Shown here: positions 1-64,000 of the stretch, in pieces
How positions within the stretch are numbered: the stretch's first letter is position 1
Layout of the letters: the number at the start of each line of letters is the position of its first letter
Source: Ignavibacteriales bacterium
GTDB lineage: Bacteria > Bacteroidota > Ignavibacteria > Ignavibacteriales > Ignavibacteriaceae
Direction: 5' to 3'
DNA length: 64,000 bases
Assembly (NCBI GenBank): GCA_015709675.1
Contig: CP054182.1
Location: 2,707,448 to 2,771,447, forward strand
The notes under the pieces: generated by a model
What the model was told of the DNA's origin: nothing
The model's input: the letters and a program-made list of their open reading frames with translations, nothing else
The model's database searches: none
Program-made: the position numbers and the translations under genes

Positions 1-97
1 TATATTTAAAGTTTGGGTAGGCAAAAATATCCCAAAAATAGCTAAAAAACGTACAAACAGAGCACTGTAATAATCCGGCGATAACCATAAAAGTGAG

Positions 98-637
98 GTG
101 GTCTTCGAAGCAAGAGAAAAAAAATTCGGTTCGCTCAATGCTAAGGTTCTGGTTCTTAACCAGAGCTATGAGCCTCTTACGCTTTGTACGGTTAAAAAAG
201 CAATTGTTTTGCTTCTGCTCGGTAAAGCTGAATATGTTATAAAAGACTCCCGCAAACAGATAAATTCTGTAAGCCGGGCTCTTGAATATCCGAGCGTGAT
301 AAGACTGAAGCGTTATATTCATATGCCTTATAAAAAGGTTGTACTTACAAGAAAAAACATACTTCGCCGTGATGGCTACCGATGCGGGTACTGCGGACGA
401 GGTGATCTTCCTCTCACAGTTGATCACATTGTTCCGAAAGCCAGAAATGGTGCCGATTCATGGGAAAATCTGGTCTGTGCCTGTACCTCCTGTAACAATA
501 GAAAAGGAGACCGTACACCGGCGGAGGCTAATATGAAGCTGCTCATTCGTCCTACTGTACCCAGTCACATATTGTTCATTAAAAACAGTATGGGAAGGAT
601 AGAAGATGCCTGGAAACCTTACTTATATTTAAGCTGA
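98..637 (+). CDS. HNH endonuclease family protein
   Basis: This 179-residue protein has a C-terminal HNH (McrA-like) nuclease domain. Visible motifs are a zinc-binding Cys pair C96/C99, the catalytic segment VDHIVPK with H110, N124, and a second Cys pair C129/C132 followed by NNRKGD. The N-terminal half (KVLVLNQSYEPL) is typical of the stand-alone HNH proteins found in Bacteroidota, Chlorobiota and cyanobacteria. The start is a GTG; no in-frame ATG lies nearby. It sits 15 nt upstream of trpS. The cellular role of this subfamily is not established, and it need not be a restriction enzyme because no methylase or specificity gene is next to it. Confidence 0.85.
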   Translation: MVFEAREKKFGSLNAKVLVLNQSYEPLTLCTVKKAIVLLLLGKAEYVIKDSRKQINSVSRALEYPSVIRLKRYIHMPYKKVVLTRKNILRRDGYRCGYCGRGDLPLTVDHIVPKARNGADSWENLVCACTSCNNRKGDRTPAEANMKLLIRPTVPSHILFIKNSMGRIEDAWKPYLYLS

Positions 638-652
638 ATTATTAATAGCACG

Positions 653-1633
653 ATGAATAAAAAGAGAATCCTCAGCGGAATGCGTCCGACAGGAAAACTT
701 CACCTTGGCCATTATGTCGGAGCCCTTGAGAACTGGATATCACTCCAAAACGAATATGATAATTTCCATTTGATTGCGGATTATCATGTTCTGACTACCC
801 GTCTTGAAACAGAGGGAATTTATCAGGATTCCATTGACATGCTTATAGACTGGCTTGCAGCAGGACTTGATCCTGAAAAGAGCCCGATGTTCCGTCAGTC
901 ACAAATAAAGGAACACGCCGAACTCCACCTGATCTTTTCGATGCTCATCGCAGAAAGCAGATTAAAAAGAAATCCCTCTCTGAAAGATCAGATCAGGGAT
1001 CTTCATATTGAAAATGTATCATATGGTCATCTTGGATATCCTGTTTTGCAGGCGGCTGATATTTTGCTGTATAAAGGTGATTTAGTACCGGTCGGTGAGG
1101 ACCAGCTTCCGCATATTGAGATTACCCGCGAAATATCCCGTTCATTTAACAGGACATATGGGGAAGTATTTCCTGAACCTGAACCGAAATTGTCAGTATT
1201 TGCACGTCTCACGGGGCTTGATGGCAATGCAAAAATGAGTAAATCGCTTAATAACAGCATTTTACTTTCGGATGAACCTGCTGTTGTGGAAGCAAAAATA
1301 AAAAAAGCAGTTACTGATACTCAAAAAATAAGAAAAGGTGATCCGGGAAGACCTGAGATATGTACAATATTCTCGTATCACAAGAAATTCAATCCTGCTG
1401 AAGTACCGGATATAGACACCAATTGCAGGAGCGGCGCGCTGGGTTGTGTGGATTGCAAAAAGAAATGCATATCTTCAATAAATGGTTTTCTGGAACCATT
1501 TATCGCGAAAAGAAAAGAAATTGAGGCAAAACCCGATCATGTTCTCAATATCCTTCACGACGGAGAGACGAAGGCAAGAAAAGTGGCTTCTGATACCATG
1601 CAGCAGGTCCGTCAGGTAATGAGGATAGGCTGA
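653..1633 (+). CDS. trpS: Tryptophan--tRNA ligase
   Basis: This is a class I aminoacyl-tRNA synthetase that charges tRNA-Trp in the cytoplasm. The HIGH signature appears as HLGH (residues 17-20) after MRPTGK, and the KMSKS loop is at residues 194-198. At 326 residues it has the normal length for bacterial TrpS. A C-terminal insert carries four cysteines (CRSGALGCVDCKKKC, around residues 261-275), a possible metal site as seen in some TrpS enzymes. Its stop codon directly abuts the scpA start, so it probably belongs to the same transcript. Confidence 0.97.
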   Translation: MNKKRILSGMRPTGKLHLGHYVGALENWISLQNEYDNFHLIADYHVLTTRLETEGIYQDSIDMLIDWLAAGLDPEKSPMFRQSQIKEHAELHLIFSMLIAESRLKRNPSLKDQIRDLHIENVSYGHLGYPVLQAADILLYKGDLVPVGEDQLPHIEITREISRSFNRTYGEVFPEPEPKLSVFARLTGLDGNAKMSKSLNNSILLSDEPAVVEAKIKKAVTDTQKIRKGDPGRPEICTIFSYHKKFNPAEVPDIDTNCRSGALGCVDCKKKCISSINGFLEPFIAKRKEIEAKPDHVLNILHDGETKARKVASDTMQQVRQVMRIG

Positions 1634-2347
1634 TTGTATAAAGTACGGTTGGACCTGTTTGAAGGTCCGCTCGATCTTCTTCTGTTTTTTATCAAGCGTG
1701 ATGAGATTGATATATACGATATACCCATTGCCAGGATAACCGGTGAGTTTCTTGAATATGTAAATCTTATTCAAATGCTGGATCTTGAAACGGCAGGGGA
1801 TTTTATCCTTATGGCTTCGATGCTGATGCATATTAAAGTAAGAATGCTTCTGCCAAGAGAGGTTAATGAGAAAGGGGAGGAGATAGATCCCCGTGCGGAA
1901 CTGGTCGCGCGTCTGCTGGAATATAAAAGATATAAGGAAATGTCTGAAGATCTTGGTTTTATGGAATCAGCAGCCAGGAAAATTTCTTTCCGCGGCTATT
2001 ATGATGAAGATGTAACAGAAACATTTGCAGATACGGAGAAATTCCTTAAAAATATCACGGTATTCGACCTGGCAAAAGCATTTAAACGTGTGATGGATCA
2101 GCAGAAACCTGAAGTCATTCATGAGATCAAAAAAGTCAGCGTAACTATTGATGAACAGATTGGTTATGTTAAATCAAAATTACAAGAGTACAAGGAACTC
2201 CATTTCCTGAGTCTGATAACAAGCATGAAAGAAAAAATCAGAATTGTAGTTACATTTATCGCATTGCTTGAATTAACCAAAATGGGGGAGATAGGGATTC
2301 GCGAATCCTCTGAATTTAATGATTTTGTGGTTTACAGTTTAAATTAA
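1634..2347 (+). CDS. scpA: Segregation and condensation protein A
   Basis: This is the kleisin subunit of the bacterial SMC-ScpAB condensin, which bridges the SMC heads and helps compact and segregate chromosomes. The N-terminal VRLDLFEGPLDLLL is the family signature, and the C-terminal winged-helix region ends at residue 237. Translation starts at a TTG immediately after the trpS TGA. The stop overlaps the scpB start by one base (TAATG), which implies translational coupling of the two subunits. No smc gene lies in the window. Confidence 0.96.
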   Translation: MYKVRLDLFEGPLDLLLFFIKRDEIDIYDIPIARITGEFLEYVNLIQMLDLETAGDFILMASMLMHIKVRMLLPREVNEKGEEIDPRAELVARLLEYKRYKEMSEDLGFMESAARKISFRGYYDEDVTETFADTEKFLKNITVFDLAKAFKRVMDQQKPEVIHEIKKVSVTIDEQIGYVKSKLQEYKELHFLSLITSMKEKIRIVVTFIALLELTKMGEIGIRESSEFNDFVVYSLN

Positions 2348-3078
2348 TGGATAGTCTTTATAATAATATCGTTGAAGCTCTTATTTTTTCTTCGGATGAA
2401 CCTATACCCCCGAAGCAAATTATTGAAGCTATAAAGGGAATTGATGGTGAGGATATTGAAATCTCTGAGGAGGATATTGAACTTTGTGTTGATGAGCTCA
2501 ATAAAAAATATGAAGAATATAATCTTTCTTTCCGGGTTACAAGAATTGCCAGGGGGCTAACATTTGCAACTAAACCAGAGTTTGCAAAGTATCTGGGTTT
2601 TCTTTCCACAGAAAAAAGTAAGAGAAGACTAAGCCCGGCTGCATTAGAAACACTTGCCATTATAGCATATAAACAGCCGCTTACCAAGCCTGAACTTGAA
2701 GCGATCCGCGGGGTGAATTCAGATTATATTATGAATATGCTTCTTGAGAAATCACTTATCACTATAACCGGAAGAGCTGAACGAATCGGACGGCCTCTCC
2801 TGTATGGTACTACCGATGAATTCCTTAAGTATTTCGGACTTTACAAGATTTCTGATCTGCCAAAACCAAGGGAGATTGAAGAAATCATGCAGGATGAAGA
2901 CTTCCAGGAGCAGCGAAGGAAAATTTATATGAACGCACTGGAGGAAGCGGCGGAAGCTTCTGAATCTGCAAACAGCAATCAGGAGTCAACACAAAGTGCA
3001 GTTGATGATATAGAAAATGAAATAGAAATGATACTTCCTGAAATAAATGAAACGGAATCAGATGATACGGCTCAATAA
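2347..3078 (+). CDS. scpB: Segregation and condensation protein B
   Basis: This is the ScpB partner of the SMC complex, a protein with two winged-helix domains that binds the ScpA linker. The diagnostic stretch LSPAALETLAIIAYKQPLT lies around residues 96-114, followed by EAIRGVNSDYIM and GRPLLYGTTDEFLKYFGL. After residue 195 the tail is acidic, low-complexity and probably disordered. It follows scpA with a one-base overlap. Its 3' end overlaps the pseudouridine synthase gene by 17 to 32 nt, depending on which start that gene uses. Confidence 0.96.
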   Translation: MDSLYNNIVEALIFSSDEPIPPKQIIEAIKGIDGEDIEISEEDIELCVDELNKKYEEYNLSFRVTRIARGLTFATKPEFAKYLGFLSTEKSKRRLSPAALETLAIIAYKQPLTKPELEAIRGVNSDYIMNMLLEKSLITITGRAERIGRPLLYGTTDEFLKYFGLYKISDLPKPREIEEIMQDEDFQEQRRKIYMNALEEAAEASESANSNQESTQSAVDDIENEIEMILPEINETESDDTAQ

Positions 3079-3772
3079 CTTTATAGCAGCATCGGGGATT
3101 TGTTCCCGGAGGCAGGCAGACGAATACATCAGGCAGGGAAGGATAGATGTAAATCGTAAAACCGTTACTGATTTTGGTATCTTTATTGAACCTGAGAAAG
3201 ATGATGTCCGTTTTGATGGTCAAAGAATAAAACCCAAAGAACACATCTATATACTGCTTAATAAACCAAAGGGTGTAGTTTCTACTACTGCAGACGAAAA
3301 GGGAAGAAAAACAGTAATCAATCTGATTAAGACTAAAGAGCGTATTTTTCCTGTCGGCAGACTTGACTTCAATACTACAGGAGTAATTCTTCTGACTAAT
3401 GATGGTGACTTTACGAATGTAATGCTTCATCCCGGTCATAAAATTCCAAGAACCTATGTTGCCGAAATTCACAAACCTCTTTCAGAAGAAGATCAGCTGA
3501 AACTGCAAAAAGGATTTGTCTATGAAGGTAAGTTTTCCAAATTCGACAAGGTTAGTGTACATAAAAGGGGGCTGGTTGCTGAGGTTACAGTAACAGAGGG
3601 CCGCAATCACTTCGTAAAAAACCTGTTTAAGAAACTCGGTTATTTTGTGAACGAGCTTCATCGTAAATCATATGCAAACTTCACTGACAGAGATTTACCG
3701 ATAGGAGCATACAGATTTATCACCAAAAGTGAGATAAAGGCATTTTATAAAAAATATGAACCGGCTGAATAA
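3062..3772 (+). CDS. rluB: rRNA pseudouridine synthase, RluB/RsuA family
   Basis: This enzyme isomerises a uridine in ribosomal RNA. It has an N-terminal S4 RNA-binding domain (IRLNNFIAASGICSRRQAD) followed by the synthase domain, with catalytic Asp102 in GRLDFNTTGVILL. The ATG at 3062 places the S4 domain at the N-terminus as in the family; an ATG at 3047 would add five residues. The gene overlaps scpB upstream and dacB downstream. The scpA-scpB-rluB order is widely conserved, which supports the RluB rather than RsuA assignment, although substrate specificity cannot be read from sequence alone. Confidence 0.9.
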   Translation: MIRLNNFIAASGICSRRQADEYIRQGRIDVNRKTVTDFGIFIEPEKDDVRFDGQRIKPKEHIYILLNKPKGVVSTTADEKGRKTVINLIKTKERIFPVGRLDFNTTGVILLTNDGDFTNVMLHPGHKIPRTYVAEIHKPLSEEDQLKLQKGFVYEGKFSKFDKVSVHKRGLVAEVTVTEGRNHFVKNLFKKLGYFVNELHRKSYANFTDRDLPIGAYRFITKSEIKAFYKKYEPAE

Positions 3773-5249
3773 TTTTCTTGTCCTCATAGGATTAGTTTTC
3801 CTTTCTGAAGCAGCTTTTGCTCAGAAAGAAACCTTTACCAATACTGCCTCAACAACGCTTGAAGAATTGCGTAATGAATTTGATCAGTTATTTGAGGATC
3901 CTGATTTTTATAATGCCCAGTGGGGAGTTTGCATTCAGTCTCTTGAAACAGGTGAGTTTCTTTACCGCCGTAATGAAAATAAACTTCTGATGCCTGCTTC
4001 AAATCTTAAGCTTCTCACAACTGCCTCGGGATTACAGTTTTTAGGTTCAGATTTCAGATTCAAAACGGAAATTGGATATTCAGGTAAGATTGAAGGAACA
4101 ACACTTAAAGGAGATCTGATTATCAGAGGGTACGGTGATCCTACAATCAGCGGCAGATATACCAAGGATGACGTACTGAAATATTTTAATGACTGGGCAG
4201 ATAGTCTCATAAATGCCGGAATTGAAGAGATCACAGGAAATGTAATAGGAGATGACAATGCCTTTGATGATATTGGATTGGGAAGCGGCTGGTCCTGGGA
4301 TTATGAAAGCTACTGGTATTCTGCACCTTCCGGAGCTTTATCATTAAATGACAATTGTGTTGACATAGTTGCTTCTCCGGCTAAAAATGGGGATAAAGCA
4401 GAAATTAAGCTGATACCTGACAATAAATATACCGTAATTGTTAACCGTGTTATCACAGTGCCATTTGATTCTTCGGCAGGAATAGAAATTTACAGAGAGA
4501 GAGGAACAAATGTCATCACTGTTTCAGGCAAAATTCGTGAAGGCAGTAAACCTGTTAAACTCTATGCCACAGTAAACAATCCTACACAGTTTTTTGTTGT
4601 GGTACTTAAAGAGGTTTTAAAAGCAAAAGGAATTAACGTTCGCGGATTTGCAATTGATATAGATGATCAGCAGAGTGAAACGGAATCCGATTTCAACCTC
4701 CTGTTTATGCATGAATCTCTCCCATTGAGTGAGATAATCAAGGTTATTAATAAAAACAGTCAGAACTTTTTTGCTGAACAGCTGCTGAAGGCGATAGCGT
4801 ATTATAAAACAGGATTAGGAACTTCAACAAGAGGTATCCGCCAGATAAAGCAGATTACACCCCGGATGGGAATCAATTCTGATAATTTTACCATGGTTGA
4901 CGGGTCTGGCTTATCGCGCTTAAATTTAATTTCTGCCCAGCAGATGGTCGCTGTTTTACGATATATGTATCAGTCAGAGTATTTTAATGATTATTATAAT
5001 TCACTGCCAATTGCCGGCCGAGATGGAACACTTGCAGACAGGATGAGAAAATCTGCTGCATTTGAGAAAATCAGAGCCAAAACAGGATTTATTGGGGGAG
5101 TGAGAAGCCTGTCCGGTTATGCAGTAACTGCCGATGGAGAAACCATTGCCTTCTCCATGATTGTGAACAATTTTACCGTACCTTTGGTACTTGCAGAGAA
5201 TTTGCAGGATATGATATGCCTGCGGTTATCAACACTTAGAAGAAAATAG
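3756..5249 (+). CDS. dacB: D-alanyl-D-alanine carboxypeptidase/endopeptidase (PBP4, S13)
   Basis: This is a periplasmic class C penicillin-binding protein that trims or cuts peptidoglycan cross-links. A signal peptide occupies residues 1-22 (hydrophobic, ending AFAQ). The three active-site motifs are all present: SxxK at S82-K85 (SNLK), SxN at S335-N337 (SQN) and KTG at 442-444. At 497 residues, with the insert domains between motifs 1 and 2, it matches PBP4. The start overlaps the end of the pseudouridine synthase gene by 17 nt, so expression is probably coupled to that operon. Confidence 0.95.
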   Translation: MNRLNNFLVLIGLVFLSEAAFAQKETFTNTASTTLEELRNEFDQLFEDPDFYNAQWGVCIQSLETGEFLYRRNENKLLMPASNLKLLTTASGLQFLGSDFRFKTEIGYSGKIEGTTLKGDLIIRGYGDPTISGRYTKDDVLKYFNDWADSLINAGIEEITGNVIGDDNAFDDIGLGSGWSWDYESYWYSAPSGALSLNDNCVDIVASPAKNGDKAEIKLIPDNKYTVIVNRVITVPFDSSAGIEIYRERGTNVITVSGKIREGSKPVKLYATVNNPTQFFVVVLKEVLKAKGINVRGFAIDIDDQQSETESDFNLLFMHESLPLSEIIKVINKNSQNFFAEQLLKAIAYYKTGLGTSTRGIRQIKQITPRMGINSDNFTMVDGSGLSRLNLISAQQMVAVLRYMYQSEYFNDYYNSLPIAGRDGTLADRMRKSAAFEKIRAKTGFIGGVRSLSGYAVTADGETIAFSMIVNNFTVPLVLAENLQDMICLRLSTLRRK

Positions 5250-5257
5250 GAGAATTT

Positions 5258-6760
5258 TTGGAACAATATATTATTGAAGATGCCAATAGTCTGGTTGAAC
5301 GCAGACTTGAAGAGATAAAACTGCTTCAGGAACGCGGTGTTACTGTATTTGCCTACTCATTTGAAACTGATTCAAATGCAGCAAAAATTAAAGCAGAATT
5401 TTCAGACGAATCTTCTGCAAACGTTTCAATTGCAGGAAGAATTATGGCTATCCGCCGAATGGGGAAAGCAAGTTTCGCCGCTATTCAGGATCAGACCGGA
5501 AAAATTCAGATTTATATCAAAAAGGATGATATTGGGGATATGTATGAGAATTTCAAACTCATGGATATCGGTGATATTATTGGCGTTAAAGGTTTTACAT
5601 TCAGAACCAAGACAGGGGAAATTTCAGTGCATTGTAAAGAACTTACGCTTCTCTCTAAAGCAGTTAGACCCATACCGATCGCGAAAGAAGTAATTGACGA
5701 TCAGGGAAATAAAACGGTATTTGACCAGTTTGCGGATAAAGAACTTCGTTATCGTCAGCGTTATGTTGATCTGATAGTTAATCCTGAAGTCCGTGATGTT
5801 TTTGTAAAGCGGAGTAAAATAATCTCTGCAATGAGACGCTTTCTCGACGAGAAGGGACTCCTTGAAGTTGAAACACCTGTTTTGCAGCCGCAATACGGCG
5901 GAGCTTCGGCACGACCTTTTATTACCAAGCATAATGCTCTTGGCATTCCTCTATATCTCAGAATAGCAGATGAGCTCTATCTTAAACGCCTGATCGTTGG
6001 CGGTTTTGAAGGAGTATATGAGATTTCAAAAGACTTCAGAAATGAAGGAATGGATAAAACACACAATCCTGAATTCACCATGATGGAGTGCTATGTTGCC
6101 TATAAAGACTACAACTGGATGATGAATTTTGTTGAAGAAATGGTGAATTACATTGTTGCAAATGTTTTTGCAAACAGTTCGTTTGATGTGGATGGAGTTA
6201 CCATAACATTTGGCGGAAAATGGAAACGTGTGAGCATGGTAAATGAAATTAAGAATAAAACCGGACTGGACATTTTAACTGCAACAACTGATCAACTTGC
6301 AGAAGCAGTGAAGAAGTTTGGTGGTGAAGTTGGAGAAGTTCGGACTCGGGGTAAACTGATTGATGAACTTTTCAGTGTTACTGTTCAGCCAGAACTGATC
6401 CAGCCATCATTCGTTATTGATTATCCGGTTGAAATTTCTCCGCTCGCCAAAAAACACAGAGAAATACCAGGCCTCGTTGAGAGGTTTGAAGGATATATCT
6501 GCGGAAGGGAAATCTGCAATGCTTTTAGCGAATTAAATGATCCTTTTGATCAGTTTGACCGGTTCAGCCAGCAGTTGTCAGACAGGGATTCCGGAGATGA
6601 TGAAGCTCAGGTAATGGATGAGGATTTTATAAATGCTCTGCAGTATGGCATGCCGCCAACCGCAGGACTCGGCATTGGCATTGACCGGTTGGTTATGCTT
6701 TTAACGAATCAGCCATCCATACGCGATGTTATATTATTCCCGACGATGAAACCGCTTTAG
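5258..6760 (+). CDS. lysS: Lysine--tRNA ligase, class II
   Basis: This is a class II synthetase that charges tRNA-Lys. An N-terminal OB-fold anticodon-binding domain (SIAGRIMAIRRMGKASFAAI, around residues 56-140) precedes the catalytic core. Motif 2 is visible as FRNEGMDKTHNPEFTMME and motif 3 as GLGIGIDRLVML near the C-terminus. The start is a TTG, supported by AGGAGA 4-9 nt upstream. Its 500 residues are normal for bacterial LysS. It lies 8 nt after dacB and 3 nt before the DUF2279 gene. Confidence 0.97.
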   Translation: MEQYIIEDANSLVERRLEEIKLLQERGVTVFAYSFETDSNAAKIKAEFSDESSANVSIAGRIMAIRRMGKASFAAIQDQTGKIQIYIKKDDIGDMYENFKLMDIGDIIGVKGFTFRTKTGEISVHCKELTLLSKAVRPIPIAKEVIDDQGNKTVFDQFADKELRYRQRYVDLIVNPEVRDVFVKRSKIISAMRRFLDEKGLLEVETPVLQPQYGGASARPFITKHNALGIPLYLRIADELYLKRLIVGGFEGVYEISKDFRNEGMDKTHNPEFTMMECYVAYKDYNWMMNFVEEMVNYIVANVFANSSFDVDGVTITFGGKWKRVSMVNEIKNKTGLDILTATTDQLAEAVKKFGGEVGEVRTRGKLIDELFSVTVQPELIQPSFVIDYPVEISPLAKKHREIPGLVERFEGYICGREICNAFSELNDPFDQFDRFSQQLSDRDSGDDEAQVMDEDFINALQYGMPPTAGLGIGIDRLVMLLTNQPSIRDVILFPTMKPL

Positions 6761-6763
6761 CAG

Positions 6764-7729
6764 ATGAAGCAAATAATTATTCTGTTTTTCATTGTATTGA
6801 GTTCAGTAGCCGTATCTCAGGTTATTCCTGAAAAACGGGATACGACTGTTCTCATGAGCAAACTTGAGCTTCTGAATTCAATGAGCAGCAGTACTTCTCT
6901 TTCTTATGAAATGAATCTGGTTGAAAAATACCCGTCTGTGGACGTAAATGCCCAGAATATTGATTACCTGCGGTTAGGATTGATATCAACAGTTACTCTT
7001 GGTTCAGGTCTTGCGGTTCATATATATCAGGCAAATGCCTGGTGGAAGGATCAGAGAACTCCGTTCAAAATTGTCAATGACTGGGAATATGCTTTATGGA
7101 TTGATAAAATTGGTCATTTCTATGCAACTTCATTATTGCAGCATGCGTTTTCAGCAGCGCTGGAGGGTGCAGGTTTTAATCTTGAAAATTCAGCCTGGAT
7201 TGGAGCCGGTACTGCATTAGGCTATCAATTGTTTATCGAGATTGAAGACGGTTTTGGTCCGCAATGGGGTTTCAGTCCCGGAGATGCCGTATTTGATTTA
7301 CTTGGAGCTTCGTACCCGGTCTTTCAGCATTATTATCCTTTTCTGAAGAACTTTCAGATGAAGTTCAGTTATTATCCGGTTGATCTTAACAAGGTCAGTC
7401 CGAAATCCGGCCAGAGACATATTATGATTGATGATTATTCCGGTCAAAAATTCTGGCTGTCATTCCGGATGAAGAATCTACTTCCTTATGAGATTGCAAA
7501 AATCTGGCCTTCATGGCTGGCATTGGCAGTTGGTTATGGAGTAAAGAATCTTGACGGATCAGGTGGAGGTCAGAAGGATGTTTATATAGCCATGGATCTG
7601 GATTTAGAGGCTCTCCCATTGCATGGCAAAACATGGGGATTTATTAAGAATACTTTAAACTATGCACATTTTCCGATGCCGGGTATCCGGATTACCAATA
7701 ATGTGGCTTTTTTTGGTCTTTGTTATTAG
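6764..7729 (+). CDS. DUF2279 family exported protein
   Basis: This 321-residue protein has an N-terminal signal peptide (ending AVSQ near residue 19). The central region carries the conserved pattern of DUF2279: DKIGHFYATS, then EIEDGFGPQWGFSPGDAVFD and LLGASYP. The C-terminal third is rich in alternating hydrophobic segments, suggesting an association with the outer membrane. The biochemical function of the family is unknown. It starts 3 nt after lysS and ends 6 nt before a glycosyltransferase gene, so it is probably part of the same transcript. Confidence 0.7.
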   Translation: MKQIIILFFIVLSSVAVSQVIPEKRDTTVLMSKLELLNSMSSSTSLSYEMNLVEKYPSVDVNAQNIDYLRLGLISTVTLGSGLAVHIYQANAWWKDQRTPFKIVNDWEYALWIDKIGHFYATSLLQHAFSAALEGAGFNLENSAWIGAGTALGYQLFIEIEDGFGPQWGFSPGDAVFDLLGASYPVFQHYYPFLKNFQMKFSYYPVDLNKVSPKSGQRHIMIDDYSGQKFWLSFRMKNLLPYEIAKIWPSWLALAVGYGVKNLDGSGGGQKDVYIAMDLDLEALPLHGKTWGFIKNTLNYAHFPMPGIRITNNVAFFGLCY

Positions 7730-7735
7730 AAAGAT

Positions 7736-8461
7736 TTGAAACTTAGCATTGTTATACCAACTCTGAATGAAGAAAAACTTCTTCCGGTTCTCCTGAGTCA
7801 ATTACAGGATGTAAGGAGGAAATATTCTAATACTGAAATCATAGTATCCGATGGCGGAAGTAAGGATAATACTCTTCAGATAGCAAAAGAGTTTGAATGT
7901 AAGATCGTGAATGATAATTCTGTTAACGGAAATATTGCCTCAGGGAGAAATTTTGGGGCAGCTCATTCTTCCGGTGATATACTTCTTTTTATTAATGCAG
8001 ATATTAGATTTAAGTCTCCGGAATCGTTTTTTGATTATGCCTATAATCAGTTTTTAACGACCGGCTGCGCTGCAATGACCTGTTACGTTACAACATTTCC
8101 TGAAGAGTCACGTATTGCCGATAAATTATTCCATACATTTTATAATGCGTATTTTATTCTTCTTAATAAAATAGGAGTCGGCATGGGGAGGGGTGAATGC
8201 CAGCTGGTAAAAAAGGATATTTTTGAGAGTGTGGGAGGATATAATATTCACTTAGCCGCCGGGGAAGATTTTGATCTCTTCAGAAGAATTAAAAACTGCG
8301 GAAATAAGATACTCTTCAATACAGGTTTTACGGTGTTCGAATCTCCGAGAAGATACCGGAAACTTGGATATATAGGAGTTGCATTATTATGGACAAAAAA
8401 TGCAGTGTCCATACTTCTTAAAAACAAATCAATCTCTAAAGTCTGGGAGCAGGTCAGATAA
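7736..8461 (+). CDS. Glycosyltransferase family 2
   Basis: This GT-A-fold glycosyltransferase shows the family landmarks in order: SIVIPTLNEE at the N-terminus, SDGGSKDNT for nucleotide binding, NADIRF in the place of the DxD metal motif, and GEDFDLFRRI holding the acidic catalytic pair. The C-terminus (about residues 200-230) is hydrophobic and probably amphipathic or a membrane anchor. It uses a TTG start. It directly abuts a Wzi-like outer-membrane gene, so a role in surface glycan assembly is plausible. The donor and acceptor sugars cannot be predicted. Confidence 0.88.
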   Translation: MKLSIVIPTLNEEKLLPVLLSQLQDVRRKYSNTEIIVSDGGSKDNTLQIAKEFECKIVNDNSVNGNIASGRNFGAAHSSGDILLFINADIRFKSPESFFDYAYNQFLTTGCAAMTCYVTTFPEESRIADKLFHTFYNAYFILLNKIGVGMGRGECQLVKKDIFESVGGYNIHLAAGEDFDLFRRIKNCGNKILFNTGFTVFESPRRYRKLGYIGVALLWTKNAVSILLKNKSISKVWEQVR

Positions 8462-10081
8462 ATGATACGTATATTCTTGCTACTTTTGATTATTTTACCA
8501 GGTTATATCATCTCTCAGGAATTTCAGATAAACAAATCTCATCCTGTTAACGGATTTTTAGACAGATACTATACCATAACGGGAAGAACAATTGAAAATT
8601 TCTTGTATCCGGTGCATAGAGATGTCATTTTTTCGCGGCTTAATGAACTTTCAGTTTATGATTCATTATTTACCAAGACTGATAAAGAACTGTTCAATCA
8701 GTTTATATCAGAGTTTGGTCCTCAGACAGATGTAAATGTCAAGCAGCTTACTTCATTTGAGAATTATGAATTCCTTTCTGAAAAGGAAAGTTACTTCTAC
8801 TTCAGCAATTCATCGGATTCATTCTCGGTGGGGATCAATCTCATTGCGGAAATTGGTTATCATTCTAATTTTTCAGATGGTTCATCGGCGAATACTGTAC
8901 TGCTTGGCGGTGATTTATCTGCAAGATTTGGAAAGCATGTGACCTTTAATCTAAGAGGATTGAACGGTATTTTTTCAGGCAATAAATCGGCGATCAGAGA
9001 TCAGAGAAGGTATAATTCCAATTATAAACTTACTGATGACCCCAACTCTGCATTTTATGATGAAACAGAAGGCAATATTTCCTTAACCTATCCTGGTGTA
9101 AGTTTTACGCTTGCAAGAGGAGATTTATCTGCTGGTCTGGGTCAGTTTTCCCCGATGATTCGTGACCTTTATCCCCGGAGTGACTTTTTCTCTCTCAATC
9201 TCAGTTATGGGATATTAAACTACACTTTTGCCCATGGTTCTCTCCTGGCAGAATCCGTTTATCTGGGAGATAGCATTACCGGTGGAATAAGAGAAATACC
9301 GGAGAAATACATCGTATTCCACAAGGCTTCATTCAGTATAAGTGAGGCTGTAAAAATGCATTTTGGGGAGATGGTGGTCTATTCGGGACGGGGAATGGAT
9401 CCCGGTTACTTGAACCCCTTTAATTTTTATAAAACAGTGGAACATTCAAGGGTTGACCGTGATAATACAGCGCTATTCACTGCTTTTGAGTCGGTATTGC
9501 CCTATTCATCGAAATTTTATCTGACCCTTCTGATGGATGATATTGATTATGCCAAACTTGGCAGCGGATGGTGGGGGAACCAGACTCTGCTACATGGCGG
9601 AATTACCTCATTTCCGGTCATATCATACGTACCCACGGAAATTAGTCTTGAAATTCTGCAAATTCAGCCCTATGTTTTCTCTCACAGGATTAAAAGAAAT
9701 AATTTTGCTAACTTATCCGTACCGGTTTGGGGGGAGTTTTCTCCTAATTCGGTGAATTACCTCATTTCAGCCGGAGGGTGGTTTTCTGACAAGTTTTACT
9801 CAAAAATGAGTTATACCTTTACTCAAAGAGCGCTGAATGAATATGATTCAGCAGGAAACCTGGTTAAAAATTACGGGTCTAATGTGAATGAGGGGCACAG
9901 ATCCTTCGATTCGGAAACCATTGGATTTCTGGAAGGGATAAAGGATAAGGTGCATTCTTTTGAAGCCGGAGTGATTTATCAGCCGGTAAATAATTATTTT
10001 CTGAAACTGATTTATAAGTTTTCTGATTCTTCAGTCGGAAATACTAATTTTGCTTCATTTTATTTAACAATTAAACTCTGA
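8462..10081 (+). CDS. Probable outer-membrane beta-barrel, Wzi-like capsule assembly family
   Basis: This 539-residue exported protein has a signal peptide ending ISQ near residue 19. The N-terminal helical segment (PVHRDVIFSRLNEL) is followed by many alternating amphipathic strands. FGEMVVYSGRGMDPGYLNPF resembles the core of Wzi-type capsule-attachment barrels. The last residues (FASFYLTIKL) look like a terminal barrel strand. It begins right after the glycosyltransferase stop codon and 10 nt before ctpA. The Wzi assignment rests on overall pattern and is moderate; a generic outer-membrane barrel is the alternative. Confidence 0.6.
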   Translation: MIRIFLLLLIILPGYIISQEFQINKSHPVNGFLDRYYTITGRTIENFLYPVHRDVIFSRLNELSVYDSLFTKTDKELFNQFISEFGPQTDVNVKQLTSFENYEFLSEKESYFYFSNSSDSFSVGINLIAEIGYHSNFSDGSSANTVLLGGDLSARFGKHVTFNLRGLNGIFSGNKSAIRDQRRYNSNYKLTDDPNSAFYDETEGNISLTYPGVSFTLARGDLSAGLGQFSPMIRDLYPRSDFFSLNLSYGILNYTFAHGSLLAESVYLGDSITGGIREIPEKYIVFHKASFSISEAVKMHFGEMVVYSGRGMDPGYLNPFNFYKTVEHSRVDRDNTALFTAFESVLPYSSKFYLTLLMDDIDYAKLGSGWWGNQTLLHGGITSFPVISYVPTEISLEILQIQPYVFSHRIKRNNFANLSVPVWGEFSPNSVNYLISAGGWFSDKFYSKMSYTFTQRALNEYDSAGNLVKNYGSNVNEGHRSFDSETIGFLEGIKDKVHSFEAGVIYQPVNNYFLKLIYKFSDSSVGNTNFASFYLTIKL

Positions 10082-10091
10082 AAAGGGCAAC

Positions 10092-11696
10092 ATGAATTTT
10101 CGAAAATTCCGGATACCTCTTCTGGTAGTAGTTCTGACAACCGGTATCCTCCTTGGTACCCAGATTCAAAAGGTGATATCAGGAGATAATCTACTTGAGA
10201 ACATCAAGAAATTTAACGATGTTCTCACTTTTACCCAGAGATATTACGTTGAGGATGTTGATACCCAGAAACTTGTGGAATCAGCCATTAAAGGGATGCT
10301 CGATGAACTCGATCCTCACTCCGTTTATATCCCGGCCAAACAGATGCAGTCTGTTGAAGAGGAATTCCGCGGCGATTTCGAAGGCATCGGGATAGAATTC
10401 CAGATTGTTAATGATACTTTAACGGTTGTAACTCCGATTACCGGAGGTCCCAGTGAAGCATTGGGAATTATGGCCGGTGACCGTATTGTAAAGATTGATA
10501 GTACTAATGCTGTCGGATTTACAAATGATGATGTAAGAAAGCGGCTCAGAGGACCGGCAGGTACAAAGGTAAAGGTTCTGGTGGTCCGGGCTGGAGTAAA
10601 AGATCCTATTGAATACGAAATTACCAGGGATAAAATACCCCTCTATTCCGTTGATACCCATCTTATGCTTGATGATAAGACCGGTTATGTAAGTATTTCC
10701 CGTTTTGCTGAAAAGACCACAGATGAACTGATGGAGGCACTTGTGGATCTTGATAAAAAAGGTATGCAGCAGTTAGTACTTGATTTAAGAAACAATCCGG
10801 GCGGTTATCTTAATCAGGCTTTCCAGATTGCAGACTTATTTATTGAAGGGAATAAAAAGATTGTTTATACCCGCGGCAGAAGACCTGAATTTAATGAAGA
10901 TTACTTCTCAAGCAGAACGTATCCCTATGAAAAACTGCCAATTGTCATCCTGATCAATCGCGGAAGCGCATCGGCTAGTGAAATTGTTTCCGGTGCTGTT
11001 CAGGATTGGGACAGAGGCCTTGTTGTTGGTGAAACCTCCTTTGGAAAAGGTCTTGTGCAGAGGCAGTTTCCGCTTCCCGATGGAAGTGCGATCCGGCTGA
11101 CGATTTCTGAATATTTTACACCATCAGGCCGTTTGATTCAAAGGAAGTATAAAGATAAAAAAGAATATTATGAAGAAATAGCTGAACGGGAAGAGGAGCC
11201 GGAAGGGGAAAATATTGATCATACATCAGAAAAAGACTCTACAAAGCCCGTATATAAAACTAACAAAGGTAGAGTTGTTTACGGCGGAGGAGGCATTACG
11301 CCTGATTATCTGGTGAAGAATGATAAAATAACAGATCTGACAACATCTCTTCTCCGTAAGAATGTATTTTACCTATTCTCATTACAGTACCTTGATAAAA
11401 ACGGTAATTCGATAAAGAGTACGTATAACGGAGACCTCGCAAAATTTAAGAGTGAGTTTAAAATTACTTCTGATCTTTTTAATCAGTTCCTCAGTTTTGC
11501 TAAGGAGAAGGAAGTGAAGGTTGATGATGATGATTTGAAAGCAGACAGAAGTTATATAGAAGCCAGGCTTAAAGCTCAAATTGCCCGCAGTTACTGGAAG
11601 AATGAAGGATGGTATTCAGTTCTCTTAACCCAGGACAATTACATCAGCGAAGCCATGACTTTGTTTGACCGCGCGAAAGAAATGGCAGGAATCTGA
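10092..11696 (+). CDS. ctpA: C-terminal processing peptidase, S41 family
   Basis: This periplasmic serine protease cleaves near the C-termini of substrates. It has an N-terminal membrane anchor (about residues 8-26), a PDZ domain (about 90-175) and the S41 core. The nucleophile is Ser294 in GSASASEI and the general base is Lys319 in GETSFGKG, giving the usual 25-residue spacing of the Ser-Lys dyad. The C-terminal 150 residues form a charged helical extension beginning after LIQRKYKDKKEYYEE. The gene lies between an outer-membrane protein and a DUF3108 protein, which fits an envelope quality-control role. Confidence 0.95.
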   Translation: MNFRKFRIPLLVVVLTTGILLGTQIQKVISGDNLLENIKKFNDVLTFTQRYYVEDVDTQKLVESAIKGMLDELDPHSVYIPAKQMQSVEEEFRGDFEGIGIEFQIVNDTLTVVTPITGGPSEALGIMAGDRIVKIDSTNAVGFTNDDVRKRLRGPAGTKVKVLVVRAGVKDPIEYEITRDKIPLYSVDTHLMLDDKTGYVSISRFAEKTTDELMEALVDLDKKGMQQLVLDLRNNPGGYLNQAFQIADLFIEGNKKIVYTRGRRPEFNEDYFSSRTYPYEKLPIVILINRGSASASEIVSGAVQDWDRGLVVGETSFGKGLVQRQFPLPDGSAIRLTISEYFTPSGRLIQRKYKDKKEYYEEIAEREEEPEGENIDHTSEKDSTKPVYKTNKGRVVYGGGGITPDYLVKNDKITDLTTSLLRKNVFYLFSLQYLDKNGNSIKSTYNGDLAKFKSEFKITSDLFNQFLSFAKEKEVKVDDDDLKADRSYIEARLKAQIARSYWKNEGWYSVLLTQDNYISEAMTLFDRAKEMAGI

Positions 11697-11700
11697 TTTA

Positions 11701-12537
11701 ATGAAAAAGATTCTGCTTTTTTGCGGAATTGCAGTCCTGCTCCTGTCCGCCGGATTTATTGAGTACTCCTCTTCGGCACAGGCATCTGCACCTGTTGCTG
11801 CTGAATTCAGATCAAACGAGGCAGGTCTGATGCCAGGTGAAGAAATAACTTATCTGGTAAGATATGGATTTGTTAAACTAGGTGAAATCCGGCTAAAGGT
11901 CATCAACCGGAAAACAGAAAAAGGTGAGATCATTTATAATACGATAGGATATATTGATTCTTATCCCGGGCTTCCTTTTGTAAACCTTCATCAGATTTAT
12001 GAAAGCAAGGTAAATAAAAACTATTTTAGCAATTTTTTCCGCGGAACTGTTAAAAAGGAAGAATATACAACTTTCACTGAATACTATTTTGATTATCCTA
12101 AGAAATCATTAAGAGTAAAAAAAGGGAAGGTCTTTCCTTTTGAATTATGGACAGACTCAACCGGAATTGCTGAAACAGAATTTCATGACGGGCTCTCTAT
12201 TTTTTATTGGGCAAGAATGAATCTTGGTCAGAAAAAAACTGTTAAAGTTCCCTGTTTTGTGAATGAAGAGAAAGTATTTACACTGGTTAATTATTATTCC
12301 AGGCCGGAAACCATGGAAATTGATGCAGTGGACTATAAAATTCCTGTCTGGCGGCTGGACGGGCATACGGACTTTGTTAGTGTTTTCGGTCTGACGGGGC
12401 ATTTTGAAGGCTGGTTCTCTCAGGATGAAGCCTGTATTCCAATTGTTGCTAAACTCAATGTTATCATAGGTAAAGTAACGGTTGAATTGATAAAATGGAA
12501 CCGGAGCGGCTGGAATCCGCCAAAGGCAGAAAGTTAA
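11701..12537 (+). CDS. DUF3108 domain periplasmic protein
   Basis: This 278-residue exported protein of the DUF3108 family has a signal peptide of about 27 residues. Family features are GEEITYLVRYGFVKLGEI near the N-terminus of the mature protein, then a run of beta strands including FHDGLSIFYWARMN and VWRLDGHTDFVSVFG. The ATG at 11701 gives a clean signal peptide; an in-frame ATG at 11665, inside ctpA, would put charged residues ahead of it. The function of the family is unknown. It sits 4 nt after ctpA. Confidence 0.75.
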   Translation: MKKILLFCGIAVLLLSAGFIEYSSSAQASAPVAAEFRSNEAGLMPGEEITYLVRYGFVKLGEIRLKVINRKTEKGEIIYNTIGYIDSYPGLPFVNLHQIYESKVNKNYFSNFFRGTVKKEEYTTFTEYYFDYPKKSLRVKKGKVFPFELWTDSTGIAETEFHDGLSIFYWARMNLGQKKTVKVPCFVNEEKVFTLVNYYSRPETMEIDAVDYKIPVWRLDGHTDFVSVFGLTGHFEGWFSQDEACIPIVAKLNVIIGKVTVELIKWNRSGWNPPKAES

Positions 12538-12538
12538 A

Positions 12539-13057
12539 ATGAAAACAATAATACCATATAAAGGTAAATCTCCCCGATTTGACCAAAGTGTATTCATTGC
12601 TGATGGTGTTAGAATGACAGGGGATGTAGAAATTGGACCAAACAGCAGCATTTGGTATAATACAGTTATCAGAGGAGATGTAAATCATGTGAGGATTGGC
12701 ACAAATACTAATATTCAGGATAACGCCACCTTACATGTTTCATACGATTCAACCCCGCTTATCATTGGTGACAATGTTACTGTTGGCCATAATGCCATTC
12801 TCCATAGTTGTGTGGTCGGTAATAATGTATTAATTGGTATGGGGGCTATCGTTCTGGATAATGCAATTGTCGAGAATTTTTCTATGATAGCAGCAGGTGC
12901 ATTAGTAAGACCTCATTCAAAAATTGAGACAGGTAAACTCTACGGTGGAATACCAGCCAAATTCATCAGGGATCTGACTCAGGAGGAATTGGATTACTTC
13001 CAGAAATCAGCTGATAATTATGCAATGTATGCTGCTGAATATAAGAAAGCGACCTGA
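12539..13057 (+). CDS. Gamma-carbonic-anhydrase-like hexapeptide-repeat protein
   Basis: This is a left-handed beta-helix protein of the YrdA/PaaY/CaiE type, 172 residues. Hexapeptide repeats run from SIWYNTVIRGDVNHVRIG to about residue 130. The gamma-CA metal-site histidines appear as HVSYDS and in VTVGHNAILHSC, and the conserved Arg of VIRGD is present. The fold usually trimerises, with zinc or iron at subunit interfaces. Whether this one hydrates CO2 is not known for most members. It overlaps ybeY by one base (the final A of its TGA is the A of the ybeY ATG). Confidence 0.88.
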   Translation: MKTIIPYKGKSPRFDQSVFIADGVRMTGDVEIGPNSSIWYNTVIRGDVNHVRIGTNTNIQDNATLHVSYDSTPLIIGDNVTVGHNAILHSCVVGNNVLIGMGAIVLDNAIVENFSMIAAGALVRPHSKIETGKLYGGIPAKFIRDLTQEELDYFQKSADNYAMYAAEYKKAT

Positions 13058-13500
13058 TGAAAAAGGGGAGAGTGCATGTTTCTTTTCAGAAAAGAATTAG
13101 TTTTTCTGCGAAAGAAGTTCGTCGGATTGTCAGAAAAATTCAGGAGGAAGTTGGTTTTCATTTATCTGAATTAACCATTTCCTTTATTGATGATGCTTCA
13201 ATTCATGAAGTTAACAGGGAGTATTTGAATCACGACTATCCGACTGATATTATAACTTTTGATTATTCTGAAAAGAATAAAACATTCATTGAGGGCGAAA
13301 TTCTTATATCGTTTGATACTGCGATCATGAATGCAAAAAAGTTTAAAGTGACCCCGGAAAATGAGTATACAAGGCTTATTATCCACGGTATTCTTCATTT
13401 GCTGGGATATGATGACAGAACTGCCGCAAAGAAAAAAATTATGAAAAACAAAGAGAACTCACTTCTGAAACTGGTTCTTGATTCTGTTAATAAGTTTTAA
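13057..13500 (+). CDS. ybeY: Endoribonuclease/rRNA maturation factor YbeY
   Basis: This is a UPF0054-type zinc protein involved in 16S rRNA 3' end maturation and ribosome quality control. The metal motif reads IIHGILHLLGYDDRT: His110 and His114 are present, but the third ligand of the textbook H-x3-H-x5-H motif is Asp120. The substitution resembles variants I recall from Bacteroidota. The protein is 147 residues, close to family length. It overlaps the upstream hexapeptide protein by one base and lies 9 nt before topA. Confidence 0.92.
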   Translation: MKKGRVHVSFQKRISFSAKEVRRIVRKIQEEVGFHLSELTISFIDDASIHEVNREYLNHDYPTDIITFDYSEKNKTFIEGEILISFDTAIMNAKKFKVTPENEYTRLIIHGILHLLGYDDRTAAKKKIMKNKENSLLKLVLDSVNKF

Positions 13501-13509
13501 TGTTATTAG

Positions 13510-15843
13510 ATGGCAAAAAAATTAGTACTTGTTGAGTCTCCCTCAAAAGCCAAAACGATTAATAAATATCTTGGCAAAGATTATGTGGTTGAAGCTACAG
13601 TAGGGCATATTAAAAATCTTCCTAAATCGAAATTAGGGATTGACGTTGATAACGGATTTCAGCCTCAGTTTGTTACCATACGGGGCAAAGGAGATACCGT
13701 TAAGAAAATAAAGGACCTTGCTAACAAGAGCTCTCATATTTATATCGCGACTGACCCTGACCGCGAAGGCGAAGCAATAGCGCAGGACATTGCTGATGTA
13801 ATGGATATAAAGAACTCAGATAAGATATCACGTGTCCTTTTCAATGAAATTACCAAAAACGGTGTTAAAAAAGGAATGGATGAACCCAGACCAATTAATA
13901 CCGATTTAGTGGCATCACAGCGCGCAAGAAGAGTAATGGACCGCATTATTGGATATAAGATCAGTCCGTTTTTATGGCGATCTGTAGTTTCAGAAGCTGC
14001 TAACTCATTATCAGCCGGAAGGGTTCAGTCCGTCGCACTTCGTCTTGTTTGTGAACGTGATGCTGAGATTGATGCGTTTATTGAACAGGAATATTGGTCA
14101 GTCGGATCAATTTTCCTTACTGCGAAAAAAGATGAAATCCATTCAAAACTGCATAGTATTGATGGGGTGCAGATCAAATCTCCTGCTAAGGATAAGAAAG
14201 GGGACGAAAAAAGTGAGAATGATGGAGCAGATGTAAAGCACTCCAAATCGATGATTATTCAGAACTCAGGTGAAGCTGATGCAATCATTGAACGTATAAA
14301 AAAAGTCAAAAACTTTGAAATTAGTAATATCGCGCGAAAGCATACTAAAAGAAATGCTCCGCCGCCGTTCATTACAAGTACCATGCAGGCAGAATCATCA
14401 AAGATGCTGCGAATGAGAGCAAAGCAGACCATGATGTACGCTCAGCGGTTATACGAAGGAGTAACTCTTGGTAATGAAGGGTTGGTGGGTCTTATTACGT
14501 ATATGAGAACAGATTCCACAAGACTGAGTGATGATATCTGCAAAGAAGCTTCAGAATATTTGAAATCTGTTTACGGAAACCAGTATGCTCCCGATACCAT
14601 TCCGGTTTATGGAAAGAAAAAAGGTTCAAACGTTCAGGATGCGCACGAAGCAATAAGACCGACTTCATTGAAATATACGCCGGAATATGTAAAGCCTTAT
14701 CTTGATGATCATTCATTCAAACTCTACAGTCTTATCTGGAAGCGGTTTTTAGCTTCTCAGATGAAGCCGGCTGAATTTGAGACTACAGTTGTTGAGATTA
14801 CCGGTGATGAATTTTTATTTAAAGCATACGGACAGGTTTTATTATTCGACGGTTTTATGAAACTATATGTCGAGCAGGAAGAATCAACCAAGGAAGAAGA
14901 CCGTGAAGAGGCTAAAAATGACAAGATTCCTGCAGGCTTAAATAAACATGATAATCTTGATTTAAAGGAAGTTACACCGCATCAGCATTTTACAAAACCT
15001 CCGGGCAGATATACTGAGAGTACACTGATAAAAGAACTGGAAAGTCTCGGAATAGGAAGACCAAGTACTTACTCCATGATAGTCAGTACAATTGTTGACC
15101 GCAAATATGTTGAAACCCGTGAGCGCAAAATTTACGCTACCGATCTTGGAAAAAAGATCAATGGAATACTGATCGAAAACTTCCCTGGTATTATTGATAC
15201 CGGTTTTACCGCGAGAATGGAATCCGAACTCGATCAGATTGCACAGGGTGAATATACCTATAGTGGTGTTCTCAATGATTTTTATAATCCTTTTTCTTCA
15301 GCGCTTTCTGAGGTAGAAGATAAAATTGAAAAAATAGTTTGTGAACTCTGCGGCGGGGAAATGGTTATCCGATATGGTAGATTTGGTAAGTTCCTCTCAT
15401 GCAATAATTATCCGGAATGCAAAAATATAAAATCGTTAAAGGAACTTGCTGCAGCCAATTCTGAACCTGAATATACCGGCGATACTTGCGAAAAATGCGG
15501 TGCCCGGACAATCTACAGAAACGGCAGGTTCGGAAAATTCATCGGATGCGAAAAATATCCTGAATGTGATTTTATAAAGAATATCACCCTTAATATATCC
15601 TGTCCTAAGTGCAAGGAGGGAGAGGTTCTTGAAAGAAGATCCAAACGAGGTAAGATTTTCTTTGGCTGCTCAAGATATCCTGATTGTGATTTTGTAGCAT
15701 GGAATAAACCAAATCCCACGCAGTGTCAGTCATGCGGATCAGCTTACATGGAAGAAAAATATTCGAAAAAAAAGGGGAAATATCTGCAATGCCCGTCCTG
15801 TAAGGAGGAGATAATTCTTGAATCTGCAGAGGAAGAATCTTGA
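13510..15843 (+). CDS. topA: DNA topoisomerase I, type IA
   Basis: This enzyme relaxes negative supercoils by a transient 5'-phosphotyrosine break. The Toprim domain is marked by Glu9 in VESPSKAKTI and by DPDRE at 82-86. The catalytic tyrosine is Tyr331 in LITYMRTDST. The C-terminus carries four Cys4 zinc ribbons: C611/614/631/637, C660/663/680/686, C698/701/720/726 and C739/742/761/764. Residues 222-246 form a charged insert. The 3' end overlaps the downstream recombinase start by 4 nt. Confidence 0.98.
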   Translation: MAKKLVLVESPSKAKTINKYLGKDYVVEATVGHIKNLPKSKLGIDVDNGFQPQFVTIRGKGDTVKKIKDLANKSSHIYIATDPDREGEAIAQDIADVMDIKNSDKISRVLFNEITKNGVKKGMDEPRPINTDLVASQRARRVMDRIIGYKISPFLWRSVVSEAANSLSAGRVQSVALRLVCERDAEIDAFIEQEYWSVGSIFLTAKKDEIHSKLHSIDGVQIKSPAKDKKGDEKSENDGADVKHSKSMIIQNSGEADAIIERIKKVKNFEISNIARKHTKRNAPPPFITSTMQAESSKMLRMRAKQTMMYAQRLYEGVTLGNEGLVGLITYMRTDSTRLSDDICKEASEYLKSVYGNQYAPDTIPVYGKKKGSNVQDAHEAIRPTSLKYTPEYVKPYLDDHSFKLYSLIWKRFLASQMKPAEFETTVVEITGDEFLFKAYGQVLLFDGFMKLYVEQEESTKEEDREEAKNDKIPAGLNKHDNLDLKEVTPHQHFTKPPGRYTESTLIKELESLGIGRPSTYSMIVSTIVDRKYVETRERKIYATDLGKKINGILIENFPGIIDTGFTARMESELDQIAQGEYTYSGVLNDFYNPFSSALSEVEDKIEKIVCELCGGEMVIRYGRFGKFLSCNNYPECKNIKSLKELAAANSEPEYTGDTCEKCGARTIYRNGRFGKFIGCEKYPECDFIKNITLNISCPKCKEGEVLERRSKRGKIFFGCSRYPDCDFVAWNKPNPTQCQSCGSAYMEEKYSKKKGKYLQCPSCKEEIILESAEEES

Positions 15844-16733
15844 ATGATCTCAGGTCTCTGACAGAGAGTTTTCTCATTTATGCTGAAAATGTACTGAGGT
15901 ATTCTCAGAACACTATTACAGCTTATGGGAGTGATCTTGCCAGGTTTACTGATTTTTGTCTGAGGACCGGAAAGAGTGATATAAATCTGCATTCTGCCCG
16001 GACAATTATGGGCTTTATGGCTGAGATGAACAGGGATAGCCTTTCAAAAACTTCCATATCGAGGTATTTGGCAACGATACGGAAGTTTTATGCCTATTGT
16101 CTTGAACAGGGAATAATCACAAATTCGCCAGTCAAGGGTATCTCTAATCCCAAACAGAAAAAACTGCTTCCGGATACCTTCTCCCAAACCGAATATGAAA
16201 ATCTTATAAAAAAGATGCAAATAGCCCTTGACTCTCAGTCAAATTATATTAAGTTTATGGTAGCATCTGTTTTTGAATTATTATACGGGTGTTCAATGCG
16301 AGTATCTGAAGTCTGTTCCGCGAAGCTGCATGACTATAACAGCCGGGAAGGAACACTTAAAATTACCGGAAAGGGAAGCAAAACACGTATTGTGCCTGTC
16401 GGGGCAAAAAGCAGGGATATACTTAACAAATATTTAAGTTTAAGGACAACTGGTTCAGATTATCTGATAGCAGATGAGAACGGAAATGCAGTCTATCCGA
16501 GAAAAGTGCAGCGCTGGACGGAGAAATATCTCGGAATGGTAACCGGAATCAGCAAAAAAAGTCCGCATATTCTCAGGCATAGTTCGGCAACTCATATGCT
16601 TGATAATGGGGCTGCATTAACAGCAATTAAAGAGATTTTAGGTCATTCCGACCTTAAAACAACCCAAATTTATACTCAGGTGAGTATAGACCGGCTGAAA
16701 AAAGTCCACAAACAATCACATCCAAAATCTTAA
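15840..16733 (+). CDS. Tyrosine recombinase XerC/XerD
   Basis: This is a site-specific recombinase that resolves chromosome dimers at dif. An N-terminal SAM-like core-binding domain (residues 1-90) precedes the catalytic domain, with the full catalytic set R154, K178, H243, R246, H269 and Tyr278. At 297 residues it matches Xer proteins. The TTG start overlaps the topA stop by 4 nt and is preceded by a GAGGA element. The topA-xer-hpf context suggests a chromosomal housekeeping Xer rather than a mobile-element integrase. XerC and XerD cannot be told apart here. Confidence 0.93.
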   Translation: MNDLRSLTESFLIYAENVLRYSQNTITAYGSDLARFTDFCLRTGKSDINLHSARTIMGFMAEMNRDSLSKTSISRYLATIRKFYAYCLEQGIITNSPVKGISNPKQKKLLPDTFSQTEYENLIKKMQIALDSQSNYIKFMVASVFELLYGCSMRVSEVCSAKLHDYNSREGTLKITGKGSKTRIVPVGAKSRDILNKYLSLRTTGSDYLIADENGNAVYPRKVQRWTEKYLGMVTGISKKSPHILRHSSATHMLDNGAALTAIKEILGHSDLKTTQIYTQVSIDRLKKVHKQSHPKS

Positions 16734-16749
16734 TTCCTCAGGAGGATTT

Positions 16750-17046
16750 ATGCAAGTACTTATAACAGCAAGAAAATTCACGGCAAGAGAAACACTCAAA
16801 GATTTTATTGACGCTGAAGTCAGATCTTTGGAAAAAATTGCCGATGATATATTGGATGCTGAGATGATTCTAAGCTTCGAAAACAACAATAACAGCGTTA
16901 AAACCGCTGAACTCATACTTAAAATTCCGGGTCACTTGGTGACCGCAAATGACAGTTCTGACGAATTCGAAAAAGCGGTCAGAGGTGCTGTTGAAAAAGC
17001 AGAAAGACAGATTATTAAACTTAAAGGGAAAAAACAGAACCACTAA
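16750..17046 (+). CDS. hpf: Ribosome hibernation-promoting factor, short form
   Basis: This is a YfiA/HPF-family protein of 98 residues that binds the 30S decoding centre and silences ribosomes in stationary phase. MQVLITARKFTARETLKDFI starts the conserved beta-alpha fold, and the C-terminus is basic (KAERQIIKLKGKK). It has the short form, lacking the C-terminal dimerisation domain of long HPF. A strong Shine-Dalgarno site, AGGAGG, lies upstream of the ATG. It is followed by hprK with no gap to speak of, an arrangement that recalls the hpf-hprK neighbourhoods of other Gram-negatives. Confidence 0.92.
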   Translation: MQVLITARKFTARETLKDFIDAEVRSLEKIADDILDAEMILSFENNNNSVKTAELILKIPGHLVTANDSSDEFEKAVRGAVEKAERQIIKLKGKKQNH

Positions 17047-17047
17047 T

Positions 17048-18061
17048 ATGACCTTAATTAATGAAAAATCCATAACCGTTAAGAATTTTATTGACGTACG
17101 ATTTTTCTATGAAAATGTAAGAAACCGGTTTAACCTGAATCTGCTTACCTCTGAAGAGGGATTTGACAGAAAAATTCAGGATCCGAATGTTCACCGGCCA
17201 GGCTTAGCCCTGGCCGGTTATCTTGATATTTTTTCCTACCACCGGATACAGATTTTCGGCAATACGGAAATGAAATATCTTAAAAGTCTTACCACGGAAG
17301 TAAGAAGGGCCTCACTTGAAAAATTCTTCTCTTTTGATATCCCTTGTATCGTGATTACAAATGAGAACAAAATTTTTGATGAAATGGCCGAACTTGCAAC
17401 TAAATTTAAGGTGCCGGTTTTTGTTTCTCCTTTTTCAACGACAAAACTGGTCTATTTCATCAGTGACTTTCTTGATGACCAGTTTGCACCCAAAGTCTCA
17501 ATTCATGGATCTTTTGTTGATGTGTATGGTGTGGGGGTACTTTTTATTGGAAAATCGGGTATCGGTAAAAGCGAGGTGGCACTTGACCTTATTGAAAGGG
17601 GACATCGTCTGGTAGCAGATGATCTGGTTATCCTGACAAAAAAAGGGGAGGGGATTCTCATGGGTTCAGGAACAGATGTTGTAAAGCATTTTATGGAAAT
17701 AAGGGGCCTGGGACTGATTAATATCGAAAAAATGTTCGGGATAAGGGCTATTAGGTATCAGAAACGCGCGGAAGTAATAGTTGAACTTGAAAACTGGGAT
17801 CCCGGCGGAGACTACGACCGCACCGGTCTTGACGAAAACACCATGTCCATTTTGGGGGTTAATATTCCTCATATTAAGCTTCCTATTATACCGGGAAAGA
17901 ATATTACGGTTATTTCGGAGGTAATTAGTCTCAATTATCTCCTTAAACATTACGGTTACGACGCAGCCCGGGTACTCCAGCATAAGCTCACTGACCGGCT
18001 TCGGCAAAAAAAGGGGGAAATTGGCAGAGGTGTCGATTATTTCGAGCATGATTTTGAGTAA
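17048..18061 (+). CDS. hprK: HPr kinase/phosphorylase
   Basis: This bifunctional enzyme phosphorylates and dephosphorylates a serine of HPr-type phosphocarrier proteins. From the ATG at 17048 it has 337 residues. The P-loop GKSGIGKS is at 168-175, catalytic His153 is in IHGSFVDVYG, and the signature EIRGLGLINIEKMFG is at 217-231. An upstream in-frame ATG at 16949 lies inside hpf and would give a non-homologous extension, so I rejected it. No HPr, EI or EII gene lies in the window. Confidence 0.95.
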   Translation: MTLINEKSITVKNFIDVRFFYENVRNRFNLNLLTSEEGFDRKIQDPNVHRPGLALAGYLDIFSYHRIQIFGNTEMKYLKSLTTEVRRASLEKFFSFDIPCIVITNENKIFDEMAELATKFKVPVFVSPFSTTKLVYFISDFLDDQFAPKVSIHGSFVDVYGVGVLFIGKSGIGKSEVALDLIERGHRLVADDLVILTKKGEGILMGSGTDVVKHFMEIRGLGLINIEKMFGIRAIRYQKRAEVIVELENWDPGGDYDRTGLDENTMSILGVNIPHIKLPIIPGKNITVISEVISLNYLLKHYGYDAARVLQHKLTDRLRQKKGEIGRGVDYFEHDFE

Positions 18062-18089
18062 TTCTGTGTAGTTTAGTTTGTCAGGAAAC

Positions 18090-18120
18090 TTGACTCACAT
18101 CACACTTTTCTTTATCTTCG
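18090..18120 (+). promoter_or_regulatory. Candidate Bacteroidota-type promoter for the M23 peptidase gene
   Basis: TTG at 18090-18092 is followed after exactly 20 bp by TATCTTCG at 18113-18120, one mismatch from the Bacteroidota -7 consensus TAnnTTTG. The predicted transcript would begin only a few bases before the ATG at 18130, so the mRNA would be nearly leaderless. Spacing is identical to the candidate promoters of tRNA-Arg and alr in this window. Confidence 0.5.
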
Positions 18121-18129
18121 CACCTGACT

Positions 18130-19071
18130 ATGCCAAAAATTTATTACTTCTCTGAAAATAAGCTCAAGATCGTTGAACTTAAGAAGACCAAGCTAAAAAG
18201 TGCTGTTTTTGCGGTTTTTAGCCTGATTTTAACAGGTTCATTGCTGGTTTTTGGACTCAGTTATTTCGGTGTTTTGAACACTGAAGGTAATGTCTCTTCT
18301 ATAAAGAATGAGAACGCCCTTCTCTTATCAAAATTACAGGAAATTACCTCCAAATACCAAAATCTTAATGCTGAACTGGACAGTTTAATTACTGTTAACA
18401 ATGACCTCCGGATTGCCGCAAATCTCCCCCCCTTAGAGCCTGAAGACAGGACTTTAGGAAAAGGAGGTAGCATTTCTTCCGGACTGTTTGACTTCCTGAG
18501 CAGCAATAACAAGAAGGAAATTCAGGCTTCTTTAAGCTTCATTGATGAGGTTGAGAAGAAGTTGGAATTCGAAAAAAACAACTTCATTGAGATTGCTAAC
18601 ACTCTAAAATCTAACCAGGAATTATACCGATCCATACCCGCAATTAAACCTTGTGCAGGAACGCTGGCGTTACACGGATTTGGAATGAGGCTTCATCCTA
18701 TCCTGAATGTGAGAAGGATGCATGAAGGTATTGATATTATAACACCCGTCGGCACTCCTGTCTATGCTTCAGCAGATGGTGAGGTTGTATTTGCCGGACG
18801 CAACAGCGGATACGGGCTTATGGTTGAAATTGATCATGGTTTTGGTTACAGAACTATTTATGCCCACCTTTCGAGTGTGCAGACCAGAGAGGGAGCAAAA
18901 ATTAAAAGAGGAACATTTATTGCAAAAACGGGGAACACAGGTCTTTCAACAGGACCTCATTTGCATTACGAGATTATACATAATGGGGTTAAATTGAATC
19001 CGGAAGAATTTATGTTTGATAGTTCAGAATTATTTATCACCGATATCTCATCTGCCAGGAATAATAAATGA
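18130..19071 (+). CDS. M23 family peptidoglycan endopeptidase (membrane-anchored)
   Basis: This 313-residue protein is a LytM/NlpD-type hydrolase or amidase activator. A single membrane segment (about residues 25-47) is followed by a coiled coil (about 52-95) and a periplasmic LytM domain. The zinc site appears complete: His198 and Asp202 in HEGID, with His277/His279 in GPHLHYE, plus His246. Since the active site is intact, it is probably catalytic. It has its own candidate promoter after a 68-bp gap. It overlaps the next gene by 4 nt (ATGA). Confidence 0.92.
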   Translation: MPKIYYFSENKLKIVELKKTKLKSAVFAVFSLILTGSLLVFGLSYFGVLNTEGNVSSIKNENALLLSKLQEITSKYQNLNAELDSLITVNNDLRIAANLPPLEPEDRTLGKGGSISSGLFDFLSSNNKKEIQASLSFIDEVEKKLEFEKNNFIEIANTLKSNQELYRSIPAIKPCAGTLALHGFGMRLHPILNVRRMHEGIDIITPVGTPVYASADGEVVFAGRNSGYGLMVEIDHGFGYRTIYAHLSSVQTREGAKIKRGTFIAKTGNTGLSTGPHLHYEIIHNGVKLNPEEFMFDSSELFITDISSARNNK

Positions 19072-19289
19072 TTTGGACGATTGAATTAGCGAATTATCTT
19101 GATGATGCTCCCTGGCCCGCAACCAAGGAAGAACTTATTGACTATGCCGAGAGAATTGGCGCTCCTATTGAGGTCATCGAAAATCTTAAAGAACTTGAAG
19201 ATTCAGATGAACCCTATGATGCAATAGAAGATATCTGGCCGGATTATCCGACAGATGAAGATTTCTTCTATAACGAAGATGAATTATAA
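19068..19289 (+). CDS. DUF2795-like small acidic protein
   Basis: This very acidic protein of 73 residues begins MIWTIELANYLDDAPWPATK, close to the DUF2795 pattern (L..yL...pyPa.k.eLi..A). Its C-terminus is a run of Asp/Glu with aromatic residues (YPTDEDFFYNEDEL). Function is unknown. Its ATG overlaps the M23 stop codon (ATGA), so the two are translated together. The stop codon is itself part of the terminator stem that follows. Confidence 0.75.
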   Translation: MIWTIELANYLDDAPWPATKEELIDYAERIGAPIEVIENLKELEDSDEPYDAIEDIWPDYPTDEDFFYNEDEL

Positions 19290-19310
19290 GGCACTGTTAA
19301 GTGCCTTTTT
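19288..19310 (+). terminator. Rho-independent terminator after the M23/DUF2795 pair
   Basis: An 8-bp perfect stem AAGGCACT/AGTGCCTT with loop GTTA is followed by a T run. The stem begins within the TAA stop codon of the upstream gene and ends only 7 nt before the holB start, so holB must be transcribed by read-through or from a promoter lying inside this region. Confidence 0.85.
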
Positions 19311-19316
19311 CGTTTT

Positions 19317-20468
19317 ATGAGTAATTTATTCTGGAATGGGTTAAAGGGTCACAAGGGAGCCAAAGAGTTATTCGAAACTCTGGTTCTTAATAATAAAATC
19401 CCAGCCGGAATAATATTAGCCGGGGATCATGGTAATGGCTCTGATTATTTAGCTCTTAAATTCTCCCATCTTTTGCAGCTCGCACACAATGGCTTGATAC
19501 CCGAAACGGATACTATACCGGTTCGTTTTGAGGAACCGTATATAAAATATATATTTCCGCTGATGTCAGGCACAGGTGAGGATAATAAGAGCGATGACCC
19601 GTTCGCCAAACTCAGTTCAAAAGATATTGAGAGAATTAAATCCGAACTTGAGCTGAAAAATAAGAATCCTTATTATCAGCTTGATATTCCAAGAGCCAAT
19701 GTCATCAGGATCAACTCCATCAGAAGTATAAGAAACTATCTCAGTATTAACTATAATGAGCTGCCTTACAGAACAGTACTCATATCACGAGCTGAGGAGA
19801 TGGGGGATGAAGCTCAAAATGCGCTTCTTAAATCACTGGAAGAACCCCCTGAAAGGGTTATATTTATTCTCACCGCTAATCGCATGGATTCTCTGCTTCC
19901 CACTATCCGATCCAGATGTTGGGAAATTACATTACCGCTTTTAAATGACGCTGATATGTACTCAGTATTGACTGAAAACTTTGAATTTGGTCATGAGGAG
20001 GTTCAGTCTGTCATTCCATTCGCTGAAGGAAGTATATCTGAAGCTGTCCATCTCATTGATTCGGAATTACCATTAATCACTGAAAATGGAATGGATATAC
20101 TGCTGCAGGCCACTGCCGGAAATATGAATACAGCAGCCGAAAAAATGGATGAACTTACCCGAAAAGCAGGGGACCAGTGCCTTCCGCTTTTTTTCCGATT
20201 CATACTTGGCTGGTTCAGAGATGCTTTCAGATATAAAAACGGGAATTCGCTGCTCGTTATGCCGCAATACAGGGAACGCTATGAGAAATTCGTTATGCGT
20301 TTTCCCGATGTAGATTTTAACAATCTCATATATAAAATTGAATCACTCTACAGAGTGATGAATGACAGTTACATGAATAAAAACGGTATACAATACCGCT
20401 TGTTTTTTGAACTGGCATCAGTAATTAACCCTCACATAAAAAATTCTACCAAAGTAAAGGCCATTTGA
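19317..20468 (+). CDS. holB: DNA polymerase III clamp-loader subunit delta prime
   Basis: This AAA+ family clamp-loader subunit has 383 residues. Core landmarks are TVLISRAEEMGDEAQNALLK, SLEEPPE and the SRC motif in IRSRCWEI. The P-loop position reads GDHGNGSD (36-43) and lacks the Lys of a working Walker A motif, consistent with delta prime, which does not hydrolyse ATP, rather than the gamma/tau subunit. The ATG lies directly after a terminator. It ends 1 nt before the thiolase gene. Confidence 0.88.
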   Translation: MSNLFWNGLKGHKGAKELFETLVLNNKIPAGIILAGDHGNGSDYLALKFSHLLQLAHNGLIPETDTIPVRFEEPYIKYIFPLMSGTGEDNKSDDPFAKLSSKDIERIKSELELKNKNPYYQLDIPRANVIRINSIRSIRNYLSINYNELPYRTVLISRAEEMGDEAQNALLKSLEEPPERVIFILTANRMDSLLPTIRSRCWEITLPLLNDADMYSVLTENFEFGHEEVQSVIPFAEGSISEAVHLIDSELPLITENGMDILLQATAGNMNTAAEKMDELTRKAGDQCLPLFFRFILGWFRDAFRYKNGNSLLVMPQYRERYEKFVMRFPDVDFNNLIYKIESLYRVMNDSYMNKNGIQYRLFFELASVINPHIKNSTKVKAI

Positions 20469-20469
20469 C

Positions 20470-21648
20470 ATGAAAAAAGTAGTAATAACTCATTTAACAA
20501 GAACTGCAATTGGTTCCTTTAACGGATCACTTGCTGCATTTACCGCACCCCAGTTGGGCAGTGTTGTCATCAAAAAACTTATGGAAACCAGCGGGCTTAA
20601 ACATGATGCCGTTGATGAGGTTATCATGGGAAATGTTCTTAGTGCCGGCATCGGACAGGCGCCTGCAAGACAAGCAGCTCTGTTTGCAGGATTACCTGAA
20701 AAAACGGAAACAATGACAATCAATAAAATGTGCGGCAGCGGATTGAAAGCAGTTATGCTTGCAGCACAGGCCATTCAGACCGGGGATGCTGATGTAATTA
20801 TAGCCGGAGGAATGGAGAGTATGTCAAATGCGCCATACCTTCTCTCTAAAGCACGCAGCGGGTATAAACTTGGCCATGGTCAGCTTCTTGACTCCATGAT
20901 TATTGACGGCTTATGGGATGTATATAATAATATTCATATGGGCAGTTGCGCTGAAAAATGTGCAAAAGATTTTAATATGACAAGAAAAGAAGTTGATGAT
21001 TTCGCGATACAATCTTATAAACATGCGCAGGAAGCTCAGAAGAATGGAAAATTCAAAGATGAAATAACTCCGGTTGAAATTAAAACTAAGGATGGTGTAA
21101 CGTACTTTGAAACTGATGAAGATGTAAATAAAGTAAATTTTGATAAAATGCCCGGACTACGTCCGGTATTTGAAAAAGACGGTGTGGTAACAGCTGCAAA
21201 TGCTTCAAATCTTAATGACGGAGCTGCTGCTGTAATCGTAACCTCTGAAGAAAAGGCAAAGGAATTAGGTCTCAGGCCTGCATTTGAAATTATTGCACAG
21301 TCATCAGCTGCAAAAGCACCTGTTGATTTCACAACAGCTCCTGCTGATGCAATCTTGAAAGTACTTAAAAAGGCAAATCTTTCTGCAAACGACATCGGAC
21401 TTTATGAGATAAATGAAGCATTTGCAGTAGTTTCACTTGCGGTAAATAAACTGGCAGGACTCAATCCTGATAAAGTGAATGTGAATGGTGGAGCTATTGC
21501 CATGGGGCATCCAATTGGTGCCAGCGGAGCAAGAATACTGGCAACTCTTGGCTATGAGATGAAAAGAAGAAACACGGAATTTGGACTCGCCTCCCTATGC
21601 ATCGGAGGGGGAGAGGCATCTGCAGTTATCATAAGAAATTTACAGTAA
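20470..21648 (+). CDS. atoB: Acetyl-CoA acetyltransferase (thiolase II)
   Basis: This enzyme condenses two acetyl-CoA to acetoacetyl-CoA, or runs in reverse. Its 392 residues carry all three catalytic residues: Cys88 in NKMCGSGLKA, His347 in AMGHPIGASGAR and Cys377 in SLCIGGGEA. It is followed 13 nt downstream by 3-hydroxybutyryl-CoA dehydrogenase. The pair would supply or consume 3-hydroxybutyryl-CoA in a butyrate, polyhydroxyalkanoate or beta-oxidation route. No crotonase or acyl-CoA dehydrogenase is present in the window to decide which. Confidence 0.93.
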   Translation: MKKVVITHLTRTAIGSFNGSLAAFTAPQLGSVVIKKLMETSGLKHDAVDEVIMGNVLSAGIGQAPARQAALFAGLPEKTETMTINKMCGSGLKAVMLAAQAIQTGDADVIIAGGMESMSNAPYLLSKARSGYKLGHGQLLDSMIIDGLWDVYNNIHMGSCAEKCAKDFNMTRKEVDDFAIQSYKHAQEAQKNGKFKDEITPVEIKTKDGVTYFETDEDVNKVNFDKMPGLRPVFEKDGVVTAANASNLNDGAAAVIVTSEEKAKELGLRPAFEIIAQSSAAKAPVDFTTAPADAILKVLKKANLSANDIGLYEINEAFAVVSLAVNKLAGLNPDKVNVNGGAIAMGHPIGASGARILATLGYEMKRRNTEFGLASLCIGGGEASAVIIRNLQ

Positions 21649-21661
21649 AAAGGAGGATGTC

Positions 21662-22507
21662 GTGATTAAAAAAGTTGCAGTAATTGGTGCAGGAACTATG
21701 GGGAATGGAATAGCCCAGGTTTTTGCAAGTAAAGATTTCTCTGTTCAGCTAATTGATCAGAATGAAAAACTTCTCGAAAAAGGACTTCAGAATATTTCCG
21801 GAAGTCTGGATCGAATCATTAAAAAGGGAAATCTTACCGAGGAACAAAAAGTCCGGATAATTGGAAATATCACCTCTGGCTCAAGTTTACATAATATAAG
21901 TCCTGATTCCGACCTTATTATTGAAGCAGTTTTTGAGAATAAAGCTGTTAAACAGGAAATATTTGGAACTCTCGAAAAGACCGTTAAAAAAGAGTGTATT
22001 TTCGCATCCAATACAAGTTCTATCTCAATCACTGAAATTGGCTCTGTATGCCGTCAGGATCGTTTTATTGGCATGCATTTTATGAATCCGGTTCCTGTAA
22101 TGAAACTTGTTGAAATTATCCGCGGATATGCGACCAGTGACGAAACCTATCAGGCCATAAAGGATATTTCTATTGCACTCGATAAAGTACCTGTTGAAGT
22201 AAGGGATTATCCTGGATTTATCTCGAACAGAATACTTATGCCAATGATCAATGAGGCCATCTACTGTCTGATGGAAGGTGTTGCGAACAAGGAAGATATT
22301 GATACCGTAATGAAACTTGGTATGGCTCATCCCATGGGACCTCTCACACTGGCTGATTTCATCGGCTTGGATGTCTGTCTTGCAATAATGGAAGTGCTGT
22401 ATAATGGGTTTTCTGACTCAAAATACAGACCTTGTCCGCTGTTAAAGCAGATGGTTGCCTCTGGAAAGCTCGGCAGAAAAACAGGAGAAGGCTTCTTTAA
22501 GTACTAA
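21662..22507 (+). CDS. hbd: 3-hydroxybutyryl-CoA dehydrogenase
   Basis: This NAD(P)-dependent enzyme reduces acetoacetyl-CoA to 3-hydroxybutyryl-CoA. An N-terminal Rossmann motif (VAVIGAGTMGNGIAQ, residues 5-19) precedes the catalytic His139 in GMHFMNPVPVMKLVE. The C-terminal dimer domain has GLDVCLAIMEVLYNG. At 281 residues it matches stand-alone Hbd/PaaH proteins. The start is GTG, with a strong AGGAGG Shine-Dalgarno site just upstream. Transcription ends at the hairpin 7 nt beyond the stop. Confidence 0.94.
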   Translation: MIKKVAVIGAGTMGNGIAQVFASKDFSVQLIDQNEKLLEKGLQNISGSLDRIIKKGNLTEEQKVRIIGNITSGSSLHNISPDSDLIIEAVFENKAVKQEIFGTLEKTVKKECIFASNTSSISITEIGSVCRQDRFIGMHFMNPVPVMKLVEIIRGYATSDETYQAIKDISIALDKVPVEVRDYPGFISNRILMPMINEAIYCLMEGVANKEDIDTVMKLGMAHPMGPLTLADFIGLDVCLAIMEVLYNGFSDSKYRPCPLLKQMVASGKLGRKTGEGFFKY

Positions 22508-22513
22508 AAGACT

Positions 22514-22542
22514 AATAGCCGGAAGAAATTCCGGCTATTTAT
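22514..22542. terminator. Bidirectional terminator between convergent operons
   Basis: An 11-bp perfect stem (AATAGCCGGAA/TTCCGGCTATT, 22514-22524 and 22529-22539) is closed by a GAAA tetraloop and flanked by T-rich sequence on the plus strand. It lies between hbd (+) and the small membrane protein gene (-), so it can end transcription from both sides. Confidence 0.85.
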
Positions 22543-22590
22543 ATGAAATAACTGTCGCATAATGTATATTATGTAAACTATTTAGATCTC

Positions 22591-22797
22591 TTAAATGATC
22601 TTCATAACACGCAGATAAATAAGGACTATAACAAGCAGGATCAGGATATTCCTGAATATATTTGATTTTTTAACAATGAATTTCCTTCCCCTGCTGAAGT
22701 TTAGTTTTCTTTTTTTTCTTTCATCAGGATCTTTAACAGGATCGTAATATCTGGGTGAATAATTGAATTGCCGGATTTTAGGTCTTTTCATTAACAT
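22591..22797 (-). CDS. Small basic protein with a C-terminal membrane segment
   Basis: This 68-residue protein has a strongly basic N-terminal part (about residues 3-45, rich in Arg/Lys with PRYYDPVKDPDERKKRK) and one transmembrane helix at about 48-67 (NILILLVIVLIYLRV). The basic side would stay in the cytoplasm. It starts 5 nt after the lipid kinase stop and is the last gene of that operon. I do not recognise a named family. It could start at Met1 or Met3. Confidence 0.65.
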   Translation of the reverse strand: MLMKRPKIRQFNYSPRYYDPVKDPDERKKRKLNFSRGRKFIVKKSNIFRNILILLVIVLIYLRVMKII

Positions 22798-22802
22798 ACG
22801 TA

Positions 22803-23708
22803 TCAGTACACGATAAAAGTTATCTTTTCAGGAAAAAGATGTATCTCGATATTGTTGGCCGAAGGTGAAAGAAATTCTCCATCCGAATGCAGCGGGACAT
22901 TATTTTCTGTGGAAAGTTTAAGAAATTGAGTTCGGATGTAAGTAACTTCCGGACGGTGAATATGTTTGCCAATTATCGCCAAAGGCAAAATCTGAAGGAG
23001 TTTTGCGCGGGAGCATTTCCCTGCTATCATTACATCCGCAAGTCCGTCATCAATCACAGCATGAGGAGTCAGCTTAAATCCCCCGCCCGCAGTGGAAGTA
23101 TTTCCGGTTGTTATTAGAGTGAAATCTCCTGTAATTTCACCTTCGCCATATAATACTTTACCCCGGTACTGTTTTAATTTTAACAGCGCTTTTAATGTTG
23201 AATAAAGATACAAAATGAGTCCCCGCAGAACTTTGTTCTCAGAACTAAGTTTGCTTACTTCTGCATCAAATCCGGCACCGCAGCTGCTCAAGAATTTTCT
23301 TTTAATCAATGAGCCATCCGGAAAAGAATTATAGGTCAATTCAAGAATATCAAACGGTTTACGAAAAATCTTAAAATCCGAAATTTCTAAAAATTTTCTC
23401 ACGCTGATATCAAGTGATCGCCCGATATCATTGCCTGACCCGGCTGGTATTAGCAGAAACGGAATCTTTGCTCTCTCTGAGAATCCATTAACTATTTCAT
23501 TCATAAATCCGTCACCGCCGACTACTGTGATGAAGTCTGTTTCAGCTAAATCAAGTTTCGGAAATTCATGAAAAAAATGTTTCGGTTTTTCAGAGAAAAC
23601 AACTGAATGATTAATACCCAGTGCTGACAACTTATTCTCTATCTCAGGGAGGATTTTTTTTGTGTACCCTTTTCCTGAAACCGGATTAACAAGTAATACT
23701 GTTTTCAT
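22803..23708 (-). CDS. Diacylglycerol/lipid kinase, YegS/BmrU family
   Basis: This is a DAGK-catalytic-domain protein of 301 residues. The nucleotide-binding motif VVGGDGFMNEIVNGF and the following IPAGSGNDIGRSL are characteristic. The C-terminal beta-sandwich contains DGLADVMIAG. It probably phosphorylates diacylglycerol or a related lipid at the inner membrane. It lies downstream of pgsA and ftsY, a context consistent with phospholipid turnover. The lipid substrate is not certain. Confidence 0.9.
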   Translation of the reverse strand: MKTVLLVNPVSGKGYTKKILPEIENKLSALGINHSVVFSEKPKHFFHEFPKLDLAETDFITVVGGDGFMNEIVNGFSERAKIPFLLIPAGSGNDIGRSLDISVRKFLEISDFKIFRKPFDILELTYNSFPDGSLIKRKFLSSCGAGFDAEVSKLSSENKVLRGLILYLYSTLKALLKLKQYRGKVLYGEGEITGDFTLITTGNTSTAGGGFKLTPHAVIDDGLADVMIAGKCSRAKLLQILPLAIIGKHIHRPEVTYIRTQFLKLSTENNVPLHSDGEFLSPSANNIEIHLFPEKITFIVY

Positions 23709-23718
23709 TATCTTCTGA

Positions 23719-24657
23719 TCAGTTTCCGAAAATAGCGCTTACATAAGACTGAGGATCAAAATTCTGGAGATCATCAATCCCCTCACCTACTCCGATAAAT
23801 CGAACCGGAATTTTATATTTAGAGGAAATCTGTAATAAAGCTCCACCTTTAGCTGTACCATCAAGCTTTGTAATGATCAGGCCCGTTACTTTAATTGCTT
23901 TATTAAACTCTTCCATCTGTACCAGAGTATTCTGTCCTGAATTTCCGTCAAGAACTAAGAATACCTCATGCGGTGCAGAAGGTACAAGCTTCTTAATAAC
24001 CCGGTCAATCTTTTTCAGCTCTTCCATCAGTTCAGACTTGGTATGCAGCCTTCCGGCAGTATCAAGCAAAACAACATCATATTTTTCTTTAAGAGCAAAA
24101 TCAACGGTTTCAAAGACCACTGAGGATGGATCAGATTTTTCTTTCTGGATAATTTTTACTCCTGCCCTTTGAGCCCAGACTTCAAGCTGATTATTCGCAG
24201 CAGCGCGGAATGTATCAGCTGCACCTACCACGACTTTCAGCCCTTCCTTCTTAAGATTATTTGCAAGTTTGCCAATGGTAGTTGTTTTTCCGGCGCCGTT
24301 CACACCCATTACAAGAATGATTTTAGGCCTGCTGCTGAGATCAAGCAGATCATAAGAAGTATCTGCTCCGGTTTCACTGAGAATTTCTATGCAAACCTCT
24401 TTTATTGCAGAAATCAGCTCCTCTGAAGTTCTTGTCTTAGACTGAACTATTTTTCCTCTTACGGAGGTAATTATTCTCTCCGATGTCTCAGCGCCAAAAT
24501 CACTCTGAATTAATTTTTCTTCAAGTGATTCCAGAGTAGTATTGTCAAGAACTGCCTTACCGGTGACTGTTTCGGTAATTGAATTGACAATTTTGTCTCT
24601 GGTTTTACTAAGACCGTCTTTAAGTTTAGATAAACTGAAATTTCCGAAAAAACCCAT
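23719..24657 (-). CDS. ftsY: Signal recognition particle receptor FtsY
   Basis: This SRP GTPase docks ribosome-nascent-chain complexes at the inner membrane. It has 312 residues: a short N domain without the long acidic A domain of E. coli, then the G domain with GVNGAGKTTTIGKLA (G1), DTAGRLHTKSELMEELKK and TKLDGTAKGGALL. The start codon abuts the pgsA stop. The lack of the A domain is common outside Proteobacteria; membrane binding would then rely on the N-terminal amphipathic helix. Confidence 0.96.
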   Translation of the reverse strand: MGFFGNFSLSKLKDGLSKTRDKIVNSITETVTGKAVLDNTTLESLEEKLIQSDFGAETSERIITSVRGKIVQSKTRTSEELISAIKEVCIEILSETGADTSYDLLDLSSRPKIILVMGVNGAGKTTTIGKLANNLKKEGLKVVVGAADTFRAAANNQLEVWAQRAGVKIIQKEKSDPSSVVFETVDFALKEKYDVVLLDTAGRLHTKSELMEELKKIDRVIKKLVPSAPHEVFLVLDGNSGQNTLVQMEEFNKAIKVTGLIITKLDGTAKGGALLQISSKYKIPVRFIGVGEGIDDLQNFDPQSYVSAIFGN

Positions 24658-25206
24658 TTAATCCTTCTCCACAAATTCCTTAGCCCGGATACCGTAACCA
24701 ATCAGAGATATAAATATCATACTTACACTGGCATAAAGGAAAGACATATTAAGCATATGATCTTTAGGTACGCCATAAAGCACTATTAAAATGTAAAAAC
24801 AGATAACTAAGACAGTTATTTTTCCCAGCATATTGGACGGAAGAACTTTTTTAATCCTTTTAGATACCAATAAAGCAGCAATCACAATAAGAACATCCCT
24901 GCCTACCACAACCGCAGTTAGGAACAGCGGAATCTCACCGAGGAGATAGAGTTTCAGAAAGATAGCGGCGACACATATTTTATCTGCTAAAGGATCAAGT
25001 ATTTTTCCTAATTCAGTTATTTGATTCAGCTTTCTTGCAAGATATCCGTCTAATATATCAGTCACGCCTGCAAAAAGACAAAGTCCTATCAGAATAATAC
25101 GGTTTTGATCGTAAACAGATGCCTCCATCATCAACCAGAATGGAATGACCAGAAATATTCTTAGAAGACTTAATAGATTGGATATCTGAAATAATTCTCT
25201 TATCAT
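24658..25206 (-). CDS. pgsA: CDP-diacylglycerol--glycerol-3-phosphate 3-phosphatidyltransferase
   Basis: This is the inner-membrane enzyme making phosphatidylglycerol phosphate. Its 182 residues have four to six hydrophobic segments. The CDP-alcohol phosphatidyltransferase motif D-G-x2-A-R-x8-G-x3-D-x3-D is complete in LDGYLARKLNQI followed by GKILDPLADK. It lies 3 nt after the S8 protease gene and directly before ftsY. Another CDP-alcohol transferase function, such as phosphatidylserine synthase, is less likely given the size and motif context. Confidence 0.9.
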   Translation of the reverse strand: MIRELFQISNLLSLLRIFLVIPFWLMMEASVYDQNRIILIGLCLFAGVTDILDGYLARKLNQITELGKILDPLADKICVAAIFLKLYLLGEIPLFLTAVVVGRDVLIVIAALLVSKRIKKVLPSNMLGKITVLVICFYILIVLYGVPKDHMLNMSFLYASVSMIFISLIGYGIRAKEFVEKD

Positions 25207-25209
25207 GTT

Positions 25210-28200
25210 TTACCTGACCACTGTAAACTTTTCAATTTTTGAGGATAATTCATTACCCTCAGCATCGGTTTGAATGATTTTATAAAAATAAACCCCGCTT
25301 GGTATTACTTCATTGTTTCGGTCTCGTAAGTTCCATGTCAATCCCCCGTTACCGTCTCTTTCAGTCAATTCATTAACAGACTTTCCTGTCAGCGAATAAA
25401 TATAAATTTTAGCTCTTTGAGGAAGATTGGCAAAAGTAATTACGCTTGTTCGCTGCAAGGATGCCGGAGACGGATAGACATATACATTCGAAAGGTCACT
25501 TTCAAATGAAGACAGGATGACAATACTCCCCGACTCACTAAGCACCGGAAGATTACCGGATGCTGCGTCAGAAAACAGATTTTTTACCTGAAGTCTGTAT
25601 TCAAGACCTAAACTGCCGACCGGCTTATTTCCTCTTGTTGATAAATAGATTTTCTTTTTTGAATTATCAGCAAATCTGATTGAGGATATTGCATTAGCTG
25701 GAGAAAAAATATAATTTTCTGTTTTGAATGCCTGAGTACTGTCAACCGGGTAGTTAAACTCAAGTTCAATAGTGTATTGGTCAATTATAGACGAAGAAAC
25801 AATATACAATCCGCCGGATTGGGTAACGGGTGTATAAACGAAACGTAGTGAATCAGAAACTATCGGAGCACCAAAGTAGTCCCTTAAGTCATCCCAGATT
25901 AACACGTTAGTATCTGCAAACTGCTCAGAAAAACTCACCAGATAGCTAAACTGATCATAGGGAGTGATTGACGAGAGCCTGTTCAAGCCACCAGAAGATA
26001 AAAGCTTAAACACTTCAGGATTTGGGATGGTAGTATTAATTCTTTCTGAAAAATTCAGACGTATGCTTTTGGGAGTAACTACCTGATGCGAAAGTAACCG
26101 ACCTGGCAAATGATGATAAACCAGTATATTCCCCGGACTATTGCCGGGAAGAAGCACATTACTTTTTGAAACAGTATAATTGTAGGATTTGCCTAATACT
26201 GCAGATCTGTCAAAATAACTCATCCCTGAAACGGAATCAAGAATACTGAGAGATTCACCTTCTTCTCCTCTGAAAATATATACATTTCCAGTTGTATTTT
26301 TCCAGTTAAGAAAGACAACTGAATCCAGAGTACTGTACCCTTTCAGAGCAAAGGGTATCACATTTGAAGACTGGAACTCATAAAACCGGAGACTATCAAT
26401 TTCTGAAACAGCAAATTCTATTAAACCATTATTATTAAGATCGCCGGTAAAGACCGAGTTCGAATTTACGCCATCCCTGTAAAAAATAACATCACTTCCC
26501 CCTGTTTGATACTGCATGATGTAGCTGTATGGAAAAGCAAATAAGATAAGTTCATCTTTTCCATCAGCATCAAGATCTGTCAGCTTTACTGTGTTATATG
26601 CTTTTCTTGAGAATAAATTAAATTCTCCTGACGGATCAACAAATGCCTGGTCCAGATGAATGAGCAAACTGCCCGGCAGATAAGAAAATACAATAAGTCG
26701 GTGGAATCTTGCAATATCCAGTTCTGGAACTGATTGCAGCAGAAGTGCAAAGTCCTTAATACCATCTCCATTGTAATCCCCTGCCGCTAAATAGGCGGAT
26801 GAGGATAAAAAACCAGTCGAGAATGAGTAATTAGAATCCGGGACAGCAGTATTATTGATAATTCTGTATACAAGAACATCTCCGTCACTGTCGGTCATTA
26901 TGAGTTCATCAATCCCATCTCCGCTTATATCTCCCGTAACAGCAGCGGGATAATCAAATGCATTACCGCCAAAACCAAACGGACTGAAATTATAGAATTT
27001 CGATACAGAATCCAGTGTACCTGAACTATTTATCCTGGTAATATAGCCGGTAGTATCATCTGCGATAAAGAGTATTTCGGTTTTACCGTCAAAATCAATA
27101 TCTTCAGCCATTACAGGCCATGATCTGGAATTTTCTCTTTTTATGATATCCCTGAAGGATGAACCTGAGTTTGTTTCCTGTTCGAGGATAAATCCATCAC
27201 GCCCCCAGTTGGCCAAAATATCCTTCTTCCCGTTATTATTAAAGTCCCCAAAATCTTTAATAATTCTTTCACTAATCGAGTCAGTTAAACTTAACCCTGT
27301 TGCGTCGAGTGTATACAAGTATGTCCGTGAAAGATTGCGCAGATCGGAGTAGAATACCTGATTAGGTGAAGAAACGGAGACCGGTTCATTAAACAAGGCT
27401 CCTGATGGCAATGAATAACTGAGTTGCGTGTGTTCTCTCAGGTTGAACGACGAAAGTGTTTTAATTCGAAAATAATTTCCGCTTGAATCCTTCAGAATAG
27501 AAGATAACCCTGCCACATTAATTGTTTCATAATATACTTCATAGGTTTTATTAAATTCGGTAAAACCAGGAGGAGTGAACCCATAATGCAGGCGTTTTAC
27601 AAAAAAATTATTCTGAGTGAAGGCGTCAAGAGATACTGACGAGAAAACCCCTGATCCTTCGGTCCTGTAATACATCTTAACAATTGAAGGCTCCCTGGTA
27701 AAAAAGGCACTCACCAGGGATGCTTTATTACCATAATAAGCAGGTATAAGTGATACAAGTTCTCCTGAAGGTGCTGAACTGCTTTTCCTGAAGTTAACAC
27801 GCTCTTCGAGATAAAAACCGTTTGATTGCAGCATTCTTAACCGGAGTGTGTATACTGTATCGGGCATACCGGTTAAAAAAAGAGTGTAAACATTCTCCCG
27901 GAAAACCTGTCGCGTTGAGATTGGAATAATTTCTTCCCATACCACAGGGTTGAGACCCGTGCCAAAGGATATCGTATAATTTCTGAAATTGGGTGAAAGC
28001 ACTGTAGCAGTAACCGTAAGGGTATCATTTACTACCGCGTGATCCTGCAGCGGAAAATCAAACTTGACAATACTTGCTCCAAGCTGAGCAATTGCTTTTA
28101 ACAAATTGAGTCTTCCTGAACCGCTTCTCAGGTCCCAGCCTGGTTCTCCAAGATCATCGGCTGATGATTTAATGATCTGCTTTACTTCTTCATTTGTAAA

Positions 28201-29406
28201 ATTACCCTTTGAAAGGACTAAAGCTGCGGCGGCGGCTACAAAAGGAGCTGCAGCACTTGTCCCATTAAATTCTGAGTACTTCCCTTTTCTTATCGTGGTT
28301 AGGATTGAAGTTCCGGGAGCAACAAGATCAAGGGTAGAGCCGTAATTCGAGGAGGATGCAACATAATCTTCACTTGTTGAATTGCCTACACAGATAACTT
28401 CCGAATAACCGCTTGGATAATGAGGTGATGTGGAATTAGAATTTCCAGAACTGGCGACAAGGACTACATTGCGGCTGTAAGCATATCTGATAACATCCCT
28501 TAATACATATGAAAATGAATTATCACCGAAGCTCATGTTTACGACTTTAGCACCATTCAGAACTGCGTAGAGAAGTGCCGATGCCACATCATCTTCTTCG
28601 CCAAAGCCATCAGGATCAAACGAACGGAGATTCATTAACCGGACTCCCGGAGCAGTACCTGCTATACCGCTTAAATTATTAGTCTGAGCTCCGATAATAC
28701 CAGCAACTGCGGTACCATGTGAAAAAATATTATCATCAAGAGGATCATTATCCCAGTTCAGATAATCACCGCCGGTAGAATCGTATGGAAATCCATTACG
28801 GTCTGTAAAATCCCACCCCATATAATCGTCAATAAATCCATTCCCGTCGTCATCAATTTTATTGAATCTCTTATCATTACCAAAAGCATCAGTACCGGTT
28901 TCGCCAGAATTGAAATGGATTTTGTTCGTCAGATCAGGATGGAGATAATCAATCCCCGTATCAATAATCGCAACTATGATTGAGTCTTCGGTACCGGTTA
29001 ACTGCCAGGCAGCAGGTGCCTGTATTTTTGTTAAAGCCCATTGCGAAGCATATAAACTGTCATTTGGATTTGAATCAACTTTGTAGATTACTGCAGGCTG
29101 CAGATATTCAATACCGCCGGCCAGTTTTGAATCAAACCATGATTCATCCAGATCGAATGAAGTATTACTTGTAATTTTAATTATTCTGTCTAAGCCATGT
29201 ATCTCTCTTGCCATTCCATTGGCAAGATATGTTACTTTATACGAATCCGGACTTAAAGATTTATTTCTGCTGAGAAGATTCATTTCCTCAACAGCAGTCT
29301 GAATTAATTGTTTATCTGTTGTATCTGTAAATTTGACAAACCAGCTCTGCTGGGCGAACAGATGAGAGCTGATGAATAATAAAAATAAAATTGATTTAAG
29401 ATTCAT
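25210..29406 (-). CDS. Secreted subtilisin-like S8 protease with FG-GAP-like repeats and T9SS sorting domain
   Basis: This large secreted protease has 1398 residues from the ATG at 29406 (an in-frame start at 29430 would add eight residues before the signal peptide). A signal peptide ends at LFAQQ. The S8 triad is complete: Asp149 in AIIDTGIDYLHPDL, His230 in FSHGTAVAG and Ser384 in NGTSAAAPFVAAAA, with oxyanion Asn322. The middle holds about six calcium-binding-like FG-GAP segments such as DFNNNGKKDILAN, DISGDGIDELIMTD and DLDADGKDELILFAF. The C-terminal 85 residues (SGVYFYKI... KIEKFTVVR) form a T9SS sorting domain. The start overlaps the purF stop by 11 nt. Confidence 0.92.
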   Translation of the reverse strand: MNLKSILFLLFISSHLFAQQSWFVKFTDTTDKQLIQTAVEEMNLLSRNKSLSPDSYKVTYLANGMAREIHGLDRIIKITSNTSFDLDESWFDSKLAGGIEYLQPAVIYKVDSNPNDSLYASQWALTKIQAPAAWQLTGTEDSIIVAIIDTGIDYLHPDLTNKIHFNSGETGTDAFGNDKRFNKIDDDGNGFIDDYMGWDFTDRNGFPYDSTGGDYLNWDNDPLDDNIFSHGTAVAGIIGAQTNNLSGIAGTAPGVRLMNLRSFDPDGFGEEDDVASALLYAVLNGAKVVNMSFGDNSFSYVLRDVIRYAYSRNVVLVASSGNSNSTSPHYPSGYSEVICVGNSTSEDYVASSSNYGSTLDLVAPGTSILTTIRKGKYSEFNGTSAAAPFVAAAAALVLSKGNFTNEEVKQIIKSSADDLGEPGWDLRSGSGRLNLLKAIAQLGASIVKFDFPLQDHAVVNDTLTVTATVLSPNFRNYTISFGTGLNPVVWEEIIPISTRQVFRENVYTLFLTGMPDTVYTLRLRMLQSNGFYLEERVNFRKSSSAPSGELVSLIPAYYGNKASLVSAFFTREPSIVKMYYRTEGSGVFSSVSLDAFTQNNFFVKRLHYGFTPPGFTEFNKTYEVYYETINVAGLSSILKDSSGNYFRIKTLSSFNLREHTQLSYSLPSGALFNEPVSVSSPNQVFYSDLRNLSRTYLYTLDATGLSLTDSISERIIKDFGDFNNNGKKDILANWGRDGFILEQETNSGSSFRDIIKRENSRSWPVMAEDIDFDGKTEILFIADDTTGYITRINSSGTLDSVSKFYNFSPFGFGGNAFDYPAAVTGDISGDGIDELIMTDSDGDVLVYRIINNTAVPDSNYSFSTGFLSSSAYLAAGDYNGDGIKDFALLLQSVPELDIARFHRLIVFSYLPGSLLIHLDQAFVDPSGEFNLFSRKAYNTVKLTDLDADGKDELILFAFPYSYIMQYQTGGSDVIFYRDGVNSNSVFTGDLNNNGLIEFAVSEIDSLRFYEFQSSNVIPFALKGYSTLDSVVFLNWKNTTGNVYIFRGEEGESLSILDSVSGMSYFDRSAVLGKSYNYTVSKSNVLLPGNSPGNILVYHHLPGRLLSHQVVTPKSIRLNFSERINTTIPNPEVFKLLSSGGLNRLSSITPYDQFSYLVSFSEQFADTNVLIWDDLRDYFGAPIVSDSLRFVYTPVTQSGGLYIVSSSIIDQYTIELEFNYPVDSTQAFKTENYIFSPANAISSIRFADNSKKKIYLSTRGNKPVGSLGLEYRLQVKNLFSDAASGNLPVLSESGSIVILSSFESDLSNVYVYPSPASLQRTSVITFANLPQRAKIYIYSLTGKSVNELTERDGNGGLTWNLRDRNNEVIPSGVYFYKIIQTDAEGNELSSKIEKFTVVR

Positions 29407-30886
29407 GCATCTCTTTGTTAAATTGAGCATTAACTGACAGCGGATAGTTCCCTGTGAAACAAGCAGTACAAAAATTATCAGGATTCTCTTCGTAAACTGA
29501 TTTCAGAAGTTCATCAGGGGTAAGATACTCCAACGATTCAACGCCAAGGTATTCTCTTATTGCATCAATGCTACCATTCATCTTATTCGCAATAAGTTCA
29601 CCTTTGCTTGGAAAATCCATTCCATAATAACAGGGGCTTGAAATCGGAGGTGAAGATATTCTCATATGTATCTGCTTTGGCTTAGCAGACCGGATGAGAT
29701 TTATTAACAGTTTGGAAGTTGTTCCTCTTACAATTGAATCATCAATAACAACTACGGTTTTACCCTCAATAACACCCTTAACAACATTAAATTTTATTCG
29801 TACATCCATTTCCCGCTTTGTTTGTCCAGGCTGGATAAAAGTCCTTCCGATGTAGTGACTGCGTATTAGTCCAATTTCAAGTTTGGCATTTATTCCGTTA
29901 TCCTGAAGACGAGTAGCATAACCGAGCGCTGCTGTATTTGAGCTGTCCGGCACACTTATAACAATTACTTTTTCACCATCAGGGTCTTTGACCGGGTGAT
30001 AATCAGCAAGAATCTTACCGAGTCTTCTCCTGATTTTATCAACGCTGTGTCCGAAGATCCGGCTGTCCGGCCGTGAAAAATATACAAATTCGAATATACA
30101 GTGTTTTTTTTCAGCTGCGGGCTGGTTTAGTCTGTAAGATTTTATTTCCCCTGTCGAGATGACTTCATCATCTATTACAACTATTTCTCCCGGTTCAATA
30201 TCCCGTATATATTCCGCGGAAATCATATCAAAAGCACAGGTTTCTGATGCAATCACAAACGAATTATCTTTCTTTCCCAGAGCTAGCGGTCTGAATCCGT
30301 TCGGATCACGTGCCGCAATCAGTTTGTCATCCGTAAGCAATAAAAGGCAGTATGCACCTTCAATCTTCCCAAGAGCTTCCTGAATCTGATCAATCTGATT
30401 ATCAAGCCGGCTCTTTGCTATTAAATGGAGAATAACCTCAGTATCTGTAGTAGTCTGAAAGATCGAGCCCTCATGAACCAGCTGATTTCGTAATTGCGTT
30501 TCATTTGTAAGATTGCCATTGTGCGCTACGGCGAGATTGCCATTTCTGTAATTCACATAAAGCGGCTGTATGTTTTTACCATGGAACGATGAGCCTGTTG
30601 TAGAATACCTGTTGTGCCCGATTGCAGCATTACCGCAGAGGTGTGAGGTGAGGGTTGACTGATCCGGAAAAACCTCCGAAACTAATCCGTCTCCCTTTTG
30701 AATGTTAAAAACAATTTTCCCGCTGTCAGTCTGGTTTCTGGTGATTATACCGGAAGCTTCCTGTCCTCTGTGCTGCAGGGCATGCAAACCATAATAGGTA
30801 TCAATTGATGCAAAGGGGGTTCCATACACTCCAAAAATGCCACAGAAGGATTTTGGCTTATCATTCTGGTAACTGTCTATTTTCAT
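29396..30886 (-). CDS. purF: Amidophosphoribosyltransferase
   Basis: This enzyme performs the first committed step of purine synthesis. Class II glutamine amidotransferase domain: the nucleophile Cys is in SFCGIFGVYG, preceded by a 14-residue propeptide from the ATG at 30886 (a TTG at 30901 would add five). The PRPP loop is VVVIDDSIVRGTTSK. Conserved cysteines in KKHCIFEFVYFS, SSPCYYGMDF and NFCTACFTGN match the four ligands of the [4Fe-4S] cluster in Bacillus-type PurF. The gene follows the tRNA-Pro terminator. Its stop overlaps the secreted protease gene by 11 nt. Confidence 0.96.
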   Translation of the reverse strand: MKIDSYQNDKPKSFCGIFGVYGTPFASIDTYYGLHALQHRGQEASGIITRNQTDSGKIVFNIQKGDGLVSEVFPDQSTLTSHLCGNAAIGHNRYSTTGSSFHGKNIQPLYVNYRNGNLAVAHNGNLTNETQLRNQLVHEGSIFQTTTDTEVILHLIAKSRLDNQIDQIQEALGKIEGAYCLLLLTDDKLIAARDPNGFRPLALGKKDNSFVIASETCAFDMISAEYIRDIEPGEIVVIDDEVISTGEIKSYRLNQPAAEKKHCIFEFVYFSRPDSRIFGHSVDKIRRRLGKILADYHPVKDPDGEKVIVISVPDSSNTAALGYATRLQDNGINAKLEIGLIRSHYIGRTFIQPGQTKREMDVRIKFNVVKGVIEGKTVVVIDDSIVRGTTSKLLINLIRSAKPKQIHMRISSPPISSPCYYGMDFPSKGELIANKMNGSIDAIREYLGVESLEYLTPDELLKSVYEENPDNFCTACFTGNYPLSVNAQFNKEMHES

Positions 30887-30922
30887 GTTTATGGGCTGCA
30901 AGTTATAAATGGATAAAATGAA

Positions 30923-30949
30923 AAAAGGTACTAATGGTTAGTACCTTTT
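30923..30949 (-). terminator. Terminator after tRNA-Pro
   Basis: An 11-bp perfect stem AAAAGGTACTA/TAGTACCTTTT with a 5-nt loop. On the minus strand the stem is followed by a T run. It starts 5 nt beyond the tRNA 3' end and separates merR/tRNA-Pro transcription from purF. Confidence 0.85.
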
Positions 30950-30953
30950 CAAG

Positions 30954-31027
<74 letters not shown>

Positions 31028-31420
31028 TTATAATTTTTTGAGTATGTCTTCCAGTATGGTTCTGATCTCAAGCAAATCTGACTGAATACTGGTTTTCTGA
31101 AAATTCTTGAGCGGTTCAAGAGGCTTATCCGGAGGATTTTTAGATTCATACTTCTTGAGTTCTTCTAATGTAGCAACTTCAGTCAGAATCTGCTTTGCAC
31201 CCTCAATGGTGTATTTCTTTTCTCTGATCAGCTCTTTAATAACAAGAATAAGCTGAATATCCTGATTGGTATACGCTCTGTTTCCGGATCTGTTTTTTTG
31301 AGGTTTCAGACCGTCAAACTCAGTCTCCCAGTAACGAAGCACATAATCCTCAACTTCGGTAATCTTGCTTACCTCGCTGATTGAGTAGTACAGTTTTTGA
31401 ATATTATAGTCTTTTACCAC
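31028..31420 (-). CDS. MerR-family transcriptional regulator
   Basis: This 130-residue protein has an N-terminal MerR winged helix (YYSISEVSKITEVEDYVLRY, then WETEFDGLKPQKNRSGNRAY) and a C-terminal coiled coil ending DILKKL. There are no cysteines in the C-terminal part to suggest metal sensing. It resembles the short MerR-like proteins conserved next to housekeeping genes in Bacteroidota and Chlorobiota, whose target is not known. Its TAA stop is immediately followed by the first base of tRNA-Pro, so the two are very probably one transcript. Confidence 0.88.
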   Translation of the reverse strand: MVKDYNIQKLYYSISEVSKITEVEDYVLRYWETEFDGLKPQKNRSGNRAYTNQDIQLILVIKELIREKKYTIEGAKQILTEVATLEELKKYESKNPPDKPLEPLKNFQKTSIQSDLLEIRTILEDILKKL

Positions 31421-31495
31421 AGAAATCCGAAAGAATTCTCAGCAATTTTATTGCCGAAATATAGTGAAAGAGGGGCGGAAATAAAAGAAACCACC

Positions 31496-32173
31496 CTATT
31501 CCTTTTCCTTAATAATATCCAAAATCTGAGAAATGTCGGTCAGTTCATAGTCAGCATTATGTGTTTGGGTATTAAAGGTATCCCCATAACGGGCAAACGC
31601 GGTTTTCATTCCAACTCCGCTGGCTCCCAGAATATCTCTTTCTGCCCAGTCCCCCACCATTAAGGCCTCTTTTGGCTCTACTTTAAGTCTTCTGAGGATT
31701 TCAAGAAATGGAGCAGCATTGGGTTTACGCTGACCGGTTTCTTCAAACGTCACAACTTCGTCAAAATAATGATGAAAATTCAAATATGCCAGTCTGAGCC
31801 AGGCTTCTCTGCGGGGGGCGTCTGAGACGATACCCAGTTTCAAGCCGCTTTTTATTAATTTATTAAGTGTTGAGTATACATGCGGATATGGGATCAGGGC
31901 GGCTTCCCGTTCACGTCTGTACGCGACAATACCGGCAGCCAGAATTTTATGATCTATTTTTCCGAGGGTTTGCTGAAGAAATAAATCAAACACCTGCTGA
32001 TACTCTATCCCCTGTTCTTTGTAGATTTTATCAATCTGCTGAGTCGCTTCAAAAACAGTAAGATTAAGCCCTGCATCTACCATAGCTATCATGGCAGCTT
32101 CAATTGCCCGGCTTTTCATCCTCATGAAGTCAACTAGGGTATTATCAAGATCAAATACGATTGCCTTTACCAT
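31496..32173 (-). CDS. HAD-superfamily hydrolase (phosphatase)
   Basis: This is a haloacid-dehalogenase-fold phosphatase of 225 residues. Motif I is FDLDNTLVDF (nucleophile and acid Asp of DxD), motif II is GIVSDAP, motif III Lys is in QRKPNAAPF, and motif IV is MVGDWAERDI. A helical cap lies between motifs I and II (about 18-95). It resembles the phosphoglycolate phosphatase/HAD-IA group, but the substrate is not predictable. Its start abuts the aroQ stop, so it is the last gene of a four-gene operon. Confidence 0.9.
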   Translation of the reverse strand: MVKAIVFDLDNTLVDFMRMKSRAIEAAMIAMVDAGLNLTVFEATQQIDKIYKEQGIEYQQVFDLFLQQTLGKIDHKILAAGIVAYRREREAALIPYPHVYSTLNKLIKSGLKLGIVSDAPRREAWLRLAYLNFHHYFDEVVTFEETGQRKPNAAPFLEILRRLKVEPKEALMVGDWAERDILGASGVGMKTAFARYGDTFNTQTHNADYELTDISQILDIIKEKE

Positions 32174-32623
32174 TTATTGTGCCTTTTTTATCAATTTAAG
32201 CAAAATATACACTGCGGCAGAGTAACCATCTGCCTTAAATCCGGAAATATAACCGTCACAAGCCCTTGCTGTAAGCAATATCTGCCTGAAATCTTCCCTT
32301 TGGGCTAAATGCGAAAGATGAACCTCAATCTTTGGTGCAGAAATGAGGGAAAGTGCATCCATGATAGCCACGGAAGTATGGCTGAAACCCCCAAAGTTTA
32401 CAATAAATCCATCAAAAACACTCCTGTTTTCCTGTAAATACTGAATCAGCTCACCTTCAAGATTCGACTGAAAAAACGAAAACTCCACCCCGTTAAATTC
32501 AGATTCAAGACTTGTGCGGATATTTTCCAGCGAAAAATTGCCATAATGAGAGGGGTCCCGTTCCTGAATCAGGTTCAAATTTGGGCCATTAATGACTCCG
32601 ATTTTAAGATTGCTTTTCATCAA
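32174..32623 (-). CDS. aroQ: 3-dehydroquinate dehydratase, type II
   Basis: This is the shikimate-pathway enzyme forming 3-dehydroshikimate. It has 149 residues with GPNLNLIQERDPSHYG (Asn, Arg and catalytic Tyr), VNFGGFSHTSVAIMDAL (Asn and His) and EVHLSHLAQREDFR (His and two Arg). All the main type II active-site positions are kept, although INPGAYTH of the family is VNFGGFSH here and SNIHAR is SHLAQR. It overlaps the upstream small gene by 20 nt. Confidence 0.93.
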   Translation of the reverse strand: MMKSNLKIGVINGPNLNLIQERDPSHYGNFSLENIRTSLESEFNGVEFSFFQSNLEGELIQYLQENRSVFDGFIVNFGGFSHTSVAIMDALSLISAPKIEVHLSHLAQREDFRQILLTARACDGYISGFKADGYSAAVYILLKLIKKAQ

Positions 32624-32888
32624 CCTCTACCATTTCATCAATCACCTCTCTGAGTCTAGGCGTAAGAAACATATTATCAATCCCAATTTCTTTTAACGCT
32701 TTGGATAGGATAATGGCTTTACGCTGGGTATTTGCCATTTTATTAATGACAATGACTCTGCTATCCTTTAAAACACAATACCCGCCTTTGAAATCCCCTT
32801 TCTCGAACCTTACAGTGGCTCCTAGTTCTGAAGCCAGGGCTCTCAGCTCTTCTATAATCTGTTCAAACTCTTTTTCTTTAATCTTCAT
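32604..32888 (-). CDS. Conserved small protein of unknown function
   Basis: A 94-residue soluble protein predicted to be a helix-strand-helix fold: an N-terminal helix (EFEQIIEELRALASELG), then strands with FKGGYCVLKDSRVIVINK, then helices to an acidic C-terminus. I recognise no catalytic motif. It overlaps both neighbours (11 nt with the membrane protein upstream, 20 nt with aroQ downstream), so it is certainly part of this operon. No function is proposed. Confidence 0.7.
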   Translation of the reverse strand: MKIKEKEFEQIIEELRALASELGATVRFEKGDFKGGYCVLKDSRVIVINKMANTQRKAIILSKALKEIGIDNMFLTPRLREVIDEMVEVDEKQS

Positions 32889-33402
32889 TATTGAATTGGG
32901 TTTTTACCAGTGGTTTATAAATGGCTAAAAATATAATGGCGGCATAGCTGCAAATCTGAATTATCGGAAAACCGCTCATTTTATCAATCCTCGTAATCAG
33001 ATTCTGCAACAGCAGATTTGAATCAAATTGTCCGGATAGTCCTGCATTCAAATATGCCCAGTCATAGGTTACTATGCTGTAAATCTCGAAAGGCGAGGTA
33101 ATGAGTATTGAGGCAAGACTGATGAATAACCAGCCATTTTTCCTGAGAGACGGCCGGGCAACAGAAATTGTAATTATCAGTAAAACCAGAAAGAAAAGGA
33201 AACTCACGGTTGTGAGGTTAACCAGTGGTATTAAAACTTGAAATACCGCCGTGAGATCAGTATTCTGAAATTCCGGTCTGAGATTCAGAGTAGGAGGAAC
33301 AAAAAAACTGTAGGACATAAACAGTCTTGCTACATAAGCTCCCAGCCAGGCCACACCTGCTAAAGAGGTCAGGAAAATGAGTATTTTTAGGTATAGTTTC
33401 AT
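32878..33402 (-). CDS. Integral membrane protein of unknown function
   Basis: 174 residues with four predicted membrane segments (about residues 6-28, 53-82, 91-112 and 148-165) and a periplasmic loop containing FVPPTLNLRPEFQNTDLT. I recognise no family. It is the first gene of the operon running into aroQ and a HAD phosphatase, and is read divergently from the ppx/gppA gene. A candidate promoter with a consensus -7 element lies just upstream. Confidence 0.65.
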   Translation of the reverse strand: MKLYLKILIFLTSLAGVAWLGAYVARLFMSYSFFVPPTLNLRPEFQNTDLTAVFQVLIPLVNLTTVSFLFFLVLLIITISVARPSLRKNGWLFISLASILITSPFEIYSIVTYDWAYLNAGLSGQFDSNLLLQNLITRIDKMSGFPIIQICSYAAIIFLAIYKPLVKTQFNNED

Positions 33403-33425
33403 TTAAAAATCATATAAATAAGGCT

Positions 33426-33458
33426 CAAAAATAAGAAAAATGCCCAAGATTGCCTCAA
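33426..33458 (-). promoter_or_regulatory. Candidate promoter for the membrane protein/aroQ operon
   Basis: On the minus strand TATTTTTG (33433-33426) matches the Bacteroidota -7 consensus TAnnTTTG exactly and is identical to the -7 element of tRNA-Arg. A TTG at 33458-33456 lies 22 bp upstream, inside the start of the divergent ppx/gppA gene. Confidence 0.45.
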
Positions 33459-34360
33459 TTGATATTGGTACAAATACCGCCCTCATGCTGATCTCGGAAT
33501 ATAACGAAAGCAGGTTCTCATTTTTTGAAGACTACTATGAAATCCCAAGGATTGGCCAGGGTGTTGCCAATTCCGGAGTAATTAGTGACCAGAAAACAGA
33601 ATTACTCAAAACTGTTCTGCTTAATTTTAAGAAAATCGCGGAGCAAAAAGGAGTTGAACGCTTTCTTATTTCCGGGACGAATGCTTTCCGTATTGCCCGA
33701 AATAGCAGTGAAGTAATCGCAAAAGTTAAAAGTTCGACAAATCTGGAAATTCAGGTATTAAGCGGCGAGGAAGAAGCAAGACTATCCTATTTGGGCGCTA
33801 CATGGCTTAATGAGGGAGAGAACTTTATCGTTATAGATATTGGCGGTGGCAGCACCGAACTAATCAAGGGTACTAAAAATAAAATTTCACAGTCTGTCAG
33901 CCTCCCTCTCGGGGTTGTCGCGCTCACTGAATCTTTCGGGAGAAAAGTTCCGCCGGTATTTAATGACATGGATAAATTACAAGCTGAAGTGTACAAAGTT
34001 TTTAAGAATATACCATTAACTGTTAATGGTGATGAGAAGGTAATTGCAGTCGCCGGAACTCCGACTACTCTTGCTGCTATTAAAGCCGGACTGACTATAT
34101 ATGATGAAAACAGTATCGAAGGATTTGTGTTAAAAAATCACGAACTGCAGGAGTTTTCAAAAGTTCTAAATAATATGAGTTCTGATAAAATTCTAAGCAA
34201 TTATCCGATTGTTAAGGGAAGAGAAGACGTCATTACAGCCGGAAATATCATACTCTCAATGTTAGGTAATTATCTGGGCATAAAGGAAATCCAGGTAAGC
34301 ACCAGAGGACTTCGTTATGGTATGCTCTTTGAATATATCAGGTTACATTCTCAAACTTAG
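33440..34360 (+). CDS. Exopolyphosphatase/guanosine pentaphosphate phosphatase, Ppx/GppA family
   Basis: This ASKHA-fold phosphatase has 306 residues. ASIDIGTNTALMLISE is the phosphate-1 motif, IDIGGGSTELI is the phosphate-2 motif, and VAGTPTTLAAIK is present. It lacks the C-terminal HD domain of long Ppx proteins and so resembles the short Ppx/GppA type. It may act on polyphosphate or pppGpp; sequence does not decide. It is a lone plus-strand gene between two minus-strand operons, and its 3' end overlaps nadB by 23 nt in the convergent direction. Confidence 0.92.
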   Translation: MPKIASIDIGTNTALMLISEYNESRFSFFEDYYEIPRIGQGVANSGVISDQKTELLKTVLLNFKKIAEQKGVERFLISGTNAFRIARNSSEVIAKVKSSTNLEIQVLSGEEEARLSYLGATWLNEGENFIVIDIGGGSTELIKGTKNKISQSVSLPLGVVALTESFGRKVPPVFNDMDKLQAEVYKVFKNIPLTVNGDEKVIAVAGTPTTLAAIKAGLTIYDENSIEGFVLKNHELQEFSKVLNNMSSDKILSNYPIVKGREDVITAGNIILSMLGNYLGIKEIQVSTRGLRYGMLFEYIRLHSQT

Positions 34361-35951
34361 ACTGAATAGTATATTCCCCCTGCTCTTTAGGCAAACCGGG
34401 ATAATTAATATTATAATGCAATCCCCTGCTCTCCTTTCGCATCTGTGCTCCTTTTACAATCAGCGATGCAGTCTGAATAAGATTCCGTAACTCAAGCAGA
34501 CCGGAAAAAACTTTTGTTCTTCTGTAAATCTCACTGACTTCCTGAAGCAGATTCATTATTCTTCTGTCCGCATACTGCAGCCGAAGATCCGACCTTACTA
34601 TTCCAACATAATTCCACATAAGAAGTTTTAACTCTTTCACTGCATGAGAAATGAGTACTTTTTCATCGGATGTTATGGTGTCACTATCGTCCCATTCCGG
34701 AATTACTTCATTGCTTACCGTTTCAGTCATTCTGCTTTTTATATCCAGAGCAGCATGCTTTCCGAATATAAGAGCCTCAAGAAGCGAATTGCTCGCAAGT
34801 CTGTTTGCGCCGTGAACTCCTGTCATGGTAACTTCACCAACTGCGTATAGTCGGTTAAGTGAACTTCTCGAATTCTTGTCAACAACAATCCCGCCGCAGG
34901 AATAGTGGGCTGCAGGCACTACCGGGATGTAATCAGTGCTGGCATCAATGCCGAGTTCAAGACACTTTTTATAAATATTCGGGAAATGTTCTGTGATATC
35001 GCTTTTAGGAAAATGCGTCATATCGATATACACAAAATCGTCACCATGCTTTTTTAATTCAGCATCAATGGCTCGTGCAACGATATCTCTGGGTGCTAAT
35101 TCCTTACGGCTGTCGTAATCAGACATAAATAATCTGCCATTTTTATTACGCAGCAATGCCCCGTGCCCTCTGACTGCCTCAGAGATCAGGAATGCGTAAT
35201 TTTTCTTGCGTGTGCCGTCAGGTTCGTATAGTGATGTCGGATGGAACTGCACAAATTCCATATTCGCCATTTTTGCCCCAGCGCGATAAGCCATCGCATA
35301 ACCGTCACCGGTAGCTATTTCAGGATTGGTGGTATGCAAGTATATCTGTCCAAGTCCGCCGGTTGCCAGTAAGGTGAATTTCGATCGTATGATATTAATT
35401 TTACCTGATACAGGATCATGAACATATGCACCGTAGCAATTACTATTTTGACCTTTAGAACCGTATACATGATGTTCAGTTATAAGATCAATTGCGAAGG
35501 AATTTTCAACCATTCTGATTGATGGAGTTTGAGCAATTTTTTCAAGTAACGAACGTTCAACTTCCTTCCCGGTCAGATCCTTAGCATGTACAATTCTTGA
35601 AGCCGAATGTCCGCCTTCTTTTGCTAGATGAAGACTGCCATCCTTGTAGGTAAACTGAGTCCCAATTTCGATAAGTTCGAGTATCCTATCAGGACCTTCT
35701 CTTACCATCATTTCAACAGAATTTCTGTCACAAAGACCTGCCCCGGCTATCAGTGTGTCGCTGATATGTTTATCAAATGTATCTTCCTTCCCAAATACTG
35801 ATGCAATACCTCCCTGAGCATAATTCGTGTTAGAATCAGATGATCCTTTTTTGGTTACCAGAATCACATCCGCAAATTCAGAACATTGCAGAGCGGTAAA
35901 TAAGCCGGCAATTCCCGATCCAATAATCAGAACATCAGTTTCAGTTGCCAT
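34338..35951 (-). CDS. nadB: L-aspartate oxidase
   Basis: This FAD enzyme oxidises L-aspartate to iminoaspartate for NAD synthesis. The dinucleotide motif is DVLIIGSGIAGLFTAL. The flavin-covering region has NYAQGGIA, active-site segments include EFVQFHPTSLY and HYSCGGIVVD, and the end of the catalytic core has GANRLASNSLLEALIFG. At 537 residues it matches NadB rather than succinate dehydrogenase A: HxxHHxxGG-type FAD linkage is not seen. nadA and nadC are not in the window. It overlaps the Yip1-like gene by 11 nt. Confidence 0.94.
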   Translation of the reverse strand: MATETDVLIIGSGIAGLFTALQCSEFADVILVTKKGSSDSNTNYAQGGIASVFGKEDTFDKHISDTLIAGAGLCDRNSVEMMVREGPDRILELIEIGTQFTYKDGSLHLAKEGGHSASRIVHAKDLTGKEVERSLLEKIAQTPSIRMVENSFAIDLITEHHVYGSKGQNSNCYGAYVHDPVSGKINIIRSKFTLLATGGLGQIYLHTTNPEIATGDGYAMAYRAGAKMANMEFVQFHPTSLYEPDGTRKKNYAFLISEAVRGHGALLRNKNGRLFMSDYDSRKELAPRDIVARAIDAELKKHGDDFVYIDMTHFPKSDITEHFPNIYKKCLELGIDASTDYIPVVPAAHYSCGGIVVDKNSRSSLNRLYAVGEVTMTGVHGANRLASNSLLEALIFGKHAALDIKSRMTETVSNEVIPEWDDSDTITSDEKVLISHAVKELKLLMWNYVGIVRSDLRLQYADRRIMNLLQEVSEIYRRTKVFSGLLELRNLIQTASLIVKGAQMRKESRGLHYNINYPGLPKEQGEYTIQSKFENVT

Positions 35952-36651
35952 AAATACCTAAAGTAACAAAATAGAGAGAAACAAAAATCAGAGAAGTAAA
36001 TAATGAAAGAAGTACTGAGAATGCTTTGTGATTGCTGTAAATTTTTATGAAAACAAACAACAGGTATAAATAATGCACGAATAAAAGAAATTCCATCCCG
36101 ATAAATATCCATGCAACTATATCGTTAATCATGAACGCATTAGGATATATTGAGAAAAGATATTTACCGAAGAAGATGTATTCAAGAAGAAACAAAAAAA
36201 TACCGGCAAACAGCAAAGGCAAAGCGGCATAGGCTGAACAGGCAAGAACATCTGTAAAGCGGACTTCGGCTCCGGCCTTCCTGTGCATTTTTTTCAAAAT
36301 AAAATAGAGAGGTAGTAATGCTAATAAATAAATAACAATTGAAAATAGTGAGTGTATCGCAGGGACGTTGTTTTTCAAGACAAAAACAGCAAAAAATTCA
36401 CCATACGAGGCAAATCTTACAGCCAAAAGAAGTAACAGGAGGAATACAAAGTTCTTATTTTCTGCCCGAATAATCCACTTAAAGGCAACAGCAGGATTCT
36501 CAATAATTCCCGCAATCGTCGTCCACAAGTCCAGATTCGGAAACCGGTTATCTAAAACAGAGCCGCACTCAGAGCAGTTTAACCTAAAGAGTTCATTCTG
36601 TCTCTGACAACTCTGGCAGCCTACAAAATATTCTGAGTTCTGTTTTTTCAT
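35941..36651 (-). CDS. Zinc-ribbon plus Yip1-like integral membrane protein
   Basis: This 236-residue protein has an N-terminal Cys4 zinc ribbon (C-x2-C at residues 12-15 and C-x2-C at about 30-33). It is followed by five predicted membrane segments from residue 68 to the C-terminus, in the pattern of the Yip1 family. The N-terminal cytoplasmic segment includes DLWTTIAGIIENPAVAFKWI. The function of bacterial Yip1-like proteins is unknown. Its start overlaps the DUF5683 stop by one base, and it overlaps nadB downstream. Confidence 0.7.
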   Translation of the reverse strand: MKKQNSEYFVGCQSCQRQNELFRLNCSECGSVLDNRFPNLDLWTTIAGIIENPAVAFKWIIRAENKNFVFLLLLLLAVRFASYGEFFAVFVLKNNVPAIHSLFSIVIYLLALLPLYFILKKMHRKAGAEVRFTDVLACSAYAALPLLFAGIFLFLLEYIFFGKYLFSIYPNAFMINDIVAWIFIGMEFLLFVHYLYLLFVFIKIYSNHKAFSVLLSLFTSLIFVSLYFVTLGIYGN

Positions 36652-37139
36652 CAGAAGTAAATCTTCATACGGACATGATAAAAATTTCCTGGCCGGTAAA
36701 AATCTTCCTCAACATTGAAATCAAATAAGTGAGCATCCACATATGCATCTATGAGATTCGCAACATAGAGAATCCCCAGATATATCGCAAAATTATCACG
36801 CTGATCACGATAAAACTCCCTGTTCAGATAATAAAGCCGGTTGCCGGTATTCTGATAAAGTGTTTTGTAGTCATTATAGAGATTATTATTTGAAAAATAA
36901 TTATAGCCAAACCAGGCAGCAAGCCCCGCGATTACAGGTACTTTATAATAAGATTCATTATAGAACTGACCCCAGCCGGGCAGAACCGCGCTCCTGAATA
37001 ACGCACCGGTTGGTGATTTGGTAAATGAATATTCAGTAGTATCACTTGCAACAGAATCAGAATTCTGGCTAAACGTCAGTGAAGTTAAGAGAATGAACAG
37101 GAGAGGTATACTACTTCGTAATTGTAAATAGTTGTTCAA
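36651..37139 (-). CDS. DUF5683 family exported protein
   Basis: This protein shows the DUF5683 core SPTGALFRSAVLPGWGQFYN followed by YYKVPVIAGLAAWFGYNYF, a pattern found in Bacteroidota envelope proteins. I place the start at a TTG (37139) that gives a proper signal peptide ending LTFSQ and overlaps the parB end. An ATG at 37196 would add 19 residues in front. There are one or two hydrophobic segments in the mature part. It follows parA-parB, a common neighbourhood for the family, but its function is unknown. Confidence 0.75.
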   Translation of the reverse strand: MNNYLQLRSSIPLLFILLTSLTFSQNSDSVASDTTEYSFTKSPTGALFRSAVLPGWGQFYNESYYKVPVIAGLAAWFGYNYFSNNNLYNDYKTLYQNTGNRLYYLNREFYRDQRDNFAIYLGILYVANLIDAYVDAHLFDFNVEEDFYRPGNFYHVRMKIYF

Positions 37140-38043
37140 CAATTCCTTCAAACTCCTGGGATGAGTAATATTCAATGATAATCTCACCTGAACCATCTTT
37201 TTTTAATCTGCAGCTTACTTTAGTTCCCAATAAGCGTTTCAAACGATCTTCAATATCCCTTAATTCATATGATTTGACAGTGCTGCCATCAATGGTCTGA
37301 ATTTTTTTCTTTTTCTTTGCATGCGCCTCCCCTGATAGAAGTTCTCTTACAAGCGATTCAACTTTCCGCACTGAGAGGTTATCCTGAAGGATTCTACCAA
37401 GGACATAAAGCTGCTTATCCTTTTCAGGTAAATTAATAAGAGCTCTTGCCTGCCCCATGGAAATTTCTTCGGAAATAAGTTTTTGTTTTATCTCTTCAGG
37501 GAGTTTCAGTATCCTGAGTGAATTGGCAATAGTTGAACGGTCTTTTCCAACTCTGTCTGCTATTTCATCCTGCGTAAGGCCGCAATCTTCCATCAGTCGG
37601 CGATAAGCGATTCCAATTTCAACAGGATTAAGTTTTTCCCTCTGAATGTTTTCGATGAGTGCCATCGCAAGCATAACATCATCAGATTCAACATTGATGA
37701 TATATGCAGGAATCTCGGGATACCCGATTTCCTTAAATGCCCGCAGGCGTCTTTCACCAGATATCAGCTGGTATCTGTTATTAAAATTTCTGACTGTAAC
37801 CGGTGTAATCAGACCATTTTTAAGAATTGAAACTTTTAGTTCATCCAGAGGCTTCTGGTCAAAAACTGTCCGCGGCTGAAAGGGATTTGGGTCTATCAGT
37901 TCAACGTCAAGATTCCTGAAATTAACATTTGTATCGGTTACAATCGCGGGAGCCGGTTCAGTTTCATGTCGGGTTTCAATATCACGCTGCACCTTGATTA
38001 AGGCATCCAACCCTCTTCCCAGAACTAATTTGCTTTTACTCAT
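37111..38043 (-). CDS. parB: Chromosome-partitioning protein ParB
   Basis: This is a CTP-dependent parS-binding protein. Its 310 residues include the N-terminal nuclease-like domain with NPFQPRTVFD and ISGERRLRAFKEIGYPEIPA (CTP-binding GERRxRA). The helix-turn-helix lies around DEIADRVGKDRSTIANSLRI, and a C-terminal dimerisation domain ends the protein. It lies 7 nt downstream of parA. No canonical parS palindrome was noticed in the window by eye. Confidence 0.95.
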   Translation of the reverse strand: MSKSKLVLGRGLDALIKVQRDIETRHETEPAPAIVTDTNVNFRNLDVELIDPNPFQPRTVFDQKPLDELKVSILKNGLITPVTVRNFNNRYQLISGERRLRAFKEIGYPEIPAYIINVESDDVMLAMALIENIQREKLNPVEIGIAYRRLMEDCGLTQDEIADRVGKDRSTIANSLRILKLPEEIKQKLISEEISMGQARALINLPEKDKQLYVLGRILQDNLSVRKVESLVRELLSGEAHAKKKKKIQTIDGSTVKSYELRDIEDRLKRLLGTKVSCRLKKDGSGEIIIEYYSSQEFEGIVEQLFTITK

Positions 38044-38050
38044 TGCAGGT

Positions 38051-38815
38051 TCACTTCATGTTATTTCTGGTAAGAATTTCTTCAGCCAGGCTCAGGTAGT
38101 CTCTTGCCCCTATTGACATAGCGTCGTAAAGCAGAATGGGTTTGCCGTGACTTGGCGCTTCAGAAATACGGACATTTCTGTGAATTATTGCATTAAACAC
38201 TTTATCCCCGAAATATTTTTTTACCTCGTCTGATACCTGTGTCGAAAGACGAAGTCTCTGATCAAACATCGTAAGAAGAACTCCCTCAATGGTAAGCTGC
38301 TTATTAAGATTCTGTTTAACGATATTAATGGTGTTAAGAAGTGCACCAAGCCCTTCAAGCGCGAAATATTCGCACTGAACAGGTATCAGAACGCTATTAG
38401 CTGCAGTCAGAGCATTCAGCGTCAGTAATGAGAGAGATGGAGGACAGTCAATAAGGATAAAATCATAGGCCGGCGCAAGGTCCTTCAAAGCAAAAGAAAG
38501 CCGTCTTTCTCTATCTTCCATATCAACCAGTTCAATTTCAGCTCCGACGAGGTCTATTGAGGAAGGAATTAAATCCATAAACGGCATAATTGATCGTATT
38601 ATGGTTTTTTCTGCCTGTTTTTTTCCAATCAGGACTTCATAAATCGTAGATTCAGAGTCATGAATTCCGATTCCGGAAGAGGAATTCGCCTGAGGGTCTA
38701 TGTCAATAAGGAGGATCTTCTTCTCAGCCGCGGCCAGGGATGCAGCAAGATTGATGGATGTAGATGTTTTACCTACACCCCCTTTTTGATTTGCTATGGC
38801 AATTATTTTGCCCAT
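38051..38815 (-). CDS. parA: Chromosome-partitioning ATPase ParA/Soj
   Basis: This deviant Walker ATPase works with ParB in origin segregation. The signature [20 protein letters not shown] opens the protein, [13 protein letters not shown] is Walker A', and [18 protein letters not shown] is Walker B. From the ATG at 38815 it has 254 residues; a start three codons earlier at 38824 is possible. An 86-nt gap to the upstream glycosyltransferase gene may hold its promoter. Confidence 0.95.
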
Positions 38816-38836
38816 TTTTCTCACATTTACTGAAAA

Positions 38837-38905
38837 TTAACCCGTTAAAATAAATAAAACTGCCCCCAGAATGAAGTAATAAACTGCTCCATTCGGATGA
38901 TACAC
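38837..38905 (-). CDS. Possible 22-residue membrane micropeptide
   Basis: A GTG-started frame in the gap between the GT2 gene and parA encodes 22 residues. The last 15 or so (AVYYFILGAVLFILTG) form a convincing hydrophobic helix after YHPNG. Against it: the start is GTG, there is no clear Shine-Dalgarno site, and such short frames occur by chance. I list it as a candidate only. Confidence 0.2.
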   Translation of the reverse strand: MYHPNGAVYYFILGAVLFILTG

Positions 38906-38910
38906 AGGTG

Positions 38911-39564
38911 TTACTGTAGAATAACCCTTAAAAAGCCACGTATTGCCTGAATGTAGTTCATTTTACTTGGAAACTCAGTGTAAATCGTAGGAATTTCTAC
39001 CTCAGATACTGTTAATCCTTTTCTCGAAGCATTGATTAGAATTTCAGTTTCTGCTTCATACCCTGGGGCTTCGGGTAAAATATCTATAATCCTGTTCAGG
39101 CGGTAACCTCTGAATCCTGACTGACTGTCATGAAGCCGGTATCCCGTCTTGATGTTCACTAAAAGAGAAGTGAGAAAATTGCTTAACCTTCTGTGGACAG
39201 GCATTTGGCTTCCTGTTTTCTTCCTCTTTCCGATGACAATATCTGAGTGTTTTAGCGCCTCAACAAAATCGGGAATCAATTCGGGCTGGTGCTGTAAATC
39301 TCCATCAAGAGTTACAACGATTTCTGAACCAAATTTGGCTGCTTCCCTGAAACCTTCATTGAGACTATACCCTTTTCCTCTGTTCACCTCTCTTGCTATG
39401 AGTGTAATCTTGCTTTCATTTGGAATTCTTTTTACTGTGTTATCAGTAGAGCCATCATTAATCACAATAATCTGATCGACCAAAGGAAGGGTTCTTTTGA
39501 GTAATTCACCGATTGTGTTTTCCTCATTATAACAAGGTATTATAGCAACTATTTTATCGGACAG
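38911..39564 (-). CDS. Glycosyltransferase family 2 (dolichol-phosphate-mannosyltransferase-like) with a non-standard start
   Basis: This GT2 enzyme shows AIIPCYNEENTIGELL (nucleotide-binding strand), INDGSTDNT, the DGDLQHQPELI metal motif and SQSGFRGYRL. The only ATG/GTG/TTG available (TTG at 39483) would cut off the first strand and the PCYNEE motif, which the family needs. The frame is open upstream with no stop, and the first plausible initiator that keeps the motif is a CTG at 39564, 15 nt after the cdaA stop. From there the protein has 217 residues. It resembles polyprenyl-phosphate glycosyltransferases; the substrate is unknown. Confidence 0.8.
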   Translation of the reverse strand: MSDKIVAIIPCYNEENTIGELLKRTLPLVDQIIVINDGSTDNTVKRIPNESKITLIAREVNRGKGYSLNEGFREAAKFGSEIVVTLDGDLQHQPELIPDFVEALKHSDIVIGKRKKTGSQMPVHRRLSNFLTSLLVNIKTGYRLHDSQSGFRGYRLNRIIDILPEAPGYEAETEILINASRKGLTVSEVEIPTIYTEFPSKMNYIQAIRGFLRVILQ

Positions 39565-39578
39565 AGTTACATACCAGG

Positions 39579-40370
39579 TTAATTTGAAGCAATTGGCTTC
39601 CCCTTGGTGCGATATACCGCAAGAAGTCGGTTTCTTAAGGCATCCCTTGAAAGCCCTCGGTAAAGTTTGCCATCATCAGCAACGGAAATACTCCCTGTTT
39701 CCTCGGAAACGATAACACTAATTACATCAGCGACTTCTGATATTCCAAGACCAGCCCGGTGCCTCATCCCCAGGGTTTCTCCGTTAACCAGTGTGATCGT
39801 AGAAAGAGGCAACGTAGCCCGTGCAGCTTCCACAATGTCATTTTTAATAATAACTGCGCCGTCATGAAGCGGTGAACGGGGATAAAATATTGAGCGGAGC
39901 AGGTTCTTTGTAACTTTTGCGTTCAATAGTTCACCTGTTTCGCTGAATCCCCTGATTCCGCTTGATTTATTCAGAACAATTAATGCCCCATGCTGGAACT
40001 GAGCCATCTCAAAAGCAGCATCAGTCACAATATCAGGTACCTCTGAGCTTTCAGATTTCAGACCAAATCGGAGGAACGGACTTTTAGCAACAAATACCAG
40101 CAATCGCCTGATTTCCGGCTGGAAAAGAATAATGAACGCAATGATCCAGATATCTGTAATAAACTTAAGAAGCCAGCTCAGCGCTTTAAGGTTTATTAAC
40201 TGTGCTCCGAACGAAAGAAACAGAACCACCAGTAGTCCAAGAAAAATCTGAGCGGCTATTGTACCACGGAGCAGGGTATAAAGTTTATATATGATAAACG
40301 TTACAATTGCTATATCAATAAGATCAAGCAATGTAACATTAAGAAATCCTATTCTGAAAATATCAAACAT
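39579..40370 (-). CDS. cdaA: Diadenylate cyclase, membrane-bound CdaA type
   Basis: This enzyme makes cyclic di-AMP from two ATP. Three N-terminal membrane helices (about residues 10-95) precede the DAC domain. The catalytic DGA is Asp170-Gly-Ala172 in SPLHDGAVII and the RHR motif is at 203-205 in GMRHRAGLG. At 263 residues it matches CdaA/DacA. It abuts folP, a pairing seen in Bacteroidota-type genomes. The usual partners CdaR and GlmM are not in the window, although a PASTA protein and nag genes are near. Confidence 0.95.
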   Translation of the reverse strand: MFDIFRIGFLNVTLLDLIDIAIVTFIIYKLYTLLRGTIAAQIFLGLLVVLFLSFGAQLINLKALSWLLKFITDIWIIAFIILFQPEIRRLLVFVAKSPFLRFGLKSESSEVPDIVTDAAFEMAQFQHGALIVLNKSSGIRGFSETGELLNAKVTKNLLRSIFYPRSPLHDGAVIIKNDIVEAARATLPLSTITLVNGETLGMRHRAGLGISEVADVISVIVSEETGSISVADDGKLYRGLSRDALRNRLLAVYRTKGKPIASN

Positions 40371-40371
40371 T

Positions 40372-41178
40372 TTAATGCCCGAGATACCCGAATAGTTTTT
40401 TTATGTAATAGCCATTTCTGGTATTATGTGTACGTATGATAGAGGCTCCCTTAAACAGGAGCATACTTTCCAATAGTGCAGAAGGTATATCGCGTTCTGT
40501 TACTTCCAGATCGAAAAGTGACTTGAACAAAGACTTACGGGATATGCCGATAAGCAGCGGAAGATTAAAAGAGGTAAATCTATCTAAATTATTCAGAATC
40601 AACCTGTTATGCTCTGGAGTTTTACCAAATCCTATACCCGGATCTACGGCATAAACCTTAACATTTAACGAATCACAGATCGAAATCTTTGCTGCAAGAT
40701 ATTCAGATATTTCAGTTATCACATTCTGATAAACGGGATTATTCTGCATAGTAAGGGGTGTCCCTTTCATATGCATAATGATTATCGGAATACCTGTCTT
40801 ACTCAGAGAATTTACCATTAATGGATCATAATCGCCACCGGAAATATCGTTTATAATATCTGCTCCGGCATCAATTGATCGAACCGCTATTTCTGATTTA
40901 ACCGTATCAATTGAAATTTTTAGATTTGGATAATTCTTTTTGCAATATAAAATCGCAGGTTCTATCCGTCTCCACTCCTCATCAACCGGCACTTGCTGTG
41001 CTCCCGGTCTGGATGATTCTCCGCCGATATCAATAATATCAGTCTCGTCCGATGCTATTTCATCAATTCTGCTCTTTAGTGCATCAATATTCATAAACCT
41101 GCCGCCATCGCTGAAAGAATCAGGCGTACAGTTGAGTATACCCATTATTTCAATTTTACGATTATTCGGCTTGTTCAT
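40372..41178 (-). CDS. folP: Dihydropteroate synthase
   Basis: This is the folate-pathway enzyme joining p-aminobenzoate to dihydropterin pyrophosphate, the sulfonamide target. It has 268 residues with MGILNCTPDSFSDGGRF at the N-terminus, IDIGGESSRPGA, NDISGGDYD and DPGIGFGKTPEHN. The family positions are intact. Its stop lies 1 nt before the cdaA start, so the two are co-transcribed. A 71-nt gap separates it from nagA upstream. folC is elsewhere in this window. Confidence 0.95.
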   Translation of the reverse strand: MNKPNNRKIEIMGILNCTPDSFSDGGRFMNIDALKSRIDEIASDETDIIDIGGESSRPGAQQVPVDEEWRRIEPAILYCKKNYPNLKISIDTVKSEIAVRSIDAGADIINDISGGDYDPLMVNSLSKTGIPIIIMHMKGTPLTMQNNPVYQNVITEISEYLAAKISICDSLNVKVYAVDPGIGFGKTPEHNRLILNNLDRFTSFNLPLLIGISRKSLFKSLFDLEVTERDIPSALLESMLLFKGASIIRTHNTRNGYYIKKLFGYLGH

Positions 41179-41249
41179 GTCAAATTTCTGATGGAATCAG
41201 ACTGCTGAAATATTAGTTAAACTCTTTCAATAAAAGTTCTTATGATAAT

Positions 41250-42416
41250 CTAATTAGAATTTTTCTGATGACGTATCTCACCATTGAGAACTGTCATAAC
41301 AACATCATAATGGTCATTAAGCACGGTAATATCTGCTGCTTTTCCTACTGCAAGAATACCTTTCTTATTCTCTATGTTTAAGACTTTTGCCCCATTCAGT
41401 GAAGCCATTCTAATTGCATCGGTTATGCGTGCTCCGGCAGTTTCCATCAGATGTTTAATAGCAAGATTAAGTGTGAGTGTGCTCCCTGCAAGTGTTCCAT
41501 CTGCAAGATACGCTTTCTTATCTTTCATAAACACTTTCTGATCTGCAAACTCATACTCTCCTTCATGCATACCGCCTGCTCTGATGGAATCAGTTATCAG
41601 GATGATTCCATTTGCTCCTTTTAGTTTTAGCAGTAATTCCATAACCGCCGGATGAACATGAAGCGTATCGGCAATAAGTTCGATCTTTAGTTCATTACGC
41701 AGCAGTGCCCCAAGCACAACACCAGGAGTTCGATGATGGAATGGTTTCATTGCATTAAAAATATGCGTAACATGAGCTGCCCCGTTATCAATAGCAAGTT
41801 CTATCTGTTCGTACGAAGCGGTTGAATGGCCAATAGAAAGAACAACTCCTTTTTTTGCTGCAGCTCTCATAACCTCAAGTGCACCAGGTAATTCAGGTGC
41901 AATGGTCATAATCTTTATATTACCCTCAGAAGCCTCCCACATTGCTTCCCAGGATTCAACACTTGGCTTCCATAAGTACCCTTCGTTCATTGCTCCTTTG
42001 AGCTCCGGATTCAGATATGGTCCTTCCATGTGTATCCCATATACATTGGAATTAGGATTTTCTCTTATAAACTGAGCTACTCTTCTGAGATCGCCCAATA
42101 ATTGTTCCGTGGGCTTGGCGTAGAGGGATGCAAGTAATGTTGTTGAGCCATGTCTGAGGAAATATTCAGAAGCATTTTTAATACTTTCAAGTGACTGGTC
42201 AGCAAATCCGTAACCGCCGCCGCCATGGACAAGGAGATCAACAAAACCTGGAGCCACGGTATATCCGCTCACATCAATTACCCGGCTGTTGGCAGGGATA
42301 TCAACATCAGCAACTTTACCAAGTTCTGCAATCTGACCATCTTCTATAATGATAGTTCCGTTTTTTACTATTCTGAAAGGCGTTATTATTCTTCCGCCAA
42401 CTAATGCTATGCTCAT
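41250..42416 (-). CDS. nagA: N-acetylglucosamine-6-phosphate deacetylase
   Basis: This amidohydrolase-fold enzyme converts GlcNAc-6-phosphate to glucosamine-6-phosphate and acetate. Its 388 residues include GFVDLLVHGGGGYGFAD, the metal-ligand Glu in GIHMEGPYLNPELKGAMN, the metal histidines in IGHSTASYEQ and HVTHIFNAM, and the catalytic Asp in LITDSIRAGG. It overlaps the rpe stop by 4 nt. nagB, the next step, is about 3 kb away on the other strand. Confidence 0.93.
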   Translation of the reverse strand: MSIALVGGRIITPFRIVKNGTIIIEDGQIAELGKVADVDIPANSRVIDVSGYTVAPGFVDLLVHGGGGYGFADQSLESIKNASEYFLRHGSTTLLASLYAKPTEQLLGDLRRVAQFIRENPNSNVYGIHMEGPYLNPELKGAMNEGYLWKPSVESWEAMWEASEGNIKIMTIAPELPGALEVMRAAAKKGVVLSIGHSTASYEQIELAIDNGAAHVTHIFNAMKPFHHRTPGVVLGALLRNELKIELIADTLHVHPAVMELLLKLKGANGIILITDSIRAGGMHEGEYEFADQKVFMKDKKAYLADGTLAGSTLTLNLAIKHLMETAGARITDAIRMASLNGAKVLNIENKKGILAVGKAADITVLNDHYDVVMTVLNGEIRHQKNSN

Positions 42417-43081
42417 TTTATGGTATTTCCTTCATAATTCAATAATTTTTTCAATCTCATGGTTGCAGCAGTCGGATTATCATCACTAAAAATAGATGAC
42501 CCGGCAACAAATATATCGCATCCGGCTGACTGAAGCTCCTTTATATTGCTCTCCCCTATCCCTCCGTCCATCTCAATTTTAAATGTTAGTCCATGTTTTT
42601 CACGAAACGCTGCAAGCCATTCAGTCTTCCTGAGCGTGTAATCAATAAATTTCTGTCCACCGAACCCCGGATTAACTGACATTACAAGAACTAGATCAAT
42701 TTTCTCCAGTAAATATTCAATAGCAGAAATGTGTGTGGATGGATTGAGGGAAAGACCTGCCTTTACACCAGATTCTTTTATTCGTTGGACTGTCCTGTCA
42801 GCATGGACTGATGCCTCGATATGAAAGGTAAGGAACTCTGGTTTAAGCCTAAGGAAAGATTCAAGATGCTCCTCTGGCTGAACGATCATCAAATGGACAT
42901 CCATCGGTATTTTTGTGCATCGTTGAGCAGCACTGATAATCATGGGTCCAAAACTGATGTTGGGTACGAATCTTCCATCCATGACATCACAATGGATGAG
43001 ATCAGCTCCGCCTAATTCAACATGACGAATGGACTTTGCAAGATTTGAAAAATCTGCAGATAATAGAGATGGAGCTATCAT
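42413..43081 (-). CDS. rpe: Ribulose-phosphate 3-epimerase
   Basis: This TIM-barrel enzyme interconverts ribulose-5-phosphate and xylulose-5-phosphate. Landmarks are MIAPSLLSADFSNL at the start, HCDVMDGRFVPNISFGP, PMDVHLMI, VMSVNPGFGGQKFI and EMDGGIGESN. I chose the ATG at 43081, which gives the standard N-terminus. The longer frame to 43111 would add ten residues and overlap the PASTA gene by 23 nt. Confidence 0.95.
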   Translation of the reverse strand: MIAPSLLSADFSNLAKSIRHVELGGADLIHCDVMDGRFVPNISFGPMIISAAQRCTKIPMDVHLMIVQPEEHLESFLRLKPEFLTFHIEASVHADRTVQRIKESGVKAGLSLNPSTHISAIEYLLEKIDLVLVMSVNPGFGGQKFIDYTLRKTEWLAAFREKHGLTFKIEMDGGIGESNIKELQSAGCDIFVAGSSIFSDDNPTAATMRLKKLLNYEGNTIK

Positions 43082-43088
43082 ATTTCCA

Positions 43089-43850
43089 TTAATCCTGTCC
43101 GGTTTCATCACGCAATTGTGATTCTTTTGTTACGAATAATTCAACAGCGTCACCCGGATTAAGTTTAGTGCCTGCGGCAGGATACTGATCAATTATGGTA
43201 TTCGGTGCCAATTGAAACGATGGCTGGAAATTGATTTTACCAACCTTTAAGTTTATTTGTCTTAGAATGGCTTCTGCTTCAGAAAGGAGCTTTCCTGCCA
43301 AAATCGGAACCTCAATACTGCCAGGCAACTCCCCTTTACTTACTGAAATGCCAACTTTGGTACCCTCTTTTAAGAAAGTCCCGGCCGGATACTGTTGTGA
43401 GAGAATTTTATCCTTATTTTCAACGATCTCGACTATTTCTATTGATCCAAGTTCCAGGTTCATTCTTTCAAGAGCTAGTTTTGCCTCATTTATAGTTTTA
43501 CCCAGTAAATCAGGCACCAATACTCTCTGGGCTCCTCCGCTCACAACCAGATGAACCCTTCTTCCGTCCTTAACCTGCTCACCCTGCTTCGGACGTTGAT
43601 TTAGAACCAAACCTGCCTCCTTTCTGGGCTGAGCCATAGTATCACTTACAATGGGAGTAAGTCCGGCTTCAGTCAGAATCTGTTTAGCTTTTTCTATCTG
43701 GAGGCCCTCAACTTTAGGGACCGTTCTGATTTCAGAACTCACATACCAGGGGAAAAAGAAAAAGTTCAGGATGAGGAGAATAATACCGAAAGTCCCCAAA
43801 AAGTAGAGAAGTTTTAACAAAAACTGACTATTAATCTTCATTTTCATCAT
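43089..43850 (-). CDS. Membrane-anchored PASTA-domain protein
   Basis: This 253-residue protein has one N-terminal membrane helix (about residues 12-33) and three extracytoplasmic PASTA repeats (about 40-106, 110-175 and 177-243), seen from recurring VPxLxGKxxxEA..L and YPAGTxLxxG patterns. PASTA domains bind peptidoglycan fragments or beta-lactams in kinases and PBPs. Here there is no kinase or transpeptidase domain attached. It heads an operon with rpe and nagA and may sense or scaffold cell-wall material. Confidence 0.88.
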   Translation of the reverse strand: MMKMKINSQFLLKLLYFLGTFGIILLILNFFFFPWYVSSEIRTVPKVEGLQIEKAKQILTEAGLTPIVSDTMAQPRKEAGLVLNQRPKQGEQVKDGRRVHLVVSGGAQRVLVPDLLGKTINEAKLALERMNLELGSIEIVEIVENKDKILSQQYPAGTFLKEGTKVGISVSKGELPGSIEVPILAGKLLSEAEAILRQINLKVGKINFQPSFQLAPNTIIDQYPAAGTKLNPGDAVELFVTKESQLRDETGQD

Positions 43851-43879
43851 AGTAATATATAAATTGAAGCCTTGTTAAA

Positions 43880-43887
43880 CAAAGATA
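43880..43887 (-). promoter_or_regulatory. Candidate -7 element for the PASTA/rpe/nagA operon
   Basis: On the minus strand TATCTTTG matches TAnnTTTG exactly, about 30 nt before the PASTA gene start. The nearest upstream TTG is 26 bp away, a little far for the consensus, so only the -7 element is well supported. Confidence 0.35.
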
Positions 43888-43906
43888 CCGGATACGCCGG
43901 GGCCTA

Positions 43907-45502
43907 ATGATCACAAATTATTTTTTCCTGCTCAGGCTCGCAATGGAACTGCAGGAAAAATTACAGAATACTGCTCTGATAGACTGCTTTTCTCAGGAAA
44001 AGGATTCCTTAATAATGAGTTATAGTTCAAATTCAGGAGAAATTCATCTTGAGTTTTCAACTCATTTCCCTGGTACCTTCCTGCTGTTCAGAGATCATTT
44101 TTCGAGAGCCAGGAAAAATACCGTTAGTTTTCAGACCATCCCTTCCGGTACGGCTTTCCGGGGAATTCGCATGCACCATTCTGACCGGATACTGGTTCTG
44201 GATTTCGAAGATAATTATGCAATAACTCTCTTTATAAGGGGAGCTAAAACCAACGCCATATTTGTAACCGGTACCGAAGCAATCCCCTTCCGCAAATCTG
44301 ATGAGAAAATTGTTTCTGAATTAAAGCGCTTGTTACAGAACCCTCAAAAACAGGAAGAATTTTCAGATTTAGATCAGATTTCCTTTATTGACCAACTTAC
44401 GCCCGATGACCCCCGGCTTGGCAAAGAAATAAAAAACGAGCTTTCAGTAAGAATCAATGAGTCGGGAGACCCCGAATCGGAGTTGAGAAAAATCATCTCC
44501 GGTATACTTCATGGCGGATTTCGCTTAGCTAATACTCCTTCAGGATATTCTATTGTCCCTGAGGCGTTCCTCTCTGCAAACCCGGAGGATCCGCTTTTTG
44601 AAACTGCTGTTGATGCAGTTTCAGGGCTGGTAAAAAGAAGATTTGCTGAGGCAAGATTTCATCAGAAAAAGAACCAACTTATAAAGGAATATACCCGTCA
44701 GATTAAATCACTGGGTAAAATTGCTGATGATTTGTCGAATAGGTTAAAACTGGGAGACCGCTCTGCTCTTTATGAGAAATATGCTCAGGTTCTGCTGATG
44801 ACCCCTGACAAAAAAGAAAAGGGTCTTAAGGAGGTTTTTCTGCGCGATTACATGAACCAGGGGGAATTACTCAAAATACCTCTTGATGATAAGCTGGATA
44901 TCAATCAGAACACGAAAAGATATTTCGAAAAGGCAAAAGAAGAGAAGACCAGTTATGCTGAAGGTATTTTAAGACTGCCGGAAATAAAGGCCAAAATCAG
45001 TAAATTTACAACTGACTTAAAATTAATTGAGCAGTGTAAAAGTTTGAAAGAATTATCCCCGTTTGAGAAGAATGAAGCGGAAAACAAAAAATCCAAAACC
45101 GCGGATGATACAGTCAAATTTCGTGCTTTTCATATTGAACCTCACTACATTGTTTATGTAGGTAAAGACAGCCGCCAGAATGATGAACTGACCCTGCACT
45201 TCGCCAAACCGAATGATATTTGGATGCATGCCCGTGGTTGTCCCGGTTCACATACCGTTCTGAGAGATACTTCCGGCAGAAATATCTTCGGAAAAGATGT
45301 AATCAAGGCAGCAGCTTCAATAGCAGCATATTTCAGTAAAGCGAGAAACGCCAAATATGTTCCTGTCGCCTATACTGAAAAAAAGAATGTTGTAAAAAGA
45401 AAAGGAATGGAAGCGGGAAAGGTTCAGATGATGCGGGAATCAATTGTAATGGCCGAACCTGCTCTCCCTAAAAATGAAATTCAAAATAAAGGAGATCAGT
45501 AA
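43907..45502 (+). CDS. rqcH: NFACT-family ribosome quality-control factor (RqcH/Rqc2 homologue)
   Basis: This protein of 531 residues has the NFACT-N, coiled-coil, NFACT-R architecture of RqcH, which adds C-terminal alanine tails to stalled nascent chains on 50S subunits. [10 protein letters not shown] near residues 84-93 fits the conserved DR motif of NFACT-N. A long charged coiled coil spans about 240-365. The NFACT-R signature [19 protein letters not shown] is near residue 435. Older annotations call such proteins fibronectin-binding. It overlaps nagB by one base (TAATG). Confidence 0.9.
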
Positions 45503-46323
45503 TGAGATTAATTATTCAGCAGGATTACGAAAAAGTATCCAATTGGGCAGCACATTATGTCGCAATGAGGATAAAGGAATTTAACCCCAGCAAATCAAGA
45601 AGATTCGTCCTGGGCCTGCCAACAGGGTCCTCTCCCCTGGGGATGTACAAGCGTCTCATTGAACTAAATAAAGCTGGTGTGGTCTCATTCAAATATGTGA
45701 CTACTTTCAATATGGATGAATATGTGGGTCTTTCAGAATCTCACCCGCAGAGCTACCACTATTTTATGTTCAGCAATTTTTTCGATCATATTGACATAGA
45801 CCGCAGTTTTATTAACATTCTTAACGGAAATGCCTCTGATCTGAATGCCGAATGCAGAAATTATGAAAGCAAAATCAAGGATGCCGGCGGGATAAACCTT
45901 TTTATTGGAGGAATTGGAGCAGACGGGCATATTGCGTTTAATGAACCAGGGTCATCCCTCGGTTCAGTTACCCGGGTAAAGACGCTCACCAAGGATACCA
46001 TCATCGCGAATTCCCGCTTTTTTGATAATGACGTTCAGCAGGTTCCCAAAACTGCCTTAACCGTGGGTGTTAAAACCGTACTTGATTCTGAAGAGGTTAT
46101 GGTTCTAATAAGCGGTCATTCTAAAGCCCGTGCACTGGCAAAAGTGGTCGAAGAAGGTGTGAATCATATGTGGACCGTAAGTGCATTGCAGCTTCACCCG
46201 AAAAGTATCATAATCTGTGATGACGCTTCAACAGCTGAACTTAAGGTGGGTACGGTGAACTATTTTAAAGATATTGAGTCCCAAAATCTTGTTCCTGAGA
46301 CTCTGTTAACCGAACTACATTAA
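45502..46323 (+). CDS. nagB: Glucosamine-6-phosphate deaminase
   Basis: This enzyme converts glucosamine-6-phosphate to fructose-6-phosphate and ammonia. Its 273 residues match hexameric NagB. Catalytic residues are visible: Asp72 in [10 protein letters not shown], and Asp141, His143 and Glu148 in [16 protein letters not shown]. It follows the NFACT gene with a one-base overlap. Together with nagA on the opposite strand it forms the catabolic route for N-acetylglucosamine-6-phosphate. Confidence 0.95.
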
Positions 46324-46349
46324 AATCTGACCAGATTTATGTAAAATCG

Positions 46350-46380
46350 TTGTAAAAAAGGCATAAATTACTTATTTTTG
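46350..46380 (+). promoter_or_regulatory. Candidate promoter of tRNA-Arg
   Basis: TTG at 46350-46352 and TATTTTTG at 46373-46380, an exact TAnnTTTG, are separated by 20 bp. Transcription would start a few bases before the tRNA 5' end at 46393. This is the best promoter match of this type in the window. Confidence 0.65.
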
Positions 46381-46392
46381 CAGGCTACAATT

Positions 46393-46466
46393 GCACCCGT
46401 AGCTTAATTGGATAGAGCATCTGACTACGGATCAGAAGGTTCGGGGTTCGACTCCCTGCGGGTGTA
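46393..46466 (+). tRNA. tRNA-Arg (anticodon ACG)
   Basis: A 74-nt cloverleaf. The acceptor stem GCACCCG/CGGGTGT has a G-U pair at its end and discriminator A. The anticodon stem TCTGA/TCAGA encloses loop CTACGGA, giving anticodon ACG. A34 of this tRNA is normally deaminated to inosine so that it can read CGU, CGC and CGA. No CCA is encoded. The enzyme for that change, TadA, is encoded immediately downstream. Confidence 0.97.
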
Positions 46467-46472
46467 CTCAGC

Positions 46473-46513
46473 AGCCCCTTATAAGAATAAAAGCATTATA
46501 AGGGGCTTTTTCT
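46473..46513 (+). terminator. Terminator after tRNA-Arg
   Basis: A 12-bp perfect stem AGCCCCTTATAA/TTATAAGGGGCT with an 11-nt loop is followed by TTTTTCTTTT. It lies 6 nt after the tRNA and before tadA. Confidence 0.88.
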
Positions 46514-46523
46514 TTTATGAACC

Positions 46524-46543
46524 GGATGCCTCCAGAGGCATCC
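46524..46543 (+). promoter_or_regulatory. Hairpin over the tadA ribosome-binding region
   Basis: GGATGCCT (46524-46531) and AGGCATCC (46536-46543) form a perfect 8-bp GC-rich stem with loop CCAG, ending 4 nt before the TTG start of tadA. There is no T run, so it does not look like a terminator. It would mask the translation-initiation region and may control tadA expression. Confidence 0.45.
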
Positions 46544-46547
46544 TCAG

Positions 46548-47030
46548 TTGGAAAGGCAGATATCTTCCTTGCTTTTTGAGGAAGTTCATTACAAATACAT
46601 GTTCAGAGCTCTTCAGGAAGCGGAAAAAGCCGCGGAGGCTGGTGATGTCCCCGTTGGAGCTATCATCGTAAAATCCGGGAGGATCATCGGGACGGGCTAT
46701 AATCAGATGAAATCTTTATCAGACGCGACGGCACATGCTGAGATGATCGCAATTACTGCCGCGGCCTCCTCGGTGCAATCCCAATTCCTTGAGGATTGTA
46801 CCCTTTATATTACCCTTGAACCCTGTGTAATGTGTACCGGCGCTATTCTTCTTTCCCGGATACCTGTAGTTTATTTTGCAGCTTTTGATCCGAAGTTTGG
46901 AGCAATGGGCTCTTTGTATAATATAGCTGCTGAAGGAAAAATGAACTTCATTCCCGAGATATTCTCAGGCATATATGAGAGAGAATCTTCAGAAATGCTT
47001 AAAAACTTCTTTTCGCAGAGGAGAAACTGA
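46548..47030 (+). CDS. tadA: tRNA-specific adenosine deaminase
   Basis: This zinc deaminase converts A34 of tRNA-Arg(ACG) to inosine. Zinc-site and catalytic residues are His63-Ala-Glu65 (HAE) and C93/C96 in LEPCVMCTGAI. The region DVPVGAIIV is also typical. The first in-frame start after a stop at 46518 is the TTG at 46548; the next Met (residue 18) would remove part of the first helix. It has 160 residues, normal for TadA. It lies 82 nt after its substrate tRNA gene. Confidence 0.94.
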   Translation: MERQISSLLFEEVHYKYMFRALQEAEKAAEAGDVPVGAIIVKSGRIIGTGYNQMKSLSDATAHAEMIAITAAASSVQSQFLEDCTLYITLEPCVMCTGAILLSRIPVVYFAAFDPKFGAMGSLYNIAAEGKMNFIPEIFSGIYERESSEMLKNFFSQRRN

Positions 47031-47062
47031 AAAATATGATGGGAATCTATCAATGAAACATT

Positions 47063-47070
47063 TAATTTTG
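47063..47070 (+). promoter_or_regulatory. Candidate -7 element for adk
   Basis: TAATTTTG matches TAnnTTTG exactly, 20 nt before the adk ATG. No TTG sits at the expected distance upstream, so the support is limited. Confidence 0.3.
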
Positions 47071-47090
47071 TTTTTGAAAATGGAGCTTTC

Positions 47091-47753
47091 ATGCGAATAA
47101 TCTTATTTGGTTCCCCTGGTGTCGGTAAGGGAACGCAGGCGAAAATTCTGAGCAATCAGCTCTCAATTCCTCATATTTCAACCGGCGATATCCTGAGAGA
47201 GGCAGTAAAAAATAAAACCTCACTGGGGATGAAAGCAAAAGAAATCATGGATGCCGGTGAACTGGTTCCTGATGAGGTAATGGTTGGGATAATTAAAGAC
47301 CGCCTTACTGATTCTGATTGCCATAAAGGGTTTATTCTTGATGGATTCCCAAGGACCATCAAACAGGCAGAAGCTCTTAACAAATTATTCATTGAACTCC
47401 ATATTACAGACTTTTTCCTCATTTCGCTAGAGGTTAATGAGGAAGAAATTATCCGCCGTTTAACCAACAGACGTGCATGCAAAGTCTGCAGCAACATTTT
47501 TAATTATAACGATATCGAAGGCAGAGAGACTTGTCCCACCTGTGGAGCAGAAAATAGCTTTTATCACAGGAAAGATGACAGAGAAGATGTTATACGGAAG
47601 CGTCTTGAAGTATTCCAGTCCACAACAAAGCCCGTGCTTGAATATTTCGCTGATAAGCAGAATGTCATTAGGATAGATGCACTTGAAACGATTGATAATG
47701 TTACAACGACCATCGTTACAAGATTGAATTCTCTGAATTCTAACTTACGGTAG
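47091..47753 (+). CDS. adk: Adenylate kinase (zinc-type LID)
   Basis: This enzyme equilibrates ATP and AMP with two ADP. It has 220 residues with P-loop GSPGVGKGTQ (7-16), NMP-binding segment ISTGDILREAV, DGFPRTIKQAE, and a long LID carrying a Cys4 site (C130, C133, C148, C151) that should bind zinc. The LID Arg segment is FYHRKDDREDVIRKRL. Its 3' end overlaps the convergent ABC-ATPase gene by 14 nt. Confidence 0.96.
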   Translation: MRIILFGSPGVGKGTQAKILSNQLSIPHISTGDILREAVKNKTSLGMKAKEIMDAGELVPDEVMVGIIKDRLTDSDCHKGFILDGFPRTIKQAEALNKLFIELHITDFFLISLEVNEEEIIRRLTNRRACKVCSNIFNYNDIEGRETCPTCGAENSFYHRKDDREDVIRKRLEVFQSTTKPVLEYFADKQNVIRIDALETIDNVTTTIVTRLNSLNSNLR

Positions 47754-48414
47754 TACTTTCAGAAATTCCTTTTTCGGTTAGTTTTAATACCCTGCCCCTG
47801 AAGTTTTTGAATAACTCATAATTATGAGTTGCAAAAATTACGGCTGTTCCCATTGCGTTGATCCTTTTAAACAACTCAAGTATTTCAGCTGAGGTTTCAG
47901 GATCCAGATTACCGGTCGGCTCATCTGCTATAATGAGTTTGGGATCATTAATTATCGCTCTGGCAATAGCTACCCTCTGCTGTTCACCCCCGGATAGTTC
48001 GTCCGGCATGCTTAGCCGTCTGTGGGAGAGACCTACTAGTTTTAGAACAGAATTAACTTTCTGCTTTATCTCCTTTGATGACTTCCCTGTTACTTCTGGA
48101 ATGAAAGATATATTATCCTGTACGCTGCGATCTTTGAGCAATTCAAATGATTGAAAGACGATTCCTATTTTACGCCTCAGAAAAGGCAGATCAGACGTGC
48201 GAAAGCCGGCAGTATTATATTCCGCGAATTGAATAAATCCTTCGGTTGGAAACTCTCTGAAATAGATTAACTTCAGTAACGTACTTTTCCCTATTCCGCT
48301 TTTCCCCGTGAGTACAAGGAATTCCCCTTCCTGAAGCTCAAAATTCAAATCATTAAGAATCACTCTGTCAGGCGGATAGACAAACGAAACATTATGAAAC
48401 TGCAGCAAAATCAT
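47740..48414 (-). CDS. FtsE-like ABC transporter ATP-binding protein
   Basis: This 224-residue ABC ATPase carries Walker [14 protein letters not shown], signature [15 protein letters not shown] and Walker [29 protein letters not shown] and the overall length resemble FtsE or LolD-type ATPases. No membrane partner (FtsX or LolCE) is adjacent. It overlaps pdxA by 4 nt at its start. If it is FtsE, it would regulate peptidoglycan hydrolases at division; the M23 and amidase proteins nearby may be relevant, but this is inference. Confidence 0.82.
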
Positions 48415-49382
48415 TTTTTCCCCAGAAGTTTAAGCGCCCATCTTACGGCTGAGATCATTGAAGAGGGATCTGCGATTCCCTTTCCGGCGATGGAAAATGC
48501 TGTACCATGATCCGGTGAAGTTCTTATATACGGAAGTCCGGCTGTAAAATTAACACCTTCCGAAAATGCGAAGAATTTAAAGGGAATCAGAAGCTGATCG
48601 TGATACGGTGAAAGTACCAGATCAAACTGCTCATACGTTCTGTTTCCAAAAAAACCATCAGCCGGAAAAGGTCCTTCGATATTAGGGTATTTATTTACAA
48701 AAGGTATCATAATATCCTGTTCCTCATGTCCGATATTGCCATTTTCACCGGCATGCGGATTCAAACCTAACAGCGCGATCCTGGGATTGTTCTTTCCAAG
48801 TTTATCATGCAAAACCTCATTCAACAGGATATACTTATTCTCCAGAAGTTCAGGTGTTATCATATCAGGTACAAATGAAAGCGGCTCATGAATGGTAAGA
48901 AGCGCTCCAATCATTTTGGAAGAGAGAAACATCATTGAGAAATTCTGAATACCGGAAAGAAAAGCAAGAAGCTCAGTATGTCCTGGAAAATCGGAACCTG
49001 CCGATTTTATCGCTTCCTTCGAAATGGGTGCCGTCACTAATACAGATCTGGATATATCTGAACAGACTATATCGTGGGCTTTATAGATTGCTTCTAAAGC
49101 AACACGGCCGGTGTCCGGAGAATGAATACCAGGCTTAACCGGTGCTGATTGGATAGAATTGATAATGATGGTTTCATGAAGATTAAGAGACGGATCATAA
49201 GAATCAGTAACATAAAATTTTGCTGATTCAGTATATCTCTTAATTTCGGGTATAAAAACATCAGCAGGACCGGTTATGATAACCTGATGTTTTTTCGTCA
49301 GATTTTCTTTCTGAATAGTTCTGGCGATAATTTCAGGCCCGATACCTGCGATATCTCCGCATGAAAAGACAATTTTATCCAT
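48411..49382 (-). CDS. pdxA: 4-hydroxythreonine-4-phosphate dehydrogenase
   Basis: This is the pyridoxal-phosphate pathway enzyme (DXP-dependent route). Its 323 residues show CGDIAGIGPEI at the N-terminus, the metal-binding His in FPGHTELLA, and GLNPHAGENGNIGHEE with the second conserved His, followed by GPFPADGFF. These match PdxA. It lies 5 nt after the T9SS M23 gene and overlaps the ABC-ATPase by 4 nt. pdxJ is not in the window. Confidence 0.92.
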   Translation of the reverse strand: MDKIVFSCGDIAGIGPEIIARTIQKENLTKKHQVIITGPADVFIPEIKRYTESAKFYVTDSYDPSLNLHETIIINSIQSAPVKPGIHSPDTGRVALEAIYKAHDIVCSDISRSVLVTAPISKEAIKSAGSDFPGHTELLAFLSGIQNFSMMFLSSKMIGALLTIHEPLSFVPDMITPELLENKYILLNEVLHDKLGKNNPRIALLGLNPHAGENGNIGHEEQDIMIPFVNKYPNIEGPFPADGFFGNRTYEQFDLVLSPYHDQLLIPFKFFAFSEGVNFTAGLPYIRTSPDHGTAFSIAGKGIADPSSMISAVRWALKLLGKK

Positions 49383-49387
49383 TCAGT

Positions 49388-51676
49388 CTATTTGAGATAA
49401 AGCAGTTTTACTGTCCGGGTACCTGAAAGAGTTTCAAATCTTGCAACATAAGTTCCGCTCACCAGATTTCCCGGTTCAGTGCTGAAATCAAGATTTACTT
49501 CATGAAAGCCCTCACTGAATATCCGGTCTGCAGCAGTATAGACCATCTCGCCCAGAACATTATAGAGGGATATTTTTACTTTCCCGGCAGAAGGATTAAA
49601 AAACATTAACTTTGTTGATGGATTAAATGGATTCGGATAATTCTGATAAACCTCAAAAACTTTTTTAGCTATCGGTTCATCAAATTCTTCAACCGGAGTT
49701 GCGGGATAGAAAAAGTTTAACAGATCAGCCATGAATTGGGTACGCAATGATTTCGAGCCAATGGATTCAAAAGGAAATCCCAGGTAAATCAGTTTTGCCT
49801 GCTGAGCGGACTGACCAAATGTACCCCGGAAATAGATTCCTGCCGGCTTTGTTACATTATACTTTATAAACTCAATTGCTCCCGGTTCACCCATAATAAC
49901 ATCGGGTGCATCCTCAATATATGGTGACCCCTGTGAGGTAAGTCCGAACGGAATTAATGCACTGCTGAACATACCCGTAGAATCAGAAACAATGGCATAA
50001 TTGAGATTTGCATCACCATCTATATACTGAATCTTCAGATAGTCTTTCATAAAATTAATAAGAGAACTATCCTGAGCGCCATACTGATACAGATTTTGCG
50101 CAATTTCTGAACCTGAGAGAAAGAGGTTTCCTCCCCCCTCAAGAAATGACTTCAAAGCATTCATTTCTGTGGAATCAAAAAAAGCTGCTGACGGATATTC
50201 ATCACCGCTCAACCAGAAGACCGTCTGATAACCGGATAAGTTAATTTCCCCGTTCCGTATTTGAGAGTGATGTGCAGTTTCAAAAGTAAAATTACCTGAT
50301 TCCGCAAAACGGATTATAAAATCATGATATGCCAGATTATAACTTCCTCCGCTTAAGAATCTGTTAAACCCGTCAACTATGAGAATCTTCCTACCGTCAT
50401 TTATTGTACGAATACCATAGACATCTGACTGTATTGAAAGATTGGCAGGATTAGCAGTATCAACTGCATATATTTTTAAATACAGTGGATTAGGCAGCCC
50501 GTATGAATATGTACGGTTATTTACCATAGCAGTCAGTGTATTTTCCGACTCACGAATCTGGAAAGTATTTCCATCATTACTGTAGTGTATTCTGAATCCA
50601 CGCAAATCACCATCTCCCGGCGGTGTCCATGTCATGGTAAAATAAACAGTGGAATCTTTTAAGATTGACTTTAACAGCGGCTGGGCCGGAGGTGTAAGGT
50701 CTGCCGGTGCTGTGGTTACCGGAATAAAAACAGTATCGCCATTACCTCTGCTGTCATAAGTGAAAACCATGACTTTATAATTGCCATACGGAAATGCATC
50801 TGCGTCAAAAAAGCTATTGCCAACTATCTGGCTGGAGGCGACTGAAGAAGCGCCGCTTCCGTTTGTCACAATATACACATGTTTACTGGTATTGGATTCA
50901 GGACGATAATAATTCACATTAACATACTGATCTCTCGGAATGTTGTAATACTTGAATCTGAGTCCGTTATCCGGAGGAGTAAATATTACAGTCTGGCCGT
51001 CTTCCGAAAGAATTTTATACCCGATTTCATAAGTGCCATTATTAAAAGTTGCGCTGGTTGTACCGTTTGTTTCTTCAACATGGGCTATTATATCAACCTT
51101 TCCTCCCAGATTACCTGCCGGAAGCTGTAGATCACTGTTATCACGGAAAAATTTAACATAGCGGATATATGGCTTCCAGGGATCATTATACGGTACTAAA
51201 CCCCCGTCAGGTCTCAGGGAATTTATCTGAGCTGCTGTTTGAGTTGTCCCGAACCGGTATTCAATAAGATGAACATGATCTATGGCAATAGTAGAAATTT
51301 GCTGACCGGCGGAAATTGCCTGTCCGACACTTAGACCCGCAACAGGACGTGTATGATAATATGTAAGCATTTTCGTCTGACCATTAATCGTAGAATTAAT
51401 TCTTACATACGAATCGTATCCTGTATTGCCATCATCAAAAGCGGCACCAACAACTCCTCCAAGTACAGCATATACCGGAGTTCCAGCACCGCCGGAGATA
51501 TCCGTCCCGTTATGATAATGACCTTCTGCGCTGGTGCTTCTGTATTCACCAAAAGAGCCGCCGACCTGCTTTTGTACATTGCCGGGATTTGTGGGCCAGG
51601 GATACTTTGTGGTATCCTGGCCTGATAAGGTAAGCTGAATACAGAGAACTATGAGTGCCGGGAGTAATAGTTTCAT
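49388..51676 (-). CDS. Secreted M23-type peptidase with T9SS sorting domain
   Basis: This 762-residue exported protein has a signal peptide ending TLSGQ. A LytM/M23 domain lies at about 45-145, with zinc residues His55 and Asp59 in HNGTD, His134 and His136 in DHVHL, and His108. It is followed by beta-sandwich segments, one fibronectin type III-like (LKIYAVDTANPANL region). The C-terminal 80 residues start YQNYPNPFNPSTKLMF and form a type A T9SS sorting domain. It is likely surface-exposed or released. It starts 3 nt after rho. Confidence 0.88.
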   Translation of the reverse strand: MKLLLPALIVLCIQLTLSGQDTTKYPWPTNPGNVQKQVGGSFGEYRSTSAEGHYHNGTDISGGAGTPVYAVLGGVVGAAFDDGNTGYDSYVRINSTINGQTKMLTYYHTRPVAGLSVGQAISAGQQISTIAIDHVHLIEYRFGTTQTAAQINSLRPDGGLVPYNDPWKPYIRYVKFFRDNSDLQLPAGNLGGKVDIIAHVEETNGTTSATFNNGTYEIGYKILSEDGQTVIFTPPDNGLRFKYYNIPRDQYVNVNYYRPESNTSKHVYIVTNGSGASSVASSQIVGNSFFDADAFPYGNYKVMVFTYDSRGNGDTVFIPVTTAPADLTPPAQPLLKSILKDSTVYFTMTWTPPGDGDLRGFRIHYSNDGNTFQIRESENTLTAMVNNRTYSYGLPNPLYLKIYAVDTANPANLSIQSDVYGIRTINDGRKILIVDGFNRFLSGGSYNLAYHDFIIRFAESGNFTFETAHHSQIRNGEINLSGYQTVFWLSGDEYPSAAFFDSTEMNALKSFLEGGGNLFLSGSEIAQNLYQYGAQDSSLINFMKDYLKIQYIDGDANLNYAIVSDSTGMFSSALIPFGLTSQGSPYIEDAPDVIMGEPGAIEFIKYNVTKPAGIYFRGTFGQSAQQAKLIYLGFPFESIGSKSLRTQFMADLLNFFYPATPVEEFDEPIAKKVFEVYQNYPNPFNPSTKLMFFNPSAGKVKISLYNVLGEMVYTAADRIFSEGFHEVNLDFSTEPGNLVSGTYVARFETLSGTRTVKLLYLK

Positions 51677-51678
51677 GA

Positions 51679-52932
51679 TCAGCTATTCATATTAGCAAGG
51701 AACTCTTTATTATTTCTTGTGCCCTTCATGCGGTCAAGGAGAAACTCCATCGCTTCAATGGAACTGAGTTCGCTGAGGATTTTACGAAGAATCCATACTT
51801 TCTGAAGATCTTCTTCAGACATGAGCAGTTCTTCTTTTCTGGTGCCTGATTTGTTAACATCAATTGCCGGAAAGATTCTTCTGTCGGAAAGATCTCTGTC
51901 AAGTACCAGTTCCATATTACCGGTTCCTTTGAATTCTTCAAAGATAACATCATCCATTCTGCTACCAGTTTCAATAAGAGCCGTAGCAATAATGGTAAGA
52001 CTTCCTCCGTCTTCGGTATTTCTTGCAGCACCAAAAAATCTTTTTGGTTTCTGAAGTGCATTTGAATCCACACCGCCCGAGAGAATTCTGCCTGAATGAG
52101 GCATTACTACGTTATTAGCACGTGCAAGTCTGGTGATGGAATCAAGAAGAATAATCACATCTTCATTTGATTCTACCATTCTTTTTGCTTTTTCAATAAC
52201 CATGTCAGCAACCTGGACGTGACGGTCAGCAGGCTCGTCGAATGTAGAACTTATTACTTCGGCTTTAACACTGCGTTCCATATCCGTAACTTCTTCCGGG
52301 CGCTCGTCAATCAGGAGTATGATAAGTTTTGCTTCAGGATGATTTCTGGTAATGGAGTTTGCAATTTTCTGCAGAAGAATGGTCTTTCCGCTTTTAGGAG
52401 GAGCTACGATGAGACCTCTCTGCCCTTTACCAATCGGCGCGAGAAGATCCATTACGCGCATGGAATATTCACCGGGTACGGTTTCGAGAGTCAGTTTGTT
52501 TGTGGGATATACAGGGATGAGGTTGTCAAAAAGTGTTCTTTCTCTTACTTCGGAAGGATCTTTTCCGTTTACCGCTTCAACGCGGAGAAGGGCAAAGAAC
52601 CGTTCTCCTTCCTTCGGAGGACGTACCTGACCGCTGACAAAGTCACCGGTACGAAGCATGAATTTTTTAATCTGTGAAGGAGATACATATATATCATCAG
52701 GTGAAGGAAGGTAATTGTAGTCCTTTGAACGGAGAAAGCCGTATCCATCGCCAAGAACTTCAAGTACTCCCCTCGAAAAAGTTAAGCCGTCTTTTGATGT
52801 CTGGGCTTCCAGTATTTTGAGAATTAATTCCTGTTTTCTTAAGTCACTGTAGCCGGTTATGCTTAAATCTTTTGATATCTGATAGAGTTCGACGATCTTT
52901 TTAGATTGCAGTTCTGCAATATCCATTGGCAT
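51679..52932 (-). CDS. rho: Transcription termination factor Rho
   Basis: This hexameric RNA helicase terminates transcription. Its 417 residues carry an N-terminal helix bundle, an RNA-binding cold-shock-like domain ([20 protein letters not shown]) and the ATPase core with [19 protein letters not shown] (Walker A), [16 protein letters not shown] and [14 protein letters not shown]. It has no long insert. The ATG at 52932 is followed two codons later by another ATG. It lies in a 42-nt gap after folC. Confidence 0.97.
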
Positions 52933-52974
52933 TTTGTTTACCTTTTCCTCTTTCGGTTGTTGGTTAAGTTAATG

Positions 52975-54258
52975 TTAAATAAAAATCTGTTTTTGGTTCT
53001 TTAAATACGATTTAAACGCGCCGAGTAAGTACATACTGCCGGTCACTGCAAAAGCATCATCTGGCCTGGCGCTGCTGAAAATGTTCCTGAAAAAATCTTC
53101 CGGTGATGAGAGTTCGGTTACGGTAAAACCCTTTGCATGTGCAATTTCCTTCATCTGGCTCATCTTCATTCCCCTTTCGAATTCCAATTCATGAAGAATC
53201 AGGTGGCTGCTCACCGTACGCAACTCTGAAAGCATTTCGTCTGCATTCTTATCTGATAATGATGTGAAAACAATGGAAAGATTTAATTTATTAGTTAATT
53301 GTGATTTTATCTGGTTTACAAATGCGGTTATACCGGCGGGATTATGGGCAGAATCCAGTATCAGAAGGGGTGAATTTGAAAGCACTTCAAATCTGCCTTC
53401 CAAACCCGTATTTTTAATTACATTTTGTATTCCACGTTTAAAGACTGACAAATCCTGAAGATTTAAAACCTTCCGGATGCTTAAAATGGCTAAAGCTGAA
53501 TTAATAAACTGATGTTGACCCTTAACGGGGGGAACAATACCTGACAAAATTAAACTGTCGCTGTAAAAATCATACTTTTCCGGATAAATTGCAACATTTC
53601 TTTTAATTTCAAATATTTCTGTTTTTTTCTCCGTGGCTATCCGTTTTAGCTCAGAGAGACCCTCATCCGGAATATCACCCAAAAATAAAGGAATTCCTGT
53701 CTTGATAATCCCCCCCTTTTCTCTGGCAATCTCAGTGAGAGAATTACCCAGAATAGAGGTATGTTCAAGTGAGATCGAAGTAATGATTGAAGCCAGAGGG
53801 GTTAATAAATTGGTTGAATCGAGTCTTCCCCCAAGGCCGGTCTCAATCGCGGCAATTTCGACTCCCCTATCCCTGAAATAGCAAAAACCGAGAACAGTTG
53901 TTACCTCAAAAAAAGTGAGCCCGGTTTTATGGATATAGTCCTTATGTTTTACCCAGAAGTCCTTAATATAGGAATCCTCGATTTCAACACCATTAACCTT
54001 TATCCTCTCATTAAATCTGACAAAATGGGGGGAGGTATAAAGTCCTGTTTTGAATCCCGCCTCCATAAGGATACTGGCCAGGAAGGAGGTTGTACTCCCT
54101 TTCCCGACCGAACCAGCAATATGGAAAGATTTGAATGCATTTTGGGGATTACCCGTCCGATCAAGAAACTCTCTGGTCGGGTCCAGAGAAAGCTTAATTC
54201 CACGGTTTCGAAGGTTAAATAACTCTTCCGGATTGAATCCGGAATCTTCTGAGGTCAA
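52975..54258 (-). CDS. folC: Folylpolyglutamate synthase/dihydrofolate synthase
   Basis: This Mur-ligase-like enzyme adds glutamate to dihydropteroate and folates. The P-loop is HIAGSVGKGSTTSFLA, then TGLYTSPHFVRFNERIKVNG, AAIETGLGGRLDSTN and LILDSAHNPAGI. At 427 residues it matches bacterial FolC. It starts at a TTG that overlaps the pyrD stop codon by 4 nt. folP lies about 11 kb away on the same strand. Confidence 0.93.
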   Translation of the reverse strand: MTSEDSGFNPEELFNLRNRGIKLSLDPTREFLDRTGNPQNAFKSFHIAGSVGKGSTTSFLASILMEAGFKTGLYTSPHFVRFNERIKVNGVEIEDSYIKDFWVKHKDYIHKTGLTFFEVTTVLGFCYFRDRGVEIAAIETGLGGRLDSTNLLTPLASIITSISLEHTSILGNSLTEIAREKGGIIKTGIPLFLGDIPDEGLSELKRIATEKKTEIFEIKRNVAIYPEKYDFYSDSLILSGIVPPVKGQHQFINSALAILSIRKVLNLQDLSVFKRGIQNVIKNTGLEGRFEVLSNSPLLILDSAHNPAGITAFVNQIKSQLTNKLNLSIVFTSLSDKNADEMLSELRTVSSHLILHELEFERGMKMSQMKEIAHAKGFTVTELSSPEDFFRNIFSSARPDDAFAVTGSMYLLGAFKSYLKNQKQIFI

Positions 54259-55172
54259 AGAGTAAAACTGCCGGTTAATTGTGAAATGGAATCAATTTTT
54301 TGAAGGTTGCAAAAGTCTGTCAGGCCGCTTAAGAAATTAACCCCTGAATCCGGATTAATAAAGTTGATCGTACCAAGCTGGACCGCTGCAGCGCCGGCAA
54401 TCATGAATTCAACCACATCCTGCCAGACAGAAATTCCCCCCAGCCCAATAACTGGGATATCAACATTTCTTCTGATTTCTAATACTTTGGCGAGCGCAAC
54501 CGGTTTGATTGCCGGTCCGGAAAGCCCTCCCGTGATGTTTCTGATTTTTGGTTTGCGGCTGTAAATGTCAAATGAGGTTCCTACAAGGGTGTTTATAGCT
54601 GAAACTGCATCCGCTCCCTCTTCTTTTGCTATTCTGGCAAAATCTGAGATTCTTGCTACATTAGGCGAAAGTTTTATCGTCAAAAACTTCTTCGTAGCTC
54701 CTCTAGTCAAATTTGTAATCTTTGATACCATTGCAGGATTATTGCCAAATTCCAGACCGCCGTCTTTTACATTCGGACAGGAAACATTTATCTCAAATCC
54801 ATCAATTCGCTCCTCAGAATCCAGAATTCTGACGCACTCAAGATATTCCTCCGGAGTGGAAGCAGCAATATTACAGATAAGAGCAGTGTCATAATCCTTA
54901 AAGAAACCAATCTTAGACCGTAAAAATTCATCAACCCCTACATTTGCCAGTCCAATTGCATTCAGCATACCTGAAGGTGTTTCAACTATTCTCTGGGGTG
55001 GATTGCCTTTTCTTGGTTTTAATGAAAGCGATTTTGTAACCACTCCCCCTATTTTATTAAGATCAGTAAACTCTGCTATTTCCTGGCCGTAACCCACAGT
55101 ACCTGAAGCCAGTAAAATCGGATTTTTCAGAGTAAGATTCCTCAGTTTAACAGAAAGATCAACCATGCTCAT
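54255..55172 (-). CDS. pyrD: Dihydroorotate dehydrogenase B, catalytic subunit
   Basis: This FMN TIM-barrel enzyme forms orotate from dihydroorotate. It has 305 residues with NPILLASGTVGYGQE, TPSGMLNAIGLAN, the catalytic-loop region EINVSCPNVKDGG (class 1 Cys nucleophile) and VIGLGGISVWQDVVEFMIAGA. It is class 1B because pyrK is directly upstream and overlaps it by 4 nt. Electrons would pass through PyrK to NAD. Confidence 0.95.
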   Translation of the reverse strand: MSMVDLSVKLRNLTLKNPILLASGTVGYGQEIAEFTDLNKIGGVVTKSLSLKPRKGNPPQRIVETPSGMLNAIGLANVGVDEFLRSKIGFFKDYDTALICNIAASTPEEYLECVRILDSEERIDGFEINVSCPNVKDGGLEFGNNPAMVSKITNLTRGATKKFLTIKLSPNVARISDFARIAKEEGADAVSAINTLVGTSFDIYSRKPKIRNITGGLSGPAIKPVALAKVLEIRRNVDIPVIGLGGISVWQDVVEFMIAGAAAVQLGTINFINPDSGVNFLSGLTDFCNLQKIDSISQLTGSFTL

Positions 55173-55927
55173 ATCGTTATATCTTTCAGATTAAAAACCG
55201 GGCCATCCTTGCAGATAAGTTTATAAACATCGGGACTTTCGGCGTGCTCAATAGGACATCCCTGACAAATGCCAAAGCCGCAGGCCATTGCACTTTCAAC
55301 TGATGCTTCTGCGATGATTGATTTTTCTGCTATATACTGTTTAAGTGCCCTGATCATTCCATTAGGCCCGCAGGTAAAGATTCTCAGCTTCCTGCCGCTG
55401 AATGAGCTGCTTAAACTATCAAAAAGCTGAATGACATTTCCTTTAAATCCTGAGGAACCGTCTTCGGTTGCCGTATAAACATTTGAGAGACCATAGGTCA
55501 ATATATCGCCGGAGGATCTGCCGCCAACGAGTGCTGTTACCTGTTTATTATTCAGTTTTTTTTGCAGATAAGGAAATGGTGCTGCTCCGAGACCGCCGGC
55601 AATAAAAACTGCATCAGTCTCAGGGAACTGCAAACTGAATCCATTACCGAGAGGACCGAGGACGTCAATATAATCCCCTTCTTTTTTCTCAGAGAGAATT
55701 CTTGTCCCCTCACCTGCTACATTGAACATTATGGCAACACTCTGACCGTTCACATCACAAACACTGAAGGGCCTGCGAAGAAGCGGAAAAAAACTTTCAT
55801 TGACCTTTATATTCAAAAACTGACCTGGCTTAATACTACCAGAAATCCTTGAAGCATCGAACCAGAGCAGGAAGACACCGTTTCCTATTTTCTCATTTTT
55901 ATCTACACGGGCAAGAAATTGTATCAC
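55169..55927 (-). CDS. pyrK: Dihydroorotate dehydrogenase electron-transfer subunit
   Basis: This FAD and [2Fe-2S] subunit links PyrD to NAD. Its 252 residues show the FAD-binding RRPFSVCDVNG, the NAD-binding AGGLGAAPFPYL and, near the C-terminus, a cluster-binding set in ACGFGICQGCP plus a later Cys in LICKDGPVF. It has the PyrK length. It overlaps pyrD by 4 nt, so the holoenzyme subunits are translationally coupled. Confidence 0.94.
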   Translation of the reverse strand: MIQFLARVDKNEKIGNGVFLLWFDASRISGSIKPGQFLNIKVNESFFPLLRRPFSVCDVNGQSVAIMFNVAGEGTRILSEKKEGDYIDVLGPLGNGFSLQFPETDAVFIAGGLGAAPFPYLQKKLNNKQVTALVGGRSSGDILTYGLSNVYTATEDGSSGFKGNVIQLFDSLSSSFSGRKLRIFTCGPNGMIRALKQYIAEKSIIAEASVESAMACGFGICQGCPIEHAESPDVYKLICKDGPVFNLKDITI

Positions 55928-55961
55928 GTTTATGATTTAATCTGATTTATTTTGATATCAA

Positions 55962-58493
55962 TTATTTAATAATCGTCATCTTCTTATATGCTGTAAATCT
56001 ATCCGTTTTCAGACGGTAAAAATAAATACCCGAGGACAATCCATGGTCTGATATGCTGAAGCGCAATGAATAATTTCCTTTATCATAGTATACATTATCG
56101 GCGAGGGTTGCAACTTTTTTCCCAAGTATATCATATACTGATAATTCAACAACAGTATTTTCAGAGAGTGAGAATCTGATTATGGTTTCCGGATTAAACG
56201 GATTAGGGAAATTCTGATGAAGAATATATTCTGCCGGTACACTGCTCAAAGAATGTTCTTCAGCATCCGTCAGGGCAGGATTACGGCGAATTGCATTATC
56301 AACGTAAACGGCTCCTGAAGTTGCGCCGGTTGGACTTTGCTTTATTACAATGCTGTGAAAAAGTTTATCACCGGAACCGGTTATTGATGAAACCGGGACC
56401 TCGACCCACTTCCATCCCGTCCAGTTCAGTGTATCTGCTTTAACAATCACGTTTGATGAAGCATTATAGTAAAACCAGTATTCTAGGTAATTATAACTCA
56501 GGTCACCGTATATCCATAACCCGAATGTTTCAGCGCTGTTTGAACCAATAGATGGTTTGTCTGCATTAAACGTCCTGCAGACTCCGCCCGCTCCGGTAAA
56601 TACATAATTTATCTTACCGCTGGCTGAACCTGCATATTTTTCTTCATTTGAAATGGTAAAGGTTGTAGCATTCGGATCAGTTCCAATAGTGCTGCCGCTG
56701 AAATTAGGATCTTTCCAGTTCTTAATGAGTTCAAAGTTGTCAATAAGAGTACCCGCTACATAAATACTGTCAGCTGTTCTGAACTGGACGTTTTGAGAAG
56801 TACCGAGAGATGTACCAAGAATGTTTTTTATTTCTGAACTGACCTGTATCGAATAATCCGAAGAAAACTTTAAAGAAGACTGAGGAGAGAAAGTCACTGT
56901 CCCTCTTCCGTCAACTTCAGAATAAACGACATTCTTTATTTGGACAGGTTCACCCGAGAAATTGAACAGCCCGATATTTCCCGTAATACTTGATGTTAGA
57001 AGCGGTGTGTCAAACTCAACTTTAAGTTTTACCGTATTGCTTATCCCCTGCTGATTTACAGCGGGATAGGTATTCAGTACATTTAATGGTGCTGTGCTTC
57101 GGGTTACAAAACTGAACTCAATACCGCTCAGGAGTTTCCTGTTGTTGTAATTTACTGCTGAGGTATCAAAGCTCACTTGGTATAATTGTCCAAGCTGATA
57201 AAGTCCTGTCGGCTTAAATACCAACGTACGGCCGCTATTCTCCCAGGAAAATACGCCGCTAACCTGGGGAGTAATACTAAATGCAGACTGAGCGGCAGAT
57301 TTTTTCATCCTTTGAGAAAATGTAATCTTTATACTCTGGTTGGCCCAGATACTGTCACCTGTTACTGAAGGAGAATAACCGGTAATCACAGGTGATGTCG
57401 TGTCTTTTGAGACCAATTGCATGTAAAATGGCCAGTCCCAGTAAATACCCGGATCGGTGTGCGTATTGCATGTGGGGTCAATACCAGGATAATTCGACTG
57501 CATCCAGATTCGCCAGGCGTTATTTTGCCACTGATTGTGGCCGATGATTCTGTTAAAATTAAACGGTATATTATATCTGACTGAAAAATGATTAAAAAGA
57601 TTGGCTGAAGCAATATACATTTCATCCGTGTACCAGGCCGGGTTATCAACAAAACCCTCATGCTCAACGCCCAGACTATAGCCGTTCCAGCAGACTACAT
57701 GCCATGCCCGGTTCTGTTCTCGTACAAGTTGTACAATATAACCGTCGGAACTTCTGATAATATAGTGCGTACTGGCATTTGCAGCTGGATTCTTTAACCA
57801 TGAAACTGATCCCGCGAATCCTCCCTGGGTGGTGTGCACAACTGAGAACTGATGCGATATATTTCCGTTTGTATAATTAGGACTCGGATCCCAGACTGCA
57901 GGACCATAATCTTCCGACTCTATATAAACCGGATCAATTCCCGGTTTAACATATTCAGGGAAAATCCCGAGATCAATTTCCTGATTCACAGGAATTGATA
58001 AATTTTCTGATATGTACCCTTCTTTCATTACACGGAAGATTTCGTAAGAATACAGAGGTTTAACGGCATCCTGCTTTATTCCTGAATATGATTCAATAAC
58101 TTCTTTCCAGTTATGAATATTATTCCTGTTAATTCTCCGTTCTGCAGCGTAAAAATCCAGAAGTGCCGCTGCAGCCAGTATATTTAACCTTTCATCAGAA
58201 GTAATCTGATCCGGAGTGAATCCCGTAATCTCCGATGCTTTATCAACAGACTTTCCAAACCAGTGATCATTTCGAAGTCCCATAATTCCATAAACATGGG
58301 GTATCCCAATACATGATTGATGGCTTTCTTCATCATTAATAATGTGCACTCCTCTTGTTTCTGAAAACGCAACTGCTTTCAGAATGTTTACGGGAATCTG
58401 ATATCGCTGAGAAGCCTCGTCAAAATATGCTTCAAATTGCTGCGCTGAAAGAATGAAGACCATGGAAATGGAGAGTAATAGAACTTTATACAT
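55962..58493 (-). CDS. Secreted cell-wall amidase with lysozyme-like N-domain, Ig-like modules and T9SS sorting domain
   Basis: This 843-residue protein has a signal peptide ending LSAQQ. Residues 20-145 look like a lysozyme/transglycosylase-type fold (RYQIPVNILKAVAFSETRG, with Glu45 as candidate acid). An AmpD/PGRP-like N-acetylmuramoyl-L-alanine amidase follows, with likely zinc ligands His220 (VVHTTQG), His319 (IIGHNQW) and Asp347 (HTDPGIYWDW) and Glu277 in LGVEHEG. Then come bacterial Ig-like repeats (about 370-575), a carbohydrate-binding-like domain (about 580-740) and a C-terminal T9SS domain with QNFPNPFNPETIIRFSL. Confidence 0.88.
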   Translation of the reverse strand: MYKVLLLSISMVFILSAQQFEAYFDEASQRYQIPVNILKAVAFSETRGVHIINDEESHQSCIGIPHVYGIMGLRNDHWFGKSVDKASEITGFTPDQITSDERLNILAAAALLDFYAAERRINRNNIHNWKEVIESYSGIKQDAVKPLYSYEIFRVMKEGYISENLSIPVNQEIDLGIFPEYVKPGIDPVYIESEDYGPAVWDPSPNYTNGNISHQFSVVHTTQGGFAGSVSWLKNPAANASTHYIIRSSDGYIVQLVREQNRAWHVVCWNGYSLGVEHEGFVDNPAWYTDEMYIASANLFNHFSVRYNIPFNFNRIIGHNQWQNNAWRIWMQSNYPGIDPTCNTHTDPGIYWDWPFYMQLVSKDTTSPVITGYSPSVTGDSIWANQSIKITFSQRMKKSAAQSAFSITPQVSGVFSWENSGRTLVFKPTGLYQLGQLYQVSFDTSAVNYNNRKLLSGIEFSFVTRSTAPLNVLNTYPAVNQQGISNTVKLKVEFDTPLLTSSITGNIGLFNFSGEPVQIKNVVYSEVDGRGTVTFSPQSSLKFSSDYSIQVSSEIKNILGTSLGTSQNVQFRTADSIYVAGTLIDNFELIKNWKDPNFSGSTIGTDPNATTFTISNEEKYAGSASGKINYVFTGAGGVCRTFNADKPSIGSNSAETFGLWIYGDLSYNYLEYWFYYNASSNVIVKADTLNWTGWKWVEVPVSSITGSGDKLFHSIVIKQSPTGATSGAVYVDNAIRRNPALTDAEEHSLSSVPAEYILHQNFPNPFNPETIIRFSLSENTVVELSVYDILGKKVATLADNVYYDKGNYSLRFSISDHGLSSGIYFYRLKTDRFTAYKKMTIIK

Positions 58494-58510
58494 CCGGACC
58501 TGTCTGGAAA

Positions 58511-59149
58511 TTATTTAAAATTATTTTTTTCGATTTCAGATACGATATCAAGCCGCTTCTGGTGTCGCTCTCCCCCAAACGATGTTGACAACCAGGTATC
58601 AACAATTGATGTAAGGGAATTTTCCCCCAGCGCTTTTGCTCCAAGGCATAAAACATTCGCATTGTTATGTTCCCGCGAACTCTTTGCGGTAAATTCATTA
58701 TACCCTGTAGCCGCTCTGATACCCTTAAATTTATTACAGACCATTGCCGAAGCATTACCGGTAGCATCAGTAAGGATTGCAAAATGAGATTCTCTATTGA
58801 GAATTTTCATGCATGCCCTTTTTGCTAGCTCAGGAAAATCAGCTGGTTTGGCATCATAGCTGCCAACATCAACCAGTTTATAACCTTTTTTATAAAGATA
58901 ATCCAGTAAAAAGGATTTATAAGCGAATCCATTGTGATCATTACCCAGTGCGATAATGGTCTGTGCAGGAGATAATATTTCAGCATCAGATTTTTTCTGT
59001 AGTGAGACTTCAGATGATATACTTATCCCTAATTCCTTTATTTTATCCTTTGCCGCGGGAGTAATCAAAGAATTTTTTGGAATAATTATTGAATTTTGTC
59101 CCTTCTTAAAGAGGTTCAAAATATCATTTTCTGTAATCAGTTTCTTCAT
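58511..59149 (-). CDS. RpiB/LacA/LacB-family protein lacking the catalytic cysteine, with N-terminal extension
   Basis: The C-terminal 148 residues of this 212-residue protein have the RpiB fold: IALGNDHNGFAYK, the conserved His161 in REHNNANVLCLGAKALG and GGERHQKRL. The active-site loop that reads CGTGIGMSIAANK in classical RpiB is here DATGNASAMVCNK (from Asp128), so the catalytic Cys is replaced by Asp, and the Glu used by the actinobacterial type is Ser. Residues 5-44 form an added small domain (ITENDILNLF, SLITPAAKDKIKELGISI). Isomerase activity is therefore doubtful. It overlaps manC by one base. Confidence 0.78.
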   Translation of the reverse strand: MKKLITENDILNLFKKGQNSIIIPKNSLITPAAKDKIKELGISISSEVSLQKKSDAEILSPAQTIIALGNDHNGFAYKSFLLDYLYKKGYKLVDVGSYDAKPADFPELAKRACMKILNRESHFAILTDATGNASAMVCNKFKGIRAATGYNEFTAKSSREHNNANVLCLGAKALGENSLTSIVDTWLSTSFGGERHQKRLDIVSEIEKNNFK

Positions 59150-60216
59150 CAGACTAAATCGTCTAGTTTTTGATCTTTAAGAAATTCAACAACCTTTTTT
59201 ACATCCTGAGCTTTATCCCTTCTGCAGATCAGGAGACTGTCCTTTGTGTTAATGACCAGAAGATTTTCAGCGCCGATTATTGCGGTAAATTTGTCAGGAG
59301 AATAGACAAAAGTATCAAGTGTGGAATCGGAATATACAGTGCCTTCGAACACATTTCCGTTGCCGTTCTTTTCAGAGAGCTGATACACTTCTTCCCAGCT
59401 TCCTACATCGCTCCAGATGAAATTTGATTTTATGAGACTGACTTTATCGGATTTTTCCATCACTCCGTAATCAATAGAGATTCCTCGAATACTGTTGTAA
59501 ATTCTCTCAACTGATGATTCAAACCCCGGATTTGAAGATGGCAGGAGAAGATCATTAAAATCCTTATAGAGATCAGGAAGATGTCTCTGCAATTCCTGAA
59601 GAATGACCCCTGTTTTCCAAATGAACATTCCGCTGTTCCAGTAAAAATCACCTGATTCTAAAAACCTTACCGCTGTTGCGTAATTTGGTTTTTCGGCAAA
59701 AGTTTTAACAGGATGAATTCTGCTGCTTATTTCTTTTCCCTCTATCTGAATATATCCATATCCGGTCTCAGGACGGGTCGGTGCAATACCGATGGTGAGG
59801 AGATTATCAGAAGCATAAGCATATTCAGCAGCTTTTTTGAGTGTATCCCTGAAATTATCTTCTTCTTTAATCAGGTGATCAGCTGGCAGTACCAGACAGA
59901 CTGAATCTTTATCCCGTTCATAGATTACTCTTGAGGCCAGTAAAATACAGGGAGCCGTATTTCTGCCGACAGGCTCCGCAATTACATTCTCAGGATTTAT
60001 TCCCTGAAGCTGGTTAAGGATTTCTTCTTTATGAAATTTGTTTGTAATGATAAACGTATTTTCAGGTTCTACAAGGCCCCTTAACCTGCTAACGGTATTT
60101 TGTATTAATGAATTTTCACCGAAAATATTAATTAGTTGCTTTGGTTTTCTTTCACGGCTTCTGGGCCAGAATCGTGAACCAACACCGCCGGCCATTATAA
60201 CAGCATAAATTTTCAT
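59149..60216 (-). CDS. manC: Mannose-1-phosphate guanylyltransferase
   Basis: This nucleotidyltransferase makes GDP-mannose from GTP and mannose-1-phosphate. It has 355 residues with the pyrophosphorylase motif MAGGVGSRFWPRSRERKPKQ, the sugar-binding VKTFAEKPNYATA and NSGMFIWKTG, and VIAEPVGRNTAPC. It has only the GMP domain and lacks the C-terminal cupin isomerase domain of fused ManC/AlgA proteins. It would feed mannose or fucose-type surface glycans. Confidence 0.93.
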   Translation of the reverse strand: MKIYAVIMAGGVGSRFWPRSRERKPKQLINIFGENSLIQNTVSRLRGLVEPENTFIITNKFHKEEILNQLQGINPENVIAEPVGRNTAPCILLASRVIYERDKDSVCLVLPADHLIKEEDNFRDTLKKAAEYAYASDNLLTIGIAPTRPETGYGYIQIEGKEISSRIHPVKTFAEKPNYATAVRFLESGDFYWNSGMFIWKTGVILQELQRHLPDLYKDFNDLLLPSSNPGFESSVERIYNSIRGISIDYGVMEKSDKVSLIKSNFIWSDVGSWEEVYQLSEKNGNGNVFEGTVYSDSTLDTFVYSPDKFTAIIGAENLLVINTKDSLLICRRDKAQDVKKVVEFLKDQKLDDLV

Positions 60217-60228
60217 TACTACCTTGTT

Positions 60229-61104
60229 TTATTTGCGTAAAATTTTCTTTCCAAACTCTTCTGCGCGGTCTATATACATTTTTATGTCAACTCCTTTTCC
60301 CCTTACAAGAGCAACAATAACAATCAGACACGCCCTTATGGATTCAATGGTATCTTTTGTCGGTTTTAATTCCCCGTCCCGTATCATTGGCAGAGCTTTT
60401 GCAATAATCAGGTGCATTTTAGCAACAATTTCAGTTCCGAATTTCATTGCTATCTGCGAATTCCAAAGTATTAATTTGGAATAATGCGTTAAATCATCCG
60501 CGTTATATTCCCCGCTAAGCAGTGCTTTAAGAATCTCATCAAGTCCCCTTATCGGGTGTAATATTCTGGATTCATACTGCTGATAAGTCATATCAGAATC
60601 GTGGTCAGGATCATCAGGAATTTCAGTATCCTGATTTTCCGGCTCAGGTTCTTCTGTGTTCTGGTGTAATGACTCTGTTGTTACTCTGCTCCCCTTCGGG
60701 GCTGAAAAATCTATTATGGCTGATACCTGACCGGGGTTCATGACAGCGCTTCCGGAAAAGAACAATACTTTTTCCATTGCTTTCTGGAATCTTACTCCTG
60801 TCAGTATATCAAGAAACGGTGTCAGATCTTTTAAAAGAAGATCTGAATGTTCCTCAAATTTCTTTGATATAGTCCGGAACTCAATCTTTGTGGTATTCAG
60901 ATACACATAAATATCGTTAAGCCGGATTGCCAGTTTGGCAAACTCCGTTACCTTTTTCATATTTCTGAATAATACTTCAGGGGATTCTGACTTATATATC
61001 TGCTCTTTCAGAAGTGTTATCACTTCCAGTTTGCTGCTGTCCAGTCTTAGTTTGTTGGAGCAGTCGGTAAGAACCTGAATCAGATAGTCTTTAATGAAAT
61101 CCAT
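60229..61104 (-). CDS. Hypothetical protein, alpha-helical
   Basis: This 291-residue protein is almost wholly helical. Residues 1-120 form a helical domain with DLTPFLDILTGVRFQKAMEK at its end. A disordered acidic linker follows (about 145-172, EEPEPENQDTEIPDDPDHD). A second helical domain has HPIRGLDEILKALLSGEYN and LKPTKDTIESIRACLIVIVA. No signal peptide, membrane span or catalytic motif is seen, and I do not recognise a family. It lies between alr and manC with gaps of 4 and 12 nt. Confidence 0.7.
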   Translation of the reverse strand: MDFIKDYLIQVLTDCSNKLRLDSSKLEVITLLKEQIYKSESPEVLFRNMKKVTEFAKLAIRLNDIYVYLNTTKIEFRTISKKFEEHSDLLLKDLTPFLDILTGVRFQKAMEKVLFFSGSAVMNPGQVSAIIDFSAPKGSRVTTESLHQNTEEPEPENQDTEIPDDPDHDSDMTYQQYESRILHPIRGLDEILKALLSGEYNADDLTHYSKLILWNSQIAMKFGTEIVAKMHLIIAKALPMIRDGELKPTKDTIESIRACLIVIVALVRGKGVDIKMYIDRAEEFGKKILRK

Positions 61105-61108
61105 TATC

Positions 61109-62209
61109 TCAGATATATACCCTTGGAACCCGTGCTGATATTCCGCAGGTTATTTCATATGAAATTGTATGGGCAATTTTTGCCCAGGTATCAGCAGTTG
61201 TTCCTGTTTCACCAAAAAGGATTACTTTAGCATTTTTGTCAATGGGATCATTTCCGCAGTCAATCATAATCCGGTCCATGGTTATAGTTCCTGTCTGCCG
61301 GTACTCTTTTTCACCGATACGCACCGAAATTTTTCCAGACAGAATACGCGGAATACCATCCGCATAGCCGGCTGGTATGGACGCTATCTGCGTTTTTTCA
61401 GTTACGATATACTTCCTTCCGTAAGAAACTGATTCACCTTGCTTAAAATATCGAATCGTCTCGACTTCAGAAACCAGAGACATCACAGGTTTTAACGGAA
61501 TACGTTGATTGCAAAACTCAGACGGATAGTAGCCATAAAGTGATATTCCGGCCCGCACAAAATCCGCACCTTGCTGATCAAGATTGTGAATTCCGCCGCT
61601 GTTTGAAAAATGTGTAAATCCGACGGGCAATCCCTGATTCTGTAAGTCCCTTGTCAAAGATAAATATCTTTCAACCTGAAGCCGTGCAAATGATAAATCC
61701 TGCTCATCCGAAGTCGCCAGATGGGTATAAACTGAGTGAATTCCGGAATTTTTGCCGTTAACCAGAGTGCGGAGCGCCTCAGCCACTTCCTCAATTGTAA
61801 ATCCCAGTCTGCCCATTCCCGTATCCACTTTTACGGCCGGGTGCAGATTACCCCGTTTTTCCTCTGAAATAGCTGAAAACACACGTAAGCCGTCAGCATC
61901 CGCTATAGTAGGCGTAAGTCTGTATTCAAGATGTTCTGTTATATTACCCCCTGAAAGATTTTCAAATACCAAAATCGGAGTTTCAATTCCCGCTTTCCTT
62001 AAGGTTATGGCCTCCTCGGTCATCGCGACGGCAAAAATTTCAGGCGGAAAATCGGTTTTTAATAAAGAAAATGCCACTTCCGCAGCCCCATGGCCATAAC
62101 CGTTTGCTTTAACCACAGGAATAACTCTCGAAGGAAAACTGTGTTTCCTAATGTTGAGATAATTTTCTCTGAGATTAGAAAGGTTAATGACTGCTTTAGT
62201 GGGACGCAT
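61109..62209 (-). CDS. alr: Alanine racemase
   Basis: This PLP enzyme makes D-alanine for peptidoglycan. Its 366 residues have the PLP lysine Lys34 in VVKANGYGHGA and the opposing catalytic Tyr263 in SVSYGRKYI, with DTGMGRLGF, GISLYGYYP and the carbamylation/Arg region intact. It is the first gene of the long minus-strand operon. A candidate promoter lies just upstream, in the 188-bp intergenic region shared with nuoA. Confidence 0.95.
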   Translation of the reverse strand: MRPTKAVINLSNLRENYLNIRKHSFPSRVIPVVKANGYGHGAAEVAFSLLKTDFPPEIFAVAMTEEAITLRKAGIETPILVFENLSGGNITEHLEYRLTPTIADADGLRVFSAISEEKRGNLHPAVKVDTGMGRLGFTIEEVAEALRTLVNGKNSGIHSVYTHLATSDEQDLSFARLQVERYLSLTRDLQNQGLPVGFTHFSNSGGIHNLDQQGADFVRAGISLYGYYPSEFCNQRIPLKPVMSLVSEVETIRYFKQGESVSYGRKYIVTEKTQIASIPAGYADGIPRILSGKISVRIGEKEYRQTGTITMDRIMIDCGNDPIDKNAKVILFGETGTTADTWAKIAHTISYEITCGISARVPRVYI

Positions 62210-62236
62210 GGAAAATAATTATGGTAATTTTGAACA

Positions 62237-62267
62237 GAAATATATCCGAATAATAGCAGGATTACAA
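62237..62267 (-). promoter_or_regulatory. Candidate promoter of alr
   Basis: On the minus strand TTTG (TTG at 62267-62265) is followed after 20 bp by TATATTTC (62244-62237), one mismatch from TAnnTTTG. The predicted start leaves a leader of about 20 nt before the alr ATG. Confidence 0.5.
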
Positions 62268-62300
62268 AGAAAATGCCTAAGTTTTGAGGCGAATGAGTGT

Positions 62301-62316
62301 TGGCATGAGATTTGCA
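62301..62316 (+). promoter_or_regulatory. Candidate sigma-54 promoter of the nuo operon
   Basis: TGGCAT-GAGAT-TTGCA matches the sigma-54 -24/-12 consensus TGGCAY-N5-TTGCA at every conserved position, with the GG and GC pairs 12 bp apart. The start would be near 62327, leaving a 71-nt leader to the nuoA ATG at 62398. The motif faces the nuo genes and lies in a true intergenic region. Confidence 0.6.
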
Positions 62317-62397
62317 CGATACAAATGGTTTTATCAAAATTATTGAAAAATTCGACACTAAATTGACTTTTGAATACTCTAATCCGGAAAGTTTATC

Positions 62398-62841
62398 ATG
62401 ACTGAATTCGGTAAAATCCTGGCTTTCATGATTCTGGCTATAGTTTTTGTTATAGTTGGAATTTTTACAGCCTACCTCATAAGACCCCATCGCCCTACCG
62501 ACGAAAAATTATTAACATACGAATGCGGAGAAAATGCTCAGGGCTCCCCCTGGGTCAGGTTTAATTTCCGTTTTTATATAGTAGCCCTGATATTCCTGAT
62601 ATTTGACGTGGAAATTGTGCTGCTTGTACCATGGGTGATAATTTACCAGGAATACGGAATCATTGGATTTGTAACTGGATTTGCCTTTATTTTCCTCCTT
62701 GTAGCAGGTATGGTTTATGAGTGGAGAAAGGGCGATCTGGAATGGGACCGGCCGGAAAGTGAGAAATTCATGTCAAATACGTTTAAGTTACCGCAGGTTA
62801 CCCTGCCAGCCAAAAAAGTAAAAGAAGAGGTTACAAATTAA
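62398..62841 (+). CDS. nuoA: NADH-quinone oxidoreductase subunit A
   Basis: This small membrane subunit of respiratory complex I has 147 residues and three transmembrane helices (about residues 7-30, 60-85 and 90-112). The conserved loop [20 protein letters not shown] and the acidic helix [16 protein letters not shown] are typical of NuoA. The C-terminal tail after residue 120 is longer than in E. coli. It is the first gene of nuoABCD, preceded by a candidate sigma-54 promoter, and overlaps nuoB by one base. Confidence 0.95.
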
Positions 62842-63332
62842 TGGGACTTCTCGATCAGAAATTCGAAAACGAAAATATAGTAATAACCAATCTTGAGGAT
62901 CTCCTCAATTGGTCCCGCCTGTCATCACTTTGGCAGGTTGGATTTGGTCTTGCCTGCTGCGCAATCGAAATGATGGCTACTTCAGCTTCTCATTACGATT
63001 TTGACCGTTTTGGGGTAATCCCCCGCCCATCCCCCCGTCAGTCAGACATCATTATTATCTCGGGTACCGTTACCCTTAAAATGGCTACGAGAGTAAAAAG
63101 ACTGTACGAACAGATACCTGATCCAAAATATGTAATATCAATGGGAAGCTGCGCCAATTGCGGAGGACCGTATTGGGAGCACGGCTATCATGTGCTTAAA
63201 GGGGTGGACAGAATTATACCTGTTGATGTTTATGTCCCCGGATGTCCTCCAAGACCGGAAGCACTCCTGGAAGGACTTCTGAAACTTCAGGATAAAATCC
63301 GTAATGAATCTCTTGTTAGGAATGCATCATGA
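62841..63332 (+). CDS. nuoB: NADH-quinone oxidoreductase subunit B
   Basis: This peripheral-arm subunit carries cluster N2 of complex I, the last iron-sulfur centre before quinone. Its 163 residues include the tandem cysteines C39/C40 in [10 protein letters not shown], with C104 in MGSCANCGG and C135 in [10 protein letters not shown] as the remaining ligands. PRPSPRQSD is the usual NuoB stretch. The start overlaps nuoA by one base (TAATG), and the stop overlaps nuoC by 4 nt. Confidence 0.97.
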
Positions 63333-63856
63333 CGCAGGAAGAAATTAAAACTTACATCACAGAACATTATCCAGCGCTTAGCGGACTCGATTTTGATAAA
63401 TCTGCGTCAGATAAAGCTCTTGAAGTACCGGCAGATAAACTGATTGACCTTATGTCAGTTCTTTATGGTGATTCAGAGTTAAAAATGGATAATTTAATCC
63501 TCCTTTCAGCTGTTGATGATTTCAATGGTACAAAATCCACACTGGAAGACGGGAGCACGGTTATGACCGGTGGTACCCTTTCGGTGTATTATCACCTTGA
63601 ATCACTAAGTCTTCGTCATAAATTTAACGTTGTGGTTCACGTTCCCCGGGAGACTCCGGATGTCCCTTCCGTAACTTTTATCTGGCAGGGAGCAAACTTC
63701 CACGAACGCGAAGGATATGATATGATTGGGATCAATTTCACAAACCATCCAAATCTTATCCGGATTCTAATGCCTTATGACTGGGAAGCAGGATATCCGC
63801 TCAGAAAAGATTACAAAAATCCTGAATTTTATCAGGGAATGAAGGTCCCCTACTGA
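63329..63856 (+). CDS. nuoC: NADH-quinone oxidoreductase subunit C
   Basis: This 30-kDa-type subunit of the complex I peripheral arm has 175 residues. The signature [20 protein letters not shown] and the terminal [12 protein letters not shown] identify it. It is separate from NuoD here, unlike the fused NuoCD of E. coli. The N-terminal 60 residues vary in this family. It overlaps nuoB by 4 nt and ends 1 nt before nuoD. Confidence 0.96.
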
Positions 63857-63857
63857 T

Positions 63858-64000
63858 ATGAGTGAATTTTTAACTTTACCCCCTCAGCAAGTAAAAACTG
63901 AAGAAATGGTCCTGAATATGGGACCTCAGCATCCTTCTACGCACGGCGTTCTTCGCCTGGAAATCGTTCTTGAAGGAGAAGTAATAGTTGATGTAAAACC
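63858..64000 (+). CDS. nuoD: NADH-quinone oxidoreductase subunit D (partial, cut by window end)
   Basis: Only the first 47 codons are present. The fragment begins [11 protein letters not shown] and includes the diagnostic [16 protein letters not shown] of the 49-kDa subunit, whose histidines line the quinone site. The ATG lies 1 nt after the nuoC stop. The rest of the gene, and presumably the remaining nuo genes, lie beyond the window. Confidence 0.95.

Follow-up and report, generated by a model that had tools for sequence, protein, structure and literature searches.

Operons that combine tRNA genes with an mRNA are known from bacteria, such as thrU-tyrU-glyT-thrT-tufB of E. coli. The locus described here, located in a 64,000-nt stretch of an Ignavibacteriales genome (hereafter, the window), resembles the tufB type in that a tRNA gene precedes, on the same strand, a protein gene related to translation. 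Unlike that type, however, a terminator intervenes, a joint transcript is only a possibility, and the encoded protein acts on the tRNA itself: tRNA-Arg(ACG) is the substrate edited by TadA, an established relation on which a previous sequence-only reading of this DNA had correctly built. In Bacillus subtilis, tadA presumably lies in the order serS - tRNA-Ser - tadA - scr (SRP RNA) - dnaX - recR, a set of neighbors similar to that of the cross-phylum block described below; the window shows none of the neighbors in this set, only tRNA-Arg(ACG) with tadA. The serV-argVYZQ cluster of E. coli holds tRNA-Ser(GCU) directly upstream of tRNA-Arg(ACG), an order shared with the block. A direct check of K-12 shows how it differs: the Arg(ACG) gene is present four times, and tadA is missing from the cluster, being located ~120 kb from it, next to pgpC and mltF. 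The K-12 order, with Ser(GCU)-Arg(ACG) kept and tadA apart, agrees with a block whose break points vary from lineage to lineage.

A study of TadA and the decoding of CGN codons in Mollicutes (PMC3711424) deals with the same enzyme-substrate pair and with the same question of CGN-reading tRNAs. It treats the loss of tadA, and the terms operon, upstream, gene cluster, and synteny are not found in its main text. The regulation of tadA is little known, with a SPy_0208-tadA operon described for Streptococcus pyogenes in the consulted part of PMC11472039. Among the open-licence papers listed, no description was found of either the block or the Arg(ACG)-tadA pair.

In the window, tRNA-Arg(ACG) is located directly upstream of tadA on the same strand (Table 1), as the sequence-only reading had proposed; the tRNA is called by both ARAGORN and Rfam, and the frame that follows is TadA-like. 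The reading was also right about the close spacing and about a terminator between both genes, but its figure of 82 nt has to be replaced by 80 nt, counted to the TTG at 46548, or by 101 nt if the in-frame TTG at 46569 is the start.

Table 1. Features at the tRNA-Arg(ACG)-tadA junction (positions within the window).
Feature	Position	Strand	Evidence and remarks
Glucosamine-6-phosphate isomerase-like gene, upstream	45502..46323	+	PF01182
-7 promoter element TATTTTTG (TAnnTTTG type)	46373..46380	+	Starts 20 nt upstream of tRNA-Arg(ACG)
tRNA-Arg(ACG)	46393..46467	+	ARAGORN; Rfam RF00005, 64.9 bits (46393-46466); anticodon loop CTACGGA; no encoded CCA
Intrinsic terminator	46473..46516	+	12-bp stem, 11-nt loop (hairpin 46473-46507), T-rich tail; -17.7 kcal/mol, z -3.58
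Second GC-rich hairpin	46524..46543	+	8 bp, no T run; between terminator and tadA
tadA, tRNA adenosine-34 deaminase by similarity	46548..47030	+	Pfam, solved relatives, motifs; TTG start uncertain, 46569 also possible
adk, adenylate kinase	47091..47753	+	PF00406, E 1e-52

The tadA translation matches PF14437 (E 9.7e-33) and PF00383 (E 7.4e-29), and the solved proteins closest to it, at E 1.5e-36 or weaker, are tRNA adenosine deaminases. It holds HAE and PCVMC, where HAE and PCxxC are what we take to be the zinc-site motifs of TadA. Its score against the NCBIfam TadA equivalog NF008113, 142.3 bits, is ~8 bits under the curated cut-off of 150, and this is the top family by ~98 bits. The protein is also the best TadA-like match in its genome (E 8e-103, to itself), the next two reaching 4.7e-20 and 8.9e-6. 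By this similarity, the gene is predicted to encode a TadA that deaminates A34 of tRNA-Arg(ACG). Editing of its own mRNA by TadA was considered and discarded, since the sole TACG on the plus strand of 46393-47030 is the anticodon. Among the Arg(ACG) anticodon loops of the class set, where some genomes are counted twice, 18 of 20 read CTACGGA and two CTACGAA; the part of PMC12255301 consulted gives YTACGAA as the motif for mRNA editing in bacteria.

Of the 44 tRNA matches above the Rfam cut-off in the genome of the window, a single one is Arg(ACG). The remaining Arg tRNAs of this set are CCG, CCU, and UCU, and no tRNA-Arg(UCG) was found among the 44. Inosine-edited Arg(ACG) is therefore the likely reader of CGU, CGC, and CGA, the three codons assigned to it by the CGN decoding rule in the consulted part of PMC3711424. 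Elsewhere in this genome (L294, C1:1452100-1452600), a second tRNA-like gene adjoins tRNA-Thr(UGU); its leader is very similar, its anticodon is unreadable (ARAGORN '???'), and it may be a decayed duplicate.

The sequence-only reading had called the arrangement unusual, a view that did not survive comparison, because the close pair recurs under at least 22 phylum-level labels. A scan for the pattern tRNA-Arg(ACG) followed by a TadA motif, with one genome per species, yielded at least 118 loci, which were selected for closeness given that the pattern covers spacers of only ~8-68 nt. Among the matches listed, Arg(ACG) was verified within 400 nt upstream of tadA in 113 of 118 loci; the five unverified at that distance comprise L060, L126, L140, and L147, without a TadA match, and L136, where the tRNA is 3.9 kb away. 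A stricter limit of 150 nt without overlap retains 110 of the 118 listed. In addition to the phylum-level labels, the 113 pair loci include a Deltaproteobacteria label and unplaced metagenome-assembled genomes. The labels come from record titles, mostly of metagenome-assembled genomes, and some are probably wrong, since L038 is labelled Pseudomonadota, yet its phylum gave only 29 genomes.

Many of these pairs are flanked by serine tRNA genes. Among the matches listed, Ser(CGA) or Ser(GGA) lies within 500 nt downstream of tadA in 65 of the 113 scan loci and Ser(UGA) or Ser(GCU) within 500 nt upstream in 17, with both flanks present in 15; neither is found in 46, of which 17 hold Ser(GCU) downstream instead. 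In its fullest form, the block runs Ser(UGA)-Ser(GCU)-Arg(ACG)-tadA-Ser(CGA)-Ser(GGA), at times with Ala(CGC) or Arg(CCU) in addition. Ten neighboring proteins, taken from six loci, comprise serS in L041, L085, and L103, dnaX in L072, L100, and L143, ybaB and recR beside the block in L072, and two unrelated ones, and SRP RNA adjoins the block in 14 of the 20 loci searched. The order varies, from ACG-UCG-tadA near the window to UCG-Glu-ACG-tadA in L114 and L143. The block is far from universal, considering that 46 of the 113 listed scan loci have neither of these Ser flanks and that 58 of the 134 loci of a phylum sample (see below) are without either side.

From this block, the window holds Arg(ACG) upstream of tadA on the same strand. 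Upstream of its tadA there is no Ser(UGA), Ser(GCU), or serS, the two upstream genes being the PF01182 gene and, beyond it, an NFACT-like one. Downstream, Ser(CGA), Ser(GGA), SRP RNA, and dnaX are absent and adk is found, followed by an ABC ATPase gene. Neither Ser tRNA nor SRP RNA occurs anywhere in the window, whose only other tRNA gene is a Pro tRNA. We infer that the pair is a remnant of the block rather than a full member. At ~270 kb from tadA, the same genome holds Ser(CGA) and Ser(GGA) ~0.5 kb apart (L315; C1:2482020-2482106, minus strand, and 2482598-2482684, plus strand), a couple that is possibly another remnant of the same block.

In the class of the window, 134 of 149 genomes gave a TadA match, and the flanks of tadA were read in 77 of these 134 (86 loci, six of which have a flank shorter than 1 kb), so that 57 genomes with a match are outside this set. 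The sequence-only reading had named conservation of the pair among relatives as its check. Of the six family genomes, only that of the window has the pair within 500 nt and five lack a close pair; in one of these (G135), the ACG gene lies ~2 kb upstream of tadA. Across the 20 loci of families f1 and f2, Arg(ACG) is found within 500 nt upstream of tadA on the same strand in nine, and divergent in one more (G039). Arg(UCG) flanks tadA in 11 of these 20 loci, and both Arg genes are present in six; three have ACG without UCG (the window's genome, G073, and G079) and five UCG without ACG. Directly downstream, adk is found in 19 of the 20, and the isomerase-like gene upstream occupies the same place in none of the other 19. 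Other families show both genes or only one of them: f12 holds both Arg genes within 1.2 kb of tadA in all five loci read (on the opposite strand in three), four of the six f4 loci have UCG but no ACG within 1.1 kb, and f13 has UCG in two of four, one of them with ACG at 1.4 kb. In the remaining class families read, the fetched flanks contain no Arg tRNA, except for f18 (L358, 5.3 kb) and f23 (L365, 3.6 kb). Two class genomes of family f11 (L345 and L346) carry a tRNA-Met ~100 nt upstream of tadA in place of an Arg tRNA. Ser tRNAs are absent from the tadA flanks of all 86 class loci (77 genomes), so the pair could also have re-formed inside the class.

We consider it fairly probable that the pair is a local remnant of an old bacterial Ser/Arg tRNA-tadA block. 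By common descent, the ancestral block would have placed tadA in a group of serine and arginine tRNA genes, downstream of tRNA-Arg(ACG), and near the window it would have taken the form Arg(ACG)-Arg(UCG)-tadA-adk, complete or partial. Loss of Arg(UCG) from the genome of the window would then have left Arg(ACG) beside tadA. Today, tRNA-Arg(ACG) has a promoter motif and a terminator to itself, and tadA probably receives a low level of transcription from RNAs that run past this terminator. A TadA tree of 219 rows, in which genomes G013 and G006 may appear twice, gave 36 changes for ACG and 27 for Ser, with two independent pairs on supported branches; its resolution is too poor to take it as proof of descent or as a count of gains and losses.

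The leader of tRNA-Arg(ACG) carries a TAnnTTTG sequence, presumably the Bacteroidota-type -7 element. In this genome, 13 of the 44 tRNA genes are preceded by a TAnnTTTG with its start at 8-30 nt from the gene, versus 0.36 expected. A promoter matrix learned from the tRNA leaders of the genome, and trained without tRNA-Arg(ACG), gives 7.5 bits at 46373 for the leader of this tRNA (p 0.02-0.05); from the end of the tRNA to 46600, the best score is 2.0 bits (p 0.6-0.9), and no promoter motif is found before tadA. The same difference is observed when relatives are added to the window's locus, with p <=0.05 in five of nine ACG leaders versus one of 14 gaps before tadA. The missing motif before tadA is nevertheless weak evidence, since the sensitivity of the matrix is limited: at a background rate of 5%, it recognizes 28 of the 44 tRNA leaders, and a check on protein genes, which comprised only four sites, gave two at p <=0.1 and three at p <=0.2. 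The matrix replaced a sigma-70 consensus scan, which was uninformative (six promoter-like sites versus 6.0 in shuffles). Several tRNA genes of this genome (e.g., L294, L295, and L303) are preceded by palindromes of the form CCCGA-spacer-TCGGG, possible REP-like elements; the REP-like TCCCGANNNNTCGGGA has no match within the window.

The terminator was also recovered by a scripted search, while a consensus scan missed it by allowing only loops of 3-8 nt. The second hairpin was considered as a dispersed repeat and rejected, there being no further copy within the window. A terminator between the nearest upstream tRNA and tadA is found in eight of 44 phylum-sample loci, in 11 of 113 scan loci (among the matches listed, where short spacers had been selected), and in four of 20 class loci (genome G053 being counted twice). 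As few spacers have one, co-transcription looks possible for most pairs; the window belongs to a terminator-bearing minority. Considering that a promoter motif precedes the tRNA and none is detectable before tadA, leaky read-through of the terminator, which the sequence-only reading had already put forward, is the only visible route to tadA; the arguments for such read-through actually taking place seem to us about evenly balanced. An alternative that is compatible with the remnant reading, and that we judge possible but rather unlikely, is independent transcription, where tadA would have an unrecognized promoter, the terminator would separate both genes fully, and the junction would involve no regulation. 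The strength of the terminator in the gap and the limited sensitivity for promoter motifs agree with this alternative, and separation does occur, as terminator-like hairpins are present in 25 of 190 tRNA-tadA spacers versus 1.4 in shuffles (centre genomes being in both the scan and the phylum sets); the top motif score in the gap of just 2.0 bits argues against it.

A different explanation is that a shared transcription unit holds the substrate tRNA and its editor together, so that the level of TadA follows that of tRNA-Arg(ACG). Such coupling would act by terminator read-through here and by direct co-transcription elsewhere, keeping tRNA editing complete and limiting stray mRNA editing. Both the coupling and this mode of action appear unlikely to us. 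They would be in line with the wide recurrence of the pair on one strand, with the 36 of 44 phylum-sample loci in which no terminator was found between the nearest upstream tRNA and tadA, and with the position of the sole promoter motif before the tRNA in the window. According to the consulted part of PMC13170351, more tRNA-Arg2 in E. coli lowers the global A-to-I editing, both of mRNAs and of the tRNA itself, and therefore the enzyme-to-substrate ratio is relevant. On the other hand, the changes in editing of S. pyogenes under stress are largely independent of tadA expression, as stated in the part of PMC11472039 considered.

The linkage of non-substrate tRNAs to tadA was assessed in a phylum sample of 134 tadA loci from six phylum groups, drawn by TadA alone and not for the pair. 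The sample covers genomes that gave a TadA match at the threshold (those giving none were 2/29, 4/33, 2/31, 5/32, 0/37, and 8/32), and the seven weakest matches of the 37-genome set gave no locus. The 134 also exclude five centre loci, fragment L177, the weaker second matches L178-L180, 17 short-flank loci, and the loci of the window's class in the 37-genome set (six low-numbered ones, L266, L282, and L287). Arg(ACG) lies upstream in 45 loci and Ser(CGA/GGA) downstream in 65, with both in 34 and neither in 58. Where one side stands alone, it is Ser in 31 loci versus ACG in 11 (binomial p 0.003, relatedness being ignored). An earlier count over five groups, under slightly different rules, gave ACG only in nine, Ser only in 22, and both in 23 of 113.

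By group, the numbers for ACG only and Ser only are 7/3 in G151, 0/8 in G161, 1/6 in G150, 0/4 in G157, 2/10 in G318, and 1/0 in the other classes of the window's phylum; the G151 sample speaks for coupling. In the G161 group, Arg(CCU) is upstream in 13 of 24 loci versus 11 of 24 for ACG, and in many of them it sits between Arg(ACG) and tadA. Closer to the window, UCG without ACG (5/20 versus 3/20 for the reverse), the four of six f4 loci with UCG and no ACG in their flanks, and the five of six family genomes that miss the close pair likewise argue against coupling. Apart from the G151 group, and from the surroundings of the window, where Arg(UCG) persists alongside it, the tRNA edited by TadA is therefore not the most lasting neighbor of tadA. 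Dosage matching, which the sequence-only reading had offered as the sense of the arrangement, is thus conceivable but not favored as the cause of the linkage, because tRNAs not known as TadA substrates (Ser CGA/GGA, Arg UCG, and Arg CCU) show about as tight a linkage to tadA, or a tighter one. We find even more doubtful the broader proposal that one transcript sets the editor:substrate ratio across phyla and shields mRNAs from stray A-to-I editing, with a leaky terminator fixing the ratio here, in a genome that without tRNA-Arg(UCG) would be wholly inosine-dependent for CGC and CGA.

Least of all do we believe in chance neighbors that met by rearrangement in this lineage, with no history or function, since the turnover in the window's family, with five of six genomes lacking the close pair, is outweighed by the f1 and f2 loci (ACG upstream on the same strand in 9/20, UCG in 11/20, and adk downstream in 19/20) and by the return of the same arrangement far outside the class. 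For one given tRNA gene in 4.2 Mb, the chance of lying on the same strand and at most 400 nt upstream is ~5e-5; since the pair was singled out only once it had been seen, what really argues against chance is that it recurs in other genomes.

The control of TadA levels is a live question, since TadA also edits mRNAs. As many lineages carry the enzyme gene on the same strand as its substrate tRNA, there are ready-made comparisons between genomes in which both genes are paired, have a terminator between them, or are apart. Beyond the pair, of which the window would keep a local remnant, the wider Ser/Arg tRNA-tadA block looks like an old bacterial gene order, and it may help the study of linkage between tRNA and protein genes.
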